Origin: Flavobacterium celericrescens
GTDB lineage: Bacteria > Bacteroidota > Bacteroidia > Flavobacteriales > Flavobacteriaceae
Direction of reading: 5' to 3'
Length of the DNA stretch: 64,000 bases
Assembly: GCF_011392075.1 (NCBI RefSeq)
Contig: NZ_JAAJBV010000003.1
Coordinates: forward strand, 248,001-312,000
The notes under the pieces were generated by a model. It was given only the letters and a program-made list of their open reading frames with translations, did no database searches and was not told the origin of the DNA. The position numbers and the translations under genes were made by a program. Numbering within the stretch: the first letter of the stretch is position 1; each line of letters begins with the position of its first letter. Positions 1-64,000 of the stretch are shown here, one piece after another.

Positions 1-2
1 AA

Positions 3-365
3 ACTCAAGATGAAATTCCAAAAACAAATGGAAAAATCGATTTATCCAAAGTAAAAGAAATTGAAACTTTGACGTCTTCTGATATTGATGAACTTTCCGA
101 TATATTTTACAACTTTGGTTATAAAGAAAATCCTAAAATTCAGGTTAATATTAAATGTTATGAACCAAGAAATGCAATATTATTTCTAAATGAAAAAGGA
201 GAAATATTTGAATACATTGAAATTTGCTTCGAATGTAAAAAAACAGTTGAGAGTTCTAAAAAAATTAGTCTTGGAGAAATGTGTAATCAAAAATTGGAGA
301 TGATTAAACAGATTTTCAAAAAAAGAAATATCAAATTTGGAATAATTGATGAAAAACAACCCTAA
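3..365 (+). CDS. C-terminal part of an unknown protein, 5' end outside window
   Basis: The frame is open from the first bases of the window, so the true start lies upstream; the TTG at 69 is not needed as a start. The visible 120 residues are hydrophilic with no membrane segment. A cysteine pattern stands out: CYEPR, then about 20 residues later ICFEC. The same pattern (CYIPR ... FCIEC) with similar surrounding residues occurs in the lipoprotein at 47329-47883, so the two are probably distant paralogues. The cysteines could bind a metal or form disulfides; that is inference. No family name is recognised. A strong terminator follows at 400-430. Confidence 0.7.
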   Translation, partial: TQDEIPKTNGKIDLSKVKEIETLTSSDIDELSDIFYNFGYKENPKIQVNIKCYEPRNAILFLNEKGEIFEYIEICFECKKTVESSKKISLGEMCNQKLEMIKQIFKKRNIKFGIIDEKQP

Positions 366-399
366 TAGCAAAAATTCACAATCCATAACCACAAAACAA

Positions 400-430
400 A
401 ATCCGACTCCATCACAAGTCGGATTTTTTT
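400..430 (+). terminator. Intrinsic terminator after the first gene
   Basis: Perfect 8-bp stem ATCCGACT (401-408) / AGTCGGAT (417-424) with an 8-base loop, followed by a run of T. It separates the upstream gene from the mla operon. Confidence 0.85.
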
Positions 431-503
431 TACTAGTTCTCTTACACATATCCTATTTTATCTGATTAAAAATCACTATATTTGGTTGTAATTATGATGC
501 TTC

Positions 504-1289
504 ATGAAAAAATATTTCGCAAACATAATTGAAGTGATAAAATCTTTCTTAAAAGAAGTAGGCGAAATATCCTATTTTGCGGGTCGGTTTTTTAAAGAAT
601 TCCTGTTTCCTCCCTATGAATTTAAAGAGTTCTTACGTCAATGTTATTACATTGGCAATCGTTCGCTATTTCTTGTTGGTGTAACGGGTTTTATCATTGG
701 ATTAGTTTTTACCTTGCAATCGCGTCCTACGCTACAAGAGTTTGGCGCTGTTTCGTGGATGGCTTCAATGGTGAGTGTTTCTATTATTCGCGAAATTGGT
801 CCTATCATCACCGCTTTAATTTGCGCTGGAAGAATTGGCTCAGGAATTGGCGCCGAATTAGGTTCCATGAAAGTTACCGAACAAATTGATGCAATGGAGG
901 TTTCGGGCACAAATCCTTTCAAATATTTAGTCATTACACGTATATTAGCCACTACTTTGATGTTGCCGCTTTTGGTGATTTTTGGCGATGTATTAGCGAT
1001 TTATGGTTCTTACTTAGTAGAAAATATAAAAGACAATGTTTCGTTTCAACTGTATTTTAATCAAGTATTCAATATTTTAGAATATAGCGATGTTGTACCA
1101 GCAACTCTTAAAACATTTTTCTTTGGTTTTGCCATTGGATTAATCGGTTGCTACAAAGGATATAATTGTAAAAAAGGAACCGCTGGCGTAGGAAAAGCAG
1201 CCAATGCAGCCGTTGTATATACTTCTATGCTCCTATTTATAATTGATTTTATTGCGGTTTTTATAACTAATATTTTTTATAAAATGTAA
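504..1289 (+). CDS. mlaE: MlaE-family ABC transporter permease
   Basis: Permease of a phospholipid transport system of the Mla type, which moves lipids between the outer and inner membranes. The 261 residues contain about five hydrophobic segments. The family signature is at about residues 96-131: REIGPIITALICAGR, then GSGIGAELGSMKV. Length is normal for MlaE (about 260). The ATG at 504 begins a typical amphipathic N-terminus. The ATPase starts 3 bases after the stop and the MCE protein follows, so the three form one operon. The rest of a proteobacterial Mla set (MlaB, MlaC) is not adjacent, as is usual in Bacteroidetes. Confidence 0.93.
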   Translation: MKKYFANIIEVIKSFLKEVGEISYFAGRFFKEFLFPPYEFKEFLRQCYYIGNRSLFLVGVTGFIIGLVFTLQSRPTLQEFGAVSWMASMVSVSIIREIGPIITALICAGRIGSGIGAELGSMKVTEQIDAMEVSGTNPFKYLVITRILATTLMLPLLVIFGDVLAIYGSYLVENIKDNVSFQLYFNQVFNILEYSDVVPATLKTFFFGFAIGLIGCYKGYNCKKGTAGVGKAANAAVVYTSMLLFIIDFIAVFITNIFYKM

Positions 1290-1292
1290 TCC

Positions 1293-2042
1293 ATGACAAA
1301 CGATTCTTCCAAAGCACCCATCATCGTAATCAAAGATTTGCATAAAACCTTTGGCACCAACAAAGTATTGGATGGTTTTAATTTGGTTTTAAATGAAGGC
1401 GAAAACCTAGTAGTCATGGGAAAATCGGGTTCGGGGAAATCGGTAATGATTAAATGTTTAATCGGTTTAGAAACTCCCGATAGTGGTACCATCTCGGTAA
1501 TGAATAAAGAAATCAATACTTTGGAACAAGTTGCCATTGATGAACTTCGCACTGAAATTGGTTTTCTATTTCAAGGAAGTGCCTTGTATGATTCAATGTC
1601 TGTGAGAGAAAATTTAGAATTCCCGTTACGAAGACACACCAAAAAATTTGGAAAAATAAAAGATACGACACCTTTAGTTATTGAAGCTCTAGAAAGTGTA
1701 GGCTTAGCCAATGCTATCAACTTAATGCCGAATGAACTTTCGGGTGGAATGAAGCGCAGAATTGCTTTAGCGAGAACACTTATTTTAAAACCCAAAATAA
1801 TTTTATACGACGAACCCACAACTGGTTTAGACCCGATTACTTCAAAAGAAATTATACTTTTGATGAAATCCATACAAGAGAAATACAACACTTCATCAAT
1901 TATCATCACTCACGATGTCGATTGTGCTAAAGCAATTGCTAACAGAATGATATTATTAATTGATGGAATAAATTATATAGAAGGAACATTTGAAGAATTA
2001 AATGCTTCAAACGATCCAAAAGTGCAAGCTTTTTTTAAATAA
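1293..2042 (+). CDS. mlaF: MlaF-family ABC transporter ATP-binding protein
   Basis: ATPase that powers the MlaE permease. In 249 residues it shows Walker A GKSGSGKS (43-50), a Q-loop glutamine near 94, an LSGGM signature (149-153), Walker B IILYDEP (169-175) and an H-loop histidine near 207. All catalytic residues are present, so it should be active. It starts 3 bases after mlaE and ends 6 bases before the MCE gene, which fits translational coupling. Its closest relatives by sequence style are the MlaF/Ttg2A group rather than general drug exporters, and the neighbours support this. Confidence 0.93.
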   Translation: MTNDSSKAPIIVIKDLHKTFGTNKVLDGFNLVLNEGENLVVMGKSGSGKSVMIKCLIGLETPDSGTISVMNKEINTLEQVAIDELRTEIGFLFQGSALYDSMSVRENLEFPLRRHTKKFGKIKDTTPLVIEALESVGLANAINLMPNELSGGMKRRIALARTLILKPKIILYDEPTTGLDPITSKEIILLMKSIQEKYNTSSIIITHDVDCAKAIANRMILLIDGINYIEGTFEELNASNDPKVQAFFK

Positions 2043-2048
2043 TGAATT

Positions 2049-3017
2049 ATGGAAAAAACAGATAATCAAAAAATACGTTTAGGTTTATTTATCATCATTG
2101 GCTCTATCTTATTTTTTGCCGCTATTTATTTTATTGGCAATAAGCAGAATTTATTTGGTAACACCTCAAATTTAAAAGCAGTTTTTGCAAATATTAATGG
2201 CTTGCAAGTGGGCAACAATGTTAGATATGCCGGAATTGACATTGGAACCGTTAAAGCTATTGAAATGATTAACGATACTACAGTAACCGTTGAAATGTTA
2301 ATTGATACCAAAATCATGACGCATATCAAAAAAAATGCAATAGCAACTATTAATTCAGATGGATTGGTAGGAAATATGATTGTTAATATTATTCCTGGTA
2401 AAGGAGTTTCACAATTGGTTGCAAATGGAGATTCTTTAAAATCTTATAGTAGAATTGGCGCAGATGCAATGCTAGAAACACTAAATGTAACCAATGAAAA
2501 TGCAGCTTTATTAACCGCTGATTTATTGAAAATTACACAAGAAATTACCAAGGGAAATGGTACCGCAGGATTATTAATTAATGATACAATAATGGCTCAG
2601 GATCTAAAAGAAACCATTCATTATTTAAAGAAAACCACAAAAGGAACTGCAGAATCGGTTGCCAATTTGAACCAAATTATTCTTTCCTTAAATCAAAAAA
2701 ATAACGTTATTGGAGTTATAAATGATAAAGAAGTTGCTACAAAAATGAAAACCATCATTAGCAATTTAGAAAAATCGAGTGTGGAGATTGACAAAGTAGT
2801 AACCAACTTAAATGCAACAGTAGTAAACATAAAAGATGGAAAAGGCGCTTTAAATTATTTATCAAACAATCCAGAATTAGTCCAAAAGATTGATTCAACA
2901 ATGAATAACATCAATAAAGCCAGTATAAAATTAAATGAGGATTTAGAAGCTCTCAAACATAATTTCTTATTTAGAGGTTATTTCAAAAAACAAGAAAAAG
3001 AAAAAGCGAAAAAATAA
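2049..3017 (+). CDS. mlaD: MlaD-type MCE domain protein
   Basis: Membrane-anchored MCE protein, the periplasmic lipid-binding partner of MlaE/MlaF. One transmembrane helix lies at residues 11-32, followed by an MCE domain at about 38-115 with the typical VRYAGIDIGTV segment. The C-terminal half (about 150-310) is helical with many Asn, Lys and Leu and may form the helical extension or tunnel seen in other MCE proteins. At 322 residues it is longer than E. coli MlaD (about 180), as is common in Bacteroidetes. The lysine-rich tail and stop codon overlap a terminator stem. Confidence 0.9.
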   Translation: MEKTDNQKIRLGLFIIIGSILFFAAIYFIGNKQNLFGNTSNLKAVFANINGLQVGNNVRYAGIDIGTVKAIEMINDTTVTVEMLIDTKIMTHIKKNAIATINSDGLVGNMIVNIIPGKGVSQLVANGDSLKSYSRIGADAMLETLNVTNENAALLTADLLKITQEITKGNGTAGLLINDTIMAQDLKETIHYLKKTTKGTAESVANLNQIILSLNQKNNVIGVINDKEVATKMKTIISNLEKSSVEIDKVVTNLNATVVNIKDGKGALNYLSNNPELVQKIDSTMNNINKASIKLNEDLEALKHNFLFRGYFKKQEKEKAKK

Positions 3018-3030
3018 TTTTTCGCTTTTT
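3001..3030. terminator. Bidirectional terminator between mlaD and rluD
   Basis: Arms AAAAAGCGAAAAA (3001-3013) and TTTTTCGCTTTTT (3018-3030) are perfectly complementary. The structure overlaps the mlaD stop codon and ends 3 bases before the end of the convergent rluD, so it can serve both. Confidence 0.8.
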
Positions 3031-3032
3031 AT

Positions 3033-4073
3033 CTATTCGTCTTCTGAAAACGTTTGTGCTTTTGAATATACACGCCACTTCTCAACACAATCCAATAAAT
3101 CTTGCGGAATGGGTGAATCAAAACGTAAAAATTCTTTTGTGATAGGATGTTCAAAACCTAATGTTTTAGCATGAAGTGCTTGTCTTGGTAAGGTTTTAAA
3201 ACAATTATCTATAAACTGTTTGTATTTTGTAAAAGTTGTTCCTTTTAATATTGCATCGCCGCCATAGCGTTCGTCATTAAAAAGTGTATGCCCTATGTGT
3301 TTCATATGAACACGTATTTGGTGTGTTCTGCCCGTTTCTAATTGACAAGAAATCAAGGTTACATAACCAAAACGTTCCAAAACTTTATAATGTGTAACCG
3401 CTGGTTTTCCTTTCTCATCACTTTCATGAACCGCCATTTGCATTCTATTGGTATCATGTCTACCAATGTTGCCTTCTACAGTTCCTTCTTCTTCTTCAAT
3501 ATTTCCCCAAACCAAAGCAACATATTCTCTTTCAGATGTTTTTTCGGCAAACTGTTTAGTCAAATATGCCATTGCGTGTTCCGTTTTGGCTACAACCAAA
3601 AGCCCAGTCGTATCTTTATCAATACGATGAACCAATCCTGGTCGTTCTGAACTGTTCATTGGTAAATTTTCAAAATGATATGCCAGTGCATTGACTAAAG
3701 TTCCTGAGTAATTTCCATGACCTGGATGCACTACCATTCCTGCAGGCTTATTAATAACCAACAATTGGTCATCTTCATACACTATGTCTAAAGGAATATT
3801 TTCAGGCGTCAACAATTGCTCATACGTTGGATGCGCTAATACTAAACGCACCACATCGCCTGCTTTTACTTTATAATTGGATTTTACGGCAACATCATTT
3901 ACTAAAATAGAACCCGATTCTGCAGCTTGCTGTATTTTATTTCGAGTTGTATTTTCAATCATATTCATCAAAAATTTATCCACACGCAAAGGCGATTGCC
4001 CTTTAGCAGCTTCAAAACGATGATGTTCATACAAATCGTCTTCTAATTCATTCTCAACCTTATATTCCGCCAT
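3033..4073 (-). CDS. rluD: RluD-type 23S rRNA pseudouridine synthase
   Basis: Converts specific uridines of 23S rRNA to pseudouridine. An S4 RNA-binding domain lies at about residues 28-75. The catalytic domain has the RluA-family motif HRIDKDTTGL with catalytic Asp152, and a C-terminal RTHQIRVH motif. The 346 residues are typical. The start overlaps the end of the PASTA gene by 14 bases, which implies a shared transcript. RluD is the best guess because of the S4 domain and full length; RluC or another RluA-family member is not excluded. Confidence 0.9.
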   Translation of the reverse strand: MAEYKVENELEDDLYEHHRFEAAKGQSPLRVDKFLMNMIENTTRNKIQQAAESGSILVNDVAVKSNYKVKAGDVVRLVLAHPTYEQLLTPENIPLDIVYEDDQLLVINKPAGMVVHPGHGNYSGTLVNALAYHFENLPMNSSERPGLVHRIDKDTTGLLVVAKTEHAMAYLTKQFAEKTSEREYVALVWGNIEEEEGTVEGNIGRHDTNRMQMAVHESDEKGKPAVTHYKVLERFGYVTLISCQLETGRTHQIRVHMKHIGHTLFNDERYGGDAILKGTTFTKYKQFIDNCFKTLPRQALHAKTLGFEHPITKEFLRFDSPIPQDLLDCVEKWRVYSKAQTFSEDE

Positions 4074-4728
4074 TATTCTCTTTAAATTCTTCAGGTTTTA
4101 CATCTTCAGGATTTGTTTCTTCTGCTGGAGGTAACGTATCTGATGGTTCTTCTGAACTAAATGTTTCTTCACTAAATACTTCTTTTCCGTCGCCTAATAC
4201 AAAATCTAATATTGAATTCTTTTTGACAATATCACCTGCTCTCAAACGTCTACCGTTTTGATAGATTTGTAATACCACATCTTTTGCAATATGTGGTTTG
4301 TATGTAATTTTACCTTCTTTTAATGTCAATGATTTTATAGTAGCTGAAATTTGTCTAAACGTTTTGTCTTTAAATTCTGGAATTTCAATGTTTGTAAATT
4401 CGCCAGCATTTAATTTTACATAAATTTTTCGACCATCCTTCACTAAACTTCCAGCTTTTGGATCTTGCTCCAAAATGGTAAATGGTGGATAATCAGCATT
4501 AAAATCTACTGTATCCAATAAAAACACTTCTAAATCAATCTCATTTAGTTTTTCTTCAGCAACTTCTAATTTCATTTTAGATAAATCGGGCACTTTAATT
4601 TCTTCGCCATGATTGGTTCTAAAATCCAAAAACAAAATCAATAAAAAAGTGAAGGCAGCCACAATAGACGCTGCAATTGCCGCTTGAAGAAAAAACGTTC
4701 TACTTGTCAAATATTTAAATAAACTCAT
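4060..4728 (-). CDS. PASTA domain membrane protein
   Basis: Single-pass protein with two or more PASTA domains, modules known from penicillin-binding proteins and Ser/Thr kinases that bind peptidoglycan fragments. I choose the ATG at 4728 (residues MSLFKYL) because upstream in-frame codons add a non-conserved stretch; this gives 222 residues. A membrane helix lies at about 11-36, PASTA repeats at about 45-110 and 115-175, and an acidic Pro/Glu-rich tail at 180-222. No kinase domain is fused, unlike in Firmicutes. It is divergent from ddl and co-transcribed with rluD, placing it in a cell-wall context. Confidence 0.85.
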   Translation of the reverse strand: MSLFKYLTSRTFFLQAAIAASIVAAFTFLLILFLDFRTNHGEEIKVPDLSKMKLEVAEEKLNEIDLEVFLLDTVDFNADYPPFTILEQDPKAGSLVKDGRKIYVKLNAGEFTNIEIPEFKDKTFRQISATIKSLTLKEGKITYKPHIAKDVVLQIYQNGRRLRAGDIVKKNSILDFVLGDGKEVFSEETFSSEEPSDTLPPAEETNPEDVKPEEFKENNGGI

Positions 4729-4908
4729 ACAATAAGATATTTCAGCAAAGATATAAAAATTGAAAACATTATGGGTTTCTAAACACTTTGTTTTCTGCAA
4801 AAGTTAAAAACGAAAGTTATTGAAAAATATTTCCTATCGGTTTTAGTATAAATCTGCAAAAATCTCAATAAATAATGTAATTTTGTGTATCACTTTTAGA
4901 ATTTCAAA
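4729..4908. promoter_or_regulatory. Divergent promoter region, PASTA-rluD and ddl
   Basis: On the minus strand TATCTTTG (4753-4746) lies 17 bases from the PASTA start. On the plus strand TAATTTTG (4878-4885) lies 23 bases from the ddl start. Both match the Bacteroidetes -7 box TAnnTTTG. I find no TTG at the usual 17-23 base spacing upstream of either, so the -33 parts are unassigned. Confidence 0.6.
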
Positions 4909-5883
4909 ATGAAAAACGTTGCCATTATCATGGGAGGTTACTCAAGCGAGTACAAAATTTCGTTAACTAGCGGAAATGTTGTGTTTAACAATATTAATCG
5001 TTCAAAATTTAATCCGTATCGCATTCATATTTTTAAAGAAAAATGGGTGTATGTAGACGAAAATGATGCCGAATTCCCAATCGATAAAAACGATTTTTCA
5101 GTAACCGTAAATGGTACAAAAATCAATTTTGATGTCGTTTTTAATGCGATTCACGGAACGCCTGGAGAAGATGGTTTGATGCAAGCGTATTTTGAATTAA
5201 TCAATATGCCACAAACTTCTTGCGATTATTATCAAGCAGCTTTAACGTTCAACAAACGCGATATGTTATCAGTTTTAAAACCTTACGGAATCAAAACGGC
5301 TGAATCGTATTATTTGAATTTAGGTGATGAAATCAATGTTGATACAATTTTAGCGAAAGTAGGTTTGCCTTGTTTTGTAAAACCAAATAAATCGGGTTCG
5401 AGTTTCGGAATTTCTAAAGTAAAAACTACGGAAGAATTTCTTCCAGCTATTGAAAACGCTTACAAAGAAGACGACGAAATCATCATTGAAAGTTTCCTGG
5501 ACGGAACTGAAGTTTCGGTTGGAGTTATAAATTATAAAGGAAATATTACCGTTTTACCAATTACCGAAATCGTATCCGAAAACGACTTTTTTGATTACGA
5601 AGCAAAATATTTAGGCAAATCAAAAGAAATTACGCCAGCCAGAATTTCGGACGAATTGAAAGTAAAAATCGAAACGGTTGCCAAAAGAGCCTATGAAGTA
5701 TTGAAAATGAAAGGTTTTTCGAGAAGTGAGTTCATTATCGTAAATAATGAACCTCATATGTTAGAAATGAATACAATTCCAGGTTTAACTACAGAAAGTA
5801 TTCTACCGCAACAAGCTCGTGAAGCCGGAATTTCATTACCAGAATTATTTGAAAATGCTATTGAATTGGCTTTAAAGAAGTAA
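4909..5883 (+). CDS. ddl: D-alanine--D-alanine ligase
   Basis: ATP-grasp enzyme joining two D-alanines for the peptidoglycan stem peptide. The N-terminal segment GGYSSEYKISLTSG (about 9-22) matches the Ddl family, where the Ser/Glu contacts substrate. The central KPNKSGSSFGI and C-terminal EMNTIPGLT segments hold the ATP and magnesium ligands. The 324 residues fit the shorter Bacteroidetes form. It is followed 3 bases later by an unknown gene and then coaD, and is divergent from the PASTA-rluD pair. Confidence 0.95.
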   Translation: MKNVAIIMGGYSSEYKISLTSGNVVFNNINRSKFNPYRIHIFKEKWVYVDENDAEFPIDKNDFSVTVNGTKINFDVVFNAIHGTPGEDGLMQAYFELINMPQTSCDYYQAALTFNKRDMLSVLKPYGIKTAESYYLNLGDEINVDTILAKVGLPCFVKPNKSGSSFGISKVKTTEEFLPAIENAYKEDDEIIIESFLDGTEVSVGVINYKGNITVLPITEIVSENDFFDYEAKYLGKSKEITPARISDELKVKIETVAKRAYEVLKMKGFSRSEFIIVNNEPHMLEMNTIPGLTTESILPQQAREAGISLPELFENAIELALKK

Positions 5884-5886
5884 TAG

Positions 5887-6492
5887 ATGGTTGAAATTCA
5901 AGTTCATCACAAACTACTTCAAACTGGAAAAATTAAGAATGGAATTTGTCCAAATTGTAAGAATAGAGATGATTTAGAATATAGAGTTTGCGGCGGAATA
6001 AGTCGAATTTTAATTGTTCCAACAGCTCCATTAAGAAGAATAACAAAAGTGTTTTGTAATTCATGTCAAAAAGAATTTAAATTAAAAGATCTTAGTGACG
6101 ATATAAAACAAGCGGTTAAATATGAGAGAAGTAAAAACCCAATAAAAACACCTATTTGGCAATTTACAGGTATAATTATTTTACTCACAATACTAGCCTT
6201 TGGAATTTATACTGGTATTGAAATGACAAAACTTGAGAAAGAATATGTAAAATCACCTTTGAAAAACGATATTTATAAAACAAATATTAAAGGCGAATAT
6301 TCAACTTTAAAAGTTTATAATGTTACTAAAGATAGTGTATATATATTATTGAATAAATTTTCTTTAGATAGTTACAAAGGTCTTGAAGAAATTAATATTG
6401 AAGAAAATTATTCAGAAATAAAAGTTTTATCAAAAAAAGAGTTACAGAAATTATACGATGAAAATCTGATTTACGAGGTTAATAGAGAGTAA
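5887..6492 (+). CDS. Zinc-ribbon membrane protein, function unknown
   Basis: A 201-residue protein with a four-cysteine zinc ribbon at the N-terminus (Cys21, Cys24, Cys57, Cys60), a single transmembrane helix at about 92-110, and a lysine/glutamate-rich C-terminal domain of about 90 residues. The ribbon would face the cytoplasm and the C-terminal domain the periplasm if the helix is N-in; this is inference. It sits tightly between ddl and coaD (3 and 2 bases), so it is probably co-transcribed, but nothing shows a shared role. It looks more AT-rich than its neighbours, suggesting a later insertion into the operon. Confidence 0.75.
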   Translation: MVEIQVHHKLLQTGKIKNGICPNCKNRDDLEYRVCGGISRILIVPTAPLRRITKVFCNSCQKEFKLKDLSDDIKQAVKYERSKNPIKTPIWQFTGIIILLTILAFGIYTGIEMTKLEKEYVKSPLKNDIYKTNIKGEYSTLKVYNVTKDSVYILLNKFSLDSYKGLEEINIEENYSEIKVLSKKELQKLYDENLIYEVNRE

Positions 6493-6494
6493 TT

Positions 6495-6953
6495 ATGAAA
6501 AAAGCAATATTTCCAGGTTCATTTGACCCAATTACTAACGGACATTTTGATATTATCAAAAGAGGCGTTTCTTTATTTGATGAAGTAATTGTAGCCATTG
6601 GTGTCAATGCTGAAAAAAAATACATGTTTTCCTTAGAAGACAGAAAACGTTTCATTGAAGAAGCTTTCAAAGACGAACCAAAAGTAAAAGTCATCACCTA
6701 CTCTGGTTTAACCATCGATTTATGTAAAAAAGAAAAAGCTGATTTCATTTTACGTGGATTAAGAAATCCAGCTGATTTTGAGTTTGAAAAAGCTATTGCT
6801 CATACCAATCGTGTCATGTCGAAAATAGAAACGGTTTTCTTATTAACAGCGGCTAGAACTTCGTTCATTTCTTCAAGTATTGTACGTGATGTATTGCGAA
6901 ATGGTGGTGATATTTCGCAATTGGTTCCTGAATCGGTTTTGGATAAGAAATAA
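6495..6953 (+). CDS. coaD: Pantetheine-phosphate adenylyltransferase
   Basis: Penultimate step of coenzyme A synthesis: transfers AMP from ATP to 4'-phosphopantetheine. PGSFDPITNGH (7-17) contains the TNGH nucleotidyltransferase motif, and ISSSIVR (125-131) is the second ATP-binding signature. Its 152 residues are close to the usual 160. It starts 2 bases after the preceding gene and ends 1 base before the convergent methyltransferase, leaving no room for a terminator between them. Confidence 0.96.
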   Translation: MKKAIFPGSFDPITNGHFDIIKRGVSLFDEVIVAIGVNAEKKYMFSLEDRKRFIEEAFKDEPKVKVITYSGLTIDLCKKEKADFILRGLRNPADFEFEKAIAHTNRVMSKIETVFLLTAARTSFISSSIVRDVLRNGGDISQLVPESVLDKK

Positions 6954-6954
6954 A

Positions 6955-7587
6955 CTAGCTTTCAAACACTAGCAACTTTTCTTGGATAATTAAATTCGAA
7001 AAGCGAAATTCGGTATTAATCCATTCTAAAGTTTTGGGTTGATAGATGAAAACGTGGGTGAAATCATCTTTGTAATACCAATTTTCAAAAGGTTTTTGAT
7101 TATTGAAAACTTCTGTTTTACAGTATAATTTTCCTTTCGGAAGTAATAAGCTTTTCAATAATTCAAATTCTTTGTAAGGTTGATGAAAATGTTCCATTAC
7201 TTCGCAACACGAAACATAATCGTATTTTTGGTTTAAAAGTGATACATCATTCGCAAAGAACAAATCGTAATTCTGCACTTGGAAACCTTTATCGGTCAAC
7301 ATTTTAGCAATAACTGGACCCGTTCCTGAACCAAAATCCAAACCTTTTGCTCCTGGAGCGAAATCTTGTAAAACAGCATTTACAATAGGCGAAACAAACG
7401 CTTGATAGCGTTCGTCAAAAACATCATTATTGTGCTTTTCGTAATGTTCTTTCTCTTCTTCAGCGGTTAAAAAAGTATGTTTAGGTCTGAAAATGCCGTC
7501 GCAAGTATCACATTTGTAAAATAAATGCTTTGGTTTTTCGCAGAAAACACTTGAGATTCCGTTACATAATGGACAATTCAAATTCAT
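6955..7587 (-). CDS. Class I SAM-dependent methyltransferase with zinc ribbon
   Basis: N-terminal four-cysteine ribbon (Cys5, Cys8, Cys26, Cys29) followed by a class I methyltransferase fold with the SAM-binding motif GLDFGSGTG (82-90) and the motif SCCEVMEHF. The family resembles small methyltransferases that modify sugars, lipids or small metabolites; the substrate cannot be read from sequence. The 210 residues look complete. It is downstream of the helicase on the same strand, but a 75-base inverted-repeat element separates them, so co-transcription is uncertain. Confidence 0.82.
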   Translation of the reverse strand: MNLNCPLCNGISSVFCEKPKHLFYKCDTCDGIFRPKHTFLTAEEEKEHYEKHNNDVFDERYQAFVSPIVNAVLQDFAPGAKGLDFGSGTGPVIAKMLTDKGFQVQNYDLFFANDVSLLNQKYDYVSCCEVMEHFHQPYKEFELLKSLLLPKGKLYCKTEVFNNQKPFENWYYKDDFTHVFIYQPKTLEWINTEFRFSNLIIQEKLLVFES

Positions 7588-7615
7588 TTTATCCTAAATT
7601 TATATCAAACGTAAA

Positions 7616-7690
7616 TTGTCATTTCGACGCAAGGAGAAATCTCATAATTAAATTTACGTTATGTGATTCCTCCTTAGGTCGGAATGACAA
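7616..7690. repeat. REP-like inverted repeat
   Basis: Long imperfect inverted repeat. The left end begins TTGTCATTTCGACGCAAGGA and the right end finishes TTAGGTCGGAATGACAA. Arms are about 32 bases with a short AT-rich centre. This resembles dispersed palindromic repeats I recall from flavobacterial intergenic regions. It could fold in the transcript between the helicase and methyltransferase genes. I see no second copy in the window. Confidence 0.7.
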
Positions 7691-7696
7691 AAAAGT

Positions 7697-9043
7697 TTAC
7701 TCCTCCTCTTTCTTAATTACCTTTCTTGCTACTTCAATTTTATACTTCTTCCCTTTCATTTTTTCGTCTTTGATGTTTTGCAATAAAGATTTCACTTTTG
7801 GATATTTCACAGCTACAAACGAAATAAAATCTTTGACTTCGATTAAGCCAATATCTTCTTTTTCCAATTTTCCTTTTTGCGAAAAGAAACCTACAATATC
7901 AATTTTATTTAACTTATTTTTCTTTCCACCACTGATGTAAAGCGTTTGATACAATGGTGCTTTTGGCAACGATTTCGCATTAGAAACATCTAATCTACGT
8001 TTGCCATAATCGAAATAATCAGCTTTCTTTTCGGTTTCGTTTACAAGAACGTAAGCGGTTCCGGTGGCTAACATACGAGCCGTTCTTCCGTTTCTGTGGG
8101 TGAATTCGTCTTCTTTGGCAGGTAAATGGTAATGAATTACGTGATTCATTTCTGGAATATCCAAACCACGCGCACCTAAATCGGTAGTAATCAAATACGA
8201 AACACTGCCGTTTCTGAACTGAATTAAAGCTCTTTCGCGTTCGTCTTGGTCTAATCCACCATGATAAAACGTGGAAATAATGCCTTTTTGAGTCAACATA
8301 TCATGAATACGTTCCACCGCTTCTCTATGGTTACAAAAAATAATCGCAGCTTCTGAATTCAAAGAACAAATTAATTGAAACAACGAATCAATTTTATCTT
8401 TCGATTTCGAAAATACGATACGAATATCTAAATTTTCATTTTGCTTTTCTTTCGGAATAAAATCCAACACTTTCGGATTAACAACCTTAGTATATTTCGG
8501 AATTTCCACACCTGAAGTTGCTGAAACTAAAATACGTTTGTTCGCTTTTGTAATTTTTCCAATGATATAAGACATTTCCTCATGGAAACCCAATTGTAAC
8601 GATTTGTCAAATTCGTCTAAAACATAGGTTTTTACATTTTCGGTAGCAAAACTTCCTCGTTCAATATGATCGGCAATTCTTCCTGGTGTTCCAATTAACA
8701 ACGCTGGTGGATTGCTTAAGTTTTTGAATTCCGTTTCTATCGAGTGACCTCCATAACACGTATTGACTTTGTAATGCGTACCCATTTTTTTCCAAACTTG
8801 CTCAATTTGCAACCCTAATTCGCGTGAAGGTACTAAAATTAAGCATTGCACACCTTTTATGTCTTCTCCTAATAATTGAAAAATAGGCAACAAAAACGCT
8901 AACGTTTTCCCCGAACCTGTTGGAGAAAGCAATAACACATTATCTTCATTCAAAATAGCATGTTGTGCTACTTCTTGCATTTTGTTTAAACTTTGAATAC
9001 CAAGATTCAATAGTACATTGTTAGAATATGGATTTTGACTCAT
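7697..9043 (-). CDS. DEAD-box-family ATP-dependent RNA helicase, DbpA-like
   Basis: Superfamily 2 RNA helicase, 448 residues. Motifs in order: Walker A PTGSGKT (41-47), PSRELG, TPGR (119-122), DEFD at 143-146 in place of DEAD, SAT (174-176), TDLGARGLDIP (287-297) and HRNGRTAR (316-323). The C-terminal 80 residues contain an NKIDIVGFF segment and resemble the RNA-binding domain of DbpA, which acts in 50S ribosome assembly. Motif II keeps the catalytic Asp-Glu and final Asp. A promoter box sits 4 bases before the start codon. Confidence 0.9.
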   Translation of the reverse strand: MSQNPYSNNVLLNLGIQSLNKMQEVAQHAILNEDNVLLLSPTGSGKTLAFLLPIFQLLGEDIKGVQCLILVPSRELGLQIEQVWKKMGTHYKVNTCYGGHSIETEFKNLSNPPALLIGTPGRIADHIERGSFATENVKTYVLDEFDKSLQLGFHEEMSYIIGKITKANKRILVSATSGVEIPKYTKVVNPKVLDFIPKEKQNENLDIRIVFSKSKDKIDSLFQLICSLNSEAAIIFCNHREAVERIHDMLTQKGIISTFYHGGLDQDERERALIQFRNGSVSYLITTDLGARGLDIPEMNHVIHYHLPAKEDEFTHRNGRTARMLATGTAYVLVNETEKKADYFDYGKRRLDVSNAKSLPKAPLYQTLYISGGKKNKLNKIDIVGFFSQKGKLEKEDIGLIEVKDFISFVAVKYPKVKSLLQNIKDEKMKGKKYKIEVARKVIKKEEE

Positions 9044-9047
9044 GCGG

Positions 9048-9055
9048 CAAAGATA
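9048..9055 (-). promoter_or_regulatory. -7 box of the helicase gene, suggests a near-leaderless mRNA
   Basis: TATCTTTG on the minus strand ends 4 bases before the ATG at 9043. In Bacteroidetes promoters transcription begins a few bases after this box, so the mRNA would have almost no 5' leader. No -33 TTG is evident. Confidence 0.55.
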
Positions 9056-9109
9056 AAGCCAATTAATTAAAAATTACGAATTATAAAATTCTACCTCAAA
9101 AAGATTCTT

Positions 9110-9117
9110 TATTTTTG
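9110..9117 (+). promoter_or_regulatory. -7 box of the M14 peptidase gene
   Basis: TATTTTTG, 21 bases before the ATG at 9139. The TTG at its end (9115) opens the reading frame but is part of the promoter box, which supports ATG 9139 as the real start. Confidence 0.55.
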
Positions 9118-9138
9118 AAAATCAAATACAAATCTGCT

Positions 9139-10863
9139 ATGCGTTTTTTACAAATAAGTTTGCTTTTCTTATCGATTTCTGCGTTTTCACAAAACAATTT
9201 TACCACACCTTTTGAACGTGGCAATGGCAATCAATCCACTACTTATGAAGAATGTATTGCGTTTTATGAAAAATTAGACGAAAGTTTTGCCAACATACAA
9301 ATGATTCACAAAGGCACAACCGATAGCGGAAAACCATTGTATCTGGTACTTTTTTCAAATGAAGGCAAATTTGATTTTGATGAATATTTTACTAAAAATA
9401 AAGCCGTAATTTTAATTAACAACGGCATTCACGCGGGCGAACCCGATGGAATTGACGCGACAATGATGTTAATGCGTGATTTGGCTATGGGAAAAATAAA
9501 AACGGCTAAAAACACTTTTATTGCGGCTATTCCGGTATATAGTGTGGGCGGCATGCTGAACCGAAATTCGCATTCCAGAGCCAATCAAAACGGTCCAGAA
9601 GAATATGGATTTAGAGGAAATGCGCGCAATTACGATTTGAATCGTGATTTCATTAAATCGGATACTAAAAATTCGAGAAGTTTTCAAAAATTGTTTACCG
9701 AATTAAATCCTGATATTTTCTTAGACAATCACGTTTCTAATGGCGCGGATTATCAATATACTTTTACATGCATTGCGACCCAACACGAACGTTTGGGAAA
9801 CAAATTAGGCAATTATTTCATCAACGAACTATATCCTTCTGTGGTAAAGGATATGAACAAAAAGAAAATCGATGTGGTGCCATACGTGAATATTCACGGC
9901 GACATGCCTGACAAAGGTTTCGAGCAATTTACTGACACACCACGATATGCCACAGGTTACACGACTTTGTTTCACACTTTAGGATTTGTTCCAGAAACAC
10001 ACATGTTAAAAGTGTACAAAGAACGTGTGAAAGTGACTTATGAATTTATGGTCAGTACAATCAATTTCGCCGATACAAATTGGCAAAAAATCAAACAAAT
10101 ACGAAAAGATGCTTTGAACGAATATCAAGCTGGAATGCAATACCCATTAGATTGGGCAATTGATTCAACGAAAGTGTCTTATATTGATTTTAAAGGCTAC
10201 CAAGGCGGTTACAAACCAAGCGATATTTCAGGAAAAAATCGTTTATTTTACGATAAAAGCAAACCGTTTACTAAGAAAATTCCGTTTTATGGCAATTATA
10301 AGCCTACGAAATTTGTAAATATTCCGAAAGCATATATTATTCCGCAATCGCAATGGCAGGTATTGGATATTTTAAAATTGAATAATATTAATGCACATCG
10401 TCTTCAAAAAGATACGGTTATTGAAGTAGAATCGTATAAAATTGAAAGTTATCAAACCTCAAAATCACCTTATGAAGGTCATTATGGACATTACAATACG
10501 AAAGTGTCAAAATCAATTCAAAAAGTACAGTTTTACTATGGTGATTATGTGTTTTACACCAATCAACCAGGCGTGAAATATTTAGTTGAAACTTTGGAGC
10601 CAGAAGCTGTGGATAGCTATTTTAACTGGAATTTCTTTGACCCAATTTTACAACAAAAAGAATATTTTTCGAGTTATGTTTTTGAAGATTTAGCCAAAGA
10701 ATTCTTAGACAAAAATCCAAAAATAAAAGCCGAATTAGAACAAAAGAAACAAAACGACAAAGCGTTCGCTGAAAACGGCGCGGCGCAATTAGATTGGGTT
10801 TATAGACAATCTCCTTATTATGAAAAAGCGCATTTGCAATATCCGGTTTATAGAGTGAATTAG
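9139..10863 (+). CDS. Secreted M14-family zinc carboxypeptidase
   Basis: Exported metallopeptidase, 574 residues from ATG 9139. A signal peptide covers about residues 1-17 (hydrophobic core, then SAFSQ). The zinc ligands of M14 peptidases are visible: His98 and Glu101 in NGIHAGEPDG, and His198 in FLDNHVSNG. A candidate catalytic Glu lies in the VPETHML segment near 286. The C-terminal 270 residues have no recognised domain. Probably acts in the periplasm or outside the cell on peptides or peptidoglycan; the exact substrate is unknown. It is divergent from the helicase. Confidence 0.88.
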   Translation: MRFLQISLLFLSISAFSQNNFTTPFERGNGNQSTTYEECIAFYEKLDESFANIQMIHKGTTDSGKPLYLVLFSNEGKFDFDEYFTKNKAVILINNGIHAGEPDGIDATMMLMRDLAMGKIKTAKNTFIAAIPVYSVGGMLNRNSHSRANQNGPEEYGFRGNARNYDLNRDFIKSDTKNSRSFQKLFTELNPDIFLDNHVSNGADYQYTFTCIATQHERLGNKLGNYFINELYPSVVKDMNKKKIDVVPYVNIHGDMPDKGFEQFTDTPRYATGYTTLFHTLGFVPETHMLKVYKERVKVTYEFMVSTINFADTNWQKIKQIRKDALNEYQAGMQYPLDWAIDSTKVSYIDFKGYQGGYKPSDISGKNRLFYDKSKPFTKKIPFYGNYKPTKFVNIPKAYIIPQSQWQVLDILKLNNINAHRLQKDTVIEVESYKIESYQTSKSPYEGHYGHYNTKVSKSIQKVQFYYGDYVFYTNQPGVKYLVETLEPEAVDSYFNWNFFDPILQQKEYFSSYVFEDLAKEFLDKNPKIKAELEQKKQNDKAFAENGAAQLDWVYRQSPYYEKAHLQYPVYRVN

Positions 10864-10905
10864 AGGAAAGAAGAAAGAAAAAAGAGGAAAGAAAAAAGAC
10901 TGAAG
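10864..10905 (+). repeat. Polypurine simple-sequence tract
   Basis: Almost pure A/G with repeated AGAAAGAAAAAAG-like units between the peptidase and EEP genes. Similar tracts occur at 49832-49860 and, as the complementary pyrimidine strand, at 11618-11650. Confidence 0.6.
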
Positions 10906-11613
10906 ATGAAAATTATTACTTGGAATTGTAATGGAGCTTTTAGAAAAAAATTTGAATCATTAACTGATAAAAATGCTGATATTCATATAATTCAAGAATG
11001 TGAAAATCCAGCTGAAACTAAAGATTTAAATTATAAGAATTGGGCATTAAATTATCTTTGGATAGGAGATTCTAAGAATAAAGGAATTGGAATATTTGCA
11101 AAAGAAAATATTGAATTAAAACTTCTTAATTGGTCTGATATTTATAAAGATCATAAAGTAAAACACTTTTTACCATGTAAGGTAAATAATGATTTCAATC
11201 TAATTGCTGTTTGGACTCATAAAAATAATTCTCCTAATTTCGGATATATTGGTCAATTTTGGAAATACTTACAAATAAACAAATCTCGAATGTCAAACTC
11301 AATTATTATTGGAGATTTCAACAGTAATTCTATTTGGGATCAATGGGATAGATGGTGGAACCATTCTGACGTTGTGAAAGAATTAAAAGAAATTGGTATT
11401 GAAAGCATTTATCACAATCGTGAAAAAGAGGAAAATGGTAAAGAGACTAAACCAACTTTTTATTTACATAGAAATTTATCAAAACCTTATCACATAGATT
11501 ATTGTTTTGCTTCTAAAAATCATTTAGAAAAAACAAGCAATTTTGTAATTGAAAATTTTGAGAATTGGAAACACTTAAGTGATCACACCCCTATTATCAT
11601 TACCTTCAAATAA
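10906..11613 (+). CDS. Endonuclease/exonuclease/phosphatase-fold protein
   Basis: 235 residues with the EEP fold signature: WNCNGAF at the start (Asn metal site), a QEC segment near 31 (Glu), GDFNSN near 139-144 (Asp/Asn catalytic) and SDHTPI near the end (Asp-His). These motifs are shared by exonuclease III, DNase I-like nucleases and phosphatases, so the substrate is open. No signal peptide. The gene looks more AT-rich than the peptidase gene before it and is bracketed by a polypurine tract (10864-10905) and a polypyrimidine tract (11618-11650), which hints at insertion. Confidence 0.85.
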   Translation: MKIITWNCNGAFRKKFESLTDKNADIHIIQECENPAETKDLNYKNWALNYLWIGDSKNKGIGIFAKENIELKLLNWSDIYKDHKVKHFLPCKVNNDFNLIAVWTHKNNSPNFGYIGQFWKYLQINKSRMSNSIIIGDFNSNSIWDQWDRWWNHSDVVKELKEIGIESIYHNREKEENGKETKPTFYLHRNLSKPYHIDYCFASKNHLEKTSNFVIENFENWKHLSDHTPIIITFK

Positions 11614-11652
11614 AAAATCTCTTCTCTTTCTTCTTGTTTCTTTCTTCTAAAA

Positions 11653-12252
11653 TCAAACCACCTTCTCTTCCTCAAACAACAACTTAATATTCTCGTACGA
11701 GTTCTCTAATAAAAATTTAATATTATCGGGATGCACCCACTCTACTTTATCGATGCCTTCATCGGCTTGGCCTTGAGGTGTGCCTTCATACTTGGTACGC
11801 ATTTCAAACCATTGGGTAATTTTTAGTTTGTAGCGACCGTTGCGCTTAAAAATGTGATAGGTTTTTTGTAGCTTTTCAGTAATAACTAATCCTGTTACTC
11901 CGGTTTCTTCTTCTACTTCTCTAATAGCCGTTTCTTCAATGGTTTCGTTTTTCTCCATTCCGCCTTTTGCCAAATCCCATTTACCATTTCTAAAAATAAA
12001 AAGCACATCACCGTCTTTATTGTAAACCAATCCTCCACCCGCTTTTTCAACAGGTAACTTCGCGCGAAGCGTTTTCATTATCAATTTTTCATCAGGATGA
12101 TACAGAAAGGCTTTCTGAATTTTATTCTGAAAAATTTTAACAATCAACTTCTTGATATCAACACTTTCCAATAAAAAAAGTTTGAAATCGGTTTCTTTTT
12201 GAACCTGATTTGTCAAAAAAAGTGGCTTATCGTTCACAAAAACTTTATACAT
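11653..12252 (-). CDS. Nudix hydrolase
   Basis: 199 residues from the ATG at 12252; an upstream ATG at 12279 would run into pyrE and is less likely. The Nudix box GX5EX7REUXEEXGU is complete at about 97-118 (GGMEKNETIEETAIREVEEE). The family removes NMP or phosphate from nucleoside diphosphate-linked compounds; the 70-residue N-terminal extension before the fold is not recognised. The start lies only 7 bases from the pyrE start on the other strand, so the two promoters must overlap the opposite coding regions. Confidence 0.9.
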   Translation of the reverse strand: MYKVFVNDKPLFLTNQVQKETDFKLFLLESVDIKKLIVKIFQNKIQKAFLYHPDEKLIMKTLRAKLPVEKAGGGLVYNKDGDVLFIFRNGKWDLAKGGMEKNETIEETAIREVEEETGVTGLVITEKLQKTYHIFKRNGRYKLKITQWFEMRTKYEGTPQGQADEGIDKVEWVHPDNIKFLLENSYENIKLLFEEEKVV

Positions 12253-12255
12253 TTG
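12248..12255 (+). promoter_or_regulatory. -7 box of pyrE overlapping the Nudix start codon
   Basis: TACATTTG ends 4 bases before the pyrE ATG (12260) and overlaps the Nudix start codon on the other strand. A transcript from this box would be leaderless or nearly so. No TTG lies at normal -33 spacing. Confidence 0.55.
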
Positions 12256-12259
12256 CAAT

Positions 12260-12907
12260 ATGATTTTTAATAACAACACAGCACAACAAACAGCCGAATT
12301 GCTTTTACAAATAAACGCAATTAAATTAAATTCTAAAAATCCTTTTACATGGGCTTCAGGCTGGAAGTCTCCGATTTATTGCGACAACCGCATAATCCTT
12401 TCATTTCCAGCAGTTCGCAACTACATCCGTGATGAATTTGCCAAACATATTGAAGAAAAATTTGGCAAACCAGATGTCATTGCAGGCGTTGCAACTGGCG
12501 CAATTGGAATTGGTATACTTGTTGCAGAAGCAATGGGACTACCTTTTGTATACGTTCGTCCAGAACCAAAAAAACACGGAAGACAAAATCAAGTAGAAGG
12601 TTTCTTGCAAAAAGGACAAAACGTAGTAGTTGTAGAAGATTTAATTTCAACTGGCGGAAGTAGTTTATTAGCTGTTGAAGCTTTACGCAACGAAGGTGCT
12701 AACATCAAAGGAATGGCAGCGATTTTTACGTATGGTTTCCCAGTTTCAAAAGAGCGTTTTGAAACGGCTAATTTGGATGTTTTCACGTTAAGTAATTACG
12801 AAAACTTATTACAAAAAGCAGTTGACAAACAATATGTTTCGGAAAACGAATTGGAAACATTAAGCGCTTGGAACGCTAATCCAGCGGAGTGGAACGTGGA
12901 AGTTTAG
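12260..12907 (+). CDS. pyrE: Orotate phosphoribosyltransferase
   Basis: Converts orotate and PRPP to OMP in pyrimidine synthesis. The PRPP-binding motif VVVVEDLISTGGSS spans about 122-135, and KSPIYCDNR (36-44) matches the orotate site. The 215 residues are typical. The next gene, an SRPBCC protein, follows after 100 bases. The mRNA may lack a leader because the -7 box is 4 bases from the ATG. Confidence 0.96.
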   Translation: MIFNNNTAQQTAELLLQINAIKLNSKNPFTWASGWKSPIYCDNRIILSFPAVRNYIRDEFAKHIEEKFGKPDVIAGVATGAIGIGILVAEAMGLPFVYVRPEPKKHGRQNQVEGFLQKGQNVVVVEDLISTGGSSLLAVEALRNEGANIKGMAAIFTYGFPVSKERFETANLDVFTLSNYENLLQKAVDKQYVSENELETLSAWNANPAEWNVEV

Positions 12908-13007
12908 TTGGGATATGGAAGTTGGAAGTTGGGAGTAAAACTAACTTTTGATTTTTTTCTAACAACCTTTTAAACTCTTAACCTTATAAACCCATAAATA
13001 AAAAAAT

Positions 13008-13400
13008 ATGAACTTAGAAAGTCCAAAAGTAAACGTAGCAAAATCAGCTGAATATTTATTCAACGCTTTGAACGACGTAAAGAATTTCGAAAAATTAATG
13101 CCTGAAAATATCGCAAAATTTGAAGTAATCGATGAAAATTGCTTTGAATTCGGCTTAAAAGGAATGCCAGAAATTAAATTGGTAAAAAAAGGAGGAACTC
13201 CAAATTCGCAAATCGTTTTAGGAGCAGCTTCAAGCAAATTACCTTTCACTTTAACTGGAAATTTAAACGCAATTGACGCTGACAACACAGAAGTGCAATT
13301 AGCTTTTGAAGGCGATTTCAATCCAATGATGGCGATGATGATCAAAGGACCTATCACCAAATTTATTGAAACATTGGCTCAGAATATGGGGAAATTGTAG
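13008..13400 (+). CDS. SRPBCC (START-like) family protein
   Basis: 130 residues with the pattern of a small SRPBCC ligand-binding fold: VAKSAEYLFNALNDVKNFEKLMP at the start, a central beta region and a C-terminal helix (IKGPITKFIETLAQNMGKL). Members bind hydrophobic ligands or lipids. No catalytic residue is recognised. It lies downstream of pyrE and ends at a strong terminator. Confidence 0.8.
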   Translation: MNLESPKVNVAKSAEYLFNALNDVKNFEKLMPENIAKFEVIDENCFEFGLKGMPEIKLVKKGGTPNSQIVLGAASSKLPFTLTGNLNAIDADNTEVQLAFEGDFNPMMAMMIKGPITKFIETLAQNMGKL

Positions 13401-13420
13401 TTTCCTGAATAACTTATTAA

Positions 13421-13462
13421 ACACGAATTACATGATTTAATTAATGTAATTCGTGTTTTTTT
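13421..13462 (+). terminator. Intrinsic terminator after the SRPBCC gene
   Basis: Perfect 13-bp stem ACACGAATTACAT (13421-13433) / ATGTAATTCGTGT (13444-13456) followed by a run of six T. Confidence 0.9.
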
Positions 13463-13587
13463 ATGCTCTAAGTTCTCGATACGATTTCTAAAAAGTAAAA
13501 ATTTGCATTTTTTCTTTTAAAAATCACTCGAAGTGACGGTAGAGTTATTATTGATTATTATTATATTTGGTAATCAAACGATAAAAT

Positions 13588-14319
13588 ATGTTATCAAAAA
13601 CTACCTTCTTTTTTTTATTTCTTTCGTTAGTCGCAGAAATTATTGGCACAGTTGGAGGTTTTGGTTCTTCTGTATTTTTTGTTCCGATTGCAAATTTCTT
13701 TTTTGATTTTCATACAGTTCTTGGAATAACTGCCTTGTTTCATTTAGCCAGTAATTTGAGTAAAATTGCTTTATTCAGAAAAGGATTAGACAAAAAATTA
13801 TTGCTTAACATTGGTATTCCATCCGTAATTTTTGTGATTGTTGGAAGTTACGCCTCAAAATATATACACACCACTTTTTTAGAAATTACTTTAGGAATTT
13901 TCTTAGTTGTCATGAGTTTATTTTTCCTAATCAAAGAAAATTTAGTCATCAAACCCGAGTTAAAAGAATCCATAATTGGCGGATCAATTTCTGGATTTGC
14001 AGCGGGTTTATTAGGAACCGGTGGTGCAGTTAGAGGAATAACAATGGCGGCTTATAATCTAGAAAAAAGCAAATTTATTGCCACATCTGCTGCAATTGAT
14101 TTTTTGATTGATTTTACTCGCAGTTTCACTTATTTTCAAAATGGATATATTCACCAACACGATTTGTATTTGATTCCTTATTTGTTTTTGATTGGTTTAA
14201 TAGGAACTTATATTGGTAAACGTATTCTGTATTATATTCCGCAAGAAAAATTTAAAAAACTATCACTGATTTTAGTTTTATTGGTAGGAATTATTACGAT
14301 TATTGGCGTTTTTTATTAA
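13588..14319 (+). CDS. TauE/SafE-family membrane permease
   Basis: 243-residue integral membrane protein with about seven or eight hydrophobic helices and two related halves containing glycine-rich motifs (EIIGTVGGFGSSVFF at 18-32; SGFAAGLLGTGGAVRG at about 136-151), the pattern of the TauE/SafE family. Members export sulfite or organosulfonates, or take up other anions; the substrate is unknown. A -7 box TATATTTG lies at 13562-13569. It is convergent with the cysteine desulfurase, ending 2 bases before it. Confidence 0.85.
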   Translation: MLSKTTFFFLFLSLVAEIIGTVGGFGSSVFFVPIANFFFDFHTVLGITALFHLASNLSKIALFRKGLDKKLLLNIGIPSVIFVIVGSYASKYIHTTFLEITLGIFLVVMSLFFLIKENLVIKPELKESIIGGSISGFAAGLLGTGGAVRGITMAAYNLEKSKFIATSAAIDFLIDFTRSFTYFQNGYIHQHDLYLIPYLFLIGLIGTYIGKRILYYIPQEKFKKLSLILVLLVGIITIIGVFY

Positions 14320-14321
14320 AA

Positions 14322-15443
14322 TTAAACTGTTTTCAAAGCCTCAATCAACAAATCAATATCTTCTTTCGTATTAAAATGGCTGAATGATATGCGTAAACTT
14401 GGTTTATTTGTTTCCTCAGCTGATAAAAATTCAGCTAAAACGTGTGATGGTTTGATACTTCCGCTTTGACAAGCACTGCCACGTGAAACAGCAATTCCTT
14501 TCATATCCAAAGTAAATAACAACATCGAAGTCTTTTCTTCCGATAAAGGCAATTGGATATTCAAAAGGTTATAAAAGGTATTCTCTCCATTGATTTTAAC
14601 CTCTGAAAATACTTTTTTCAATTGTGAAAAACAGTAGTTTTTTAATTCAGAAATGTAATTGGTGTCGTTTTCTAAATTTGCGCAAGCTAATTCTAATGCT
14701 TTTGCCATTCCTACGACTTGATGAACAGCTTCGGTTCCAGCACGCATGCCTTTTTCTTGTTCACCTCCATAAAACAAAGGCTGTAACATCGAATTCTTTT
14801 TGATGTAAACAAACCCAATTCCTTTTGGACCATGAAATTTGTGAGCACTCGCAACTAAAAAATCAATTCCCAAATCTTGCACATCTAAACTCGTTTTTCC
14901 AATAGATTGCACCGTATCACAATGAAAAAGTGCTTTCGCATACTTGCACAAGTCCGAAACACGTTTGATGTCTAAAATCGTTCCTATTTCATTATTTACA
15001 TGCATTAATGATACTAATGTAAACTCATCTACTAATAATTTAGCGGCTAAATCTTGATAATCGATATTACCTGTTGGTAAAACGGCAATATATTCCACTT
15101 GAATTCCAAACTCTTTTGCTAAATATTCAACCGTGTGTAACGTTGCATGGTGTTCGATTTTAGAAGTAATAATTCGTTTTATCCCCAAATCTTTAACTGC
15201 ACTTCTCAAAACCCAATTGGTAGCTTCAGTAGCACTTGACGTGAAAATAATTTCTGAAGCTTGTGCATTTAGTAATTTCGCAATGGTTTTTCGCGCTGAT
15301 TCTAATAACGTTTTTGCACTTCTACCAAAACTATGTGTAGAAGATGGATTTCCATAATCGTTTTGAAGCACATCCATCATTGCTGAAATTACTTCTGGAT
15401 GAATTGCTGTGGTTGCAGCATTGTCTAAATACACTTTTTTCAT
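14322..15443 (-). CDS. Cysteine desulfurase, NifS/IscS-like
   Basis: PLP-dependent class V enzyme that takes sulfur from cysteine as a protein persulfide. The PLP lysine is Lys202 in ASAHKFHGPKG, with His98/His99 in the KIEHHATLHT segment. The catalytic cysteine is Cys325 in RGSACQSGS. The 373 residues match the IscS/NifS-like group rather than the SufS group. No scaffold gene is adjacent, so it may serve tRNA thiolation or general sulfur supply. A -7 box (TATCTTTG, minus strand) lies at 15539-15532, giving a leader of about 85 bases. Confidence 0.92.
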   Translation of the reverse strand: MKKVYLDNAATTAIHPEVISAMMDVLQNDYGNPSSTHSFGRSAKTLLESARKTIAKLLNAQASEIIFTSSATEATNWVLRSAVKDLGIKRIITSKIEHHATLHTVEYLAKEFGIQVEYIAVLPTGNIDYQDLAAKLLVDEFTLVSLMHVNNEIGTILDIKRVSDLCKYAKALFHCDTVQSIGKTSLDVQDLGIDFLVASAHKFHGPKGIGFVYIKKNSMLQPLFYGGEQEKGMRAGTEAVHQVVGMAKALELACANLENDTNYISELKNYCFSQLKKVFSEVKINGENTFYNLLNIQLPLSEEKTSMLLFTLDMKGIAVSRGSACQSGSIKPSHVLAEFLSAEETNKPSLRISFSHFNTKEDIDLLIEALKTV

Positions 15444-15531
15444 TTGAGGCTTTTAATTGTTTTTAGGTCAAATAGAATTTGCACCAGAAATTGGAAAATA
15501 ATAAAATTAATACAGTGCTCTTTTCAAGTTG

Positions 15532-15628
15532 CAAAGATACAAATCATTTTATTTTTGAAGTCTTAATTTCTATTTGCATCGAAATTAACAAACTTTAGCA
15601 AATTAATAAATTAAAACCTTTATTTTTG
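15532..15628. promoter_or_regulatory. Divergent -7 boxes: cysteine desulfurase and lipoprotein
   Basis: TATCTTTG on the minus strand (15539-15532) faces the desulfurase; TATTTTTG on the plus strand (15621-15628) lies 21 bases before the lipoprotein ATG. A further TATTTTTG on the plus strand is at 15550-15557. Confidence 0.5.
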
Positions 15629-15649
15629 TTGCATAAATTCGATTAATAA

Positions 15650-16153
15650 ATGAAAAAACTTATAGTTTTAGCAGCCTCTATTTTCATGCTACAAGCTTGT
15701 GATGATGGCGACATTACGTTAGAATCTTTTAATTTTGACACCGTTGCAGTTCAAAATTGTAGCGACAATAATCTTGTTTTTAAGATTAATGATAATGAGT
15801 TATTGCTTTTAAATATTCCGGCAGCTAGCTTTGCTAATGAAGAAACACCTGATGGAAGTCCAAGAATCGTAACTGTTAGCGGTTCAAATCAAATTATTTA
15901 TAGATTATATTCTGGAGATATAGGTTCTAGTACAATTTGTTCTACTCTTCCTCCTGCCACTCCTGTTGTTGAAAAAGAATGGAATGCAACTGGTGGAACC
16001 ATTGAGATTATAACTAACGCACTTTATGCTTCAGACGGAATTACCATAACGGGTTATACACACAATATTAAATTTGTAAATGTAAATTTTTCAAATTCGG
16101 ACAACTCATTTAGTTTTACAGAATATATTTTTGGAAATTACGAAACAAATTAA
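15650..16153 (+). CDS. Small lipoprotein, function unknown
   Basis: 167 residues with a lipoprotein signal (basic start MKKL, hydrophobic core, lipobox LQAC with Cys17), so it is anchored in a membrane. The acidic residues right after the cysteine (DDGD) resemble the export signal that sends lipoproteins to the surface in Bacteroidetes. The mature part looks beta-rich, with cysteines at 37 and 97 that could pair. No family is recognised. A perfect terminator follows. Confidence 0.82.
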   Translation: MKKLIVLAASIFMLQACDDGDITLESFNFDTVAVQNCSDNNLVFKINDNELLLLNIPAASFANEETPDGSPRIVTVSGSNQIIYRLYSGDIGSSTICSTLPPATPVVEKEWNATGGTIEIITNALYASDGITITGYTHNIKFVNVNFSNSDNSFSFTEYIFGNYETN

Positions 16154-16174
16154 GAGAATTCATTTTATAAAACT

Positions 16175-16212
16175 AAAGGACTATTCAAAATTGAGTAGTC
16201 CTTTTTTTTATT
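16175..16212 (+). terminator. Intrinsic terminator after the lipoprotein
   Basis: Stem AAAGGACTA (16175-16183) / TAGTCCTTT (16196-16204), then a T run. Confidence 0.88.
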
Positions 16213-16251
16213 TCTTTAAGTGAAGTTCAAGTAAAATTTTAATCCAAAATC

Positions 16252-16812
16252 TTACTTTACATTTTGCTTAATATAAACTTCTGTTGCTCCCAAACCATAT
16301 TTTTGATAGTTTGCATCTTGAAATGAAATGTTGTCATAACGTCCCAATAAAAAATCTAAATCGGCTTTCAAAACACCTTCACCAACACCATGAATAAATA
16401 CCACTTTAGGCATCCTATTTTTGATTGCAAAATCAAGTTGACGTTTTGCAGTTTCAATTTGTAAAGTTAAAATATCGTAATTGCTCATACCTCTTTTTGA
16501 TGGTACTAATTTTTCAATATGCAAATCAACTTCTAGGACAAATTCATCCTTACGAGACTTCTTTTCTTTGACAAAATTGCGCTTCTTAGGGGCTTCTTTA
16601 TCTTTTAAAACAGAAGTTAAACTTTGAGTTGAGAAAAAACCACTTAAATCATTGGAATTATGTGTTTTAACTAATTCATTGACAAAAAATGTCATCGTAA
16701 ATTTATCGGTAGTTTCTATCGAAATTTCATTGTTTTTTATTGCCACAACTCTTCCCGAAATTGCTTCATCCAAAACTTCAACCTTATCTCCTATTTCAAA
16801 TTTCTGTGTCAT
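16252..16812 (-). CDS. DUF2027-like and Smr domain protein
   Basis: 186 residues. The N-terminal 50 residues (FEIGDKVEVLDEAISGRVV) form a small beta domain like DUF2027. The C-terminal 90 residues form an Smr domain, with a DLHIEKL motif near 96-102 and the glycine-rich FIHGVGEGVL near 140-149. Smr domains occur at the end of MutS2 and can cut DNA or RNA; here the domain is free-standing. The start overlaps the end of the upstream small membrane gene by 17 bases. Confidence 0.85.
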   Translation of the reverse strand: MTQKFEIGDKVEVLDEAISGRVVAIKNNEISIETTDKFTMTFFVNELVKTHNSNDLSGFFSTQSLTSVLKDKEAPKKRNFVKEKKSRKDEFVLEVDLHIEKLVPSKRGMSNYDILTLQIETAKRQLDFAIKNRMPKVVFIHGVGEGVLKADLDFLLGRYDNISFQDANYQKYGLGATEVYIKQNVK

Positions 16813-16981
16813 TATCTTCGTCTTTTTTTGAAGGTATTTTTTTCATCAATTGGAATAACCCGTACATAAAAATTGCCATTGCTCCTATCATTAAATATTG
16901 ATTAGGATTTGGTTTTGATTGTTCAATCATTGCAAAAATTCCAACAGCAGCAAACAATAAAATGTATAAAAATTGCTTCAT
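16796..16981 (-). CDS. Small membrane protein, function unknown
   Basis: 61 residues from the ATG at 16981 (MKQFLYILL); longer readings back to 17056 add an unlikely N-terminus. Two hydrophobic segments (about 2-17 and 27-44) are joined by a short polar loop, with a charged tail KKDEDNDTEI. It overlaps the Smr gene by 17 bases, so the two are translated from one mRNA. A -7 box TACTTTTG (minus strand) lies at 17009-17002. Confidence 0.75.
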   Translation of the reverse strand: MKQFLYILLFAAVGIFAMIEQSKPNPNQYLMIGAMAIFMYGLFQLMKKIPSKKDEDNDTEI

Positions 16982-17144
16982 TATATTTTTATTTAAGAAT
17001 TCAAAAGTAGTCTTTTTTTTAGGTAAACTTTTAAAAGTAAAACCAAATTTTATCAAAACCTTGATTGAAAAAGATGGACGTGCTTTTCCAATTTAAATTT
17101 AATAACAACTCATTAACAAATCGTTTACAACACTTTTTTTGAGT

Positions 17145-17160
17145 TTGGCACGGCAATTGA
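17145..17160 (+). promoter_or_regulatory. Sigma-54-like promoter
   Basis: TTGGCACGGCAATTGA carries a perfect -24 half (TTGGCACG) and a -12 half TTGA in place of TTGC, with the required 12-base distance between the GG and the -12 G. A TAnnTTTG box is absent upstream of the following gene, which makes this the best promoter candidate. The start would be near 17172. Confidence 0.6.
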
Positions 17161-17237
17161 AAATACCTAATCAAGCAACCTTTTTAGAAACGAATTTTAA
17201 AATGAAGTTGTTAGTTTAATCTTTAAATATTTGTATC

Positions 17238-17933
17238 ATGAAAAAAATTACACTTTTAGTAGTAGCCAGCTTCATACTGGTAGGAAGTATGGCTTATGCG
17301 TCAGAAAACCCTGTTTTTTCTGACAAAACAGATAGAAGAGCTTATTCTATCGATTATAGAGATGCAGAACCTATAATTTTTAAAGAGCGAGGAATAGAAT
17401 TCATGTTGTTTCCAAATGGAGAATTTGATTTTAATACAAGACCATCAGGACCAAGACATACAACAAACGGAACTAGTGGAGCTCCTGGAACAAGAGGATA
17501 CTATGGCTCATCTGAAAGAGGTGTACGTGTTGAACACGACAACTTTGGTAGAGTAAGACGCGTAGGAAATGTATATATTAACTACGATGCCTTTGGAAGA
17601 GTAAAACGTATTGGAACAATTTACATGAGCTACAACAGCTTTGCTGTAACTAAAGTAGGAAACATGAGAATTGTATATGACAGAAGAGGAAGAATTGTTG
17701 ATGTATATGGCTTCATAAACGCGACAAACAGCGGATACTACTACAATCCAAGAGGTACATACTATTCAAACGATCATGACGACTATGGATATGACAATGA
17801 TGAAGACTATGATGATGAATACGATGAGAATGACTATTACTACTATCGCAAAGACGGAACAAAAGCAAAAATGTCTGATGAAGACATCAAAGAAATAAAA
17901 GTTGAAACTTTAGAAGTAAAAAAAGATAAATAA
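17238..17933 (+). CDS. Secreted repeat protein, function unknown
   Basis: 231 residues with a signal peptide (1-21, ending MAYA/S). Residues 99-158 hold three to four copies of a repeat of about 16-18 residues, of the form YDxFGRVRRVGNVYINY, with a conserved Phe-Gly-Arg-Val. This resembles short beta repeats of the YD/RHS kind but is much smaller than RHS proteins. Residues 179-207 form an acidic Asp/Tyr stretch that could bind cations. It is probably periplasmic and has its own terminator. The sigma-54-like promoter suggests regulated expression, for example in stress or surface adaptation; that part is inference. Confidence 0.8.
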   Translation: MKKITLLVVASFILVGSMAYASENPVFSDKTDRRAYSIDYRDAEPIIFKERGIEFMLFPNGEFDFNTRPSGPRHTTNGTSGAPGTRGYYGSSERGVRVEHDNFGRVRRVGNVYINYDAFGRVKRIGTIYMSYNSFAVTKVGNMRIVYDRRGRIVDVYGFINATNSGYYYNPRGTYYSNDHDDYGYDNDEDYDDEYDENDYYYYRKDGTKAKMSDEDIKEIKVETLEVKKDK

Positions 17934-17956
17934 TTGGTTGGTTAGTTTGTTTTTAA

Positions 17957-17996
17957 AAATCCTGCGGATTCTGGGAAGATGAAGCAGGATTTTTTT
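17957..17996 (+). terminator. Intrinsic terminator after the secreted repeat protein
   Basis: Stem AATCCTGC (17958-17965) / GCAGGATT (17984-17991) with an 18-base loop and a T run. Confidence 0.75.
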
Positions 17997-19461
17997 ATTT
18001 AAACACCTTCTTAAAAACAGAATTCATCACAAAATTAATATCTGAAGATATCTTTAAATAATAACTTAATCCTAAATAAAAACCAGATACTAATATTGAT
18101 TTTAAGGCGATATTTATCACAGGATGAAAATTAAAATCCCAAAAATAAAACACTAAAAAGCTAATTAATACTAAAAACAAAGAAATCAAAGTTTTGTTAG
18201 TAAAAGGAAATAATTTCATTTTTAAAACCACAAATAACAATTTGGCTAAACTGTATAAGGTAATTGCTATTAATGTCGCTAAGGCAGCTCCATTTAAGCC
18301 AAAATTAGGAATAAAATACATGTTCAATAACACAATGAGCACCACCAATAGCAACCCAAGAATTAAAACAGCTCTGTAATATTTTGAATTAAAAATAATC
18401 GCATTATTGTTTCCTAAAATCAAATCGAAATATTTTGACAATCCGATAGTAAATACAACAAATAAACCCTGACTGTATTCAACAGGTAACATCAAATATA
18501 ATTGGTTAATATTTACTAAAATTCCTAGCAAAATCAATCCTCCAACTACTTGTAACGTTATGGATGATTTTTTATACAAATCGTTCAACTCTTGCCATTT
18601 ATTTTCGCTCATTAGCTTTGCAGTGATAGGATACGTAATTTGATGCATAGCTCTACTTGGCACAGAAATAACCATTGCAATAAAAATAGCTACAGAATAA
18701 TAAGCAATATTGTCAATCTTCATATAATGCTTAATCATGTATTTATCAATATCTAAAAGCATATTGGCAATACTTGCAGACAAAATGATAAAAACGGTAT
18801 AGGTCAAAATTGACTTACTTTGTTTTGGAATTTTAAAATGCAGCACAATTTTCTTGACTTTATTTGCATAAAAAACAATCAATAGTAGACTTATTCCGTA
18901 AACTAAAACCAATGAATAAATAAAATCAGATGGTGTAATGTATTCAAAATATACTCCAAAAAGTAAAAGTGTAATTAATATTCGAACGAAAACTTCTTTG
19001 ACAAAACTTCCAAAAACGGATTTCATGTGCGCGCGCAACCAAGCGTAAAAAATTTCAAAATAGCCCATAAAAATCCCAATTATCGGAATAATCCATACAA
19101 ATGAATAAATTATTGGATTTTCTTGAGATTCGTAGACAGCAATTGTATCATAAAAGAGATAAAATAATACCATCAAAGGCACAATAAAAAACAACGGAAC
19201 CAATAACATATACGTTATATAGCTGTTTAGTTCTTGCTCGGTTTTATTGTTCTCGTTGAAAAATTTTATTAGGGTATTTTGAATTCCAAAAGACATAATT
19301 GGATACAAAATATTTGCAGCAGACAATACATAGCCTGTTAATCCAAAATAATCTTTTCCTAAAAAATAAGGATACATAAACAGCGTATTCAACGCACCAA
19401 TTCCAAACCCCAAAAAAGTAGTGATTGTGTTTTTAATTGATTGTTTAATGACAATTCCCAT
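17995..19461 (-). CDS. Polysaccharide flippase (Wzx/MATE-like)
   Basis: 488-residue membrane protein with about 12-14 helices and the N-terminal pattern of polysaccharide exporters (a TTFLGFGIGALNTLF segment and YFLGKDYFGLTGYVLSAANI). Flippases move lipid-linked sugar units across the inner membrane. It lies 16 bases downstream of a glycosyltransferase and close to a YfhO-like protein, so the three probably build one surface glycan. Substrate unknown. Confidence 0.88.
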   Translation of the reverse strand: MGIVIKQSIKNTITTFLGFGIGALNTLFMYPYFLGKDYFGLTGYVLSAANILYPIMSFGIQNTLIKFFNENNKTEQELNSYITYMLLVPLFFIVPLMVLFYLFYDTIAVYESQENPIIYSFVWIIPIIGIFMGYFEIFYAWLRAHMKSVFGSFVKEVFVRILITLLLFGVYFEYITPSDFIYSLVLVYGISLLLIVFYANKVKKIVLHFKIPKQSKSILTYTVFIILSASIANMLLDIDKYMIKHYMKIDNIAYYSVAIFIAMVISVPSRAMHQITYPITAKLMSENKWQELNDLYKKSSITLQVVGGLILLGILVNINQLYLMLPVEYSQGLFVVFTIGLSKYFDLILGNNNAIIFNSKYYRAVLILGLLLVVLIVLLNMYFIPNFGLNGAALATLIAITLYSLAKLLFVVLKMKLFPFTNKTLISLFLVLISFLVFYFWDFNFHPVINIALKSILVSGFYLGLSYYLKISSDINFVMNSVFKKVFK

Positions 19462-19477
19462 GTTTTGAAGTATGAAT

Positions 19478-20773
19478 TTAGAATTTAGAATTCAGAAGTT
19501 TAGCTAACTTTTCAGTTAAGGATTTTCTGCTGTATTGTTGTAAACCAACAGGATACACTTTTAAATTATTTTGTTGAAACTGCTCAAAACACTTCAGAAT
19601 TTGTTCTTTTAAAGCTTCTAATTCGTCATATTTGAAGAAAGTTCCTGTATTTGTTTCTTTTATAATTTGAGCGAAATCAGCATTTTCTGGTCCGATAGCG
19701 ATTATTGGTCGTTCTGAAACCATATATTCAAATAATTTTCCAGGAATAATACATTTCGTTTCTTCTGAATCAATTTCTATAAGTAATAAAACTTGAGAAC
19801 TTCTTTGCTCAATAATTGCTTCATTATGTGGTAAATATCCCAAATGTTTTACAAAACTATCCAAATGAAACTCTTGAATTGCTTGCAAAACCTCAGTACT
19901 CACAGCTCCTATTAATTTCAGTTGAAAACAATTAGCAAAATCGGCGTTTTCATGAACCAATTCTGACAAAGCTTTCCACAAAATTCTCGGATTTCTAGCC
20001 GATAAAAACGAACCAATATGTGCTAACGTAAATTTTTCATCCAACGGTTTTTTAACTACTTTCTCGACATCATAACCATTGGTAATCACTTCAATTGGCT
20101 TTGAAGTAATAGCTTTAAATTCTGTTTTTGTGGTTGGAGAAGTTACTAAAAGTTGGTCACAAGTCGTCATGACTTCCATTTCTAAATTTTTATGCTTTTT
20201 AGCTGCCCAAGAACTTAATTTTAATTGTTTGTGATAACCAATAGTTGTCCAAGGATCACGAAAATCAGCCAACCAAGTAATATTTAATTCTTTTTTTAAT
20301 TGTAAACCAATCAAATGCAAACTATGCGGCGGACCCGTTGTAATGATGGTATCGATTTGATTGTCTTGAAGATATTGTTTCAAGAATTTAACTGAAGGTT
20401 TCACCCAAAACACTCGCGCATCTGGTATAAAAACGTTGCCACGAATCCAAAGCATTGCTTTTTCTACAAATGATTGCTTTTTTTGATTTGGAATAATTCC
20501 GGAACTGATTTTTTTAGTCTTATTTTTTGAAAAAACCGAAGCCAATCCGTAAGGTTCAAAAATCGGTTGTTTGATGATTAAAGCTTTATCTGAAACTTCA
20601 CTCATTAATTTCTCATCAATCAAAGGATACGTTGGATTTTCTGGAATATAAACGTGAGGTTCTATATTAAAATCAGGTAAATATTTGACAAATTTCAACC
20701 AACGTTGTACACCTGGACCTCCTGCTGGTGGCCAGTAATACGAAATAATTAATACTTTTTTGGTTGGTTTCAA
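19478..20773 (-). CDS. Group 1 (GT4-like) glycosyltransferase
   Basis: 431 residues with a GT-B layout. N-terminal SYYWPPAGGPGVQRWLKF (about 11-28) is typical of GT4 enzymes of capsule or LPS synthesis. The C-terminal half has KLIGAVSTEV and an E-x7-E type donor site in CIIPGKLFEYMVSERPIIA (about 347-365). Cytoplasmic or membrane-associated. The gene lies between the YfhO gene (14 bases upstream) and the flippase. Its 3' end runs into a simple repeat of AATTTAG units at about 19470-19500. Confidence 0.9.
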   Translation of the reverse strand: MKPTKKVLIISYYWPPAGGPGVQRWLKFVKYLPDFNIEPHVYIPENPTYPLIDEKLMSEVSDKALIIKQPIFEPYGLASVFSKNKTKKISSGIIPNQKKQSFVEKAMLWIRGNVFIPDARVFWVKPSVKFLKQYLQDNQIDTIITTGPPHSLHLIGLQLKKELNITWLADFRDPWTTIGYHKQLKLSSWAAKKHKNLEMEVMTTCDQLLVTSPTTKTEFKAITSKPIEVITNGYDVEKVVKKPLDEKFTLAHIGSFLSARNPRILWKALSELVHENADFANCFQLKLIGAVSTEVLQAIQEFHLDSFVKHLGYLPHNEAIIEQRSSQVLLLIEIDSEETKCIIPGKLFEYMVSERPIIAIGPENADFAQIIKETNTGTFFKYDELEALKEQILKCFEQFQQNNLKVYPVGLQQYSRKSLTEKLAKLLNSKF

Positions 20774-20787
20774 GCTGTATGTTTATT

Positions 20788-23286
20788 TTACCTATTATTT
20801 TTCTTATTCTCCAAATACACTCCTGTTCCTATTAATAAAAGCATTCCTATTGAACTTATTAAAGCAATTGTACTTCCTGTTTTTACTACTTGAGGTTCAA
20901 ATTTAAATTCGATAGTGTGTTTTCCTGCTGGAACGTTTAAACCACGTAATACATAATTTACTCTAAAAATTGGCGTCTCTTTTCCATCAATTGTTGCTTT
21001 CCAACCATTTTGATAATACATTTCAGAGAATACTGCAAAACCATAATTTTTATTATTTGAAACGTATTTTAAATAATTTGGTTTGTGTGATATTAGTTGT
21101 ATATTAGCTAAACTATCGATTCTAAATGGCAAAGACATTTCAAAGTTTTTTTCATCTTTTTCCTTCCTACTAACAGCTACTTCTTTTGTATTTATTTCAT
21201 TCAACGCTTTAATTTCTTCATCTGCAGAATTCACTTTTTTTACTTTCTCCACAAACCAAGCATTACCATTCGCAAAAGGATTTGTAATTGGCACATCGCC
21301 TTGACCTGTTGGCACAATCACATATTTTACATTTAGCATATCCAAGATAGGATTGCTTTTTGTAAAAGTAAAGGTTTTAAAATCGATTGAACTTCCCAAT
21401 TCATTGATGTTTTTTTCTACATTATAATCAAATAATTGATCAAATCGTCTTGGTCTTACCGCACTATAACCACCAACAGATTTATGAAAATATGACGTTC
21501 TAGCTTGCATTCTACCTTGAATTTCATATACTCTATAATTAGAAGTATCTTTCAAAATATGATTATCAACTTCAGTGGCTTCAAAAGGCATATCTACCTC
21601 GCGAGCACTTTTAAATTGGTCTGGATTATTATAAACATAACGCTTATCTACCATAAATAAATCGGCTACCATGAAAAACCCTACAACTACAATAGTCGTT
21701 GTTGCTGCTAATTTATTTTTGATAAATAACCAAAGTGCAATTGCGGCCACCGAAATTAATAATCCTGAACGCAATAAATCACTAGTATAAAAATTCATTC
21801 TATCTTCTTTAAGTGCATTGATAAAATTGATTCCAAAAGATTTATCTTGACTTTCGCCAAACATCTGAATCAATTGCTCATCCATGGCGCCAGAAAAATT
21901 AAAGACCCCTTTTGCTAAAAACAAAATTACTATCAAACCTAAACTGGTAGCAGTTGCTTTCCATAAACTAGACCATTGTTTTTCTTTTTCGGTTGAGAAA
22001 AACGACTGTAATCCCATGATAGCCATTACTGGAATACATAACTCCAACACTACTTGAATAGAAGAAACCGCACGGAATTTATCATAAAACGGAACAAAAT
22101 CGATAAAAAATCGAGTCAAACCGTCAAAATTTTTACCCCACGAAAGCAATAATGATACAATTGCACCCGCAAGAAAAACATATTTTACTTTACGCTGATC
22201 ATGAAATAATCCTAAAACTGCTAAAAAGAAAACTATGGCTCCAATATAAGCAGGTGCTGCTACAATTGGCTGATCACCCCAATAGGTTTTACCATAATAC
22301 TCAACTGTTTGTAAAGCTTCAGCTGGAGTAGCTCCATAATTTAGTAAAAATGTATATAACGCAGATTCTTCTCCTAATGTTTCGCTATTGCCACCTCCAA
22401 AAAGCCTTGGGGCAATTAAATTAAAACTTTCGGCAATTCCATAACTATATTCTGTAATGTATTCATGTTCCATTGCGGAATTTGTAGTGTTTTTAGAACC
22501 ATCAGGCTTAAACGTTAGTTCACTTTTTCCACGAATACTAAAATCTGTATATTCTGCTGTGGCCATTAAATTAGTAGCATTTGCTCCTAAAGCTAATATT
22601 CCTGCTATCGCAAAAACTCCAAATGTTTTGCCTAAATCTAAATATTCCTTGTTTTTAACTGCTATAACAATATAATAAACTGCCATAATTGCCAATAAAA
22701 ACAACAAATAATAGGTCATTTGAAAATGGTTTGCATTAATTTCTAATGCAGCGGCTAGCATCGTTACTAATCCTCCTATAATGAATCGCTTTTGAAAAAC
22801 CAATAAAACACCTGCAACAACCATTGGCATGTATGCAATTGCGTGGGCTTTAGCATTATGTCCAACACCTAAAATTATGATTAAATAAGTTGACAAACCA
22901 AAGGCCAAAGCTCCAAAAAAAGCTTTCAATGGATCAACTTTTAACACCATCAATAAGACATAAAATCCAAGAAAATAAAGAAATAAATAGTCAGCTGGAC
23001 GCGGTAAGAAACGTAAAATATCATCTAATGCACCAATGGCATCATTTGGATATTTTGCGCCTAACTGATAGGTTGGCATTCCTCCAAAAGCACTATTGGT
23101 CCAATACGGTTCTTCATTTGACTCTTTTCTAAAATCATTTTGCTCCTTTGCCATACCTGTATATTGAACAATATCAGATTGGAAAATTTTATCACCTTGT
23201 AAAACAGGATAAAAATAGATAATTGATACTAAAACAAATCCGATAAGTACCAGTAAATGAGGAACTACTTTGTTGATTTTTTTCAT
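20788..23286 (-). CDS. YfhO-family membrane protein
   Basis: 832 residues with about 12-14 transmembrane helices over the first 550 residues and one near the C-terminus (about 804-824), plus a soluble domain between about 560 and 790. This matches bacterial YfhO proteins, which are GT-C-type membrane glycosyltransferases linked to lipoteichoic acid or surface-glycan glycosylation. Being first in the group with the glycosyltransferase and flippase supports a glycan role. No TAnnTTTG box is found directly upstream. Confidence 0.85.
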   Translation of the reverse strand: MKKINKVVPHLLVLIGFVLVSIIYFYPVLQGDKIFQSDIVQYTGMAKEQNDFRKESNEEPYWTNSAFGGMPTYQLGAKYPNDAIGALDDILRFLPRPADYLFLYFLGFYVLLMVLKVDPLKAFFGALAFGLSTYLIIILGVGHNAKAHAIAYMPMVVAGVLLVFQKRFIIGGLVTMLAAALEINANHFQMTYYLLFLLAIMAVYYIVIAVKNKEYLDLGKTFGVFAIAGILALGANATNLMATAEYTDFSIRGKSELTFKPDGSKNTTNSAMEHEYITEYSYGIAESFNLIAPRLFGGGNSETLGEESALYTFLLNYGATPAEALQTVEYYGKTYWGDQPIVAAPAYIGAIVFFLAVLGLFHDQRKVKYVFLAGAIVSLLLSWGKNFDGLTRFFIDFVPFYDKFRAVSSIQVVLELCIPVMAIMGLQSFFSTEKEKQWSSLWKATATSLGLIVILFLAKGVFNFSGAMDEQLIQMFGESQDKSFGINFINALKEDRMNFYTSDLLRSGLLISVAAIALWLFIKNKLAATTTIVVVGFFMVADLFMVDKRYVYNNPDQFKSAREVDMPFEATEVDNHILKDTSNYRVYEIQGRMQARTSYFHKSVGGYSAVRPRRFDQLFDYNVEKNINELGSSIDFKTFTFTKSNPILDMLNVKYVIVPTGQGDVPITNPFANGNAWFVEKVKKVNSADEEIKALNEINTKEVAVSRKEKDEKNFEMSLPFRIDSLANIQLISHKPNYLKYVSNNKNYGFAVFSEMYYQNGWKATIDGKETPIFRVNYVLRGLNVPAGKHTIEFKFEPQVVKTGSTIALISSIGMLLLIGTGVYLENKKNNR

Positions 23287-23327
23287 TGGAATTATAATAA
23301 AAATAATAAGGTGCTAAAGTAACTAAA

Positions 23328-23354
23328 AAAAGGATATTGTTAAAATATCCTTTT
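23328..23354 (-). terminator. Terminator after the DUF4834-like gene
   Basis: Stem AAAAGGATAT (23328-23337) / ATATCCTTTT (23345-23354). Read on the minus strand it is followed by a T run (A run at 23325-23330). Confidence 0.75.
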
Positions 23355-23374
23355 AGTTTATGGGCAAAATACGA

Positions 23375-23632
23375 TTATTTTATTTCTTCATAATCAATAT
23401 AATCGCCAACAATTTTCTTTTCCTTTGGTTGTGATTGTGTTGCTTGAGAAGTGTTATTTTGTTGTTGCTCTTGTTGTTGTCTATATTGTTCTTGCATTTT
23501 TTCTTGCATTTTATTCACTGCTTTTTGCATTAATATAGGAGCAAAAATGCGCATCAAAAACTTGAACAAATAATAACATAAAATGATGATTGCTATGGTT
23601 CTTAACAAACTTGAGCCTGAAGCCATTTCCAT
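23375..23632 (-). CDS. Small membrane protein, DUF4834-like
   Basis: 85 residues: a hydrophobic helix at about 9-30, an amphipathic stretch with MQEKMQEQYRQQQEQQQ (helical, Gln-rich, about 42-58) and a C-terminal KIVGDYIDYEEIK motif. I recall this short form as DUF4834 in flavobacteria. Met1 or Met3 could start it. Function unknown; the conserved acidic tail suggests a binding site. A promoter with -33 and -7 boxes lies just upstream. Confidence 0.78.
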   Translation of the reverse strand: MEMASGSSLLRTIAIIILCYYLFKFLMRIFAPILMQKAVNKMQEKMQEQYRQQQEQQQNNTSQATQSQPKEKKIVGDYIDYEEIK

Positions 23633-23651
23633 ATAAAACTGTTTTAAAATT

Positions 23652-23684
23652 CAAAAATACAGATATTGGTTGGTAAAACTTCAA
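23652..23684 (-). promoter_or_regulatory. Promoter of the DUF4834-like gene
   Basis: On the minus strand TTG (23684-23682), a 22-base spacer and TATTTTTG (23659-23652), 19 bases before the ATG. The same short region holds TTG (23687-23689) and TATTTTTG (23715-23722) for the plus-strand gene at 23740, spacer 25. Confidence 0.6.
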
Positions 23685-23739
23685 AATTGTTTCTTAAAAT
23701 TATTATAAAATAACTATTTTTGAAGATAAATTAAATTAT

Positions 23740-24708
23740 ATGAAGTCTCTACAAACACTTTTAGTTCTAGGATTATTGAGTAGCTTTCAATTAACTAATG
23801 CTCAATTTACTGACGATATTAACTCAAACCGACCTGGAAGATCTATGATGGCTTTTTCTGTTGGAAAATCTGTATTTCAAACAGAAACTGGAATAAATTA
23901 TGTAAATGAAAATCATAACACGCTAGACTACAAAGCTAGTGGTTTCATGGCTGAATTTGATTTGCGTTGGGGACTATTTTTTGAACAATTAGAATTAATT
24001 GGTGAATTTCAATATCAAAATGATAGCTATACTTCAGACATAATTGACAAAAACAGAAGTGCTTTGAAAAAAACATTGTTTGGAGCAAAATATTTAGTTT
24101 ACGATCCGTTTAAAAACTATGAAGAAAAGCCAAACTTATACAGCTGGAAAGCAAACCATCGTTTTAAATGGAGACAAATGATTCCAGCAGTTGCTGTTTA
24201 TGGAGGAGTTAACTTAAACTTTTCAGACAATCCGTTCAATTTTGCACCTGTTGATATTGAAGAGCCTAAAATTAGTCCAAAAGCAATGTTGATAGCGCAA
24301 AATCATTTCGGAAGTCGTTGGGTTTTAGTAACAAACATTGCATATAATAAAATAGGAACCGATTTTGCAAGTATTGATTACATTCTTACTTTAACAAGAG
24401 GTTTCAACAAACAATGGTCTGGTTTTATTGAAAATCAAGGATTTATGGGCGATTATTATTCCGATGGTGTATTTAGAATGGGTGCAGCCTATTTATTCAA
24501 TAAAGACATGCAAATTGACGCTTCAATTGGAAAAAATTTAAAAGGAACTCCAAATCTTTTTACAGGTGGAATTGGTTTTTCATGGCGTTTTACCAAAAAC
24601 TACAAAGAAGTTAAAATAGAAAAAGACAATGGTAGTAAAATGGATAAAAAAATGAAGAAAAAAGGCGAAAAAGAAGCAAAAAAACGCAAAGATGCAGTAG
24701 AAGAATAA
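23740..24708 (+). CDS. Outer membrane beta-barrel protein (phenol MetA degradation-like)
   Basis: 322 residues. Signal peptide 1-21 (ending NAQ). The DDINSNRPGRSMMAFSVGKSVFQTETG segment opens a series of alternating beta strands, as in the phenol_MetA_deg outer membrane family of transporters, also common in Bacteroidetes with unknown substrate. The last 40 residues are very rich in lysine and glutamate. The next gene starts 2 bases after the stop, so the two are co-transcribed. Confidence 0.78.
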   Translation: MKSLQTLLVLGLLSSFQLTNAQFTDDINSNRPGRSMMAFSVGKSVFQTETGINYVNENHNTLDYKASGFMAEFDLRWGLFFEQLELIGEFQYQNDSYTSDIIDKNRSALKKTLFGAKYLVYDPFKNYEEKPNLYSWKANHRFKWRQMIPAVAVYGGVNLNFSDNPFNFAPVDIEEPKISPKAMLIAQNHFGSRWVLVTNIAYNKIGTDFASIDYILTLTRGFNKQWSGFIENQGFMGDYYSDGVFRMGAAYLFNKDMQIDASIGKNLKGTPNLFTGGIGFSWRFTKNYKEVKIEKDNGSKMDKKMKKKGEKEAKKRKDAVEE

Positions 24709-24709
24709 A

Positions 24710-25828
24710 ATGATAACAATTAAAGAAGCACTTACCAAAAAAGAAATGAAAGATTACGTGATGTTTTCTTTCGAATTATATAAAAATAACCCATATTGGA
24801 TTCCGCCAATAATTGCAGAAGAATTAGAAACTTTTGATAAGACTAAAAATCCTGCACTACAAACTGCAGAAGCGCATTTCTATTTAGCCTATAAAAACGG
24901 GAAAATTGTTGGAAAAGTAGCTGCAATTATCAATTGGGAAGAAGTAAATCTATTAGAAAAAAGAAAAGTTCGCTTTGGTTGGTTTGATGCAATTGATGAT
25001 ATTGAAGTCACTAAAGCGCTTTTAAGCAAAGTTGAAGAATTAGGAAAAAAACACCAAATGGATCACATGGAAGGACCAATGGGTTTTTCTAATTTAGATA
25101 AAGTAGGTGTATTGAGTGAAGGCTTTGATGAAATGGGAAATATGATTACATGGTATAGCTTACCATACTACATTACTCATTTTGAACAACTTGGACTAGC
25201 AAAAGAAAAAGAATATCAAGAAAGTATATTTTCTTTTAGTAACATTGACCCAACTACTTTTCAGAAATTTAGTGAACTTGTAAAACAACGTTACAATTTA
25301 AAGTCTTTGAATTTTACTAAGACAAAAGACATTATGCCTTATGTGGATAAAATGTTTGATCTGTTTAATGAAACATACTCAAAACTCCAATCATTTGTTC
25401 CAATAAATGATATTCAGAAGAATTATTTTAAAAAGAAATACATCAGTTTTATCAATCCTGAATTTATAAAATTCATAATGGATAAAAACGATAATATGAT
25501 TGCTTTTGCAATAGTAATGCCGGGTTTTGCTCAAGCACTAAAAAAAGCTAATGGTAAGTTATTTCCTTTTGGTTTTTACCATTTATTACAAGCTAGAAAA
25601 CATTCAAAAGAAGTAGTTTTTTATTTAATTGGTGTTACCCCAGAATATCAAAGTAAAGGTGTAACTGCTATTATTTTTGACGAATATTATAAAGTATGTC
25701 AAGCCAAAGGGATTGAAACTTGTATAAGAACACCTGAATTAGAGGAAAATCATGCAATCCATAATCTATGGAAAAACTTTAACACGAGAGTTAATAAACG
25801 TAGAAGAACGTATAGAAAAGAGTTATAA
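24710..25828 (+). CDS. GNAT-like acyltransferase family protein
   Basis: 372 residues with the look of a GNAT-related protein: an N-terminal half with HFYLAYKNGKIVGKVAAIIN (about 62-81) and a second half with GVTPEYQSKGVTAIIFDEYY (about 308-327), where the SKG turn resembles the acetyl-CoA loop. Bacterial ceramide synthases belong to this superfamily. The convergent neighbour is an alpha-oxoamine synthase of the serine palmitoyltransferase type, which makes a lipid-acylation role plausible but unproven. It follows the outer membrane gene by 2 bases. Confidence 0.7.
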   Translation: MITIKEALTKKEMKDYVMFSFELYKNNPYWIPPIIAEELETFDKTKNPALQTAEAHFYLAYKNGKIVGKVAAIINWEEVNLLEKRKVRFGWFDAIDDIEVTKALLSKVEELGKKHQMDHMEGPMGFSNLDKVGVLSEGFDEMGNMITWYSLPYYITHFEQLGLAKEKEYQESIFSFSNIDPTTFQKFSELVKQRYNLKSLNFTKTKDIMPYVDKMFDLFNETYSKLQSFVPINDIQKNYFKKKYISFINPEFIKFIMDKNDNMIAFAIVMPGFAQALKKANGKLFPFGFYHLLQARKHSKEVVFYLIGVTPEYQSKGVTAIIFDEYYKVCQAKGIETCIRTPELEENHAIHNLWKNFNTRVNKRRRTYRKEL

Positions 25829-25830
25829 AA

Positions 25831-25857
25831 AAAGGGATTCAATTAGAATCCCTTTTT
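25831..25857. terminator. Bidirectional terminator
   Basis: Perfect stem AAAGGGATTC (25831-25840) / GAATCCCTTT (25846-25855) with A and T runs on both sides, between the GNAT-like and oxoamine synthase genes. Confidence 0.88.
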
Positions 25858-25878
25858 AATTATATAATAAATAAATTA

Positions 25879-27138
25879 CTATTCTACATTTTGCACACTT
25901 GCTTCAGCAATTTTAGCATACGTTCCGTTTACTAATTTTTCACGGATAGCTTCAAAAGCTGTTAATGTTTCATTAATATCTTCAATTGTATGCGAAGCAG
26001 TAGGAATCATTCTTAATAAAATGATACCTTTTGGAATTACTGGATATACAACAATTGAAAGGAAAATTCCATAATTTTCACGTAAATCATTTACCATAAT
26101 CATGGCTTCAGGAATTGAACCTTCTAGATATACAGGTGTAATACATGTATTTGTATCTCCAATATTAAATCCTTTTTCTTTTAATCCGTTTTGTAATGCG
26201 TTTACGTTTACCCATAATTTATCTTTAATTTCAGATGAATTACGTAACAATTCTAAACGTTTTAACGAACCAATTGTTTGAATCATTGGTAACGCTTTTG
26301 CAAACATTTGCGAACGTAAATTATATTTTAAATAATCAATAATATCTTTATCTGCAGCTACAAAGGCTCCAATATTAGCCATTGATTTTGCAAAAGTTGA
26401 AAAATAAACATCAATTCCATCTTGACAACCTTGCTCCTCACCTGCACCAGCACCTGTTTTTCCTAATGTACCAAAACCATGTGCATCGTCAACTAATAAA
26501 CGGAAATTGTATTTTTCTTTCATGGCTACAATTTCTTTTAGTTTTCCTTGTTGTCCACGCATTCCAAATACACCTTCAGTAATGAAAAGAATTCCTCCAC
26601 CTGTTTCAGTAGCCATTTTAGTAGCACGTTGCAGGTTTTTTTCCATACTTTCTAAATCATTATGTTTGTATGTAAAACGCTTACCCATGTGTAAACGAAC
26701 ACCATCAATGATACAAGCATGAGAATCTACATCATATACAATAATATCATTCTTAGTTACTAAAGCATCAATAATTGACACCATACCTTGGTAACCAAAA
26801 TTTAATAAATAAGCTGACTCTTTCATTACAAAAGCAGCTAATTCTTTTTCTAATTGTTCATGAAAATTAGTGTGTCCACTCATCATACGAGCTCCCATTG
26901 GGTAGGCTGCTCCATATGCAATTGCAGCTTCCGTATCTGCTTTTCTAACTTCTGGATGATTAGCTAATCCTAAATAATCATTTAAACTCCAGTTTAAAAT
27001 ATTTTTCCCTTGAAATTGCATTCTTGGTCCTAGTTCTCCTTCTAATTTAGGGAATACAAAATATCCTTCTGCTTGTGAAGCCCATTTTCCTAACGGACCT
27101 TTATTGTTCTGAATTCTTTCGAATAAATCTTTTACCAT
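25879..27138 (-). CDS. Alpha-oxoamine synthase (serine palmitoyltransferase / cysteate acyltransferase-like)
   Basis: PLP enzyme of 419 residues. Motifs: GARMMSGHTNFHEQLEKELA (82-101), the DDAHGFG loop (217-223) and the PLP lysine Lys251 in FSTFAKSMANIGAF. The family joins an amino acid to an acyl-CoA: glycine (KBL), alanine (BioF), serine (sphingolipids) or cysteate (sulfonolipids). Flavobacteria make sulfonolipids, and this sequence looks more like the SPT group than KBL, but I cannot assign the substrate. A -7 box TACTTTTG (minus strand, 27173-27166) precedes it. Confidence 0.82.
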   Translation of the reverse strand: MVKDLFERIQNNKGPLGKWASQAEGYFVFPKLEGELGPRMQFQGKNILNWSLNDYLGLANHPEVRKADTEAAIAYGAAYPMGARMMSGHTNFHEQLEKELAAFVMKESAYLLNFGYQGMVSIIDALVTKNDIIVYDVDSHACIIDGVRLHMGKRFTYKHNDLESMEKNLQRATKMATETGGGILFITEGVFGMRGQQGKLKEIVAMKEKYNFRLLVDDAHGFGTLGKTGAGAGEEQGCQDGIDVYFSTFAKSMANIGAFVAADKDIIDYLKYNLRSQMFAKALPMIQTIGSLKRLELLRNSSEIKDKLWVNVNALQNGLKEKGFNIGDTNTCITPVYLEGSIPEAMIMVNDLRENYGIFLSIVVYPVIPKGIILLRMIPTASHTIEDINETLTAFEAIREKLVNGTYAKIAEASVQNVE

Positions 27139-27246
27139 GATATTTAATAGGTGTTAAAAACGAGACAAAAGTATAAAGAAAAAAGTTTTTATTATAATTT
27201 ATTGTGTATGAAAATTTATAGCTATAAAAATAATTAGAAAATCTTC

Positions 27247-27276
27247 TTGTTTATTTCATAAATGGCCTTACATTTG
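27247..27276 (+). promoter_or_regulatory. Strong promoter for a non-coding RNA
   Basis: TTG (27247-27249), a 19-base spacer and TACATTTG (27269-27276) match the Bacteroidetes promoter fully. No reading frame begins near it. Confidence 0.7.
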
Positions 27277-27280
27277 CACC

Positions 27281-27360
27281 GAACGACACAGAAATGTGGT
27301 TACACGTTCATCATAAAAGTCGGGGGCTCCACCTCGGCTTTTGTACTTTTATGACATTAG
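27281..27360 (+). ncRNA. Structured small RNA candidate
   Basis: The 328-base gap between the oxoamine synthase and the M28 peptidase holds a promoter and two hairpins. The first closes GAACG (27281-27285) with CGTTC (27305-27309). The second is long: TCATAAAAGT (27311-27320) pairs with ACTTTTATGA (27344-27353), and inside it CGGGG (27321-27325) pairs with CCTCG (27332-27336). There is no coding potential. The compact GC-rich fold inside AT-rich DNA is typical of a conserved RNA; 6S-like or another flavobacterial RNA family is possible, but I cannot match it from sequence alone. No T run follows directly. The rest of the gap up to 27466 is AT-rich with nothing else seen. Confidence 0.6.
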
Positions 27361-27466
27361 ATACCTCATTAATTTCTCTCAAATAAATCTAAAAAAATTT
27401 TATTTCTAATATAAAAAACATATTTTTACAACATAACAATATGTCTATTAGTACAAATAAAATTGC

Positions 27467-28492
27467 ATGAAAAAAATTATTTTAACCACTCTTGGGCTTA
27501 CACTTTTTTTAGTTAGTTGCTCTACTACTCAAAAAACTGCTTCAAAAACAGTTGATGTTAATGTGTATAAAAACACCATAACGCCTGCCGATTTAAGCAA
27601 ACACCTTTATATTATTGCAGATGACAATATGGAAGGAAGAAATACTGGAGAACCAGGTCAAAAAAGAGCCGGAGAATATTTAATTAATGAATACAAGAAG
27701 ATTGGAGTAAGCTTTCCTCCTGGCGCAACAGATTACTATCAAAAAGTACCTTCTGAATTTATGAAACGTGGATTTGCTCCTAAATTAAATGATTCAGAAA
27801 ACATTTGGACATTTATTGAAGGTTCAGAAAAACCAGAAGAAGTTTTAGTAATTTCAGCACATTACGACCATGTAGGAATGAAAAACGGCGAAGTTTTTAA
27901 TGGCGCTGATGATGATGGATCTGGTACAGTAGCTTTATTAGAAATTGCACAAGCATTTAACGAAGCTAAAAAACAAGGATTTGGACCAAAACGTTCAATT
28001 CTATTCTTACATGTAACGGGTGAAGAACATGGCTTGCATGGGTCTAGATTTTATTCAGAGAATCCATTATTTCCAGTAAAAAACACAATTGCAGATATTA
28101 ATATTGATATGATAGGTCGTCGTGATACTTTACATCCAAATACAAATAATTATATTTATGTAATTGGTTCTGATAGATTAAGTAGCGAATTGCACACTAT
28201 CAATGAAGAAGTTAATGCAAAATACACACAATTAGAATTAGATTATAAATACAATGATCGTAAAGATCCTGAGCGCATTTACTATCGTTCAGACCATTAT
28301 AATTTTGCTAAAAAAGGCATTCCAGCTATTTTCTTTTTTAATGGTATTCATGCAGATTACCATCAATCTTCTGACACACCAGACAAAATTGAATATGATG
28401 CTCTTGCTAAAAGAACGCAACTAGCATTTGTACTAGCATGGGAATTAGCCAACCGACCTGAACGAATTAAAGTAGATAGAGATGGTAAATAA
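27467..28492 (+). CDS. M28-family zinc aminopeptidase lipoprotein
   Basis: 341 residues with a lipoprotein signal (lipobox LVSC, Cys18). The M28 zinc site is complete: SAHYDHVG (His132), GADDDGSG (Asp148), TGEEHG (Glu pair near 186), NIDMIGR (Asp214) and a later YRSDHYNF (His). It should release amino acids from peptides in the periplasm or at the surface. It has its own terminator. No neighbouring gene suggests a special substrate. Confidence 0.93.
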   Translation: MKKIILTTLGLTLFLVSCSTTQKTASKTVDVNVYKNTITPADLSKHLYIIADDNMEGRNTGEPGQKRAGEYLINEYKKIGVSFPPGATDYYQKVPSEFMKRGFAPKLNDSENIWTFIEGSEKPEEVLVISAHYDHVGMKNGEVFNGADDDGSGTVALLEIAQAFNEAKKQGFGPKRSILFLHVTGEEHGLHGSRFYSENPLFPVKNTIADINIDMIGRRDTLHPNTNNYIYVIGSDRLSSELHTINEEVNAKYTQLELDYKYNDRKDPERIYYRSDHYNFAKKGIPAIFFFNGIHADYHQSSDTPDKIEYDALAKRTQLAFVLAWELANRPERIKVDRDGK

Positions 28493-28513
28493 TCATTCAA
28501 TCTAAAAAATATT

Positions 28514-28546
28514 AACTCCGAAATTATTTTTTTCGGAGTTTTTTTT
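28514..28546 (+). terminator. Terminator after the M28 peptidase
   Basis: Perfect stem AACTCCGAAA (28514-28523) / TTTCGGAGTT (28531-28540), then T run. Confidence 0.9.
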
Positions 28547-28547
28547 A

Positions 28548-28626
28548 GCCTTGATAGAAGTGGCATCCTTTTTGTTTTTTCTTTAAAAACAAAAAGATAG
28601 AACGAACAGCAAGAATTTGCTCCAAA
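28548..28626 (+). ncRNA. Conserved flavobacterial RNA-like element (Flavo-1-like candidate)
   Basis: AGCCTTGATAGAAGTGGCAT is followed by a perfect 12-bp hairpin CTTTTTGTTTTT / AAAAACAAAAAG, then GATAGAACGAACAGC and a small AGCAA/TTTGCT hairpin. I recall this order (GATAGAAGTGGCATCC, hairpin, GATAGAACG, AGC...GCTCC) as a recurrent intergenic element of flavobacteria, possibly the Flavo-1 RNA motif. Whether it is a transcript, a 5' leader of the next gene or a DNA repeat is open. A -7 box TATCTTTG (28633-28640) lies right after it. Confidence 0.5.
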
Positions 28627-28656
28627 AAATTTTATCTTTGTCAAAACATCCTTTTT

Positions 28657-29838
28657 ATGAATAAAATTACCTTATTATTTTTATCACTAATCATTGTTTC
28701 ATGTGGTGTGAAACAAACACAATCTATGTTAAGTAATGGCGATTATGATGGCGCAATTATTAATGCTATAGATGCATTACGAACCAATAAAAATGCAAAA
28801 GGCAAACAAGATTATGTCTATTTATTAGAAGAAGCATTCGCTAAAGCTAAACAACGCGATTTAGAAACTTTAAATTTATTAATTAAAGAAAACAATCCTT
28901 CTAACTACGAAAGAATCTACAATTTATATACACAATTAAATAACCGTCAAGAACGTATCAAACCTCTTTTACCTCTTCAATTATTGAAAGAAGGTCGAAA
29001 TGCTATTTTCCCAATGGATGATTATTCTGATGAGTTAATTAGTAGTAAAAATAATCTTTCGGGTTTTTTATATGCAAACGCTAAAAAATTATTAGCTTCT
29101 AAAAATAAAATGGACTTTAGACAAGCTTATGATGATTTAGCCTATTTAGATAAATTAAATCCAAATTATAAAGATGTTAGGGCTTTAATGGATGAAGCAC
29201 AATTTAAAGGGACAGATTTTGTTCATGTGTATACAAAAAATGAAACCAATATGGTAATTCCTGTTCGTCTACAAGATGACTTATTAGATTTTAGCACCTA
29301 TGGAATCAATGATAAATGGACCGTTTACCACAATAACCGTCAGAAAGGAGTCAATTATGATTTTGGAATGATTGTTAACTTTAGAGAAATTAAAATTTCT
29401 CCTGAGCAAGTTAAAGAAAAACAGTTTATCAAAGAGAAACAAATCAAAGATGGCGTAAAAAATCTAATCGATGCAAACGGAAACGTAGTAAAAGATAGTT
29501 TGGGCAATCCAATTAAAGTGGATAATATGAAAACTATCACTGTTAGTATTTATGAATTTACTCAGTTTAAATCATGTCAAGTAACTGCTAAAGTAGATTA
29601 TATTGATTTTAGAAGCAATCAATTAATTGACGCATTCCCAGTAACGAGTGAGTTTATTTTTGATTATATTTATGCTAATTATAATGGTGATAAACGCGCT
29701 TGTGAAGAATCATATTACCAATATTTTGATAGAAGAGCAGTTCCTTTTCCAAGTAACGAACAAATGGTTTATGACACCGGCGAAGATTTAAAAGCCAAAC
29801 TAAAAGGTATTATTACTAATAATAAATTTAGAAGGTAG
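28657..29838 (+). CDS. Lipoprotein, function unknown
   Basis: 393 residues with a lipoprotein signal (lipobox IVSC, Cys16). Residues 25-185 are helical and may form TPR-like repeats (SNGDYDGAIINAIDAL; DFRQAYDDLAYLDKLNP). The C-terminal half (190-380) looks beta-rich with a cysteine pair (near 308 and 350). No family is recognised. A -7 box TATCTTTG is 16 bases before the ATG, and a terminator follows. Confidence 0.82.
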   Translation: MNKITLLFLSLIIVSCGVKQTQSMLSNGDYDGAIINAIDALRTNKNAKGKQDYVYLLEEAFAKAKQRDLETLNLLIKENNPSNYERIYNLYTQLNNRQERIKPLLPLQLLKEGRNAIFPMDDYSDELISSKNNLSGFLYANAKKLLASKNKMDFRQAYDDLAYLDKLNPNYKDVRALMDEAQFKGTDFVHVYTKNETNMVIPVRLQDDLLDFSTYGINDKWTVYHNNRQKGVNYDFGMIVNFREIKISPEQVKEKQFIKEKQIKDGVKNLIDANGNVVKDSLGNPIKVDNMKTITVSIYEFTQFKSCQVTAKVDYIDFRSNQLIDAFPVTSEFIFDYIYANYNGDKRACEESYYQYFDRRAVPFPSNEQMVYDTGEDLKAKLKGIITNNKFRR

Positions 29839-29844
29839 ATTTTG

Positions 29845-29873
29845 CCCCAACCCTTTAAAGAGTTGGGGTTTTT
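29845..29873 (+). terminator. Terminator after the TPR-like lipoprotein
   Basis: Stem CCCCAAC (29845-29851) / GTTGGGG (29862-29868), 10-base loop, T run. Confidence 0.85.
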
Positions 29874-29924
29874 AATTTATACTCTTAAATAGGCTCTCAA
29901 ATTTTTAACACAAAGCAAACCATG

Positions 29925-29985
29925 AAACTTTAACAAAATGTACAGAAAATCTGTAATGCAGTGTGATGAAGATAGTTTACATTTG
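29925..29985 (+). promoter_or_regulatory. Promoter with 35-base shared element, copy 1
   Basis: Bases 29925-29959 are identical to 63659-63693. The element contains the palindrome TACAGAAAATCTGTA (29941-29955) followed by ATGC. Eighteen bases later comes the -7 box TACATTTG (29978-29985), the same spacing as in copy 2. A normal TTG -33 box is missing, so the palindrome may recruit an activator. The gene starts 25 bases after the box. Confidence 0.7.
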
Positions 29986-30010
29986 AATTTGAACTCATAA
30001 ACCAAACTAT

Positions 30011-31489
30011 ATGAAGCAAAAATTCTTAAAAAACTCCCTACTATTATTCCTAATTGGAATGATTATTGCGTCTTGTTCGTTAGAAGAAGATTACTCCAAT
30101 AGTAATTCTTATCAAAACAAAGTAAAAATTATGCACAAAAGTTTTAATGATTTACTAAAAGACCAAAAGTTCAGTAAAGCTTACAACAAAGTGCAAGCTC
30201 AAAAAAACAATGCCGCTAAAACGGTTATGGAAGAACAATATCAGTTTACAATTGCTGATAAACCCGTTAAAATTGTTCAATCAGAAAACGGAACAACCTA
30301 TACCCTTTTGATTAACAGAACTATTGATGATGCTAACACATTTGAAAACCTAGTAATTAAATATGAAAACGATGGTAGTATCAATGCTACAATTATCAAT
30401 TATCAGCCGTTTTATCCATTAAATACTATGAATTATTTTACTGGTACTGCATTTAATGGTTTGCAATCTGTTACACCTATTGTGTATAACGATGCATTAG
30501 TGAGTACAACAGGAAAAATATCATCAGATTGCTATTCAGTTTGTACGATACTTTGCCATGATTTAACAGAGAGTGGCCCTTATTCTGTGCCACATCCGCC
30601 AGGGTCTTCTTGCACAGGAAACAATGTAACCATTGATTGTGTGGTAACATGTTGGGGCGACAACATAGGTGGAGAAGATGCAGGAAATGACATTGGCACA
30701 GCAGACAACACCTCTGGTGGCGGAACAGATAGTTCTAACAATTCTGGAAGTGTTTCAACCCCTCCAAATAATTGTGGAAACTGCAATAACCCTATAGAAA
30801 CAGCTCCTGTTTTAGAGTTGGATGAGGAGGAAGAAGAAATTGACCCTTGTACAGATTTGAAAAATAAATTTGTCTCAAATAGAGAAAACATAAAACCAAT
30901 AATAGATTCTTTAAAAACATTTTTAAATGAACCTGATGAAAGAAGCGTTTCTTTTAAAATAACAAGAGTAATAGATCAGCCTGATAATTACGAACATTTA
31001 TGGGAAGTTGGAAATGGTAATACGGCTCCAGTAAGTTTTGGAAGATTTTGGTATGGTTCCATACATACCCACCCTTTTGGATCTGACACAATGTTTTCTT
31101 GGCAAGATGTCGATAATTTACTCAGTCTTTATCAGGGAGCAACAGCCAGAAACAAAGGGCTTGTTTTTAATATGATTGTAAGTTCAAATGGAGATGTATA
31201 TTGTATTAAGGTTGATAATATTGTAAAACTGAAACTTCAAATTGAAAACGACTGGAATATTCCCGAATTGGCAGATTGTGATGATAGTGAAAAAAACGCC
31301 GCATTACTTGAAATGATGCAAGAAGTATATTCATCGGATTCAAATAGCGAAAGAGCTTTTTTGAAAAAATTTTCAAACTATGGTGTTTCATTATATAAAG
31401 CAGATAGTACGTTGACTAATTGGTCCAAATTATCACTAACTGAACCTGTTTCTGCCAACTCCATTGTAAATAATTCACCTTGTAACTAA
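30011..31489 (+). CDS. Lipoprotein with JAMM-like metallopeptidase motif
   Basis: 492 residues. The lipobox IASC (Cys22) is followed by acidic residues (SLEEDYSN), a surface-export type start. Residues about 170-220 are cysteine-rich, and about 225-280 form a Gly/Ser/Asn-rich linker ending in an acidic run. The C-terminal domain (280-492) contains HTHPFGSD followed by FSWQDVDNL, i.e. H-x-H-P-x7-S-x2-D like JAMM/MPN peptidases. That arrangement (anchor, linker, C-terminal enzyme domain) resembles polymorphic effectors. Three paralogous small secreted genes follow. Enzyme activity is inference. Confidence 0.75.
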   Translation: MKQKFLKNSLLLFLIGMIIASCSLEEDYSNSNSYQNKVKIMHKSFNDLLKDQKFSKAYNKVQAQKNNAAKTVMEEQYQFTIADKPVKIVQSENGTTYTLLINRTIDDANTFENLVIKYENDGSINATIINYQPFYPLNTMNYFTGTAFNGLQSVTPIVYNDALVSTTGKISSDCYSVCTILCHDLTESGPYSVPHPPGSSCTGNNVTIDCVVTCWGDNIGGEDAGNDIGTADNTSGGGTDSSNNSGSVSTPPNNCGNCNNPIETAPVLELDEEEEEIDPCTDLKNKFVSNRENIKPIIDSLKTFLNEPDERSVSFKITRVIDQPDNYEHLWEVGNGNTAPVSFGRFWYGSIHTHPFGSDTMFSWQDVDNLLSLYQGATARNKGLVFNMIVSSNGDVYCIKVDNIVKLKLQIENDWNIPELADCDDSEKNAALLEMMQEVYSSDSNSERAFLKKFSNYGVSLYKADSTLTNWSKLSLTEPVSANSIVNNSPCN

Positions 31490-31500
31490 AAAAATAAATT

Positions 31501-32100
31501 ATGAAAAAAATAATAACACTTTTACTTTTGTTAAACTTTTGTATAATTAATGCTCAAACTCCTATTATTAATTTGGAAGATAAAGATGGTTCAAGATTAA
31601 ATGGAGCCTATTATAAAGATATAGATAGTGTCTTTAATAACTATGAAGGTGTTTGGGAATATTCAAATGGTTTGGACACGTTAAAAATTGAATTACGCAA
31701 AATAACATTCCAATTTTTAGGTAGGTATTATGAAGATGTTTTGGTTGGAGAAATAAAATATGTAAAAAATGGTGTTGAAAAAGCAAATACATTATCAGAA
31801 ATAAATGCAAATTATGGAAAAGAAAAAAGACATACAATTTCTGGTAATACTATACTTACTTCTCCACAAAGATTGAACTGTACAGATTGTGCACCAGGGG
31901 AAAAAAGGGTATATCTAGGTTTTAAAGATCCAAATCCTTCTATAGGTAGGGCTGGGTACATTATTTTCAAAAAAACAACAGTAGCAAATCAAGAAGCTAT
32001 AAAAATATTTATAGGATATGCTGGTGTAAGAAAAAGAGATGGTGAAATAATTCCAGAAACTACAATTCCGTATGGTTGGTACACTTTAATTAAACAATAA
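31501..32100 (+). CDS. Secreted paralogous protein 1 (DUF6705-like)
   Basis: 199 residues with a signal peptide (ending INAQ). The mature start has LNGAYYKDIDSVFNNYEGVWEY, a pattern shared with the next two genes: G-x-Y-x-KD, about ten residues, W-E/Q, then an N-x3-T segment, x-L-x-K, and Y-x-D-x-L-x-G. I recall this as the DUF6705 family of flavobacteria. The fold looks like a small beta barrel. It starts 11 bases after the JAMM-like gene and a terminator follows it. Confidence 0.8.
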   Translation: MKKIITLLLLLNFCIINAQTPIINLEDKDGSRLNGAYYKDIDSVFNNYEGVWEYSNGLDTLKIELRKITFQFLGRYYEDVLVGEIKYVKNGVEKANTLSEINANYGKEKRHTISGNTILTSPQRLNCTDCAPGEKRVYLGFKDPNPSIGRAGYIIFKKTTVANQEAIKIFIGYAGVRKRDGEIIPETTIPYGWYTLIKQ

Positions 32101-32105
32101 TCCAT

Positions 32106-32150
32106 ACAACAACGACTTTTAAATTATAAAAATCGTTGTTGTCTTTTTTT
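32106..32150 (+). terminator. Terminator between paralogues 1 and 2
   Basis: Stem ACAACAACGA (32106-32115) / TCGTTGTTGT (32133-32142), then CTTTTTTT. The T run passes directly into GTACATTTATGTT and the next ATG. Confidence 0.85.
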
Positions 32151-32163
32151 GTACATTTATGTT

Positions 32164-32748
32164 ATGATAAAAAAATTGAAAATAATTATTTTACTCTTGC
32201 TTTCTATTGGTTGCAAAGCACAAAGCACTTATCCTTTATCTAATTTTCAACAGAAACATTTAAAGAATAATAATTACATAAAAGATACTGAACACGTTTA
32301 TGACAATTTTGTGGGTACTTGGCAATGGACAAATGGTACTTCAACTTTTACTATCAAACTTCAAAAAGTAGAATACTGGAAAGCACCAAATGATAATTAT
32401 TATTCAGATTTAATACTTGGGGGATATCGTTATGAAGAAAACGGAAATGTATTAGTTGATAAGCTAAATTTTACAACCAGTTTTACAATTGACCCAGCAA
32501 CTTGGGTTGATTTTGCCCAAATGCAAGGAGGTGTTTCATATCCTGACATAAATGAATTGGGTATGATTGTAAACGATTACATCAAAAACAAAAGCTGTAT
32601 GGCTGAGTTAACTTTGCAAATAGGTCCTAATGGCGAACAACAGCTACAATGGTATTTGCATGATTTTGAAACATACAGAAACCCGAGCTTAGGTCCAAAA
32701 CCATTAGACTTTTCAATCCCTACAAATGTAGTACTAACAAAACTGTAA
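32164..32748 (+). CDS. Secreted paralogous protein 2 (DUF6705-like)
   Basis: 194 residues from ATG 32164. Signal peptide 1-21 (a cysteine at about 17 could make it a lipoprotein). The family core is seen as NNNYIKDTEHVYDNFVGTWQW, then TFTIKLQKVEYW and NNYYSDLILGGY. It has diverged strongly from paralogue 1 outside this core. It has its own upstream terminator/start module, so it may be transcribed separately. Function unknown. Confidence 0.8.
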   Translation: MIKKLKIIILLLLSIGCKAQSTYPLSNFQQKHLKNNNYIKDTEHVYDNFVGTWQWTNGTSTFTIKLQKVEYWKAPNDNYYSDLILGGYRYEENGNVLVDKLNFTTSFTIDPATWVDFAQMQGGVSYPDINELGMIVNDYIKNKSCMAELTLQIGPNGEQQLQWYLHDFETYRNPSLGPKPLDFSIPTNVVLTKL

Positions 32749-32756
32749 AATTTTCA

Positions 32757-32795
32757 ACAACGGCTTTTACAATTCTAAAAGTCGTTGTTTTTTTG
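32757..32795 (+). terminator. Terminator between paralogues 2 and 3
   Basis: Stem ACAACGGCTTTT (32757-32768) / AAAAGTCGTTGT (32777-32788) with one G-T pair, then a T run that leads into the same GTACATTTATGTT and ATG as before paralogue 2. Confidence 0.85.
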
Positions 32796-32807
32796 TACAT
32801 TTATGTT

Positions 32808-33392
32808 ATGATAAAAAACACACTTAAAATATTATCGCTTTTATTATTTACAGTAAATGTAAATTGCCAAGTAACTATGATTGTACCACTATCTAGCATA
32901 GAAAGTGATTATGCAAATGGGGTTTACATGAAAGACTTAGACAATGAACTACCTTTTTATGTAGATACTTGGGAGGGTGTTTTAAACAACAAAAAATATA
33001 CTTTTGAATTTGTAAAATTTACACAGCATTTGTTTCAATATGAGTCTGGAGGTGATTATAGCTACAGCGATATGTTAAAAGGTAAATTCAAGGTGGTTGA
33101 TTTAGCTACAGGTATAACTCTTTATGATAATTTAGCAGCAACTGATTATGAGGATTATACTATTTTCTTAACTTCTCTTCAATCTGGCGGTTCTTTTTCA
33201 TACGTAGACGCTCAAAATTGTTATAATACTGCTGATTTTCAACTTTATAAAGTATCAGGAAATCCAAATCAACTGCATTACAATCAATTTAGACTAATAA
33301 GTTATGCGTACTTTTTTGATTGCCCATATGAAAATCAGGAGGACATACCTATGTTTCTACCAACCGGAGATTTAATATTAACTAGACAATAA
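32808..33392 (+). CDS. Secreted paralogous protein 3 (DUF6705-like)
   Basis: 194 residues from ATG 32808, signal peptide ending VNCQ. The core reads NGVYMKDLDNELPFYVDTWEG, TFEFVKFTQHLF and DYSYSDMLKGKF, aligned with paralogues 1 and 2. Cysteines in the C-terminal half differ between the three. A terminator follows. Duplication and divergence next to a possible effector resembles an immunity array, but nothing proves that role. Confidence 0.8.
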   Translation: MIKNTLKILSLLLFTVNVNCQVTMIVPLSSIESDYANGVYMKDLDNELPFYVDTWEGVLNNKKYTFEFVKFTQHLFQYESGGDYSYSDMLKGKFKVVDLATGITLYDNLAATDYEDYTIFLTSLQSGGSFSYVDAQNCYNTADFQLYKVSGNPNQLHYNQFRLISYAYFFDCPYENQEDIPMFLPTGDLILTRQ

Positions 33393-33398
33393 AAAAAT

Positions 33399-33427
33399 AA
33401 GCGGTTTATAAAACATAAGCCGCTTTT
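33399..33427 (+). terminator. Terminator closing the paralogue array
   Basis: Stem AAGCGG (33399-33404) / CCGCTT (33420-33425), extended by TTAT/ATAA, then a short T run. Confidence 0.7.
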
Positions 33428-33458
33428 AGTTTTATATATCTAATACTTTTTTTAAACG

Positions 33459-33845
33459 TTAACAAATTAATCTCAAATCTTCAACAGCAATATCACTATG
33501 CGATGCATCATAAACAACTACTCCATTCTTAATTAACAATACTTGTGGCGATTGATGCTGTACATTAAATCGGATTGCAATTTCATTAGAAATAGCTCTA
33601 TAATTCAATAAATCTAAAAAATAAGGATTTATTTTTTCTTCCAAATTAAAATCATTTTCAAATTGTTTTAAAGCAAATCTACTGATACTACAACGCGTAC
33701 TGTGTTTAAAAATTAAAACTGCTTTTTCTTCTGACATTGAAACAATTAAATCTAATTGATCCATAGCCGTTAATTGATTCCATTCCATCTTATTGTTTGG
33801 TTTTTCTTCTTCAGAAGCCCCAAAAACATTCTTCAAAAAACTCAT
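33459..33845 (-). CDS. ytxJ: Bacillithiol system redox protein YtxJ
   Basis: 128 residues with a thioredoxin-like fold and the active site FKHSTRCSIS (Cys52, one cysteine), the YtxJ bacilliredoxin-like group. It would remove bacillithiol from mixed disulfides in the cytoplasm. Its presence implies that the organism makes bacillithiol, as many flavobacteria do. It is divergent from clpB across 141 bases that contain an inverted repeat, so the two may share stress control. Confidence 0.9.
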   Translation of the reverse strand: MSFLKNVFGASEEEKPNNKMEWNQLTAMDQLDLIVSMSEEKAVLIFKHSTRCSISRFALKQFENDFNLEEKINPYFLDLLNYRAISNEIAIRFNVQHQSPQVLLIKNGVVVYDASHSDIAVEDLRLIC

Positions 33846-33860
33846 TTTTGTCTCGTTTTA

Positions 33861-33915
33861 AGACATTTTGACCTGATTTATTTAACAAATCACTTAAAAA
33901 CAAGTCAAATTGTCT
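33861..33915. repeat. Nested inverted repeat between ytxJ and clpB
   Basis: Outer arms AGACATTTTGAC (33861-33872) and GTCAAATTGTCT (33904-33915) are complementary with one mismatch. Inside, TGATTT (33874-33879) pairs with AAATCA (33887-33892). It could be an operator for either gene or a folded leader. No known heat-shock operator (CIRCE) is present. Confidence 0.5.
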
Positions 33916-33986
33916 GATTTTTTACTTTGGAACATATATTGTCCAATTCTAAACAAAAGTAAACAACTTACAACATAATAAAAAAC

Positions 33987-36578
33987 ATGAACATTAATAA
34001 ATTCACAATCAAATCACAAGAAGCTTTGCAACAAGCACAGCAAATTGTACAAAGTTTTGGGCAACAACAGCTTGAAAACGAACACTTATTCAAAGGGATT
34101 TTGGAAGTCGATGAAAACGTAACTCCTTTCATTTTGAAAAAACTCAATGTAAATGTAGATCTTTTCAAAAAAGTATTAGACAGCACTATTCAAAGTTTTC
34201 CGAAGGTTGCTGGCAGTGATATTATGTTTTCTCGTGAGGCTGGAACCACAGTAACTGAAGCAGAAATCATCGCCAAAAAAATGAACGACGAATTCGTTTC
34301 TATCGAACATTTGATCTTAGCTATTTTCAAATCAAAAAGCAAAGTTGCACAAATTTTAAAAGACCAAGGGGTAACTGAAAAAGGTTTGCAAGCAGCCATT
34401 GACGAAATGAGAAAAGGCGAAAGAGTAACTTCTGCTTCTGCCGAAGAAACTTATAATTCTTTAAATAAATATGCTAAAAACTTAAACGAATTAGCTAAAA
34501 ATGGAAAACTAGATCCTGTAATTGGTCGTGATGAAGAAATTAGAAGAGTGTTACAAATTCTTACACGTCGCACCAAAAACAATCCAATGCTGGTAGGTGA
34601 ACCTGGTGTTGGTAAAACAGCCATTGCTGAAGGTTTAGCACATAGAATAGTTGACGGTGATGTTCCCGAAAATCTAAAAGACAAAATTGTTTACTCATTA
34701 GATATGGGTGCGCTAATTGCTGGTGCAAAATATAAAGGAGAATTTGAAGAACGACTAAAAGCTGTAGTGAAAGAAGTAACTTCTGCCGAAGGTGACATTG
34801 TACTTTTCATAGACGAAATTCACACCTTAGTTGGTGCTGGCGGTGGCGAAGGTGCTATGGACGCTGCTAACATTCTAAAACCAGCTTTGGCTCGTGGTGA
34901 ATTACGTGCCATTGGCGCAACCACTTTAGACGAATACCAAAAATATTTCGAAAAAGACAAAGCATTAGAAAGACGTTTCCAAAAAGTAATGGTTGATGAA
35001 CCAGATACCGAAAGTGCGATTTCTATTTTGCGTGGTATTAAAGAAAAATATGAAACACATCACAAAGTGCGCATCAAAGACGATGCTATTATTGCAGCTG
35101 TTGAACTTTCGCAACGTTATATTACTAATCGTTTTCTTCCTGATAAAGCTATCGATTTAATGGACGAAGCGGCTTCAAAATTACGCATGGAAATCAATTC
35201 AAAACCAGAAGAATTAGACGTTTTGGATAGAAAAATCATGCAATTAGAAATCGAGATTGAAGCTATTAAAAGAGAAAATGATGAAACTAAATTGAAAGTA
35301 CTTGGCTTAGATTTAGCTAACTTAAAAGAAGAACGCAACGAAATTTTCACCAAATGGAAATCAGAGAAAGATGTTGTAGATAATATTCAAAATGTAAAGC
35401 AAGAAATTGAAGATTTCAAAATCGAAGCCGAACAAGCCGAGCGAAATGGCGATTATGGAAAAGTAGCCGAAATTCGTTATGGAAAAATCAAAGAAGCACA
35501 AGAGCGTTTAGATACATTACAAATTCAATTAGCAGAAAACCAAGCAGGAACTTCTTTAATTAAAGAAGAAGTTACTCGCGAAGATATTGCAGAAGTCGTA
35601 GCAAAATGGACAGGAATTCCTGTAATGAAAATGCTACAAGGCGAAAGAGAAAAATTACTTCGTTTAGAAGAAGAATTACACAGAAGAGTTGTTGGACAAG
35701 AAGAAGCTATTGAAGCCGTGAGCGATGCTGTTCGTAGAAGTCGTGCAGGATTACAAGATATGAAAAAACCAATTGGTTCGTTTTTATTCTTAGGAACAAC
35801 TGGTGTTGGTAAAACAGAATTAGCCAAAGCTTTAGCCGAATATTTATTTGATGATGAAAACGCTATGACCAGAATTGACATGAGTGAATATCAAGAGCGT
35901 CATTCAGTTAGCAGATTAGTGGGTGCGCCTCCAGGCTATGTGGGCTATGATGAAGGTGGACAATTAACAGAAGCTGTAAGAAGAAAACCATATTCTGTAG
36001 TATTGTTAGATGAAATTGAAAAAGCACACCCTGATACGTTCAATATCTTATTACAAGTTTTGGACGAAGGCAGATTAACTGATAACAAAGGTCGTGTGGC
36101 TGATTTTAAAAATACAATTATCATCATGACTTCTAATATGGGAAGTGGTATAATTCAGGAGAAATTCGAAAACTTAAAGGGTTCTGTTGATGCCGCAACA
36201 GAAGCTGCAAAAGTAGAAGTCTTGGGTTTATTGAAACAAATTGTTCGTCCAGAATTTATCAATAGAATTGACGAAATTGTAATGTTTACACCTCTAACCA
36301 ATGCAAATATCAAAGAGATTGTTGGCTTACAATTAAAAAGTGTTATTAAAATGTTGGCACATCAGCAAATCACAATGGATGCCACGCCTGAAGCAATTGA
36401 TTACTTGGCAGAAAAAGGTTTTGACCCACAATATGGTGCTAGACCAGTAAAACGAGTAATTCAACGAGAAGTGCTAAATCAACTTTCTAAAGAAATTTTG
36501 GCTGGTAAAGTTACTGTTGACAGCATCATTTTGTTAGATAGTTTTGATGGGCAATTGGTATTCAGAAACCAAAACTAA
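33987..36578 (+). CDS. clpB: ATP-dependent chaperone ClpB
   Basis: Disaggregase of 863 residues, the normal length. Order: N-terminal repeat domain (1-145), first AAA domain with Walker A GEPGVGKT (about 204-211) and Walker B FIDEIH, a coiled-coil middle domain (about 410-520), second AAA domain with GTTGVGKT (about 606-613), and the C-terminal domain. It works with DnaK to rescue aggregated proteins. The middle domain distinguishes it from ClpA and ClpC. Confidence 0.97.
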
Positions 36579-36719
36579 TTAAAGTAAGTAGTTTTTTTCA
36601 TAAATTAGGTTTGTTTAGTTAGTCCCAATAGATTATTATGTCTATTGGGACTTTTTTTTATCAACTAAAGCTTGAAAAAAATGATTTTTTTATTTAGGTT
36701 TACTACATAAAATCATATT

Positions 36720-37406
36720 ATGAAAAAACTTCTTACCCTCGTATTGACAATTCTATCTTTTACAGCTTATTCACAAGAATTAAAGTTTGAAAAACCAAAC
36801 TATAACAAAATTGAAAAAGAAATTGAAAAAAAATCTTCAAGTTATTATTATGAAAAACTTAAAGAAAAATTCAATTCTTCAGATTCTACTATGACTTTAG
36901 AAGAAAAAAGACATTTATATTATGGCTTTTCTTTTCAAAAAGAATATTCAAGCAGTTATCATAATAAGGCTAATGATAGTTTAATGAATATTCTAAATAA
37001 AGAAGATTATTCGACAGATGATTTTAAAAAAATTATAGAATTTGGTAATCAAATTTTATCTGAAAATCCATTTGACTTAAGAGTATTAAATTATCAACTC
37101 TATGCTTATGAAAAAATGCAAGAGAAAGATAATTATATGAAAAAACTAACTCAGTTTACTATAATTGTAGATGCTATTTTAAGTAGTGGTGATGGTACTA
37201 GCAAAGAAAATGCTATTTACGTAATTAATGTTTCACACGAATATGATATTTTGAATATAATTGGTTTCGAATTTGGTGGCAGCCAAAGTCTCATTGCTGG
37301 TCAATATGACTATCTCAAAGTAAAAGAAAATAAGTTTAAAATAGATGGATTATACTTTGACATTAGTCCAAGTATCAAAAACATTGAAAATATGTTTAAA
37401 GATTAA
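36720..37406 (+). CDS. DUF4919-like secreted protein
   Basis: 228 residues with a signal peptide (1-18, ending AYSQ). The mature protein is helical and rich in Lys, Glu and Tyr (FEKPNYNKIEKEIEKKSSS), followed by a C-terminal part with IIGFEFGGSQSLIAGQYDYLKV. I recall this pattern as DUF4919. Probably periplasmic. The next gene starts 32 bases after it and is likely on the same mRNA. Confidence 0.78.
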   Translation: MKKLLTLVLTILSFTAYSQELKFEKPNYNKIEKEIEKKSSSYYYEKLKEKFNSSDSTMTLEEKRHLYYGFSFQKEYSSSYHNKANDSLMNILNKEDYSTDDFKKIIEFGNQILSENPFDLRVLNYQLYAYEKMQEKDNYMKKLTQFTIIVDAILSSGDGTSKENAIYVINVSHEYDILNIIGFEFGGSQSLIAGQYDYLKVKENKFKIDGLYFDISPSIKNIENMFKD

Positions 37407-37437
37407 TATCTCTTTTAATAAAAAACCAATTAAAATT

Positions 37438-38226
37438 ATGAAAAAACTATTTTTATTAGTCCTATTAGCCATATCAATCGTTTCCATAGCGCAGGAAAAA
37501 AATGTAATAAACGACATAAAAAAAATAAAAAATAAAGAATTAGCTAAAGCTTTTGCAACACAAGATATTGTTTTTGATGAAATTGAAAATTTTTTAATTT
37601 CCGAAGAAATTACCAAGAATGATTCTTTACAATCAAGTATAGAAAAATTGTCTGAATTATATAACTCAATTAGTAAAAATAATAGCGCTTTTTATGCCTT
37701 AAAATTAAATAAAAAAGAATTTGAGTTATTAGATAACTATTATATATACCGATTACAAAAAATTGATTCTTTATACAAACCATTTTTAACCAAGCAAACC
37801 GCTTCAAATAAACAGAAAACTGATGAATCAAAGACTACAAAAGTTGAAGAGACAAAAGTTGAAGAGACAAAAATAATTGAATCCGCTCCATCTCATGAAT
37901 CGTGCATCAATTCTGAATTAGATGTGAACAAATGTTTTCAAAATATCATTTTAAATAAAGTTAGAAATAATTATAATGTACCTGAATATAGAACTATTGG
38001 TGTTCCTCAATTAAAACTTTTTCTTAATCTAAACATCAATAAAACCGGAAAATTAGAAACCAAAAATATTCTACGCTCTAGCGGTTATTTTGAATATGAC
38101 ATGGAAGCTGTTCGTGTTATGAGTATTATTAAAAAAAATATAACTTTTATTCCTGCTTATTCAAATGGTAAACCAGTTAATTGCTCATATATTATCCCAA
38201 TAAACGTTGCAATTATTGAAGATTAA
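37438..38226 (+). CDS. TonB C-terminal domain protein
   Basis: 262 residues from ATG 37438; earlier starts lie inside the previous gene. Signal peptide 1-18. Residues 19-120 are helical, followed by a charged linker with a KVEETKVEETK repeat (near 140), then a C-terminal domain (about 165-262) that looks like the TonB energy-transducer fold (VPQLKLFLNLNINKTGKLE; FIPAYSNGKPVNC). A transmembrane anchor as in true TonB is not obvious, so it may be a soluble periplasmic relative. A perfect terminator follows. Confidence 0.75.
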   Translation: MKKLFLLVLLAISIVSIAQEKNVINDIKKIKNKELAKAFATQDIVFDEIENFLISEEITKNDSLQSSIEKLSELYNSISKNNSAFYALKLNKKEFELLDNYYIYRLQKIDSLYKPFLTKQTASNKQKTDESKTTKVEETKVEETKIIESAPSHESCINSELDVNKCFQNIILNKVRNNYNVPEYRTIGVPQLKLFLNLNINKTGKLETKNILRSSGYFEYDMEAVRVMSIIKKNITFIPAYSNGKPVNCSYIIPINVAIIED

Positions 38227-38245
38227 TTTTCAAAAAAACATATAT

Positions 38246-38275
38246 AATCCTCAATAATCTTGAGGATTTTTTTTG
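38246..38275 (+). terminator. Terminator after the TonB-like gene
   Basis: Perfect stem AATCCTCAA (38246-38254) / TTGAGGATT (38260-38268), 5-base loop, T run. Confidence 0.9.
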
Positions 38276-38384
38276 CCTTAAAGTCTATCAAAAAACATTA
38301 AGTTAAGTAAAATGATTTTCATTGTTAAACAAGTTTCTAATTATAAATTACTAAATTTGAATAACTAACCAAAAACGCATTATT

Positions 38385-38891
38385 ATGAACAAGATTGTAT
38401 TAAAAAACGCATTATTTGGAAGCATTATTGTTTCTGCATTACTGGCATTTGTTACTATATATATGAAAGCAAATCCAGAAAAAGAAGTAAGTATGATGGT
38501 TGGATTTTCTGGGATGATTCTTGCTTTTTTCTTTGTGATATGGGGAATTAAACAACAGCGAGATGCAGATCATGGAGTAATTTCTTTTGGAAAAGCTTTT
38601 AAGACCGGTTTTTTTATAACTCTCATTATTTCAACAATTTACGTTTTAGTTTGGCTAATTATACTTTATAATTATTTCCCAAATTTTGCCGAACATTATA
38701 CTAATATGGCTATTCAAAAAGCAAGTCCAGAAGAAGTTGCAAAAGTAACCGAAGAAATGAACTCTTTTAAAGAAATGTACAAGAATCCAATTTGGGTGAT
38801 CTTATTTACATATATGGAAATTTTACCTTTAGGAATTGTTTTTTCATTGATAAGCGCATTATTTTTAAAGAAAAAAACAAACCTATTCTAA
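38385..38891 (+). CDS. DUF4199-like membrane protein
   Basis: 168 residues with four predicted helices and a central loop containing GVISFGKAFKTGFFITLI (about 64-81), the DUF4199 pattern. Inner membrane, function unknown. The -7 box TAAATTTG lies at 38352-38359, 25 bases before the ATG. The stop codon shares one base with the start of the next gene (TAATG). Confidence 0.82.
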   Translation: MNKIVLKNALFGSIIVSALLAFVTIYMKANPEKEVSMMVGFSGMILAFFFVIWGIKQQRDADHGVISFGKAFKTGFFITLIISTIYVLVWLIILYNYFPNFAEHYTNMAIQKASPEEVAKVTEEMNSFKEMYKNPIWVILFTYMEILPLGIVFSLISALFLKKKTNLF

Positions 38892-39493
38892 TGAAACAAC
38901 CACAAATCTTTATTCCGTTATTTTTCATCGGACTAATCCTTTCAGGAATTAATCCAAAGGAATATTTTACTTGGTTTTTAGAAGTATTACCTGCTGCAAT
39001 AGGCTTTGCTATTCTAGCTTTTACTTTTAAACGTTTTCAATTTACCAATTTTACATATTTTTTCATTCTCATTCATTGCTATATTTTATTCCTTGGCGGA
39101 CATTACACATACGCTGAAGTTCCACCGTTTGAATGGATAAAAGAAACGTTTAATCAAAGCCGAAACAATTATGATAAAGTAGGTCATTTTGCTCAAGGTT
39201 TTATTCCAGCTATGATTGTGAGAGAATTATTCATTCGTAAAAAGGTCGTTTCAAACCAAAAATTTTTCAACTTCATTGTTGTTGCAATCTGTTTGGCAAT
39301 TAGTGCTGCATATGAATGGTTAGAATGGGGCGTTTCGATTTGTACAGGTGAAGGTGGTGATGCTTTTTTAGGAACACAAGGCTATGTTTGGGACACACAA
39401 TCTGATATGCTATATGCAACTATTGGTGCAATTTGTATGCTGATTTTCTTTAGCAAGAAACACAATAAAGCAATTCAAGAGCAAACTCAATAA
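38891..39493 (+). CDS. DUF2238-family membrane protein
   Basis: 200 residues from ATG 38891 (MKQPQIFIPLF); a longer frame back to 38792 overlaps the previous gene and is rejected. Five or six helices. Motifs GGHYTYAEVPPFEWIKE (about 76-92), YDKVGHFAQGFIPA and ISAAYEWLEWGV fit the DUF2238 (YjdF-like) family. Coupled to the DUF4199 gene by a one-base overlap. Confidence 0.85.
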   Translation: MKQPQIFIPLFFIGLILSGINPKEYFTWFLEVLPAAIGFAILAFTFKRFQFTNFTYFFILIHCYILFLGGHYTYAEVPPFEWIKETFNQSRNNYDKVGHFAQGFIPAMIVRELFIRKKVVSNQKFFNFIVVAICLAISAAYEWLEWGVSICTGEGGDAFLGTQGYVWDTQSDMLYATIGAICMLIFFSKKHNKAIQEQTQ

Positions 39494-39511
39494 CAAAATA
39501 CAAACTATAAA

Positions 39512-40072
39512 ATGTTACAACTCAACTTCTCTCCTTTTCCAATACTAGAATCAGAGCGTTTACGTTTTAGAAAGCTAACAGATAATGATGCTCCAGAAAT
39601 TTTAGTACTTCGAGGCAATCCAGAAACTATGAAGTTTATTCCAAGACCATTGGCTACAAGTATTGAAGATGCTTTGAATCACATCAAAATCATTAACGAC
39701 AAAATAGACGAAAACATTGACATCAATTGGGCTGTAACCGAAAAAGGAAGTGACAAATGCATCGGAATTATGGGTTTTTACAGAACGCAACCAGAACATT
39801 ATAGAACTGAATTAGGTTACATGATTGCACCCGAACATTGGGGAAAAGGTTATGTAACTGAAGCGGTAAAAACATTATTAAATTTTGCTTTCAATTCCTT
39901 AAATTTTCACTCTATTGAGGCGGTAATTGACTCAAGGCATAAAGCTTCGGAACGTGTTTTACAAAAAGCTGGTTTTGAAAAAGAAGCCCATTTTAAAGAG
40001 AATTTTTATTATAACAACGAATTTACCGATACCGTAATATATGGTTTATTAAAACGAAATTTTATAAAATAA
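39512..40072 (+). CDS. GNAT N-acetyltransferase, RimJ-like
   Basis: 186 residues. ESERLRFRKLTDNDAPEIL at the start and IAPEHWGKGYVTEAVKTLLNFAF (about 108-130), including the acetyl-CoA loop with GKGYV, are typical of the RimJ/RimL group that acetylates protein N-termini or small molecules. Cytoplasmic. It sits between the DUF2238 gene and an ABC transporter gene, with 5 bases before the latter. Substrate unknown. Confidence 0.9.
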   Translation: MLQLNFSPFPILESERLRFRKLTDNDAPEILVLRGNPETMKFIPRPLATSIEDALNHIKIINDKIDENIDINWAVTEKGSDKCIGIMGFYRTQPEHYRTELGYMIAPEHWGKGYVTEAVKTLLNFAFNSLNFHSIEAVIDSRHKASERVLQKAGFEKEAHFKENFYYNNEFTDTVIYGLLKRNFIK

Positions 40073-40077
40073 AATAT

Positions 40078-41220
40078 ATGACCGAATTTGAAAAACAATT
40101 CCGCGAAGTTCAAGAACTTCTCAAATTTAATGACTTTAATCAAACCATAAAACGAGTAATCGATTTTACTTTAGATACCGAAAACATTGATTTTTATACA
40201 AAAACCAATGAATTTTTAAATTGGCTAGATAATAATGAAAAAGAAGACGATGATAAAAAAACTCGTTTAAAAATCTTGTTAGATGAACTTCACTCGTTTT
40301 TAAGCAAAAAAGAATGTCACAATCATCAAACCATTATTTCGGTTAAAAATCTACAAAAAGTATACAATGTTTCTTTTGGTTTGGGTCCAATAAATTTAGA
40401 CATCAAAACAGGTGAAATCATCGGTTTAGTGGGTGAAAATGGAAACGGAAAAACAACTTTGCTTCGTAGTTTATGTGGCGAATTACATCCTACATCTGGA
40501 ACCATAAATTACCAATTCCTGTATGATGATTTGTATGATTTACGAACTAAATTAGTTTACATTCCACAACGAACTGACACTTGGCGTGGTTCTATGTATG
40601 AAAATTTAGAGTTCACTGCAAGCTGCTACGGCTATTCGCCAGAAGAAAATAATTTGGTAGTTGATTTAGTCATAACACGTTTAGGATTGCGAAAATTCAG
40701 AAAACATTACTGGAATAATTTATCATCTGGCTACAAAATGCGTTTTGAATTGGCTCGAATGTTACTCCGTAAGCCAAAGATTTTATTAATTGATGAACCT
40801 TTAGCTAACTTAGATATTTTGGCACAACAAACAATTTTAGACGATTTTAGAAACATTGCTAATTCGGCTTTTAGACCAATTGCTATTGTGTTGAGTTCGC
40901 AACAATTGTACGAAGTGGAAAAAACATCAAATCAAGTGGTTTTCTTAAAACGTGGTTCACAAAAGAACTTGAATTCCGAAAATGATGTGGCGAAAAATTG
41001 CATTATCGAATTTGAAAGTTCATTGAATTTAAGCGATTTAAAACAAGCTTTTTCATCTTTAGAAGTAATTTCTTTAGAACAAAATGGCGGTACATTTATC
41101 GCTACTTTTCCAGAAAAAATTGAAATGAATGATTTCTTGAAAGTGGTCATAAACCAATCTATTCCAATGACTTATATGCGAAACATTTCAAATTCAACCC
41201 GCCGTTTTTTTGTGAACTAA
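40078..41220 (+). CDS. ABC transporter ATP-binding protein with N-terminal extension
   Basis: 380 residues. An unusual helical, acidic extension occupies residues 1-85. The ATPase follows with Walker A GENGNGKT (119-126), signature LSSGY (215-219, instead of LSGGQ) and Walker B ILLIDEP (235-241). A C-terminal domain of about 80 residues follows the core. The partner is the membrane protein 13 bases downstream. The family resembles exporter-type ATPases (gliding or antibiotic-type); the extension is not known to me. Confidence 0.87.
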   Translation: MTEFEKQFREVQELLKFNDFNQTIKRVIDFTLDTENIDFYTKTNEFLNWLDNNEKEDDDKKTRLKILLDELHSFLSKKECHNHQTIISVKNLQKVYNVSFGLGPINLDIKTGEIIGLVGENGNGKTTLLRSLCGELHPTSGTINYQFLYDDLYDLRTKLVYIPQRTDTWRGSMYENLEFTASCYGYSPEENNLVVDLVITRLGLRKFRKHYWNNLSSGYKMRFELARMLLRKPKILLIDEPLANLDILAQQTILDDFRNIANSAFRPIAIVLSSQQLYEVEKTSNQVVFLKRGSQKNLNSENDVAKNCIIEFESSLNLSDLKQAFSSLEVISLEQNGGTFIATFPEKIEMNDFLKVVINQSIPMTYMRNISNSTRRFFVN

Positions 41221-41233
41221 TAAAATAAAAATC

Positions 41234-42754
41234 ATGTTTAAAGATATACAGAAAAAATTATTATTAAAATATCCATTGCTTTGGAATACCAAATTTGTTC
41301 CTATGATTGCAATTGGATTACTACTTCACATCATCTTTTTTGGATTAGGTTATTTAGACGGAACTATTGATTTTTCAAACAAAAACAATATTGATATAGA
41401 AGCAATATCTATTATGTTTGGTGTATTAATCAACATAATAATCACAATATTATGGTTAGTTAACTACTTTAAAAACAATTCATTAAAATCATTTTACAGC
41501 AAATCAAAATATAGTTTATTCTACGAATGGTTACAAATATTTATTATTAGTACATTATTTATTACGTTTTATTTGCCATTTTCAGTTGGGAAACAATTGC
41601 ATCAAAAAAGTTATTATTCGCTTGAAGAAACCACAAATCGTTGCAAAACTATTGCTACTGCTGATATGTTTATTGATGGAAGTTTTGAAGATACAGAATT
41701 AGATTCAATACATAAATCAAAATTAAATGATGAAGAATACAATAGATATTTAACCGGTGAAATAGGAGTTAGCAGAGATTCAAATTATTATTATTTTAAT
41801 AAAGATTACATCACTTTCAAAGAAAAAAAATACAATCAATTTTCGCTACTAAATAGAAATACATATGAATTTACTGTAATTTCAAGAGAGCAAGATTCGC
41901 TAAATAAAATACAAGTTCAAAATTGGTTGCATCAAAACGATCAAGCTGAAGTTAAAAAGCTAATGGACAATTATTTAAGTTTAATTAGAGAGCATAATTT
42001 AGCAACTAATCTAACTTTAGATAAATGGTTTGACATTGTATATAAAGCGCCTAAATTTGATGAATTTTTATACATTCAACCTTACTTAAAGCAATATGAA
42101 ACCGAAAATTCTTACTATTATAATGATTATGAAACAGCAGTTGCAGTTCCAGAATATGAAAGAAAATACTCAAAATATTTTGCGCAACAAGACGTTTTAA
42201 AAGAAAAATATAACACTGTATCTGAAGCACATACAGATTCCTTTTTTAAAATTGAAATTATTTTAGGCCTTTTGTATGGTGCTTTAGGACTATCCTTATT
42301 AATATTCTCATTTAGAACAACCTCTGGGAAAAGTTGGTTAATTGCTAGTGTTACTACAGGTATAATCAATATAATATATGGGATTTTTACTGTGGTTTCA
42401 AGAGCTGACATGTTGTATTTTTATTTAATAATACCAACTATTTTAGCAATTATCCTTTACTTTTTTATCATATGTTATAAAAAGAAAAATTTACAATTAA
42501 GCAGAATTACATTGAATTTATTATTATGGTCATTTGCAACTATAATTCCTATTACATACTTTATCATAATTGAAGCAAATAGACCAGACTATTACGACAA
42601 TTATGCTTTGCAACAATTTGAAAATAGAGAATTATATGATTGGTTAAATTATCACATTGTTCACATGTTTACAATAAATTTTATTTTATCAATAATAATC
42701 CTATTCTTTTTATCAAAAATCATTAGAAACTGGAAAGGAATTGCAGAAAATTAA
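41234..42754 (+). CDS. Multi-pass membrane protein, probable ABC partner
   Basis: 506 residues. Helices at about 21-43, 56-76 and 92-115, then a large soluble region of about 215 residues (120-335) rich in Tyr and Asn, then about five helices from 340 to 495. Six to eight helices around a big extracytoplasmic domain is a layout seen in exporter permeases, and the ATPase gene is 13 bases upstream. No permease family signature is recognised. A perfect terminator follows. Confidence 0.75.
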   Translation: MFKDIQKKLLLKYPLLWNTKFVPMIAIGLLLHIIFFGLGYLDGTIDFSNKNNIDIEAISIMFGVLINIIITILWLVNYFKNNSLKSFYSKSKYSLFYEWLQIFIISTLFITFYLPFSVGKQLHQKSYYSLEETTNRCKTIATADMFIDGSFEDTELDSIHKSKLNDEEYNRYLTGEIGVSRDSNYYYFNKDYITFKEKKYNQFSLLNRNTYEFTVISREQDSLNKIQVQNWLHQNDQAEVKKLMDNYLSLIREHNLATNLTLDKWFDIVYKAPKFDEFLYIQPYLKQYETENSYYYNDYETAVAVPEYERKYSKYFAQQDVLKEKYNTVSEAHTDSFFKIEIILGLLYGALGLSLLIFSFRTTSGKSWLIASVTTGIINIIYGIFTVVSRADMLYFYLIIPTILAIILYFFIICYKKKNLQLSRITLNLLLWSFATIIPITYFIIIEANRPDYYDNYALQQFENRELYDWLNYHIVHMFTINFILSIIILFFLSKIIRNWKGIAEN

Positions 42755-42770
42755 ACATGATAGTTTATAT

Positions 42771-42800
42771 AAAAAAGCTCCCAAATTTGGGAGCTTTTTT
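42771..42800. terminator. Bidirectional perfect-palindrome terminator
   Basis: AAAAAAGCTCCCAAA (42771-42785) is followed at once by its reverse complement (42786-42800), giving a 30-base perfect palindrome. It serves the plus-strand membrane gene and the convergent fhs. Confidence 0.9.
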
Positions 42801-42802
42801 AT

Positions 42803-44476
42803 TTATGATAATCCAGTAATCACACCATTATTATCAATATCAATTCGTTCTGCGTTTGGAACCGCTGGTAAACCTGGCATTCGCATTACTTCACCTAAAA
42901 GCGGCACAATAAAGCCTGCACCACTCGCAATTTCAAACTCACGAACGGTAATATCAAAATTCGATGGGCGACCAATTAACTTCTCATTGTCAGAAAAACT
43001 CGCTGGTGTTTTTGCCATACAAATTGAAAAGTGACCAAATCCTAAATCATTAATCATTTTTAACTGTGCTTTCGATTTTGGAGAAAATTCTACCGAATTC
43101 GCTCCATAAATCGTTTTGGCTACCACATTAATTTTATGCTCAATACTGTCAGAAGGTTGGTACAATGGTTGGTAATTAGCTGTTCCTTTTTCAATTTCTT
43201 CAACTACTTTTTGTGCTACTTCAGCCGAACCTTTTCCACCTTGAGCAAATGCAGTACTAACAATAGCAGTTACTCCTTTTGTAGCACAAAGCTCTTTCAA
43301 TTTATCATATTCCGCTTGCGTATCATCTGGAAAAGCATTGATACAAACCACAGGATTCAATCCAAATTGTTGCATGTTTTCAATGTGTTTTTCCAAATTA
43401 CAGAAACCTTTCTCAATAGCACTTACGTTTTCCGTTTTAAAATCTTCCGCAGCTAATCCCGCATGGTGTTTAATGGCTCTAATCGTAGCTACTAAAACCA
43501 CAGCATCTGGTTTCAAACCACTTTGTTCACATTTGATATGCAAGAATTTTTCAGCACCTAAATCGGCACCAAAACCTGCTTCTGTTACTACGTAATCACT
43601 TAATGACAAGCCCATTTTGGTAGCAATAGCAGTATTGGTTCCTTGCGCAATACTGGCAAATGGTCCACCGTGTAAAATCGCTGGATTTCCGTCTATTGTT
43701 TGAACTAAATTTGGTTTAATTGCATCTTTCAATAAAGTTGCCATGGCTCCTACTACATTCAAATCTCGAGCGAAAATAGCTTTTCCATCTAACGTTTTTC
43801 CAACAAATATATTTCCTAAACGGAATTTCAAATCTTCTAAATCTTTTGCCAAACACAAGATCGCCATCACTTCCGAAGCTGGTGTAATATTGAATCCGTC
43901 TTCACGCATGGTACCATTCGCTTTCGCTCCTACTCCAATAATAATTTGACGTAAAGAACGGTCGTTCATGTCCATTACACGTTTCCATGCAATTGATTTT
44001 GGGTCAAGATTTAAAGAATATTTCGTGTTTTGCAGATTGTTATCAATCACAGCAGAAAGCAAATTATTAGCTTTCTCAATTGCCGAAAAATCGCCAGTAA
44101 AATGCAAATTGATATCTTCCATTGGTAACACTTGCACATAACCACCACCAGCAGCACCACCTTTTAAACCAAAAACTGGCCCAAGTGAAGGTTCACGTAA
44201 AACGGCAATCGCTTTTTTACCGATGTAATTCAATCCATCTGTTAAACCAATCGACATCGTAGTTTTGCCTTCTCCATATTTTGTTGGTGACATTGCAGAA
44301 ACTAAAATCAGTTTCCCTTTTGGGTTTTCTTGTTGTAAGTGTAAAGGTAATTTGGCTTTGTACTTGCCATAAAATTCTAAATCGTCTTCAGAAATGTTGA
44401 TTTTTTTGGCAATATCTTTAATATGAGACATCATTGCGTTTTGCGCAATTTCAATGTCTGATGGAAATGTTGACAT
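42803..44476 (-). CDS. fhs: Formate--tetrahydrofolate ligase
   Basis: 557 residues, normal length. Makes 10-formyl-tetrahydrofolate from formate, THF and ATP. The nucleotide-binding loop YGEGKTTMSIG is at 67-77, and GGAAGGGYVQVLPMEDINLH (about 112-131) is characteristic. Cytoplasmic, one-carbon metabolism. It stands alone between two terminators. No TAnnTTTG box is obvious. Confidence 0.97.
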   Translation of the reverse strand: MSTFPSDIEIAQNAMMSHIKDIAKKINISEDDLEFYGKYKAKLPLHLQQENPKGKLILVSAMSPTKYGEGKTTMSIGLTDGLNYIGKKAIAVLREPSLGPVFGLKGGAAGGGYVQVLPMEDINLHFTGDFSAIEKANNLLSAVIDNNLQNTKYSLNLDPKSIAWKRVMDMNDRSLRQIIIGVGAKANGTMREDGFNITPASEVMAILCLAKDLEDLKFRLGNIFVGKTLDGKAIFARDLNVVGAMATLLKDAIKPNLVQTIDGNPAILHGGPFASIAQGTNTAIATKMGLSLSDYVVTEAGFGADLGAEKFLHIKCEQSGLKPDAVVLVATIRAIKHHAGLAAEDFKTENVSAIEKGFCNLEKHIENMQQFGLNPVVCINAFPDDTQAEYDKLKELCATKGVTAIVSTAFAQGGKGSAEVAQKVVEEIEKGTANYQPLYQPSDSIEHKINVVAKTIYGANSVEFSPKSKAQLKMINDLGFGHFSICMAKTPASFSDNEKLIGRPSNFDITVREFEIASGAGFIVPLLGEVMRMPGLPAVPNAERIDIDNNGVITGLS

Positions 44477-44544
44477 TTAAGAGTTGTGTTTTAATTTGGA
44501 ACGAAATTAAGTGTTTTATTTGGAATGAAAAATGATAAAAATCA

Positions 44545-44581
44545 ATAAAAAAAACCTGCAAAGTAAAAAACCTTGCAGGTT
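44545..44581 (-). terminator. Terminator after parC
   Basis: AACCTGCAA (44553-44561) / TTGCAGGTT (44573-44581) form the stem; on the minus strand a T run (A run 44547-44554) follows. Downstream of the topoisomerase IV genes. Confidence 0.85.
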
Positions 44582-44586
44582 ATAAA

Positions 44587-47298
44587 TTATTCTAAAGACA
44601 ACGTAATTTGTCCGTCGTCGTCTAATTCGATATTGAAATCTGTGATATCAGTACTTTCATTATCATCAGAAGCTTCTTGTTGTGTTTCTGGTTCTTCTAA
44701 TGCTTCTTCGTAAGGCAACGGATCTAATAAATTAATCTGCTTCAGTTTATCTGTAGTCAATTGGTTCCCCAAAGCTTTAATTCCTTTCACAGAAATAAAC
44801 TGCTCTAAATCCACTACTTGATTTTCTTTTTGAACACCTTTCACTTTAGCAAAAACTACCTCAGCCACTGGACGCCAATCGGTAGAAACGATTTCTAATT
44901 GTGATTTCTCGTGTTCGGTAATGAAGATTTCCTCTTTATTTTCGTTTTCAATTAAGAAACGTTTTACAAAATATCTGTCTTTTTCTCCATCGAAATAAAT
45001 ACAAGAAATCGGTTTATTTGGATTCCATTTTTCTAACACAATCATGTCTTCTTCAAAATGTGTAGAAAGTTCAGGAATTATTGTTTTCAGTTTCCCTGAT
45101 TGGTTGACGATTAACAAACGGTCGTTTGGTTTAAATTCACCTAACAATTCGCCTCTTCCATCAACATTCAATCGTTGTACGGTATCATCAAACCAAACTT
45201 TTCTCGGACGTAAAGTAGAAATTCCTTTCTCTTTTAGTTCGATTTTTTTGATAGGGTATTTTGTAACCGTATTTCCGCGAGAAGCTCTTCCTTTGATGGC
45301 AATATCCGAAAAATCGACATCCCATTTCAGTTTTTTCACGCTTCCTACTTGTCGTAATAAAATCGTAACCACTTCGGCTTCTCCGTTTGGATTCGCTGAA
45401 AAATACGACACCATTGAACCTGGTTTTTCTTGTGTTAAATCATAAAATTTATCACGAGTTACCCCAGAAACATTAAAACGTTTGATAAATGTAGAACCAT
45501 TTTTACCATCGCGATACATCATATTGTAAATGGTACGTTTGTCATTTTTATCGAAAACCGCTATGTGAATGATGTCTTTTCCAACAAACTTTTTATCGTC
45601 GATTTTGGTCACCATCATTTTTCCATCGCGTAAGAAAACAATAACATCATCAATATCCGAACATTCGCCTACATATTCGTCTTTTTTCAAACCCATTCCC
45701 ACGAAACCTTCTTCTCTATTCACATAGAATTTTTGGTTACGCAATACTACTTTCGTTGCTTGAATATTATCGAAATTACGTAATTCGGTTAAACGTTCTC
45801 TTCCTTTTCCGTATTTGTCTTTTAAAGTGGTGAAATAATCTACTGCATAATCAATCAAATGATCCAAATGGTATTTCACTTGTTCGATTTCGGCTTCCAA
45901 TTTCGCAATCGCATCGTCAGCTTTATCCGAGTCAAATCGTGTAATACGAATCATTGGAATTTGCGTCAAACGTTGCAAATCATCGTCTTCAATTTCGCGG
46001 ATTAGAATCTTTTTGAAAGGCTCAAATCGGTCGTACATGTATTTGTAAAGCGAATCTCTATCCGAATACAATTTGAAGTCGATGTACATTTCTTCACGAA
46101 TGAAAATCTTCTCTAAATTCGCAAAATGCCACTTACCTTCGAGTTCGTCTAATTGAATTTCTAATTCGCGTTTTAAAATATTCAACGTACGATTGGTAGA
46201 AATCTTCAAAATATCGGAAACCCCAATAAACAAAGGCTTATTGCAATTTTCAATCACACAACCTAGCGGTGCAATAGACAATTCACAATCAGTAAACGCA
46301 TATAACGCATCAATCATTTTGTCTGGCGAAGTTCCAGGTTGTAAGTGAATCAGGATTTCAACCTCAGCAGCGGTATTATCTTCAATTTTCTTAATTTTGA
46401 TTTTTCCTTTTTCATTGGCTTTCAAGATACTATCAATCAATTTGGTAGTATCAGTTGAAAACGGAATTTGGGTAATCACCAAAGTATTTTTATCTAAAGG
46501 TGCAATTCTAGCTCTCACGCGTACACGAGAACCTCGCATTCCATCATTATAGTTGGAAACATCGGCAATTCCGGCAGTTGGAAAATCAGGAAATAAAGTG
46601 AATGGTTTTCCTTTCAAAATTTTAATCGACGCATCAATTAACTCAATGAAATTATGAGGTAAAACCTTAGTCGATAAACCTACGGCAATACCTTCGCCAC
46701 CTTGTGCTAACAACAATGGAAATTTTACAGGCAAATGAATCGGTTCGTTTTTACGACCATCATAGCTCAATTGCCATTGGGTAACTTTTGGCGAAAACAA
46801 TACATCGTGACCAAATTTTGAAATTCGCGCTTCGATATAACGAGGTGCTGCGGCTCCGTCACCAGTTAGGATATTTCCCCAGTTTCCTTGACAATCAATT
46901 AACAAATCTTTTTGTCCGATGTTCACCATTGCGTCTCCAATACTCGCATCTCCGTGAGGATGATACTGCATGGTGTGCCCAATGATATTCGCCACTTTGT
47001 TGTAACGACCGTCATCCAACTCTTTCATGGAGTGCATGATACGACGTTGTACGGGTTTGAAACCATCTTCAATCGCAGGAACGGCACGCTCTAAAATTAC
47101 ATAAGAAGCGTAATCCAAGAACCAATCTTTGTACATTCCTGTAACTTTGGTAATGGTATCTTCTGGATTTTCGTTGTTTTCGTAAAAATGATGTCCCGTT
47201 GACACATGAATATCCTCAAAACCTTCCTCTTTTTGAGGCTGGTCTTGATTTTCTAAATTGTCGTCTTCTGGGATGATGTTATCTTCTTCGTCTTTCAT
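44587..47298 (-). CDS. parC: DNA topoisomerase IV subunit A (gyrase A-like)
   Basis: 903 residues. The active-site tyrosine is Tyr154 in AAPRYIEARIS, after the QYHPHGDASIGDAM helix (111-124). The DNA-binding and coiled-coil domains continue to about 500, followed by a C-terminal beta-pinwheel region. An acidic tail (after 870) and acidic N-terminus are seen. No clear GyrA-box was noticed, and a ParE-type partner lies upstream, so topoisomerase IV is more likely than gyrase. It decatenates daughter chromosomes. Confidence 0.92.
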   Translation of the reverse strand: MKDEEDNIIPEDDNLENQDQPQKEEGFEDIHVSTGHHFYENNENPEDTITKVTGMYKDWFLDYASYVILERAVPAIEDGFKPVQRRIMHSMKELDDGRYNKVANIIGHTMQYHPHGDASIGDAMVNIGQKDLLIDCQGNWGNILTGDGAAAPRYIEARISKFGHDVLFSPKVTQWQLSYDGRKNEPIHLPVKFPLLLAQGGEGIAVGLSTKVLPHNFIELIDASIKILKGKPFTLFPDFPTAGIADVSNYNDGMRGSRVRVRARIAPLDKNTLVITQIPFSTDTTKLIDSILKANEKGKIKIKKIEDNTAAEVEILIHLQPGTSPDKMIDALYAFTDCELSIAPLGCVIENCNKPLFIGVSDILKISTNRTLNILKRELEIQLDELEGKWHFANLEKIFIREEMYIDFKLYSDRDSLYKYMYDRFEPFKKILIREIEDDDLQRLTQIPMIRITRFDSDKADDAIAKLEAEIEQVKYHLDHLIDYAVDYFTTLKDKYGKGRERLTELRNFDNIQATKVVLRNQKFYVNREEGFVGMGLKKDEYVGECSDIDDVIVFLRDGKMMVTKIDDKKFVGKDIIHIAVFDKNDKRTIYNMMYRDGKNGSTFIKRFNVSGVTRDKFYDLTQEKPGSMVSYFSANPNGEAEVVTILLRQVGSVKKLKWDVDFSDIAIKGRASRGNTVTKYPIKKIELKEKGISTLRPRKVWFDDTVQRLNVDGRGELLGEFKPNDRLLIVNQSGKLKTIIPELSTHFEEDMIVLEKWNPNKPISCIYFDGEKDRYFVKRFLIENENKEEIFITEHEKSQLEIVSTDWRPVAEVVFAKVKGVQKENQVVDLEQFISVKGIKALGNQLTTDKLKQINLLDPLPYEEALEEPETQQEASDDNESTDITDFNIELDDDGQITLSLE

Positions 47299-47328
47299 TT
47301 TTATGCTGAATTATTTTCAGTATATTAT

Positions 47329-47883
47329 TTATTTTCCGAGTAATTGTTTGCCTAATTCTTTTTCAATCTCTTTTATTTCAGGTGATTTGTCACTTGCAAT
47401 TTTTAAACCAAAACTTTTTAATAATTGCTCCATTTCAGTTCCCTTTTCTACACAAAAAGCAGGAATATTTTTTAGTCTTTCTGCTTCAACACTTCCACCA
47501 CATTCAATACAGAATTCATAAAACCCAATTAATTTCTCATTTTTATCGTAAAAAAGAATTAAATGTCTTGGAATATAACATGCTGCATGAGTTCCTGAAT
47601 TACCACAAATATCATTTTTCAAAAGTGCAAAAAGTTCCTTCTTTTGATTTCCATTCAATTCAACGTTGTCTATTATTTTTGTCGTATCTAATTCGACTTT
47701 ATTGTTTAGAATCTTTATTCCTTGTCTTTCTTTACCATCTTCAACGTCCCATAAACCCCTTGCAGGATATGACCAAATTTTCACTTTCGTAACCTCCTTT
47801 GCAAAAAGCTCAATTGCTTCTTCTTTTTCGCTTTTACACGAAAAAAAGAAAATGGGTATAAATAACAAAACTAAATATCTCAT
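47329..47883 (-). CDS. Small lipoprotein between parE and parC
   Basis: 184 residues with a lipoprotein signal (lipobox FFSC, Cys16). The mature part has an alpha/beta look with a cysteine group: ICGNSGTHAACYIPRH (about 94-109) and EFCIECGG (about 126-133). It shares CY-x-PR and the C-x-EC pattern with the partial protein at 3-365. A lipoprotein inside a topoisomerase operon is unexpected: it starts 3 bases after parE and ends 30 bases before parC. Function unknown. Confidence 0.8.
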   Translation of the reverse strand: MRYLVLLFIPIFFFSCKSEKEEAIELFAKEVTKVKIWSYPARGLWDVEDGKERQGIKILNNKVELDTTKIIDNVELNGNQKKELFALLKNDICGNSGTHAACYIPRHLILFYDKNEKLIGFYEFCIECGGSVEAERLKNIPAFCVEKGTEMEQLLKSFGLKIASDKSPEIKEIEKELGKQLLGK

Positions 47884-47886
47884 AAT

Positions 47887-49740
47887 CTACTTCTCAACAA
47901 CATCCAATTCTACTTTCAAATTATTGATGATGAACTCTTGTCGGTCTGGGGTATTTTTACCCATGTAGAACTCTAACAACGTTTCAATCGTGGTGGCTTT
48001 ATCTAACATGACTGGATCTAAGCGAATGTCTTGTCCTATGAAATGCTTGAACTCATCTGGCGAAATCTCCCCTAATCCTTTGAATCGGGTGATTTCTGGT
48101 TTTGGTTTTAGTTTTTCGATAGCGTTTACTCGTTCTTCTTCGCTGTAGCAATAAATCGTTTCTTTCTTATTTCGCACACGGAATAATGGCGTTTGCAAAA
48201 TATACAAGTGTCCGTCTTTAATTAACTCTGGGAAAAACTGCAAGAAAAACGTAATTAACAACAAGCGAATGTGCATACCATCGACGTCGGCATCGGTGGC
48301 GATTACGATGTTGTTGTAGCGTAAATCTTCCATCGATTCTTCAATGTCTAATGCGGCTTGCAATAAGTTGAATTCTTCGTTTTCGTACACGATTTTTTTC
48401 GTCATTCCGTAAGAATTCAAGGGCTTTCCACGTAAACTGAAAACCGCTTGTGTATTCACATCACGACTTTTGGTAATCGAACCTGAAGCCGAATCTCCCT
48501 CGGTAATAAAAAGCGTACTTTCTAAACTTCTTGGATTTTTAGCATCGGTTAAATGCACACGGCAGTCGCGTAATTTTTTATTATGTAAACTTGCTTTTTT
48601 AGCACGTTCTTTGGCTAATTTTCGAATTCCAGAAAGTTCTTTACGTTCACGCTCGGCTTGTAAGATCTTACGCAATAACGCATCGGCTACTTCAGGGTTC
48701 TTATGTAAAAAGTTATCTAAATTCGTTTTGATGAAATCATTTACGAACGTACGAACCGTTGGACCATTTGGACCGATATCGGTAGAACCTAATTTGGTTT
48801 TCGTTTGTGATTCGAATACTGGTTCTTCTACTTTCACGGAAACCGCAGACACAATCGATTTACGAATATCGGAAGCTTCGAAAGGTTTGTTGTAAAACTC
48901 TTTGATGGTTTTTACAATTGCCTCACGGAAAGCACCTAAATGCGTTCCACCTTGCGTGGTATTTTGTCCGTTTACGAACGAATGGTATTCTTCTGAATAT
49001 TGCGATTTACTGTGTGTAATAGCAACTTCGATATCATCGCCTTCCAAGTGAATGATAGGATATACCATATCTTCAGCCGAAATATTTTCTTCCAATAAAT
49101 CTTTCAATCCATAGTCTGAAACGTATTTTTCACCATTGTAATAAATCGTCAAACCGCGATTTAAATAGCAATAGTTTTTGAGCATCTTGATGATATACTC
49201 GTTTCGGTATTTGTAATTTTTGAAAATCGTATCATCGGCCACGAAAGAAACTTTGGTTCCTTTGCGCTTTGTAGTTTCTTGAATGTCTTCTTCCAGCGTT
49301 AGATTTCCTGCTGAGAATTCGGCTGCTTTTTGTTGGTTATCGCGAACTGATTCTACTCGGAAATAATTCGAAAGGGCATTTACGGCTTTTGTTCCGACAC
49401 CATTTAAACCAACGGATTTTTTGAAGGCTTTAGAATCGTATTTTCCTCCTGTGTTCATTTTGGAAACTACATCGACCACTTTTCCTAATGGAATGCCTCG
49501 ACCGTAATCGCGAACGGTTACCAATTTATCTTTGATAGTGACTTCAATGGTTTTTCCGGCACCCATAACGAATTCATCGATACAGTTGTCCATAACTTCC
49601 TTTAACAGAATGTAAATACCATCATCAGGCGATGAACCGTCACCTAATTTTCCGATATACATACCCGGACGCATACGAATGTGCTCTTTCCAATCGAGCG
49701 AACGTATATTGTCTTCGGTATATTGATTTTGCTCTAACAT
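47887..49740 (-). CDS. parE: DNA topoisomerase IV subunit B
   Basis: 617 residues from ATG 49740. GHKL ATPase domain with [10 protein letters not shown] (21-30), the catalytic Glu48 in [12 protein letters not shown] and [17 protein letters not shown] domain with EGDSASGSI (about 424-432) and [10 protein letters not shown] (about 493-502). The length fits ParE/GyrB of the short type. Its partner parC lies 588 bases downstream, separated by a lipoprotein gene. A purine-rich tract lies upstream (49832-49860). Confidence 0.94.
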
Positions 49741-49864
49741 AGACAGATTTTGGATTTTGTGCAATATAGCATTTATCTCCAAAGATTGAAAGCCAAAAAC
49801 CGAGAAGTTATTGACAAAATATGGTTAAGAAGATAGAAAAAAGTGGAAAGAGGAAAGATGAAAA

Positions 49865-50440
49865 TTAATCCAACTTTAGCGTTTTATATCTTTGTAGCAT
49901 TTCAGAATAATCTTTGTTTGGATAAACTTCCATAACTTTTATTTTCCTTGTAGAAATTATCTTTACATGTTTTTCAAAAGTCACTTCTTCACAGATATTT
50001 GCACGAGCAAAACCGAAATTTTTCCATTCATTATTCTTGAAAGTAAAATATTGAATCTTCCCCCAACAACCGATAAACCAATGTGGGAAAATTACAAACT
50101 CACAAAATCCATCTTTATTGATATCTCCTAAATTCTCAATTCCGGCACCAATTGCATTATAGATTACAATCTGTTGATCTGTAAACGAAAACTTAAACGT
50201 AACATCACAAGCGTTATTTACACAATCTCCGTCATAATCTTCTGTTGCATTTATCATTTGAGGATAAATTCGAAATATTGTATCTGGAATTTTATCCGAA
50301 TTCAAATCTCCAATTAAAAGCGTATCAACATTTTTTATCGTATCTGTAACTTTATGATTGTTGAATTTGTTAGTATTAACTAAATCTTTTTTAGTCCCAA
50401 AAAACATAGTTGGAATCAGAGCAAATAAAAATAATTTCAT
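49865..50440 (-). CDS. Secreted protein with FG-GAP-like motifs
   Basis: 191 residues, short hydrophobic N-terminus as a possible signal peptide (1-15). Contains GDLNSDKIPDTIF (about 44-56) and NLGDINKDGFCEFVIF (about 102-117), calcium-binding-like D-x-N-x-D/N loops as in FG-GAP repeats. Four cysteines (two in DCVNNAC) may pair. Probably periplasmic; function unknown. It is not tightly linked to parE. Confidence 0.72.
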   Translation of the reverse strand: MKLFLFALIPTMFFGTKKDLVNTNKFNNHKVTDTIKNVDTLLIGDLNSDKIPDTIFRIYPQMINATEDYDGDCVNNACDVTFKFSFTDQQIVIYNAIGAGIENLGDINKDGFCEFVIFPHWFIGCWGKIQYFTFKNNEWKNFGFARANICEEVTFEKHVKIISTRKIKVMEVYPNKDYSEMLQRYKTLKLD

Positions 50441-50461
50441 TTTATAAAAATAATCATTCTG

Positions 50462-51133
50462 TTATTCATAATGCCTAAAAATCCCACTATCTGAAATTGT
50501 CCAAAGAGCAGCTTTTTGATTGGCTGCTTTTAAGGCTTGGTTTGCCCAAGAATTGCAAGTGTAAAATAGCGAATAACTTCCGTTGGCTTCATAAAAAACA
50601 TCATGTTTTCCGTAAACGGCATCGGTTTCTATTTTTAGGAATTCTCCTGATTTGGTTTGGAAAGATTCGTTAATAAATGCAATCATTTTTTTGTAATTCT
50701 CTAACGAAATTTGAATCTTTTTACAAGATTTGTTCTCTTTCAAACTTTTATAAAACGTCACATGCATTGCTGATGAACTCAAGCCTGTAGCCGCTTTTAC
50801 TGCTGTACTTGTTTTTAAGTCAGCCCAAGTTGGTGTTTCTAAATAAAAACCTTTGTCGCCCCAACCTAAAGCTACATATTGATACGTAGTGTCTTTTGAT
50901 TTAGTATGGTCGAATTTGAGTTGGGAAGTCCAATCGTAATGTTCATTTTTAATTGGTAAAACAATATCCGTGTGAACGCCGTTTGTTAGAATGTAGATGG
51001 GAATTTCTTTCCTACTTTTAACCAAATCATCATTTACAGGAATATACGAAAGTAATGTTACAACTATCAAATATGTTACCAATGATAGAACGAAAATCGC
51101 AATATATTTCAGCAGTTTTTTGATAATTTTCAT
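50462..51133 (-). CDS. TIGR02117-family membrane protein
   Basis: 223 residues with one N-terminal helix (about 8-30). The motif ILTNGVHTDIVLPI (about 48-61) and YVALGWGDKGFYLETPTWADL are the signature of TIGR02117 (DUF2459), and YTCNSWANQALKAA gives a Cys near the C-terminus. The conserved His, Asp and Cys suggest a peptidase-like fold, as in NlpC-type proteins, but this is not proven. The start overlaps the upstream lipoprotein gene by 4 bases (ATGA). Confidence 0.85.
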   Translation of the reverse strand: MKIIKKLLKYIAIFVLSLVTYLIVVTLLSYIPVNDDLVKSRKEIPIYILTNGVHTDIVLPIKNEHYDWTSQLKFDHTKSKDTTYQYVALGWGDKGFYLETPTWADLKTSTAVKAATGLSSSAMHVTFYKSLKENKSCKKIQISLENYKKMIAFINESFQTKSGEFLKIETDAVYGKHDVFYEANGSYSLFYTCNSWANQALKAANQKAALWTISDSGIFRHYE

Positions 51134-51798
51134 TTAGAAACTTTTTTATATTTGATATCGAAACCAAAGTTTGTAACTTCAAAAAATCTTTTAAATTCTG
51201 ACCTTGATGGAGAAATTACATATGTTGTAGAATCTATTTTTTTGGATTTTATTTTAGTTATAGAATCTAGTTTTCTTAAATCGTCATCTGAATACAAATA
51301 CTTGATTACCAATTCATTTTTATTCAAATAAACCAATTTAGATTGCCAATAAATAGAATCTTTATCACTTATAACCAACTTACCATTAATGCGTTTTGCT
51401 TTTTGTTTATCAGAGAAGATAAACAAAGTATCAATTTCCTTCTGAGAGAATTCTATAGAATCACCAATTATTTTATCTTCTAAAAATGTAGTTTCATTTT
51501 TAAATTTATATTTTCCATTAATTTTTATCAATTCATTACTTAAAGAATCTAAACTGTTTTTATGAATTCGGAATTTAAAAAAACTCTCTTCTGCAATCAT
51601 TCTTTTTGAAACATTCAAATAGATAGAATCTTCATTTACATACAATCCTAAATATTTATTTGGAATTGAATTTAACTCTGAATCATTGATAGGCTGTGGT
51701 TCTTGATAATAATATGTATTACCAATAGGGTGTGCTGCTCGTTCTTTGCAAGAAAAAAATAAGAGCATTGAAGCTAATAAAATTAAAAGGTTTTTCAT
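51130..51798 (-). CDS. Lipoprotein, function unknown
   Basis: 222 residues from ATG 51798 (MKNLLILLASM); the frame extends to 51825 but that start is less natural. Lipobox FFSC with Cys17. The mature protein is rich in Ser, Asp and Lys with many beta-like segments; no family is recognised. Translationally coupled to the TIGR02117 gene by the ATGA overlap. Confidence 0.78.
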   Translation of the reverse strand: MKNLLILLASMLLFFSCKERAAHPIGNTYYYQEPQPINDSELNSIPNKYLGLYVNEDSIYLNVSKRMIAEESFFKFRIHKNSLDSLSNELIKINGKYKFKNETTFLEDKIIGDSIEFSQKEIDTLFIFSDKQKAKRINGKLVISDKDSIYWQSKLVYLNKNELVIKYLYSDDDLRKLDSITKIKSKKIDSTTYVISPSRSEFKRFFEVTNFGFDIKYKKVSK

Positions 51799-51847
51799 AG
51801 TGTTTGTTTTGTTTTGCCAATACAAACATCGTGCCTTTTTAAAAATT

Positions 51848-52816
51848 CTATTTAATAATTTTATATGCCATTAATGGTTCTCTATTAATTAAAATTATCA
51901 AAAAAGTGTTCTCTGATTTATTTTCAATTTGAACCTCAGTCGAAAAGTTTTTTGTATTTGTTTCTAAATAATGTGACTCTTTTTCGTCTGAAAACATATA
52001 TTCGAAATAAGTTGTTTCAAAATCAAAATTATCAATAAAAAATTGAATTTTTTTGTCTAAACTTAAAGAAATTAATCCTGTTTTATTTGATTTAATTTCA
52101 AAATCTTTCTTAAAGTATAAATCAAAATATAAAGGGAATTTTTGATATTCGCTTTTTGAAAACGGAGCAATTTCTTCCTTATTATTTTCTGGATAATGAT
52201 TTAGATAAAACAAGCTAGAATCCATCAAAAAATACTTGTCGTTAAACAAATACTCAAATTTACCTGTTTTGTTTGAAATAATTCCAGCAGAAAGCGTACA
52301 ATCTATATTATTCCATACACCATTTATTTTAACAATATTCCATGCATGGTTTGTTATTGGTTTTAAACCAATCTGTCCAAGATCTCCTTTTAAATCCCCT
52401 CTAATAATATTAGATTCGATCTCTAACTTATTTAAAAGATATCCAACTATGGCTGCATAACCATTACAAACCGCTTTCTTAGATTTAAAAGTACTTAAAG
52501 CTAAATCTTCATTAAATTTTTTCTCTTTACTTATTCTTTCTTCTTCGGTCTTATATTTAAATACATAAATATCACTATCACTCATTTTTTTAAACAAATC
52601 CACATCATATTCAATGTTATTTGATACCCAATAAAAAACTGCCCTAGTTAATTCTATTTTTGAAGAAAAATCTTTTTTAAAATCTTTAATTAAATCATCT
52701 ATTTTTAAATAATCTTTGGGATACTGCTTTACTTTTTCATCAATTAAACTATAGTCTTGTGAATATGAAATTATTGAAAAAAACAAACAAAAACTTAGGG
52801 AAAGATAATATTTCAT
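51848..52816 (-). CDS. Secreted transglutaminase-like protein
   Basis: 322 residues, signal peptide 1-19 (ending SYSQ). The cysteine-protease triad of the transglutaminase fold is visible: Cys117 in KKAVCNGYAA, His157 in TNHAWNIVKI and Asp172 in NNIDCTLSAG. Such proteins cut or modify peptides at the surface or in the periplasm. The C-terminal third looks beta-rich. It is the first gene of the minus-strand run before the two membrane-linked genes and may share their transcript. Confidence 0.87.
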   Translation of the reverse strand: MKYYLSLSFCLFFSIISYSQDYSLIDEKVKQYPKDYLKIDDLIKDFKKDFSSKIELTRAVFYWVSNNIEYDVDLFKKMSDSDIYVFKYKTEEERISKEKKFNEDLALSTFKSKKAVCNGYAAIVGYLLNKLEIESNIIRGDLKGDLGQIGLKPITNHAWNIVKINGVWNNIDCTLSAGIISNKTGKFEYLFNDKYFLMDSSLFYLNHYPENNKEEIAPFSKSEYQKFPLYFDLYFKKDFEIKSNKTGLISLSLDKKIQFFIDNFDFETTYFEYMFSDEKESHYLETNTKNFSTEVQIENKSENTFLIILINREPLMAYKIIK

Positions 52817-52824
52817 AAATTAAT

Positions 52825-53919
52825 TTACACATTAAATCTAAAATGCATTACATCACCATCTTTAACAATGTATTCTTTTCCTTCTACTCTTAATTTTCCA
52901 GCTTCTTTTACTTTTGCTTCTGATCCATAATTTGAGAAATCTTCAAAAGCAATTACTTCTGCACGGATAAATCCTTTTTCGAAATCGGTGTGGATTACTC
53001 CTGCAGCTTTTGGAGCTGTATCTCCGATGTTGATTGTCCAAGCACGAACTTCTTTAACACCAGCCGTGAAATAGGTTTGTAATTTTAATAATTTATAAGC
53101 TGCACGAATCAAAACTGCCGAACCTGGCTCAGTTAATCCCATGTCTTCTAAGAAAACTTGACGCTCTTCGTAGCTTTCTAATTCGGTGATATCTGCTTCT
53201 GCTCCTACTGAAAGAATGATTACTTCTGCATTTTCATCTTTAACTAATTCACGAACTTGGTCTACATATTTGTTTCCGTTTACCGCCGATGCTTCGTCCA
53301 CGTTACAAACATACAAAACTGGTTTTGTAGTGATTAATTGGAATTCCTCCATCATCTCTACCTCATCTTGATTTTGAGGAACTACAGTACGAGCTGATTT
53401 TCCAGCTAATAAAGTTTCACGAATTCTATCTAACAACGCTTTTTCAGCTTGAGCTTCTTTGTTTCCTGTTTTAGCAGCACGATTGGTTTTTTCTAAACGT
53501 TTTTCAACCGTTTCCAAATCTTTTAATTGCAATTCGATATCAATCGTTTCTTTATCGCGAATTGGATTTACATTTCCATCAACGTGTACGATATTATCGT
53601 TATCAAAACAACGTAAAACGTGAATAATGGCGTTACACTCTCTAATGTTTCCTAAGAATTGATTTCCTAAACCTTCTCCTTTACTTGCTCCTTTTACCAA
53701 ACCTGCAATATCTACGATATCCACCGTTGCCATTTGAACACGCTCTGGTTTTACCAATTCCTCTAAACGAGCAATACGCGGATCTGGAACGTTTACTACT
53801 CCAATATTAGGTTCTATAGTACAAAACGGAAAGTTAGCACTTTGCGCTTTTGCGTTTGATAAACAATTAAATAAAGTTGATTTTCCAACATTTGGCAATC
53901 CTACAATTCCTGCTTTCAT
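52825..53919 (-). CDS. ychF: Redox-regulated GTPase-like ATPase YchF
   Basis: 364 residues, normal for YchF. P-loop GLPNVGKST (7-15), a second switch segment DIAGLVKGAS (about 70-79) and the C-terminal TGS-like domain (about 280-364, ARTWTINIGDTAPKAA then FEKGFIRAEV). It binds ATP rather than GTP and associates with ribosomes. A -7 box TATATTTG (minus, 53987-53980) gives a leader of about 60 bases that contains a TCCCC/GGGGA hairpin (53932-53943). Confidence 0.95.
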   Translation of the reverse strand: MKAGIVGLPNVGKSTLFNCLSNAKAQSANFPFCTIEPNIGVVNVPDPRIARLEELVKPERVQMATVDIVDIAGLVKGASKGEGLGNQFLGNIRECNAIIHVLRCFDNDNIVHVDGNVNPIRDKETIDIELQLKDLETVEKRLEKTNRAAKTGNKEAQAEKALLDRIRETLLAGKSARTVVPQNQDEVEMMEEFQLITTKPVLYVCNVDEASAVNGNKYVDQVRELVKDENAEVIILSVGAEADITELESYEERQVFLEDMGLTEPGSAVLIRAAYKLLKLQTYFTAGVKEVRAWTINIGDTAPKAAGVIHTDFEKGFIRAEVIAFEDFSNYGSEAKVKEAGKLRVEGKEYIVKDGDVMHFRFNV

Positions 53920-54027
53920 AAGCCCCTAAATCCCCAAAGGGGACTTTAATTAAAAGTTAATATAATTTTTAAAAGTGTGCAAATATACTTCTATTAATCG
54001 AAAAAAATAATAAAATCAAAAAAGACA

Positions 54028-54053
54028 AAAAAAATCCCGATATAAATCGGGAA
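54028..54053 (-). terminator. Terminator after the ferredoxin gene
   Basis: Stem TCCCGAT (54036-54042) / ATCGGGA (54047-54053); on the minus strand a T run (A run 54028-54035) follows. Confidence 0.85.
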
Positions 54054-54059
54054 CTTTAT

Positions 54060-54410
54060 TTATTCGTTATGTAAAAACGATTGTCTATTTAACAATGTTT
54101 CTTCGCTTTCTACGTGATTATCATCCGGCACACAACAATCTACCGGACAAACAGCAGCACATTGTGGCTCTTCGTGAAAACCTTTACATTCTGTACATTT
54201 TCCTGGAACAATGTAATAAATATCATCTGAAATCGGCGTTTGAGCTGCATCTGAATCTACCTCAGTTCCATCAGGTAAAATTACTTTTCCGTTTAATTTC
54301 GTACCATCTTTCCATCTCCAATCATCTGCACCTTCATAAATTGCTGTGTTTGGACATTCTGGTTCACAAGCTCCACAGTTAATACATTCGTCTGTTATTA
54401 TAATTGCCAT
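54060..54410 (-). CDS. 4Fe-4S dicluster ferredoxin
   Basis: 116 residues. First cluster [12 protein letters not shown] (Cys9, 12, 15, 19) and a second C-terminal set [21 protein letters not shown]. The insert between them and the [11 protein letters not shown] stretch resemble flavobacterial ferredoxins of the long type. Cytoplasmic electron carrier; the partner oxidoreductase is not adjacent. A full promoter lies 85 bases upstream. Confidence 0.92.
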
Positions 54411-54417
54411 ATCTTCA

Positions 54418-54450
54418 AAGTTAGAAGTTAGAAGTTAGAAGTTAGAAGTT
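54418..54450. repeat. Tandem heptamer AAGTTAG
   Basis: Four perfect copies of AAGTTAG plus AAGTT, just upstream of the ferredoxin start and inside its leader. Such short tandem repeats can vary in copy number. Confidence 0.85.
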
Positions 54451-54494
54451 TTATAAAAATCTACTTTTAGTCTAACTAAATGATTATTTTTGTG

Positions 54495-54524
54495 CAAAAT
54501 TACAACGTAAACCACATATAAACA
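54495..54524 (-). promoter_or_regulatory. Promoter of the ferredoxin gene
   Basis: On the minus strand TTG (54524-54522), 19-base spacer, TAATTTTG (54502-54495): a full Bacteroidetes promoter. A second box TAACTTTG (54423-54416) lies 5 bases from the ATG. On the other strand TATTTTTG (54485-54492) may serve the gene at 54533. Confidence 0.65.
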
Positions 54525-54532
54525 AGTTACAA

Positions 54533-55591
54533 ATGTTACAAAGTGAAATAAAATCGAGTTTTGTTGAATTAGGGAATTTCTTAGGTCAATTTTCTGAAGA
54601 AGGAAACGTTAAAGTAGCATCGGTTTTACAGAACGATTTGTTCTTTGATGAATTTGCTAATTTGATTGAACTTTCGCAATCGCACAACGGTTGGTTTACA
54701 CCTGAGCAAGTACAGTTTAGCGTTCAATCTTGGGCAAAAGCCTTAACAGAAGACAACCTAAATCAGTGGCTTTCTAACTACGATTTCTCAAAAACTGAGC
54801 CTAAGAAAACAGGATTAATTTTAGCAGGAAATATTCCGTTAGTGGGTTTTCATGATTTTCTTTCGGTATTGATTTCGGGTCATGATGTATTGGTAAAAAC
54901 CTCATCAAACGACCAACATTTATTGAAATTTTTAGCAAAATATTTAATTGCGATTCAACCAGAACTTAACTCAAAAATAACGTTTGTTGAAGGAAAATTA
55001 GAAGGTTTTGATGCCGTAATTGCCACAGGAAGCAATAACACAGCGCGCTATTTTGAATATTATTTCAAAGATAAACCGAGTATCATTCGTAAAAATAGAA
55101 ATTCGGTTGCCGTTTTAGATGGAACAGAAACACATGAAGATTTAGTGGGTCTAGGCGAAGATATTTTTCGATATTTTGGTTTAGGATGTCGTAATGTATC
55201 CAAACTTTTTGTTCCAAAAGGGTATAATTTTGATAATTTCTTCAAAGCTATGTACGAATTTCGTGAGGTAATTCAGTATGAAAAATATGCAAACAATTAC
55301 GATTACAACAAAGCGGTTTTCTTGATGAGTAATTTTCAATTATTGGACAATGAATTCATGACGATTAAAGAAGATTCAAGCTATTCCTCTCCTATTTCAT
55401 CGGTATTCTATGAATTTTATGACAACTTAAATGAAGTCAATTCACGATTAAATAATGATTTAGAACAAATTCAGTGCATAGTTTCAAATAATCTAATTGA
55501 AAATAGTGTTTCTTTTGGACAAACGCAACAACCTAAGCTTTGGGATTATGCAGATAATGTAGACACTTTGTCCTTTTTGTCAAAAATATAA
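54533..55591 (+). CDS. Acyl-CoA reductase, LuxC-like
   Basis: 352 residues with the LuxC/aldehyde dehydrogenase-like pattern: LILAGNIPLVGFHDFLSVLI (about 94-113), VIATGSNNTARYFEYYF (about 162-178) and RKNRNSVAVLDGTE (about 183-196), where the nicotinamide nucleotide binds. Likely catalytic Cys in FGLGCRNVSK (near 221). It reduces acyl-CoA or acyl-ACP to aldehyde. No luciferase or fatty alcohol genes are near; serC-serA follow 145 bases downstream. Confidence 0.85.
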   Translation: MLQSEIKSSFVELGNFLGQFSEEGNVKVASVLQNDLFFDEFANLIELSQSHNGWFTPEQVQFSVQSWAKALTEDNLNQWLSNYDFSKTEPKKTGLILAGNIPLVGFHDFLSVLISGHDVLVKTSSNDQHLLKFLAKYLIAIQPELNSKITFVEGKLEGFDAVIATGSNNTARYFEYYFKDKPSIIRKNRNSVAVLDGTETHEDLVGLGEDIFRYFGLGCRNVSKLFVPKGYNFDNFFKAMYEFREVIQYEKYANNYDYNKAVFLMSNFQLLDNEFMTIKEDSSYSSPISSVFYEFYDNLNEVNSRLNNDLEQIQCIVSNNLIENSVSFGQTQQPKLWDYADNVDTLSFLSKI

Positions 55592-55735
55592 TTACATTAT
55601 TTGTATTTATTTGTAAAATATACAACGTTTTCGTTAATAACATAGCCTAATTATTATTAAATTATAACTCGATTTTTAGTAGCTATTTCCGAAATTTGCC
55701 TTTTTTAAAACACATACATAACTACAACAAATACA

Positions 55736-56806
55736 ATGAAAAAACACAACTACAGCGCGGGTCCATGTATTCTTCCTCAAGAAGTTTTTGAAAAATCGGC
55801 GCAATCAATTTTAGATTTCAACAATTCTGGATTATCTATTTTAGAAATTTCGCACCGAAGTAAAGATTTCGTTGCCGTAATGGAAGAAGCAAGAGCATTA
55901 GTTTTAGAACTTTTAGGATTAGAGGGCAAAGGATACCAAGCTTTATTTTTATCTGGTGGCGCTAGTTTAGAATTTTTAATGGTTCCTTATAATTTAATGA
56001 AAGTTGACGGAAAAGCTGCTTATTTAGATACAGGAACTTGGGCAAACAGCGCTATTAAAGAAGCGAAACACTTTGGAGAAACAGTTGTTGTAGCTTCCTC
56101 AAAACCAGAAAATTATAATCATATTCCAAAAGAGTATTCAATACCTACTGATGCATCGTATTTTCACTGCACGAGCAACAATACTATTTTTGGAACCCAA
56201 ATGAAATCATTTCCAACAACTAATGTTCCGTTGGTTTGTGATATGAGTTCAGATATTTTTTCACGTGTATTAGATTTTTCAAAATTTGATTTAATTTATG
56301 CTGGAGCACAAAAAAATATGGGTCCGGCTGGAACTACTTTGGTTGTAATTAAAGAAGAAATCTTAGGAAAAACTGGAAGAACTATTCCAAATATGTTAGA
56401 TTATCAACAACATATTGCCAAAGAAAGTATGTACAATACACCGCCAGTATTTCCTATCTATGCTTCACTTTTAACCTTACAATGGTTGAAAAACTTAGGC
56501 GGAATTGCTGCTATTGAAAAAATCAACGAAGCAAAAGCAAACTTACTTTATACAGAAATCGACAGAAATCCATTATTTAAAGGAACAGCAGCTAAAGAAG
56601 ATAGAAGTAACATGAACGCAACTTTTTTATTGGAGAACGAAGCACACCAAGAAAAATTTGACGCGATGTGGAAAGCAGCTGGAATTTCTGGTTTAGCGGG
56701 ACACCGTTCGGTTGGTGGCTATAGAGCTTCAATGTACAATGCGTTACCAATTGAAAGCGTTCAAGTTTTAGTTGATGTAATGCAAGAATTAGAGAAAAAT
56801 ATTTAG
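55736..56806 (+). CDS. serC: Phosphoserine aminotransferase
   Basis: Converts 3-phosphohydroxypyruvate to phosphoserine. 356 residues; YSAGPCILP at the start, LFLSGGASLEF (about 70-80) and the PLP lysine in YAGAQKNMGPAG (near 194). The length fits SerC. It is followed 46 bases later by a D-2-hydroxyacid dehydrogenase that makes its substrate, an operon for serine synthesis. The gap between them carries a simple TAGTAA-like repeat (56808-56836). Confidence 0.95.
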   Translation: MKKHNYSAGPCILPQEVFEKSAQSILDFNNSGLSILEISHRSKDFVAVMEEARALVLELLGLEGKGYQALFLSGGASLEFLMVPYNLMKVDGKAAYLDTGTWANSAIKEAKHFGETVVVASSKPENYNHIPKEYSIPTDASYFHCTSNNTIFGTQMKSFPTTNVPLVCDMSSDIFSRVLDFSKFDLIYAGAQKNMGPAGTTLVVIKEEILGKTGRTIPNMLDYQQHIAKESMYNTPPVFPIYASLLTLQWLKNLGGIAAIEKINEAKANLLYTEIDRNPLFKGTAAKEDRSNMNATFLLENEAHQEKFDAMWKAAGISGLAGHRSVGGYRASMYNALPIESVQVLVDVMQELEKNI

Positions 56807-56852
56807 TAATTAGTGACTAGTAAATAGTAACTAGCTTAAAAATAAAAACAAA

Positions 56853-57809
56853 ATGAAAGTTTTAGCAAACGACGGAATTTCAAAAAGTGGTATCAAAGCA
56901 TTAGAAAAAGGAGGTTTTGAAGTAATTACTACAAAAGTAGCTCAAGAGCAAGTGGCTAATTTTATCAATACTCATGATGTAAAAGTAATTTTGGTAAGAA
57001 GTGCAACAAAAGTTAGAAAAGATATCATTGATGCTTGTCCAGGCTTAAAAATTATTGGTCGTGGTGGTGTTGGAATGGATAACATTGATGTAGCTTATGC
57101 TCGTGAAAAAGGATTGCATGTAATTAATACGCCAGCATCTTCATCTGAAAGTGTTGCTGAATTGGTTTTTGCTCATTTATTTACTGGCGTTCGCTTTTTA
57201 CATGATGCTAATAGAAATATGCCATTAGAAGGAGATACTAACTTTGATGGTTTGAAAAAAGCCTATGCAAATGGAATTGAACTTCGTGGAAAAACATTAG
57301 GAATTATTGGTTTTGGTCGTATTGGACAAGCTGTGGCTAAAATGGCTTTAGGATTAGGCATGAAAGTTATCGCTGCCGATAAATATGTGAACGAAGCTGT
57401 AATTCGTGTGGATTTTTATAACGGTCAATTTATTAACGTAGATATCGTTACAGAACCATTGGAAGATATTTTCAAACATTCCGATTTTATTACATTACAT
57501 GTACCTGCGCAAGAGGGTTATGTAATTGATAAAGAAGAGTTTCAATTAATGAAAGATAATGTTGGAATTGTAAACTGTGCTCGTGGCGGTGTGATTAATG
57601 AAGTTGCCTTAATAGAAGCTTTAGATGAAGAAAAAGTATTGTTTGCAGGATTAGATGTTTTTGAAAAAGAACCAACTCCAGAAATCCAGATTTTAATGCA
57701 TCCAAAAATTTCATTAACACCACATATTGGTGCCGCAACTGAAGAAGCACAAGATAGAATTGGTACAGAACTTGCTGAACAAATTATTAGCTTATTGAAA
57801 AATAACTAA
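56853..57809 (+). CDS. serA: D-2-hydroxyacid dehydrogenase (3-phosphoglycerate dehydrogenase-like)
   Basis: 318 residues without an ACT domain, the short form of SerA. NAD-binding loop GIIGFGRIG (150-158). The catalytic Arg and His lie in NCARGGVINE and LTPHIGAAT. It oxidises 3-phosphoglycerate for serine synthesis, supported by adjacent serC. Lack of the regulatory ACT domain suggests no direct serine feedback. The gene symbol rests mainly on context. Confidence 0.88.
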   Translation: MKVLANDGISKSGIKALEKGGFEVITTKVAQEQVANFINTHDVKVILVRSATKVRKDIIDACPGLKIIGRGGVGMDNIDVAYAREKGLHVINTPASSSESVAELVFAHLFTGVRFLHDANRNMPLEGDTNFDGLKKAYANGIELRGKTLGIIGFGRIGQAVAKMALGLGMKVIAADKYVNEAVIRVDFYNGQFINVDIVTEPLEDIFKHSDFITLHVPAQEGYVIDKEEFQLMKDNVGIVNCARGGVINEVALIEALDEEKVLFAGLDVFEKEPTPEIQILMHPKISLTPHIGAATEEAQDRIGTELAEQIISLLKNN

Positions 57810-57848
57810 AAATTAGTATCTTTATCTAAACAAAAAATCCCTAAAATT

Positions 57849-58403
57849 ATGTTTGAACAACTTTCAGAATTAGTAAAACAATTTGGTGGCGATGCTGTAG
57901 TAAACAATCCAGCAGTGCCTAATGAACAAAATGATGCTGTAATGCAAGAAGCCGGAGGTTCAATCCTTTCAGGTTTAAAAGATATGGTAGCTAGTGGAAA
58001 CATTAGCGATTTAACTGGAATGTTAAGTGGTAACACGCCTATCGACGGAAACAATCCAGTGGTACAACAATTGACGGAAAAAGTAACTGGCAATTTAGGT
58101 GAAAAATTTGGTTTATCATCTGATGCAGCTGGAAGCGTTGCAGGTGGATTAATCCCTCAAATTCTTGGCGGATTAGTTAATAAAGCTAAAGATCCAAACC
58201 AACCTGGATTTAACATGAGCGATTTAGTAAGCGCTATTTCTGGTGGTCAAGGTGGTGGATTAATGGACGCTGTTTCAAAATATGGTGGACAATTTGGTCT
58301 AGACCAAGATGGAGACGGAAAAGTTGGCATGAGTGATGCTGTGGCTGCCGTTTCTAAAAAAGGTGGATTAGGCGGTTTACTTGGAAAACTATTTGGAAAG
58401 TAA
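57849..58403 (+). CDS. DUF937-like Gly-rich protein with EF-hand-like loop
   Basis: 184 residues without a signal peptide. Gly- and Asn-rich with helical segments (FEQLSELVKQFGGDAVVNN at the start), as in DUF937/YidB-like proteins. A calcium-binding-like loop DQDGDGKVGMSD lies at 152-163, and the tail is LGGLLGKLFGK. Function unknown. It follows serA by 39 bases and has its own terminator. Confidence 0.78.
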   Translation: MFEQLSELVKQFGGDAVVNNPAVPNEQNDAVMQEAGGSILSGLKDMVASGNISDLTGMLSGNTPIDGNNPVVQQLTEKVTGNLGEKFGLSSDAAGSVAGGLIPQILGGLVNKAKDPNQPGFNMSDLVSAISGGQGGGLMDAVSKYGGQFGLDQDGDGKVGMSDAVAAVSKKGGLGGLLGKLFGK

Positions 58404-58422
58404 AATTTCAATTATAAGTGTT

Positions 58423-58453
58423 AAAAGCATCGGTAATATCGATGCTTTTTTTT
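58423..58453 (+). terminator. Terminator after the DUF937-like gene
   Basis: Perfect stem AAAAGCATCG (58423-58432) / CGATGCTTTT (58440-58449), 7-base loop, T run. Confidence 0.9.
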
Positions 58454-58482
58454 ATCTTTAACCTTTCTAAATAAGTGAAGTT

Positions 58483-58914
58483 ATGAAATATGCTATTTTA
58501 CTTTTATCGATGGTTTTTTCTGTACTTATAGCTTGTACTAGTTCAAAAACGCAAAAAACTTTTGAAGATAAGCCAACTTTAAAAAGCGACACTATTCATA
58601 TTGCTAATGAAGCTTTAGAATATGAAGTAATTATAATTGATGGTGGCTTTACCTCTTGGTTTAATACACATGCAAGACCTAGAAATTACTATTCACAATC
58701 TTATTTAGAAGCTAGAAATAGATTTTGGGTTACCGAATGGAACAGAAGAGTGATGTTTCCTTCACAATACAATCCAAATTTGTATGAAATGGCTATTAAT
58801 TATGACAATAGTACCGATTATGGATATGAAGTAAATTATATGATTTACAACTATTTGGTCTATTTTCAATTAACAAATAAACAACAATTAGGAGGATTTG
58901 TTCCAAGAATATAA
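58483..58914 (+). CDS. Small lipoprotein (DUF6146-like)
   Basis: 143 residues with lipobox LIAC (Cys18). The mature part contains EYEVIIIDGGFTSWFNTHAR (about 47-66) and YSQSYLEARNRFWVTEWNRR (about 71-90), a pattern I recall from the DUF6146 family. Mostly aromatic and basic. It is followed 5 bases later by a small membrane gene and likely forms a pair with it. Confidence 0.75.
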   Translation: MKYAILLLSMVFSVLIACTSSKTQKTFEDKPTLKSDTIHIANEALEYEVIIIDGGFTSWFNTHARPRNYYSQSYLEARNRFWVTEWNRRVMFPSQYNPNLYEMAINYDNSTDYGYEVNYMIYNYLVYFQLTNKQQLGGFVPRI

Positions 58915-58919
58915 CATTT

Positions 58920-59252
58920 ATGAAAAAACTTAAAGAACGCTGGAATGTCAAAAGTAATTGGCAATTAACCCTTATTTTTATTGTATTTGCAATTACTGGT
59001 TTTAGCTCATTACAATTGGCTAAACCTTTTTTAACCTTAATTGGTATTCCAGAAACGTTTCAACCGCATTGGTTGTATAGAGTTTTGCGATTGGTACTTA
59101 TATTTCCTATTTATCAAGTATTGTTGGTATTGGTTGGTTTTCTATTCGGACAATTTGATTTCTTTTGGAAATTTGAAAAGAAGATGCTTGAGCGTATGAA
59201 ACTGGGCTTTATCGCAAGGTTTTTTGATTCAAAATTTAAAAAGGAGCAATAA
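58920..59252 (+). CDS. Small membrane protein (DUF6787-like)
   Basis: 110 residues with two hydrophobic segments (about 17-38 and 57-79) and a lysine-rich cytoplasmic tail. KKLKERWNVKSNWQLTLIFI at the start is the recognised pattern; I recall it as DUF6787. Function unknown. The stop lies within the following terminator stem. Confidence 0.72.
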   Translation: MKKLKERWNVKSNWQLTLIFIVFAITGFSSLQLAKPFLTLIGIPETFQPHWLYRVLRLVLIFPIYQVLLVLVGFLFGQFDFFWKFEKKMLERMKLGFIARFFDSKFKKEQ

Positions 59253-59264
59253 GCTCCTTTTTTA
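59238..59264. terminator. Bidirectional terminator
   Basis: Stem AAAAAGGAGC (59238-59247) / GCTCCTTTTT (59253-59262), 5-base loop; it overlaps the plus-strand stop codon and touches the end of the convergent gene. Confidence 0.9.
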
Positions 59265-59588
59265 TTCTTGTCCTTTACCGCCTTTGATAACGTAGGTATA
59301 AAACCAAGTGATTGTAAATGTTGGTACTACATCTACAAATGGAATCATTTCTTCTATAAAACCGAAAATACCTGCTAATTTACCCGCAGTTCCTTTAAAC
59401 ATCAACACTAGTAATAATCCTGAAATGGGTGCCCAGAAAATATCTATTGCTTCACCAAATACAGGGACTAGATAAGATAACATTCCTATTCCATCAAATA
59501 ATAAACTCAAAATTAGCTTTGAGGCTCTATCATTTTTAACTGGTTGAACAGGGTTATTTATTACTGGATTAGTTACTTCTTCTGCCAT
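59262..59588 (-). CDS. Small membrane protein, function unknown
   Basis: 108 residues. An N-terminal polar stretch (1-22, Asn/Val/Pro-rich) is followed by two or three hydrophobic helices (about 26-42, 50-66 and 83-103). No family recognised. It stands alone between the convergent terminator and folE; the plus-strand gene ends 9 bases from it. Confidence 0.68.
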   Translation of the reverse strand: MAEEVTNPVINNPVQPVKNDRASKLILSLLFDGIGMLSYLVPVFGEAIDIFWAPISGLLLVLMFKGTAGKLAGIFGFIEEMIPFVDVVPTFTITWFYTYVIKGGKGQE

Positions 59589-59635
59589 TATAGTTTATGT
59601 AAATTCTATTACGAATATACAAAACAAATGCCAAA

Positions 59636-60304
59636 TTATGCCTTATGAATCATTTTATAAAAATCATCACGGAATTCTTTCTGATTAAAAACACCTCCAT
59701 ACTGCAATGTTGAAGTATAGCTACTCTCATCTTTAATACCTCTACTTGAAACACACAAATGCGTCGCTTCCATTACAATGATTACATTGTCGGTTGCTAG
59801 TACAGCTTTTAACTCGTTGAAAATTTGCATAATCATACGCTCTTGCACTTGAGGTCTTCGGGCATAATAATCTACAATTCGATTCAATTTTGATAATCCA
59901 ATTACTTTTCCTGAAGAAACATAACCAATATGTGCTTTACCAACAATAGGTAAAAAATGATGCTCACAAGTAGAATTAAAATTAATATTTGCTTCTACTA
60001 ACATTTTATCATATTGATACGAATTTTCAAAAACAGATATTTTAGGTTTATTTGCTGGATTTAATCCCGAAAAGATTTCTTGTACAAACATTTTTGCTAC
60101 TCGTTGTGGAGTTCCTTGCAAACTATCATCAGTTAAATCTAATCCTAATTCTTTCATAATGATTTCAAAATGCTCCGCAATAACTTCCATTTTAGCAGCA
60201 TCCGATTTTACAAAAGCATCTGGACGTAGCGGTGTATCGGCAGAAGTCATTTGGTGGTTATCACCAATTATATCGTATATTTCTTTTTCAATAGTTGTAT
60301 TCAT
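59636..60304 (-). CDS. folE: GTP cyclohydrolase I
   Basis: First enzyme of tetrahydrofolate synthesis from GTP. 222 residues from ATG 60304; longer starts overlap msrA. Zinc ligands Cys113 and His116 in STCEHHFLPI and Cys184 in THLCVSSRG are all present, so this is the zinc-dependent type IA enzyme. It follows msrA by 14 bases on the same strand. Confidence 0.96.
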   Translation of the reverse strand: MNTTIEKEIYDIIGDNHQMTSADTPLRPDAFVKSDAAKMEVIAEHFEIIMKELGLDLTDDSLQGTPQRVAKMFVQEIFSGLNPANKPKISVFENSYQYDKMLVEANINFNSTCEHHFLPIVGKAHIGYVSSGKVIGLSKLNRIVDYYARRPQVQERMIMQIFNELKAVLATDNVIIVMEATHLCVSSRGIKDESSYTSTLQYGGVFNQKEFRDDFYKMIHKA

Positions 60305-60318
60305 AGCTATTTTTCCTT

Positions 60319-60972
60319 CTATTTTAACTTTGATTTGTAATATTTTCGGAGCTTTTCTAATTTTGGTGCAATCACCATTTGACAATAACCTTGTTCTGCA
60401 TTTTGATTGTAGTAGTTTTGATGGTAATCTTCCGCTGGATAAAACACTGTAGCTGCTGATACTTTGGTTACAATAGCTTGCTCATATAACTTTTCCTTTT
60501 CAATTAGAGCTATGTAGTTTTCTGCTTGTTGTTTTTGAGTTAATGAGTGATAGAATATTTCACTTCTATATTGTGTACCCACATCAGCACCTTGACGATT
60601 CAGTGTTGTGGGGTCGTGTGTAGCAAAGAACACTTCTAACAAATCTTCATACGCTACTTCTTCTGGATTAAAGGTAATTTGAATTGCTTCTGCATGCCCT
60701 GTAGTTCCTGTGCAAATATTGCGATACGTAGGATTTTCAGTAGTACCGCCTATATAACCCGAAACTACTTTCTCTACTCCTTTTATTTCTAAAAAAATGG
60801 CCTCTGTGCACCAAAAACATCCGCCTGCAAATGTTGCTGTTTCCATACCTATTGTTGTGTTACTTTTTACTGGTTCTTTGAATTCTTGTATTATCACTGG
60901 CTTTTCTTTTGCGGTGCATGACATTACTAGCAAACCAAAAAAGAACGGCATCCACTTAAATTTACTTTTCAT
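60319..60972 (-). CDS. msrA: Peptide methionine sulfoxide reductase A, lipoprotein form
   Basis: 217 residues. The N-terminus has a lipoprotein signal (LLVMSC, Cys19), so the enzyme acts in the periplasm. The catalytic motif GCFWCTEAIF (Cys52) and the GHAEAIQITF segment mark MsrA. It reduces methionine sulfoxide residues. A -7 box TAAATTTG (minus, 60998-60991) lies 18 bases from the ATG; the -33 spacing (15) is short. Confidence 0.95.
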   Translation of the reverse strand: MKSKFKWMPFFFGLLVMSCTAKEKPVIIQEFKEPVKSNTTIGMETATFAGGCFWCTEAIFLEIKGVEKVVSGYIGGTTENPTYRNICTGTTGHAEAIQITFNPEEVAYEDLLEVFFATHDPTTLNRQGADVGTQYRSEIFYHSLTQKQQAENYIALIEKEKLYEQAIVTKVSAATVFYPAEDYHQNYYNQNAEQGYCQMVIAPKLEKLRKYYKSKLK

Positions 60973-61118
60973 AATTCATTTTTTGTTTAACAAATTTAGT
61001 TATAAATTAAACACAAAACCTTTTTTAACGAAACTTTATACTTTGATTTACGACAATTGGCATCGAATAGTTTTTTTATTCCTCAAAAATCTTTGTTTCT
61101 TTGTAGAAATCTTGGATT

Positions 61119-61784
61119 ATGATACTTGCAAAAAATCTGCATAAATTTTACGATACGTTACACGTTTTAAAAGGTGTTGATTTACATATTAAAAAAGGTG
61201 AAATTGTTTCTATTGTAGGCGCTTCTGGAGCGGGTAAAACCACTCTGTTACAAATTTTAGGCACATTAGATGCTCCTAAAAAAGAAGTTGGAACTGTATT
61301 AGAAATCAATGGTGAATCGGTATTGGATTTAAAAGATGTGGCCCTTTCTAAGTTTAGAAACACCCATTTGGGCTTTATTTTTCAATTTCATCAATTGTTA
61401 CCTGAGTTTACAGCTTTAGAAAATGTATGTATTCCAGGTTTTATTGCCAATAGAGATAAAAAAGAAGTAGAAACAGAAGCTAAACGCTTGTTAACTTATT
61501 TAGGCTTGGCAGAACGAACACATCACAAACCAAGCGAGCTTTCGGGTGGTGAACAACAACGTGTGGCAGTAGCAAGAGCACTAATCAATAAGCCTGCAGT
61601 TATTTTTGCAGATGAACCTTCTGGAAATTTAGATACACATACAGCAGAAAACTTACACGAATTGTTCTTTAAATTGCGTGACGAATTTGGGCAAACCTTT
61701 GTAATTGTTACTCATAATGAAGAATTGGCCAACATGGCAGATAGAAAATTGACGATGGTGGATGGAAATATTGTAACTATTTAA
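61119..61784 (+). CDS. lolD: LolD-like ABC transporter ATP-binding protein
   Basis: 221 residues. Walker A GASGAGKT (34-41), signature [15 protein letters not shown] (about 139-153), Walker [13 protein letters not shown] (about 160-171). The short MacB/LolD type that drives lipoprotein release or peptide export. The permease is not in the window next to it, so the gene symbol is a family-level guess. Downstream comes an intergenic inverted-repeat element. Confidence 0.85.
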
Positions 61785-61791
61785 ATTGATA

Positions 61792-61885
61792 AACATATAA
61801 GTCACATAAGCTTAAATTCACTTTGAAACGTAACTAAAAGTACATTTAAGTTTTTTCCAAAAAGAACTTATATACCTTATATGTT
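61792..61885. repeat. Nested inverted-repeat element
   Basis: Outer arms AACATATAAG (61792-61801) / CTTATATGTT (61876-61885) and inner CTTAAAT (61811-61817) / ATTTAAG (61844-61850) make a 94-base element that fills the gap between lolD and the next gene. It resembles short dispersed repeats recalled from flavobacteria. Confidence 0.55.
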
Positions 61886-61893
61886 AAAAAAAT

Positions 61894-62652
61894 ATGATAC
61901 ATTCCGAGTTAAAAGAATTTCTGGGCGAAAAGGTCGAATTGTACAATAATCCAAACTTTATTGAGAGTGATCCGATTCATATTCCGCATTTGTATACTTT
62001 GAAAGAAGATATTGAAATTGCGGGTTTTCTGGCGGCTACAATTGCATGGGGTAATCGCAAAATGATTATCAATAATGCGAAGAAAATGATGGATTTGATG
62101 GGTAATTCACCATACGATTTTGTGATGAATCACTCTGAATTGCAATTGGAAACCTTAGAAACTTTTGTTCATCGCACGTTTAACGGACAGGATTTTGTGG
62201 GATTTATCAAAGGATTGCAACACATTTATCAAAATCATAACGGATTAGAAGCTGTTTTTTCACAAGAGCATCCAACGCTGCAACACACGATTTCACATTT
62301 CAAACAACTTTTTTTTGAAGCCCCACATTTATCCCGTACCGAAAAACACATTTCTGATCCGTTGAATGGTTCGGCTGCTAAGCGAATCAATATGTATTTG
62401 CGTTGGATGGTGCGAAACGACAACAAAGGGGTGGATTTAGGTATTTGGAAAAGCATTGCACCAGCCCAATTATCTTGTCCTTTGGATGTACATTCGGGCA
62501 ATGTGGCGCGAAAATTAGAGTTGTTAATTCGCAAGCAAAACGATGCGAAAGCTTTAGCCGAATTGGACCAAAATTTAAGAGCATTAGACCCAAAAGACCC
62601 AGTAAAATATGATTTTGCATTATTTGGTTTGGGTGTTTTTGAAGGGTTTTAA
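61894..62652 (+). CDS. TIGR02757-family protein
   Basis: 252 residues, cytoplasmic, helical. Motifs ESDPIHIPHLYTLKEDIEIAG (split by position, about 24-44), ATIAWGNRKMIINNAKKMM and QLSCPLDVHSGNVARKLELL (about 193-212) mark TIGR02757, a conserved bacterial family of unknown function. It is distantly like DNA-glycosylase folds, but no activity can be claimed. It ends just before the tRNA terminator. Confidence 0.85.
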   Translation: MIHSELKEFLGEKVELYNNPNFIESDPIHIPHLYTLKEDIEIAGFLAATIAWGNRKMIINNAKKMMDLMGNSPYDFVMNHSELQLETLETFVHRTFNGQDFVGFIKGLQHIYQNHNGLEAVFSQEHPTLQHTISHFKQLFFEAPHLSRTEKHISDPLNGSAAKRINMYLRWMVRNDNKGVDLGIWKSIAPAQLSCPLDVHSGNVARKLELLIRKQNDAKALAELDQNLRALDPKDPVKYDFALFGLGVFEGF

Positions 62653-62654
62653 AA

Positions 62655-62677
62655 CAAAAAATCCTGCCGAAACAGGA
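62655..62677 (-). terminator. Terminator of tRNA-Ala
   Basis: On the minus strand stem TCCTG / CAGGA (62662-62677) with loop TTTCGG, followed by a T run. The plus-strand reading could also end the TIGR02757 gene. Confidence 0.75.
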
Positions 62678-62682
62678 CTTTG

Positions 62683-62756
62683 TGGAGAAGATGGGGCTCG
62701 AACCCACGACCTCTTGACTGCCAGTCAAGCACTCTAGCCAACTGAGCTACATCCCC
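62683..62756 (-). tRNA. tRNA-Ala (GGC)
   Basis: Cloverleaf of 74 bases. Anticodon stem CTTGA/TCAAG with loop CTGGCAG gives anticodon GGC, reading GCC/GCU (alanine). The acceptor stem GGGGATG / CTTCTCC contains G3-U70, the alanine identity pair, and one T-T mismatch. T-loop TTCGAGC is normal. CCA is not encoded. Confidence 0.95.
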
Positions 62757-62849
62757 ATTATTTTTTTACGAATATAGCTTTTTTAAAGCTATAAGTTTCT
62801 TTTGATTCAATAAAAAATTGAAGTAGTTTTACGGTTCTAAAAAAAAATC

Positions 62850-63422
62850 ATGCACGCAGATTATATTACCGACCAACATTTTACCGACATTGTATATGCT
62901 GAAAGCGATGTAAAGTATAAAGAATACGAAAATTGTACGTTTATCAATTGCGATTTTAGAGCGTGTTCGTTTATTGCCGTGACGTTTATTGATTGTAACT
63001 TTTTGGATTGTAATTTTAAAGGCACCAAGATTAACCATGTGTCTTTGCGTGATGTTTGGTTTACCAAATGCGATTTTACGTCGGTAAATTTTGCCATGAC
63101 CGACCAGATTTTGTATGAATTTCACTTTAAAGACAGCTTGCTTGATTATGCCCAGTTTTATAGTTTGAAACTCAAAAAAATGCAGTTTATCAATTGCAGC
63201 ATGATTGCGGTAGATTTTATGGAAAGTGATTTGACTGAAGCGCTGTTTGACAACTGTAATTTAAGACACGCTGTGTTTATAGGTACAACTGCCAACAAAA
63301 CTGATTTTTCTACCAGCTATGATTTTATTATTGACCCTGAGAAAAACAAATTGAAACGCGCTATATTTTCTACAGAGAATTTAAAAGGTTTATTGCAAAA
63401 ATATGACTTGGTGATTAAATAG
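62850..63422 (+). CDS. Pentapeptide-repeat protein
   Basis: 190 residues built from quasi-pentapeptides with F/L at the centre and N, C or D around it (NCTFINCDFRACSFI; FIDCNFLDCNFKG; NFAMTD), which forms a right-handed beta-helix. Similar proteins (Qnr, MfpA, McbG) protect gyrase or act as scaffolds; nothing shows that here. No signal peptide. Confidence 0.9.
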   Translation: MHADYITDQHFTDIVYAESDVKYKEYENCTFINCDFRACSFIAVTFIDCNFLDCNFKGTKINHVSLRDVWFTKCDFTSVNFAMTDQILYEFHFKDSLLDYAQFYSLKLKKMQFINCSMIAVDFMESDLTEALFDNCNLRHAVFIGTTANKTDFSTSYDFIIDPEKNKLKRAIFSTENLKGLLQKYDLVIK

Positions 63423-63441
63423 TTTATCGTTGCATTAGTAC

Positions 63442-63528
63442 CTCTGGCATACCTCTAGCATACTTCTGGCATACACTCGCCATACACTCCGCATACACTC
63501 TTGATACACTAGGCATACACTCGCCTAC
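63442..63528 (+). repeat. Array of 11-base units ending CATAC
   Basis: Seven consecutive 11-base units such as CTCTGGCATAC, TTCTGGCATAC and ACTCCGCATAC, plus a partial eighth. The last five bases are nearly constant; the first six vary. The unit equals about one helical turn. Confidence 0.88.
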
Positions 63529-63556
63529 TTTTTTTGTGCCGAAATGTTAAAGCCTC

Positions 63557-63597
63557 ACCCCCGTAAAAATACCTGGTTACCCCCGTAAAAATACCTG
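63557..63597 (+). repeat. Two direct repeats 22 bases apart
   Basis: ACCCCCGTAAAAATACCTG occurs at 63557-63575 and 63579-63597, identical. The 22-base period puts both on one DNA face, as for dimeric response regulators. Confidence 0.9.
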
Positions 63598-63620
63598 TTT
63601 TTAAAAACAGGTATTTTTAC
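63585..63620. repeat. Perfect 36-base palindrome
   Basis: GTAAAAATACCTGTTTTT (63585-63602) is followed by its exact reverse complement (63603-63620). It overlaps the second direct repeat and could be a hairpin terminator or operator; T bases follow after a few positions. Confidence 0.9.
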
Positions 63621-63658
63621 TCTATTTTTTGTATTGGCAAACACTTACATTTGGCTCA

Positions 63659-63719
63659 AAACTTTAACAAAATGTACAGAAAATCTGTAATGCGGTTTTG
63701 GAGCGGTTTTTTATATTTG
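63659..63719 (+). promoter_or_regulatory. Promoter with 35-base shared element, copy 2
   Basis: Bases 63659-63693 are identical to 29925-29959, including TACAGAAAATCTGTA and ATGC. Eighteen bases later is TATATTTG (63712-63719), the -7 box, at the same distance as in copy 1. The gene starts 83 bases after the box. Confidence 0.7.
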
Positions 63720-63802
63720 AAAAAGTGCTAACTGGTTGATGATATATACAAGTTGGCAGTAATTTCAGAACAAATAAACAATTAAAGAACTTTACACACA
63801 AT

Positions 63803-64000
63803 ATGGATGCATCAAAATTACTTCATGTATTAAACGATCTTAGCGAAACTGACGAAAGTTATATTCAAGAGCTAATTCAAAACTTAAAAAGTTATATTCG
63901 CAATAATAATAGTGACGAAATTACAAATACAATTCAAGAAATAAAAAATGAAATTAAACTTTCTACAATTGAAAAGTATAATAAAAGTGATTTCGAAATT
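63803..64000 (+). CDS. N-terminal part of an unknown protein, 3' end outside window
   Basis: 66 residues from ATG 63803, open to the end. MDASKLLHVLNDLSETDESY starts a helical, hydrophilic segment rich in Asn, Lys, Ile and Glu, without a signal peptide. No family is recognised. The long control region in front and the promoter element shared with the JAMM-like lipoprotein locus suggest tight regulation. Confidence 0.65.
   Translation, partial: MDASKLLHVLNDLSETDESYIQELIQNLKSYIRNNNSDEITNTIQEIKNEIKLSTIEKYNKSDFEI

Follow-up and report, generated by a model that had tools for sequence, protein, structure and literature searches.

Nine promoter-associated copies of an inverted repeat in Flavobacterium celericrescens and their proposed link to a two-component system with candidate peptide signals

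The DNA analysed here, referred to as the window, is a stretch of 64,000 nucleotides of Flavobacterium celericrescens (G000:C3:248001-312000) from a genome of 2.80 Mb in 38 contigs. Within the window are two short sites, 29925-29959 and 63659-63693, that are identical over exactly 35 bases, with the first flanking base on each side differing, and at both of which a TAnATTTG box begins exactly 18 bases past the 35-mer (Table 1). These features had been read correctly in the original prediction, as had the absence from both sites of a TTG at the -33 distance (by eye); site 2 does have a TTG 11 bases before its -7 box, which is too close (by eye). In the Bacteroidota, where promoters are numbered by -7 and -33 elements, TAnnTTTG is the ordinary -7 box consensus. 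The 35-mer contains a TTAAC box and a dyad, TACAGAAAATCTGTA, and a search of the window that allowed up to two mismatches finds the dyad in these two places only (chance expectation 0.44). Counted from the -7 box, the dyad would be centred near -42 with its right arm over the -33 position. A location of about -42, overlapping -33, is where class II activators sit. Upstream of site 2 there is also an imperfect 11-base tandem repeat (CATACACTCGC / TACCTCTGGCA) at 63439-63530.

Table 1. Features of the two window sites, of the signalling cassette and of the genes behind the nine genomic copies of the dyad.
Feature	Position	Strand	Remarks
TTAAC box, site 1	29930..29934	+	From sequence; starts 11 bases upstream of the dyad (N6 between)
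Dyad TACAGAAAATCTGTA, site 1	29941..29955	+	Proposed response-regulator operator, from sequence and from genome-wide and cassette counts
-7 box TACATTTG, site 1	29978..29985	+	Separated from the dyad by 22 bases
First downstream gene, site 1 (492-aa lipoprotein)	30011..31489	+	JAMM-like HTHP..S..D stretch by eye
DUF6705 protein, 199 aa	31501..32100	+	Profile match
Exported protein, 194 aa	32164..32748	+	Resembles preceding DUF6705 gene in start and size (L201:10165-10749)
Exported protein, 194 aa, third in row	32808..33392	+	L201:10809-11393
TTAAC box, site 2	63664..63668	+	From sequence
Dyad TACAGAAAATCTGTA, site 2	63675..63689	+	Window and genome search
-7 box TATATTTG, site 2	63712..63719	+	From sequence; same distance from 35-mer as at site 1
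First downstream gene, site 2 (372 aa)	63803..64000, continues past window end	+	L202:7804-8922
Cassette gene 1, 76-aa lipoprotein precursor			Ends PYVIIVKKD; follows first site
Cassette gene 2, 59-aa exported precursor			Ends PIIIVKKD
Cassette gene 3, 668-aa kinase			Lipobox, TPRs, HisKA_3, HATPase; one hydrophobic span near residue 413
Cassette gene 4, 224-aa response regulator			REC; followed by second site, then 74-aa membrane protein
Regulon 1, precursor operon	contig C1		
Regulon 2, 74-aa membrane protein	contig C1		Behind the cassette's second site
Regulon 3, M43 lipoprotein			PF05572 metalloprotease
Regulon 4, 125-aa protein in row with 526-aa ATPase			HATPase_c_3
Regulon 5, 283-aa exported TPR protein			
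Regulon 6, 66-aa lipoprotein			
Regulon 7, window JAMM-like lipoprotein and DUF6705 operon			Site 1
Regulon 8, window 372-aa protein			Site 2
Regulon 9, 138-aa protein			

The JAMM-like lipoprotein behind site 1 matches nothing in Pfam, NCBIfam or PADLOC at E <= 0.01, and its gene is probably on the same transcript as the DUF6705 gene. Three exported proteins of similar size are encoded in a row behind the lipoprotein (31501-33392), and a repeated 31-mer precedes the second and third of them (32144-32174 and 32788-32818). At E <= 0.01 neither Pfam nor PADLOC assigns the protein behind site 2 to a family.

Across the whole genome the exact dyad occurs nine times, there are no one-mismatch copies, and the 13 two-mismatch copies are at chance level since the reversed control, with no exact match, also gives 13 in all at up to two mismatches. 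All nine exact copies are intergenic and oriented toward the next called gene, and all fit the arrangement TTAAC-N6-dyad-N22-TANNTTT with zero mismatches, such that the inverted repeat holds one fixed place relative to the -7 box. Given per-position frequencies in the window of 0.0048 for TAnnTTT starts and 0.0014 for TTAAC, nine out of nine at a single spacing is not chance. What stays constant among the copies is the set of TTAAC, dyad and -7 elements. The -7 box ends in G in seven copies and in A in two (by eye), and the flanks and the 22-base spacer vary. A longer 31-mer with an ATGC end, earlier taken to be part of the element, is present at both window sites but in only five of the nine genomic copies.

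Nine exact 15-mers with no one-mismatch relative resemble a young repeat, and the element might in principle be a mobile, MITE- or REP-like sequence that carries a promoter by chance. Such a repeat would not be expected to change its flanks and its 22-base spacer from copy to copy, to lie between genes and point at one in nine cases of nine, or to be replaced in other species by another dyad within an identical arrangement, and the idea is regarded as extremely improbable. The genome search for copies inside genes or without a -7 box, proposed with the original prediction, returned none among the nine, and the dispersed-repeat reading was rejected on the intergenic position, the fixed distance to the -7 box and the lack of one-mismatch copies. 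Readings of the dyad as LexA/SOS-like, CopY/BlaI-like or AraC-type were dropped once the gene cassette described below had been found.

The exact dyad, followed by A and by a -7 box 17-24 bases on, is found in 7 of 398 Flavobacterium genomes. Among 84,980 named species genomes, a set that may leave out records of the window's own genome, the dyad with a -7 box at 21-23 bases gives 22 stretches, all of them from Flavobacterium or Flavobacteriaceae/Flavobacteria except for one from Chryseobacterium. The bare 15-mer also occurs in at least 120 stretches of viral contigs, which were judged to be chance matches and dropped.

With nine oriented intergenic promoters, the original idea of a dedicated activator site that defines a regulon is upheld, and the candidate activator is a regulator of the NarL/RcsB type. 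The further expectation of a secreted or defence regulon holds in part: at six of the nine sites the first gene seems, by eye, to encode an exported or membrane-bound protein, but defence appears in only one relative, where the SIR2 gene behind a site matches PADLOC PDC-S25 at 2e-152. PADLOC returned no convincing match for five proteins behind the sites of the window genome, and a weak match to GajB (E 0.0017) for a sixth, the protein of 138 aa.

The candidate activator comes from a four-gene cassette on contig C1 (L196) that is flanked by two of the nine copies. The same gene order with two sites each is found in G012 (L207) and G254 (L238), and G149 has one site at its cassette. Orthologues of the regulator at E <= 1e-62 are present at 53 places in 50 of 249 genomes of the genus; 46 of these places were analysed and seven left out. 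For 14 regulators no kinase was called in the surrounding stretch examined. In five cases (L242, L244, L245, L248 and L250) a second regulator-like protein of about 240-330 aa, starting YIIIDDD.. or similar, adjoins the cassette.

Sites at the cassettes were accepted by a fixed rule that ignores the letter at dyad position 4 and requires a -7 box at 21-23 bases; only regulators of at least 45% identity were counted, and L308 was dropped for its two overlapping matches on opposite strands. This gave 50 accepted sites in 38 of 48 cassettes, with none accepted in the other ten (L243, L284, L298, L301, L302, L306, L308, L310, L315 and L320). The distance from the dyad to the -7 box is 22 bases in 32 of the accepted sites, 23 in 16 and 21 in two. 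TTAAC stands at the conserved distance in 40 of the 50, counting the window genome together with its relatives, and is absent from ten, including all four sites of G012 and G254. At the sites of these two genomes (L029, L031-L035, L238) TTAAC gives way to a second, CAGnAAACACTG-like dyad some 25 bases upstream, which perhaps serves a second regulator dimer. Accepted sites lie behind the regulator gene in 34 of the 38 cassettes and precede precursor or kinase genes in 16 (in L242 a kinase without a called precursor); the other 22 have none in that position. Autoinduction depends on an operator before the precursor operon, an arrangement seen at L196 of the window genome and in 16 of the 38 cassettes, and is claimed for these only.

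The regulator itself combines a REC domain (PF00072), in which the acidic pocket residues D12, D13, D64 and K121 are invariant, with a C-terminal part that has no Pfam HTH match at E <= 0.01 but which is modelled as helices at 163-173, 178-185, 189-203 and 211-220 (AlphaFold, mean pLDDT 91). A REC domain followed by a helical HTH is the arrangement of the NarL/FixJ class, which includes NarL, RcsB and LiaR/VraR, and the best PDB sequence match is NarL (1a04, E 1.6e-11), while the best fold is RcsB (E 9e-12), with RcsB-DNA complexes among the nearest folds. Unlike that class, the regulator has a fixed KRK after a variable residue and escapes the Pfam HTH models. This KRK (194-196) is invariant among 27 aligned orthologues, and the variable helix residue before it, residue 193, is one which by hand alignment we take to correspond to NarL Lys188, a base-contacting residue.

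The identity of this residue is matched by the operator. In the cassettes, D in the helix goes with A at arm position 4 in 24 of 24 cases, N with A in the single case, and E with G in 13 of 13, a covariation that extends over all 38 cassettes with an accepted site, though on the receiver-domain tree D/E and A/G both change once, with weak support (11), and the 38 matches are therefore not 38 independent events. Beyond the cassettes, the pattern TTAAC-N6-TACRSWWWWWSYGTA-N22-TANNTTT, with at most two mismatches and either A or G at arm position 4, finds 91 sites in 19 of 25 genomes (nine E, nine D and one N) against one in the reversed control, and none in G012, G254, G213, G178, G095 and G240. 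Outside the cassettes, where sites inside one genome are not independent of each other, GG is found at 36 of the 37 sites of E genomes, and the remaining one, in G219, pairs A in one arm with G in the other. The 29 sites of D genomes comprise 27 with AA, two with a mixed A/G pair and none with GG. A further form, TACAC, is present at each of the nine sites in G225, G203 and G047 as well as at the one site of G163; the regulators of G225 and G203 have D with K three residues before (read off the helix) and that of G047 has N. The sole further joint change of residue and dyad is that of L291 (N, TACAC). Among more distant E-type regulators, TACGG..CCGTA lies upstream of the regulator gene in L246, L247, L251 and L252, and TGCGGG..CCCGTA in L249; the other distant regulators examined alongside these have no clear dyad. 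The distant E-type regulators extend the pattern but are no independent switches. In G375 the two types occur together, one regulator having D and another E (L244).

Promoters of the M43 metalloprotease gene can be compared in the same way. From 41 matches 30 were taken as loci, of which five were dropped when the script found no start. The promoter dyad is TACAG in the D genomes G000, G012 and G254, TGCAG..CTACA in the D genomes G213, G082 and G202, which is also the dyad of their cassettes, and TACGG in the E genome G219; 18 of the 25 readable M43 promoters have no convincing site.

On comparative grounds, the assignment of the dyad as the putative operator of this regulator is strong. What could be set against it is that another transcription factor binds the dyad and also controls the cassette, which is conceivable in that the D/E-A/G link represents one evolutionary change. 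With such a factor, however, there would be no reason for the dyad to shift with the recognition-helix residue of the regulator, both in the cassettes and genome-wide, or for a site to be found at the cassette itself in 38 of 48 cases, and this alternative is considered improbable. The same match bears on the other half of the original prediction, a dedicated alternative sigma factor of the ECF type, for which the lack of a TTG at the -33 distance at either window site would speak. The -7 box is an ordinary TAnnTTTG, the operator is symmetric, and the dyad varies in step with the recognition helix of a response regulator; a sigma-factor site is therefore less likely than an activator site, and is given next to no credence.

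The kinase is a lipobox-bearing protein whose first 400 residues are modelled as a helical TPR solenoid (mean pLDDT 91). The closest structural neighbours are LGN and Pins in complex with partners; next, among the 50 nearest, come NprR and Rap proteins (with CSF, Phr* and phage pheromones). Ligands of TPR folds are of many kinds and solenoids are generic, so that the likeness counts as support for peptide sensing and not as proof. RRNPP receptors such as Rap and NprR share the TPR superhelix with the kinase, but are cytoplasmic and take imported peptide, whereas here the TPR part is predicted to lie outside the membrane and is joined to a kinase. The closest named relative is FimS of Porphyromonas gingivalis, described in an excerpt of PMC11053733 as a TPR histidine kinase with a periplasmic sensor that together with FimR activates a gene set, its signal being unknown. 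Residues 59-211 of the present kinase are matched by the FimS model of NCBIfam (NF053520; E 8e-7), but the score of 27.7 bits is far below the cutoff of 600 bits set for that family. A precursor gene beside FimS is another feature that the same excerpt does not mention (PMC11053733).

Candidate precursor genes accompany most of the kinases studied here. By a regular-expression test, 58 of 71 cassettes, that of the window genome included, have a small exported ORF in the 1 kb preceding the kinase gene, a neighbourhood typical of peptide quorum-sensing systems; several extra small ORFs in this count look spurious, and of the 13 kinases without one by script, L244 and L250 have one by eye. Some of the precursors contain internal repeats: four of VDLVGGASAGGNKK (L245), three of IDGGGSAGGGRKQD (L248), five like EIGGRSQVPSF (L250), seven like SEIGGNGITR (L310), five like IGGNGGNETRK (L305), four like IGGQESRGSRR (L317, L318) and three like TGGGVDERDTEATTF (L342). 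Others come as gene triplets, with the ends ..TDPIIIPKKD (L284), ..TDPIVKPKRD (L286) and ..YTDGNGVER (L337). Genomes of the same clade as the window genome encode two dissimilar precursors whose likeness is largely confined to their ends, which follow P-I/V/L-x-x-x-K-K/R/N-D. The shared C-termini and the repeats point to a mature signal that consists of the C-terminal residues or the repeat unit. Several copies of a mature peptide within one exported precursor are also the hallmark of yeast alpha-factor, to which the present precursors, with several presumed copies each, are similar in design but unrelated in sequence.

A different role for the small proteins would leave operator and regulator as they are, with the kinase sensing envelope stress or some other ligand and the small proteins acting as accessory lipoproteins, inhibitors or chaperones. 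A lipobox, seen by eye in many precursors, would tether them; 13 of 71 kinases have no small exported ORF by script; an accepted site precedes precursor or kinase in only 16 of 38 cassettes; and FimS, the nearest named TPR kinase of the Bacteroidota, has no known signal in the excerpt of PMC11053733. Set against this, identical internal repeats and tandem gene copies typify peptide signals, not folded inhibitors, and the same applies to unlike precursor pairs in one genome that share mainly their last residues. This accessory role for the small proteins is a minority possibility, unlikely but of more weight than the alternatives above.

The probable explanation is that the sites belong to a peptide-pheromone two-component system, the regulator of which activates these promoters from about -42. 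In this scheme the lipoprotein TPR kinase would phosphorylate the neighbouring 224-aa NarL/RcsB-type regulator (G000:C1), which would then bind the dyad as a dimer centred at about -42, with the right arm standing in for the missing -33 element, and recruit the housekeeping polymerase to TAnnTTTG in the manner of a class II activator. Short peptides would be cut from the C-termini, or the internal repeats, of the exported precursors encoded just upstream in the same operon, and would be released to be sensed by the extracytoplasmic TPR solenoid. In the window genome, where the precursor operon has the same operator, this would form an autoinducing loop, that is, peptide quorum sensing, and the output would include the signalling operon, the M43 metalloprotease, the JAMM-like lipoprotein/DUF6705 operon and further proteins. 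The phosphorelay, DNA binding and peptide sensing are proposed from what is known of the protein families and from the covariation. We know of no route for a peptide over the outer membrane.

Signals of Gram-positive two-component quorum-sensing systems are peptides, according to PMC8895600. A keyword search of the open-licence PMC literature (preprints excluded) gave no peptide-pheromone system of the Bacteroidota among the matches listed, and the 15-mer dyad was not found in the literature searched. ComD, AgrC and ComP are peptide-sensing kinases of Gram-positive bacteria with a multi-pass membrane sensor domain. The present system is like theirs in having precursor, kinase and regulator together and, in the window genome, an operator before the precursor operon, but differs in its Gram-negative host and in its sensor, a TPR solenoid that follows a lipobox.

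Homologues of the regulator (E <= 1e-38) extend to 69 of 149 genomes of the family, representing 68 of 148 genera. Twenty of these places were examined, with at least 49 left out; all 20 have a kinase upstream and are E-type by eye, 19 have a small exported ORF by script, and 11 have a perfect TACGG or TGCGG dyad. Three further perfect TAC/TGC dyads without GG are found at L323, L325 and L334. That these places share a widespread Flavobacteriaceae peptide language, in which an exported peptide, a TPR kinase, a regulator and a small regulon are joined by a readable operator code, is on balance plausible. In this reading precursors would often hold several copies of the peptide, and the regulon would consist of secreted proteases, lipoproteins and exchangeable cargo genes, anti-phage genes among them in some cases; the whole would be a class of peptide-pheromone quorum sensing in the Bacteroidota. 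If so, synthetic peptides derived from genome sequences could be used to test density-dependent control directly in bacteria that are very common in the environment and on hosts. With the operator code, the regulon of each species could also be read from its sequence; secreted proteases would be among its members, as would, for one relative, a candidate phage-defence gene. Furthermore, it would provide a first hypothesis for the ligands of the TPR histidine kinases of the phylum, for instance FimS.

A number of smaller observations concern other genomes. At L349, L352 and L362 a site is followed by a gene for an exported protein that, by eye, resembles a secreted metalloprotease, and at L369 and L370 by one for an orphan small lipoprotein. 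At L005/L199, L054, L057, L059 and L065 terminator-like hairpins of similar form, each with a site after it, precede a different gene in each genome, these being genes for an exported TPR protein, for proteins of 376, 124 and 250 aa and for the SIR2 protein (PDC-S25); the hairpin with its site is perhaps an exchangeable cargo slot under the operator. Sites in G375 or its counterpart PMG_227 (L048, L050, L052, L061) have a AGACCTAACAAATCT...AGATTTGTTA hairpin soon after the -7 box. At L050 and L052 no clear gene follows the hairpin, and these sites may drive short RNAs or adjoin REP-like repeats. An AraC-like gene lies behind one G375 site (L045/L069), and in G225 a TACAC site stands about 120 bases before a RecA-like gene, so named by eye (L371).
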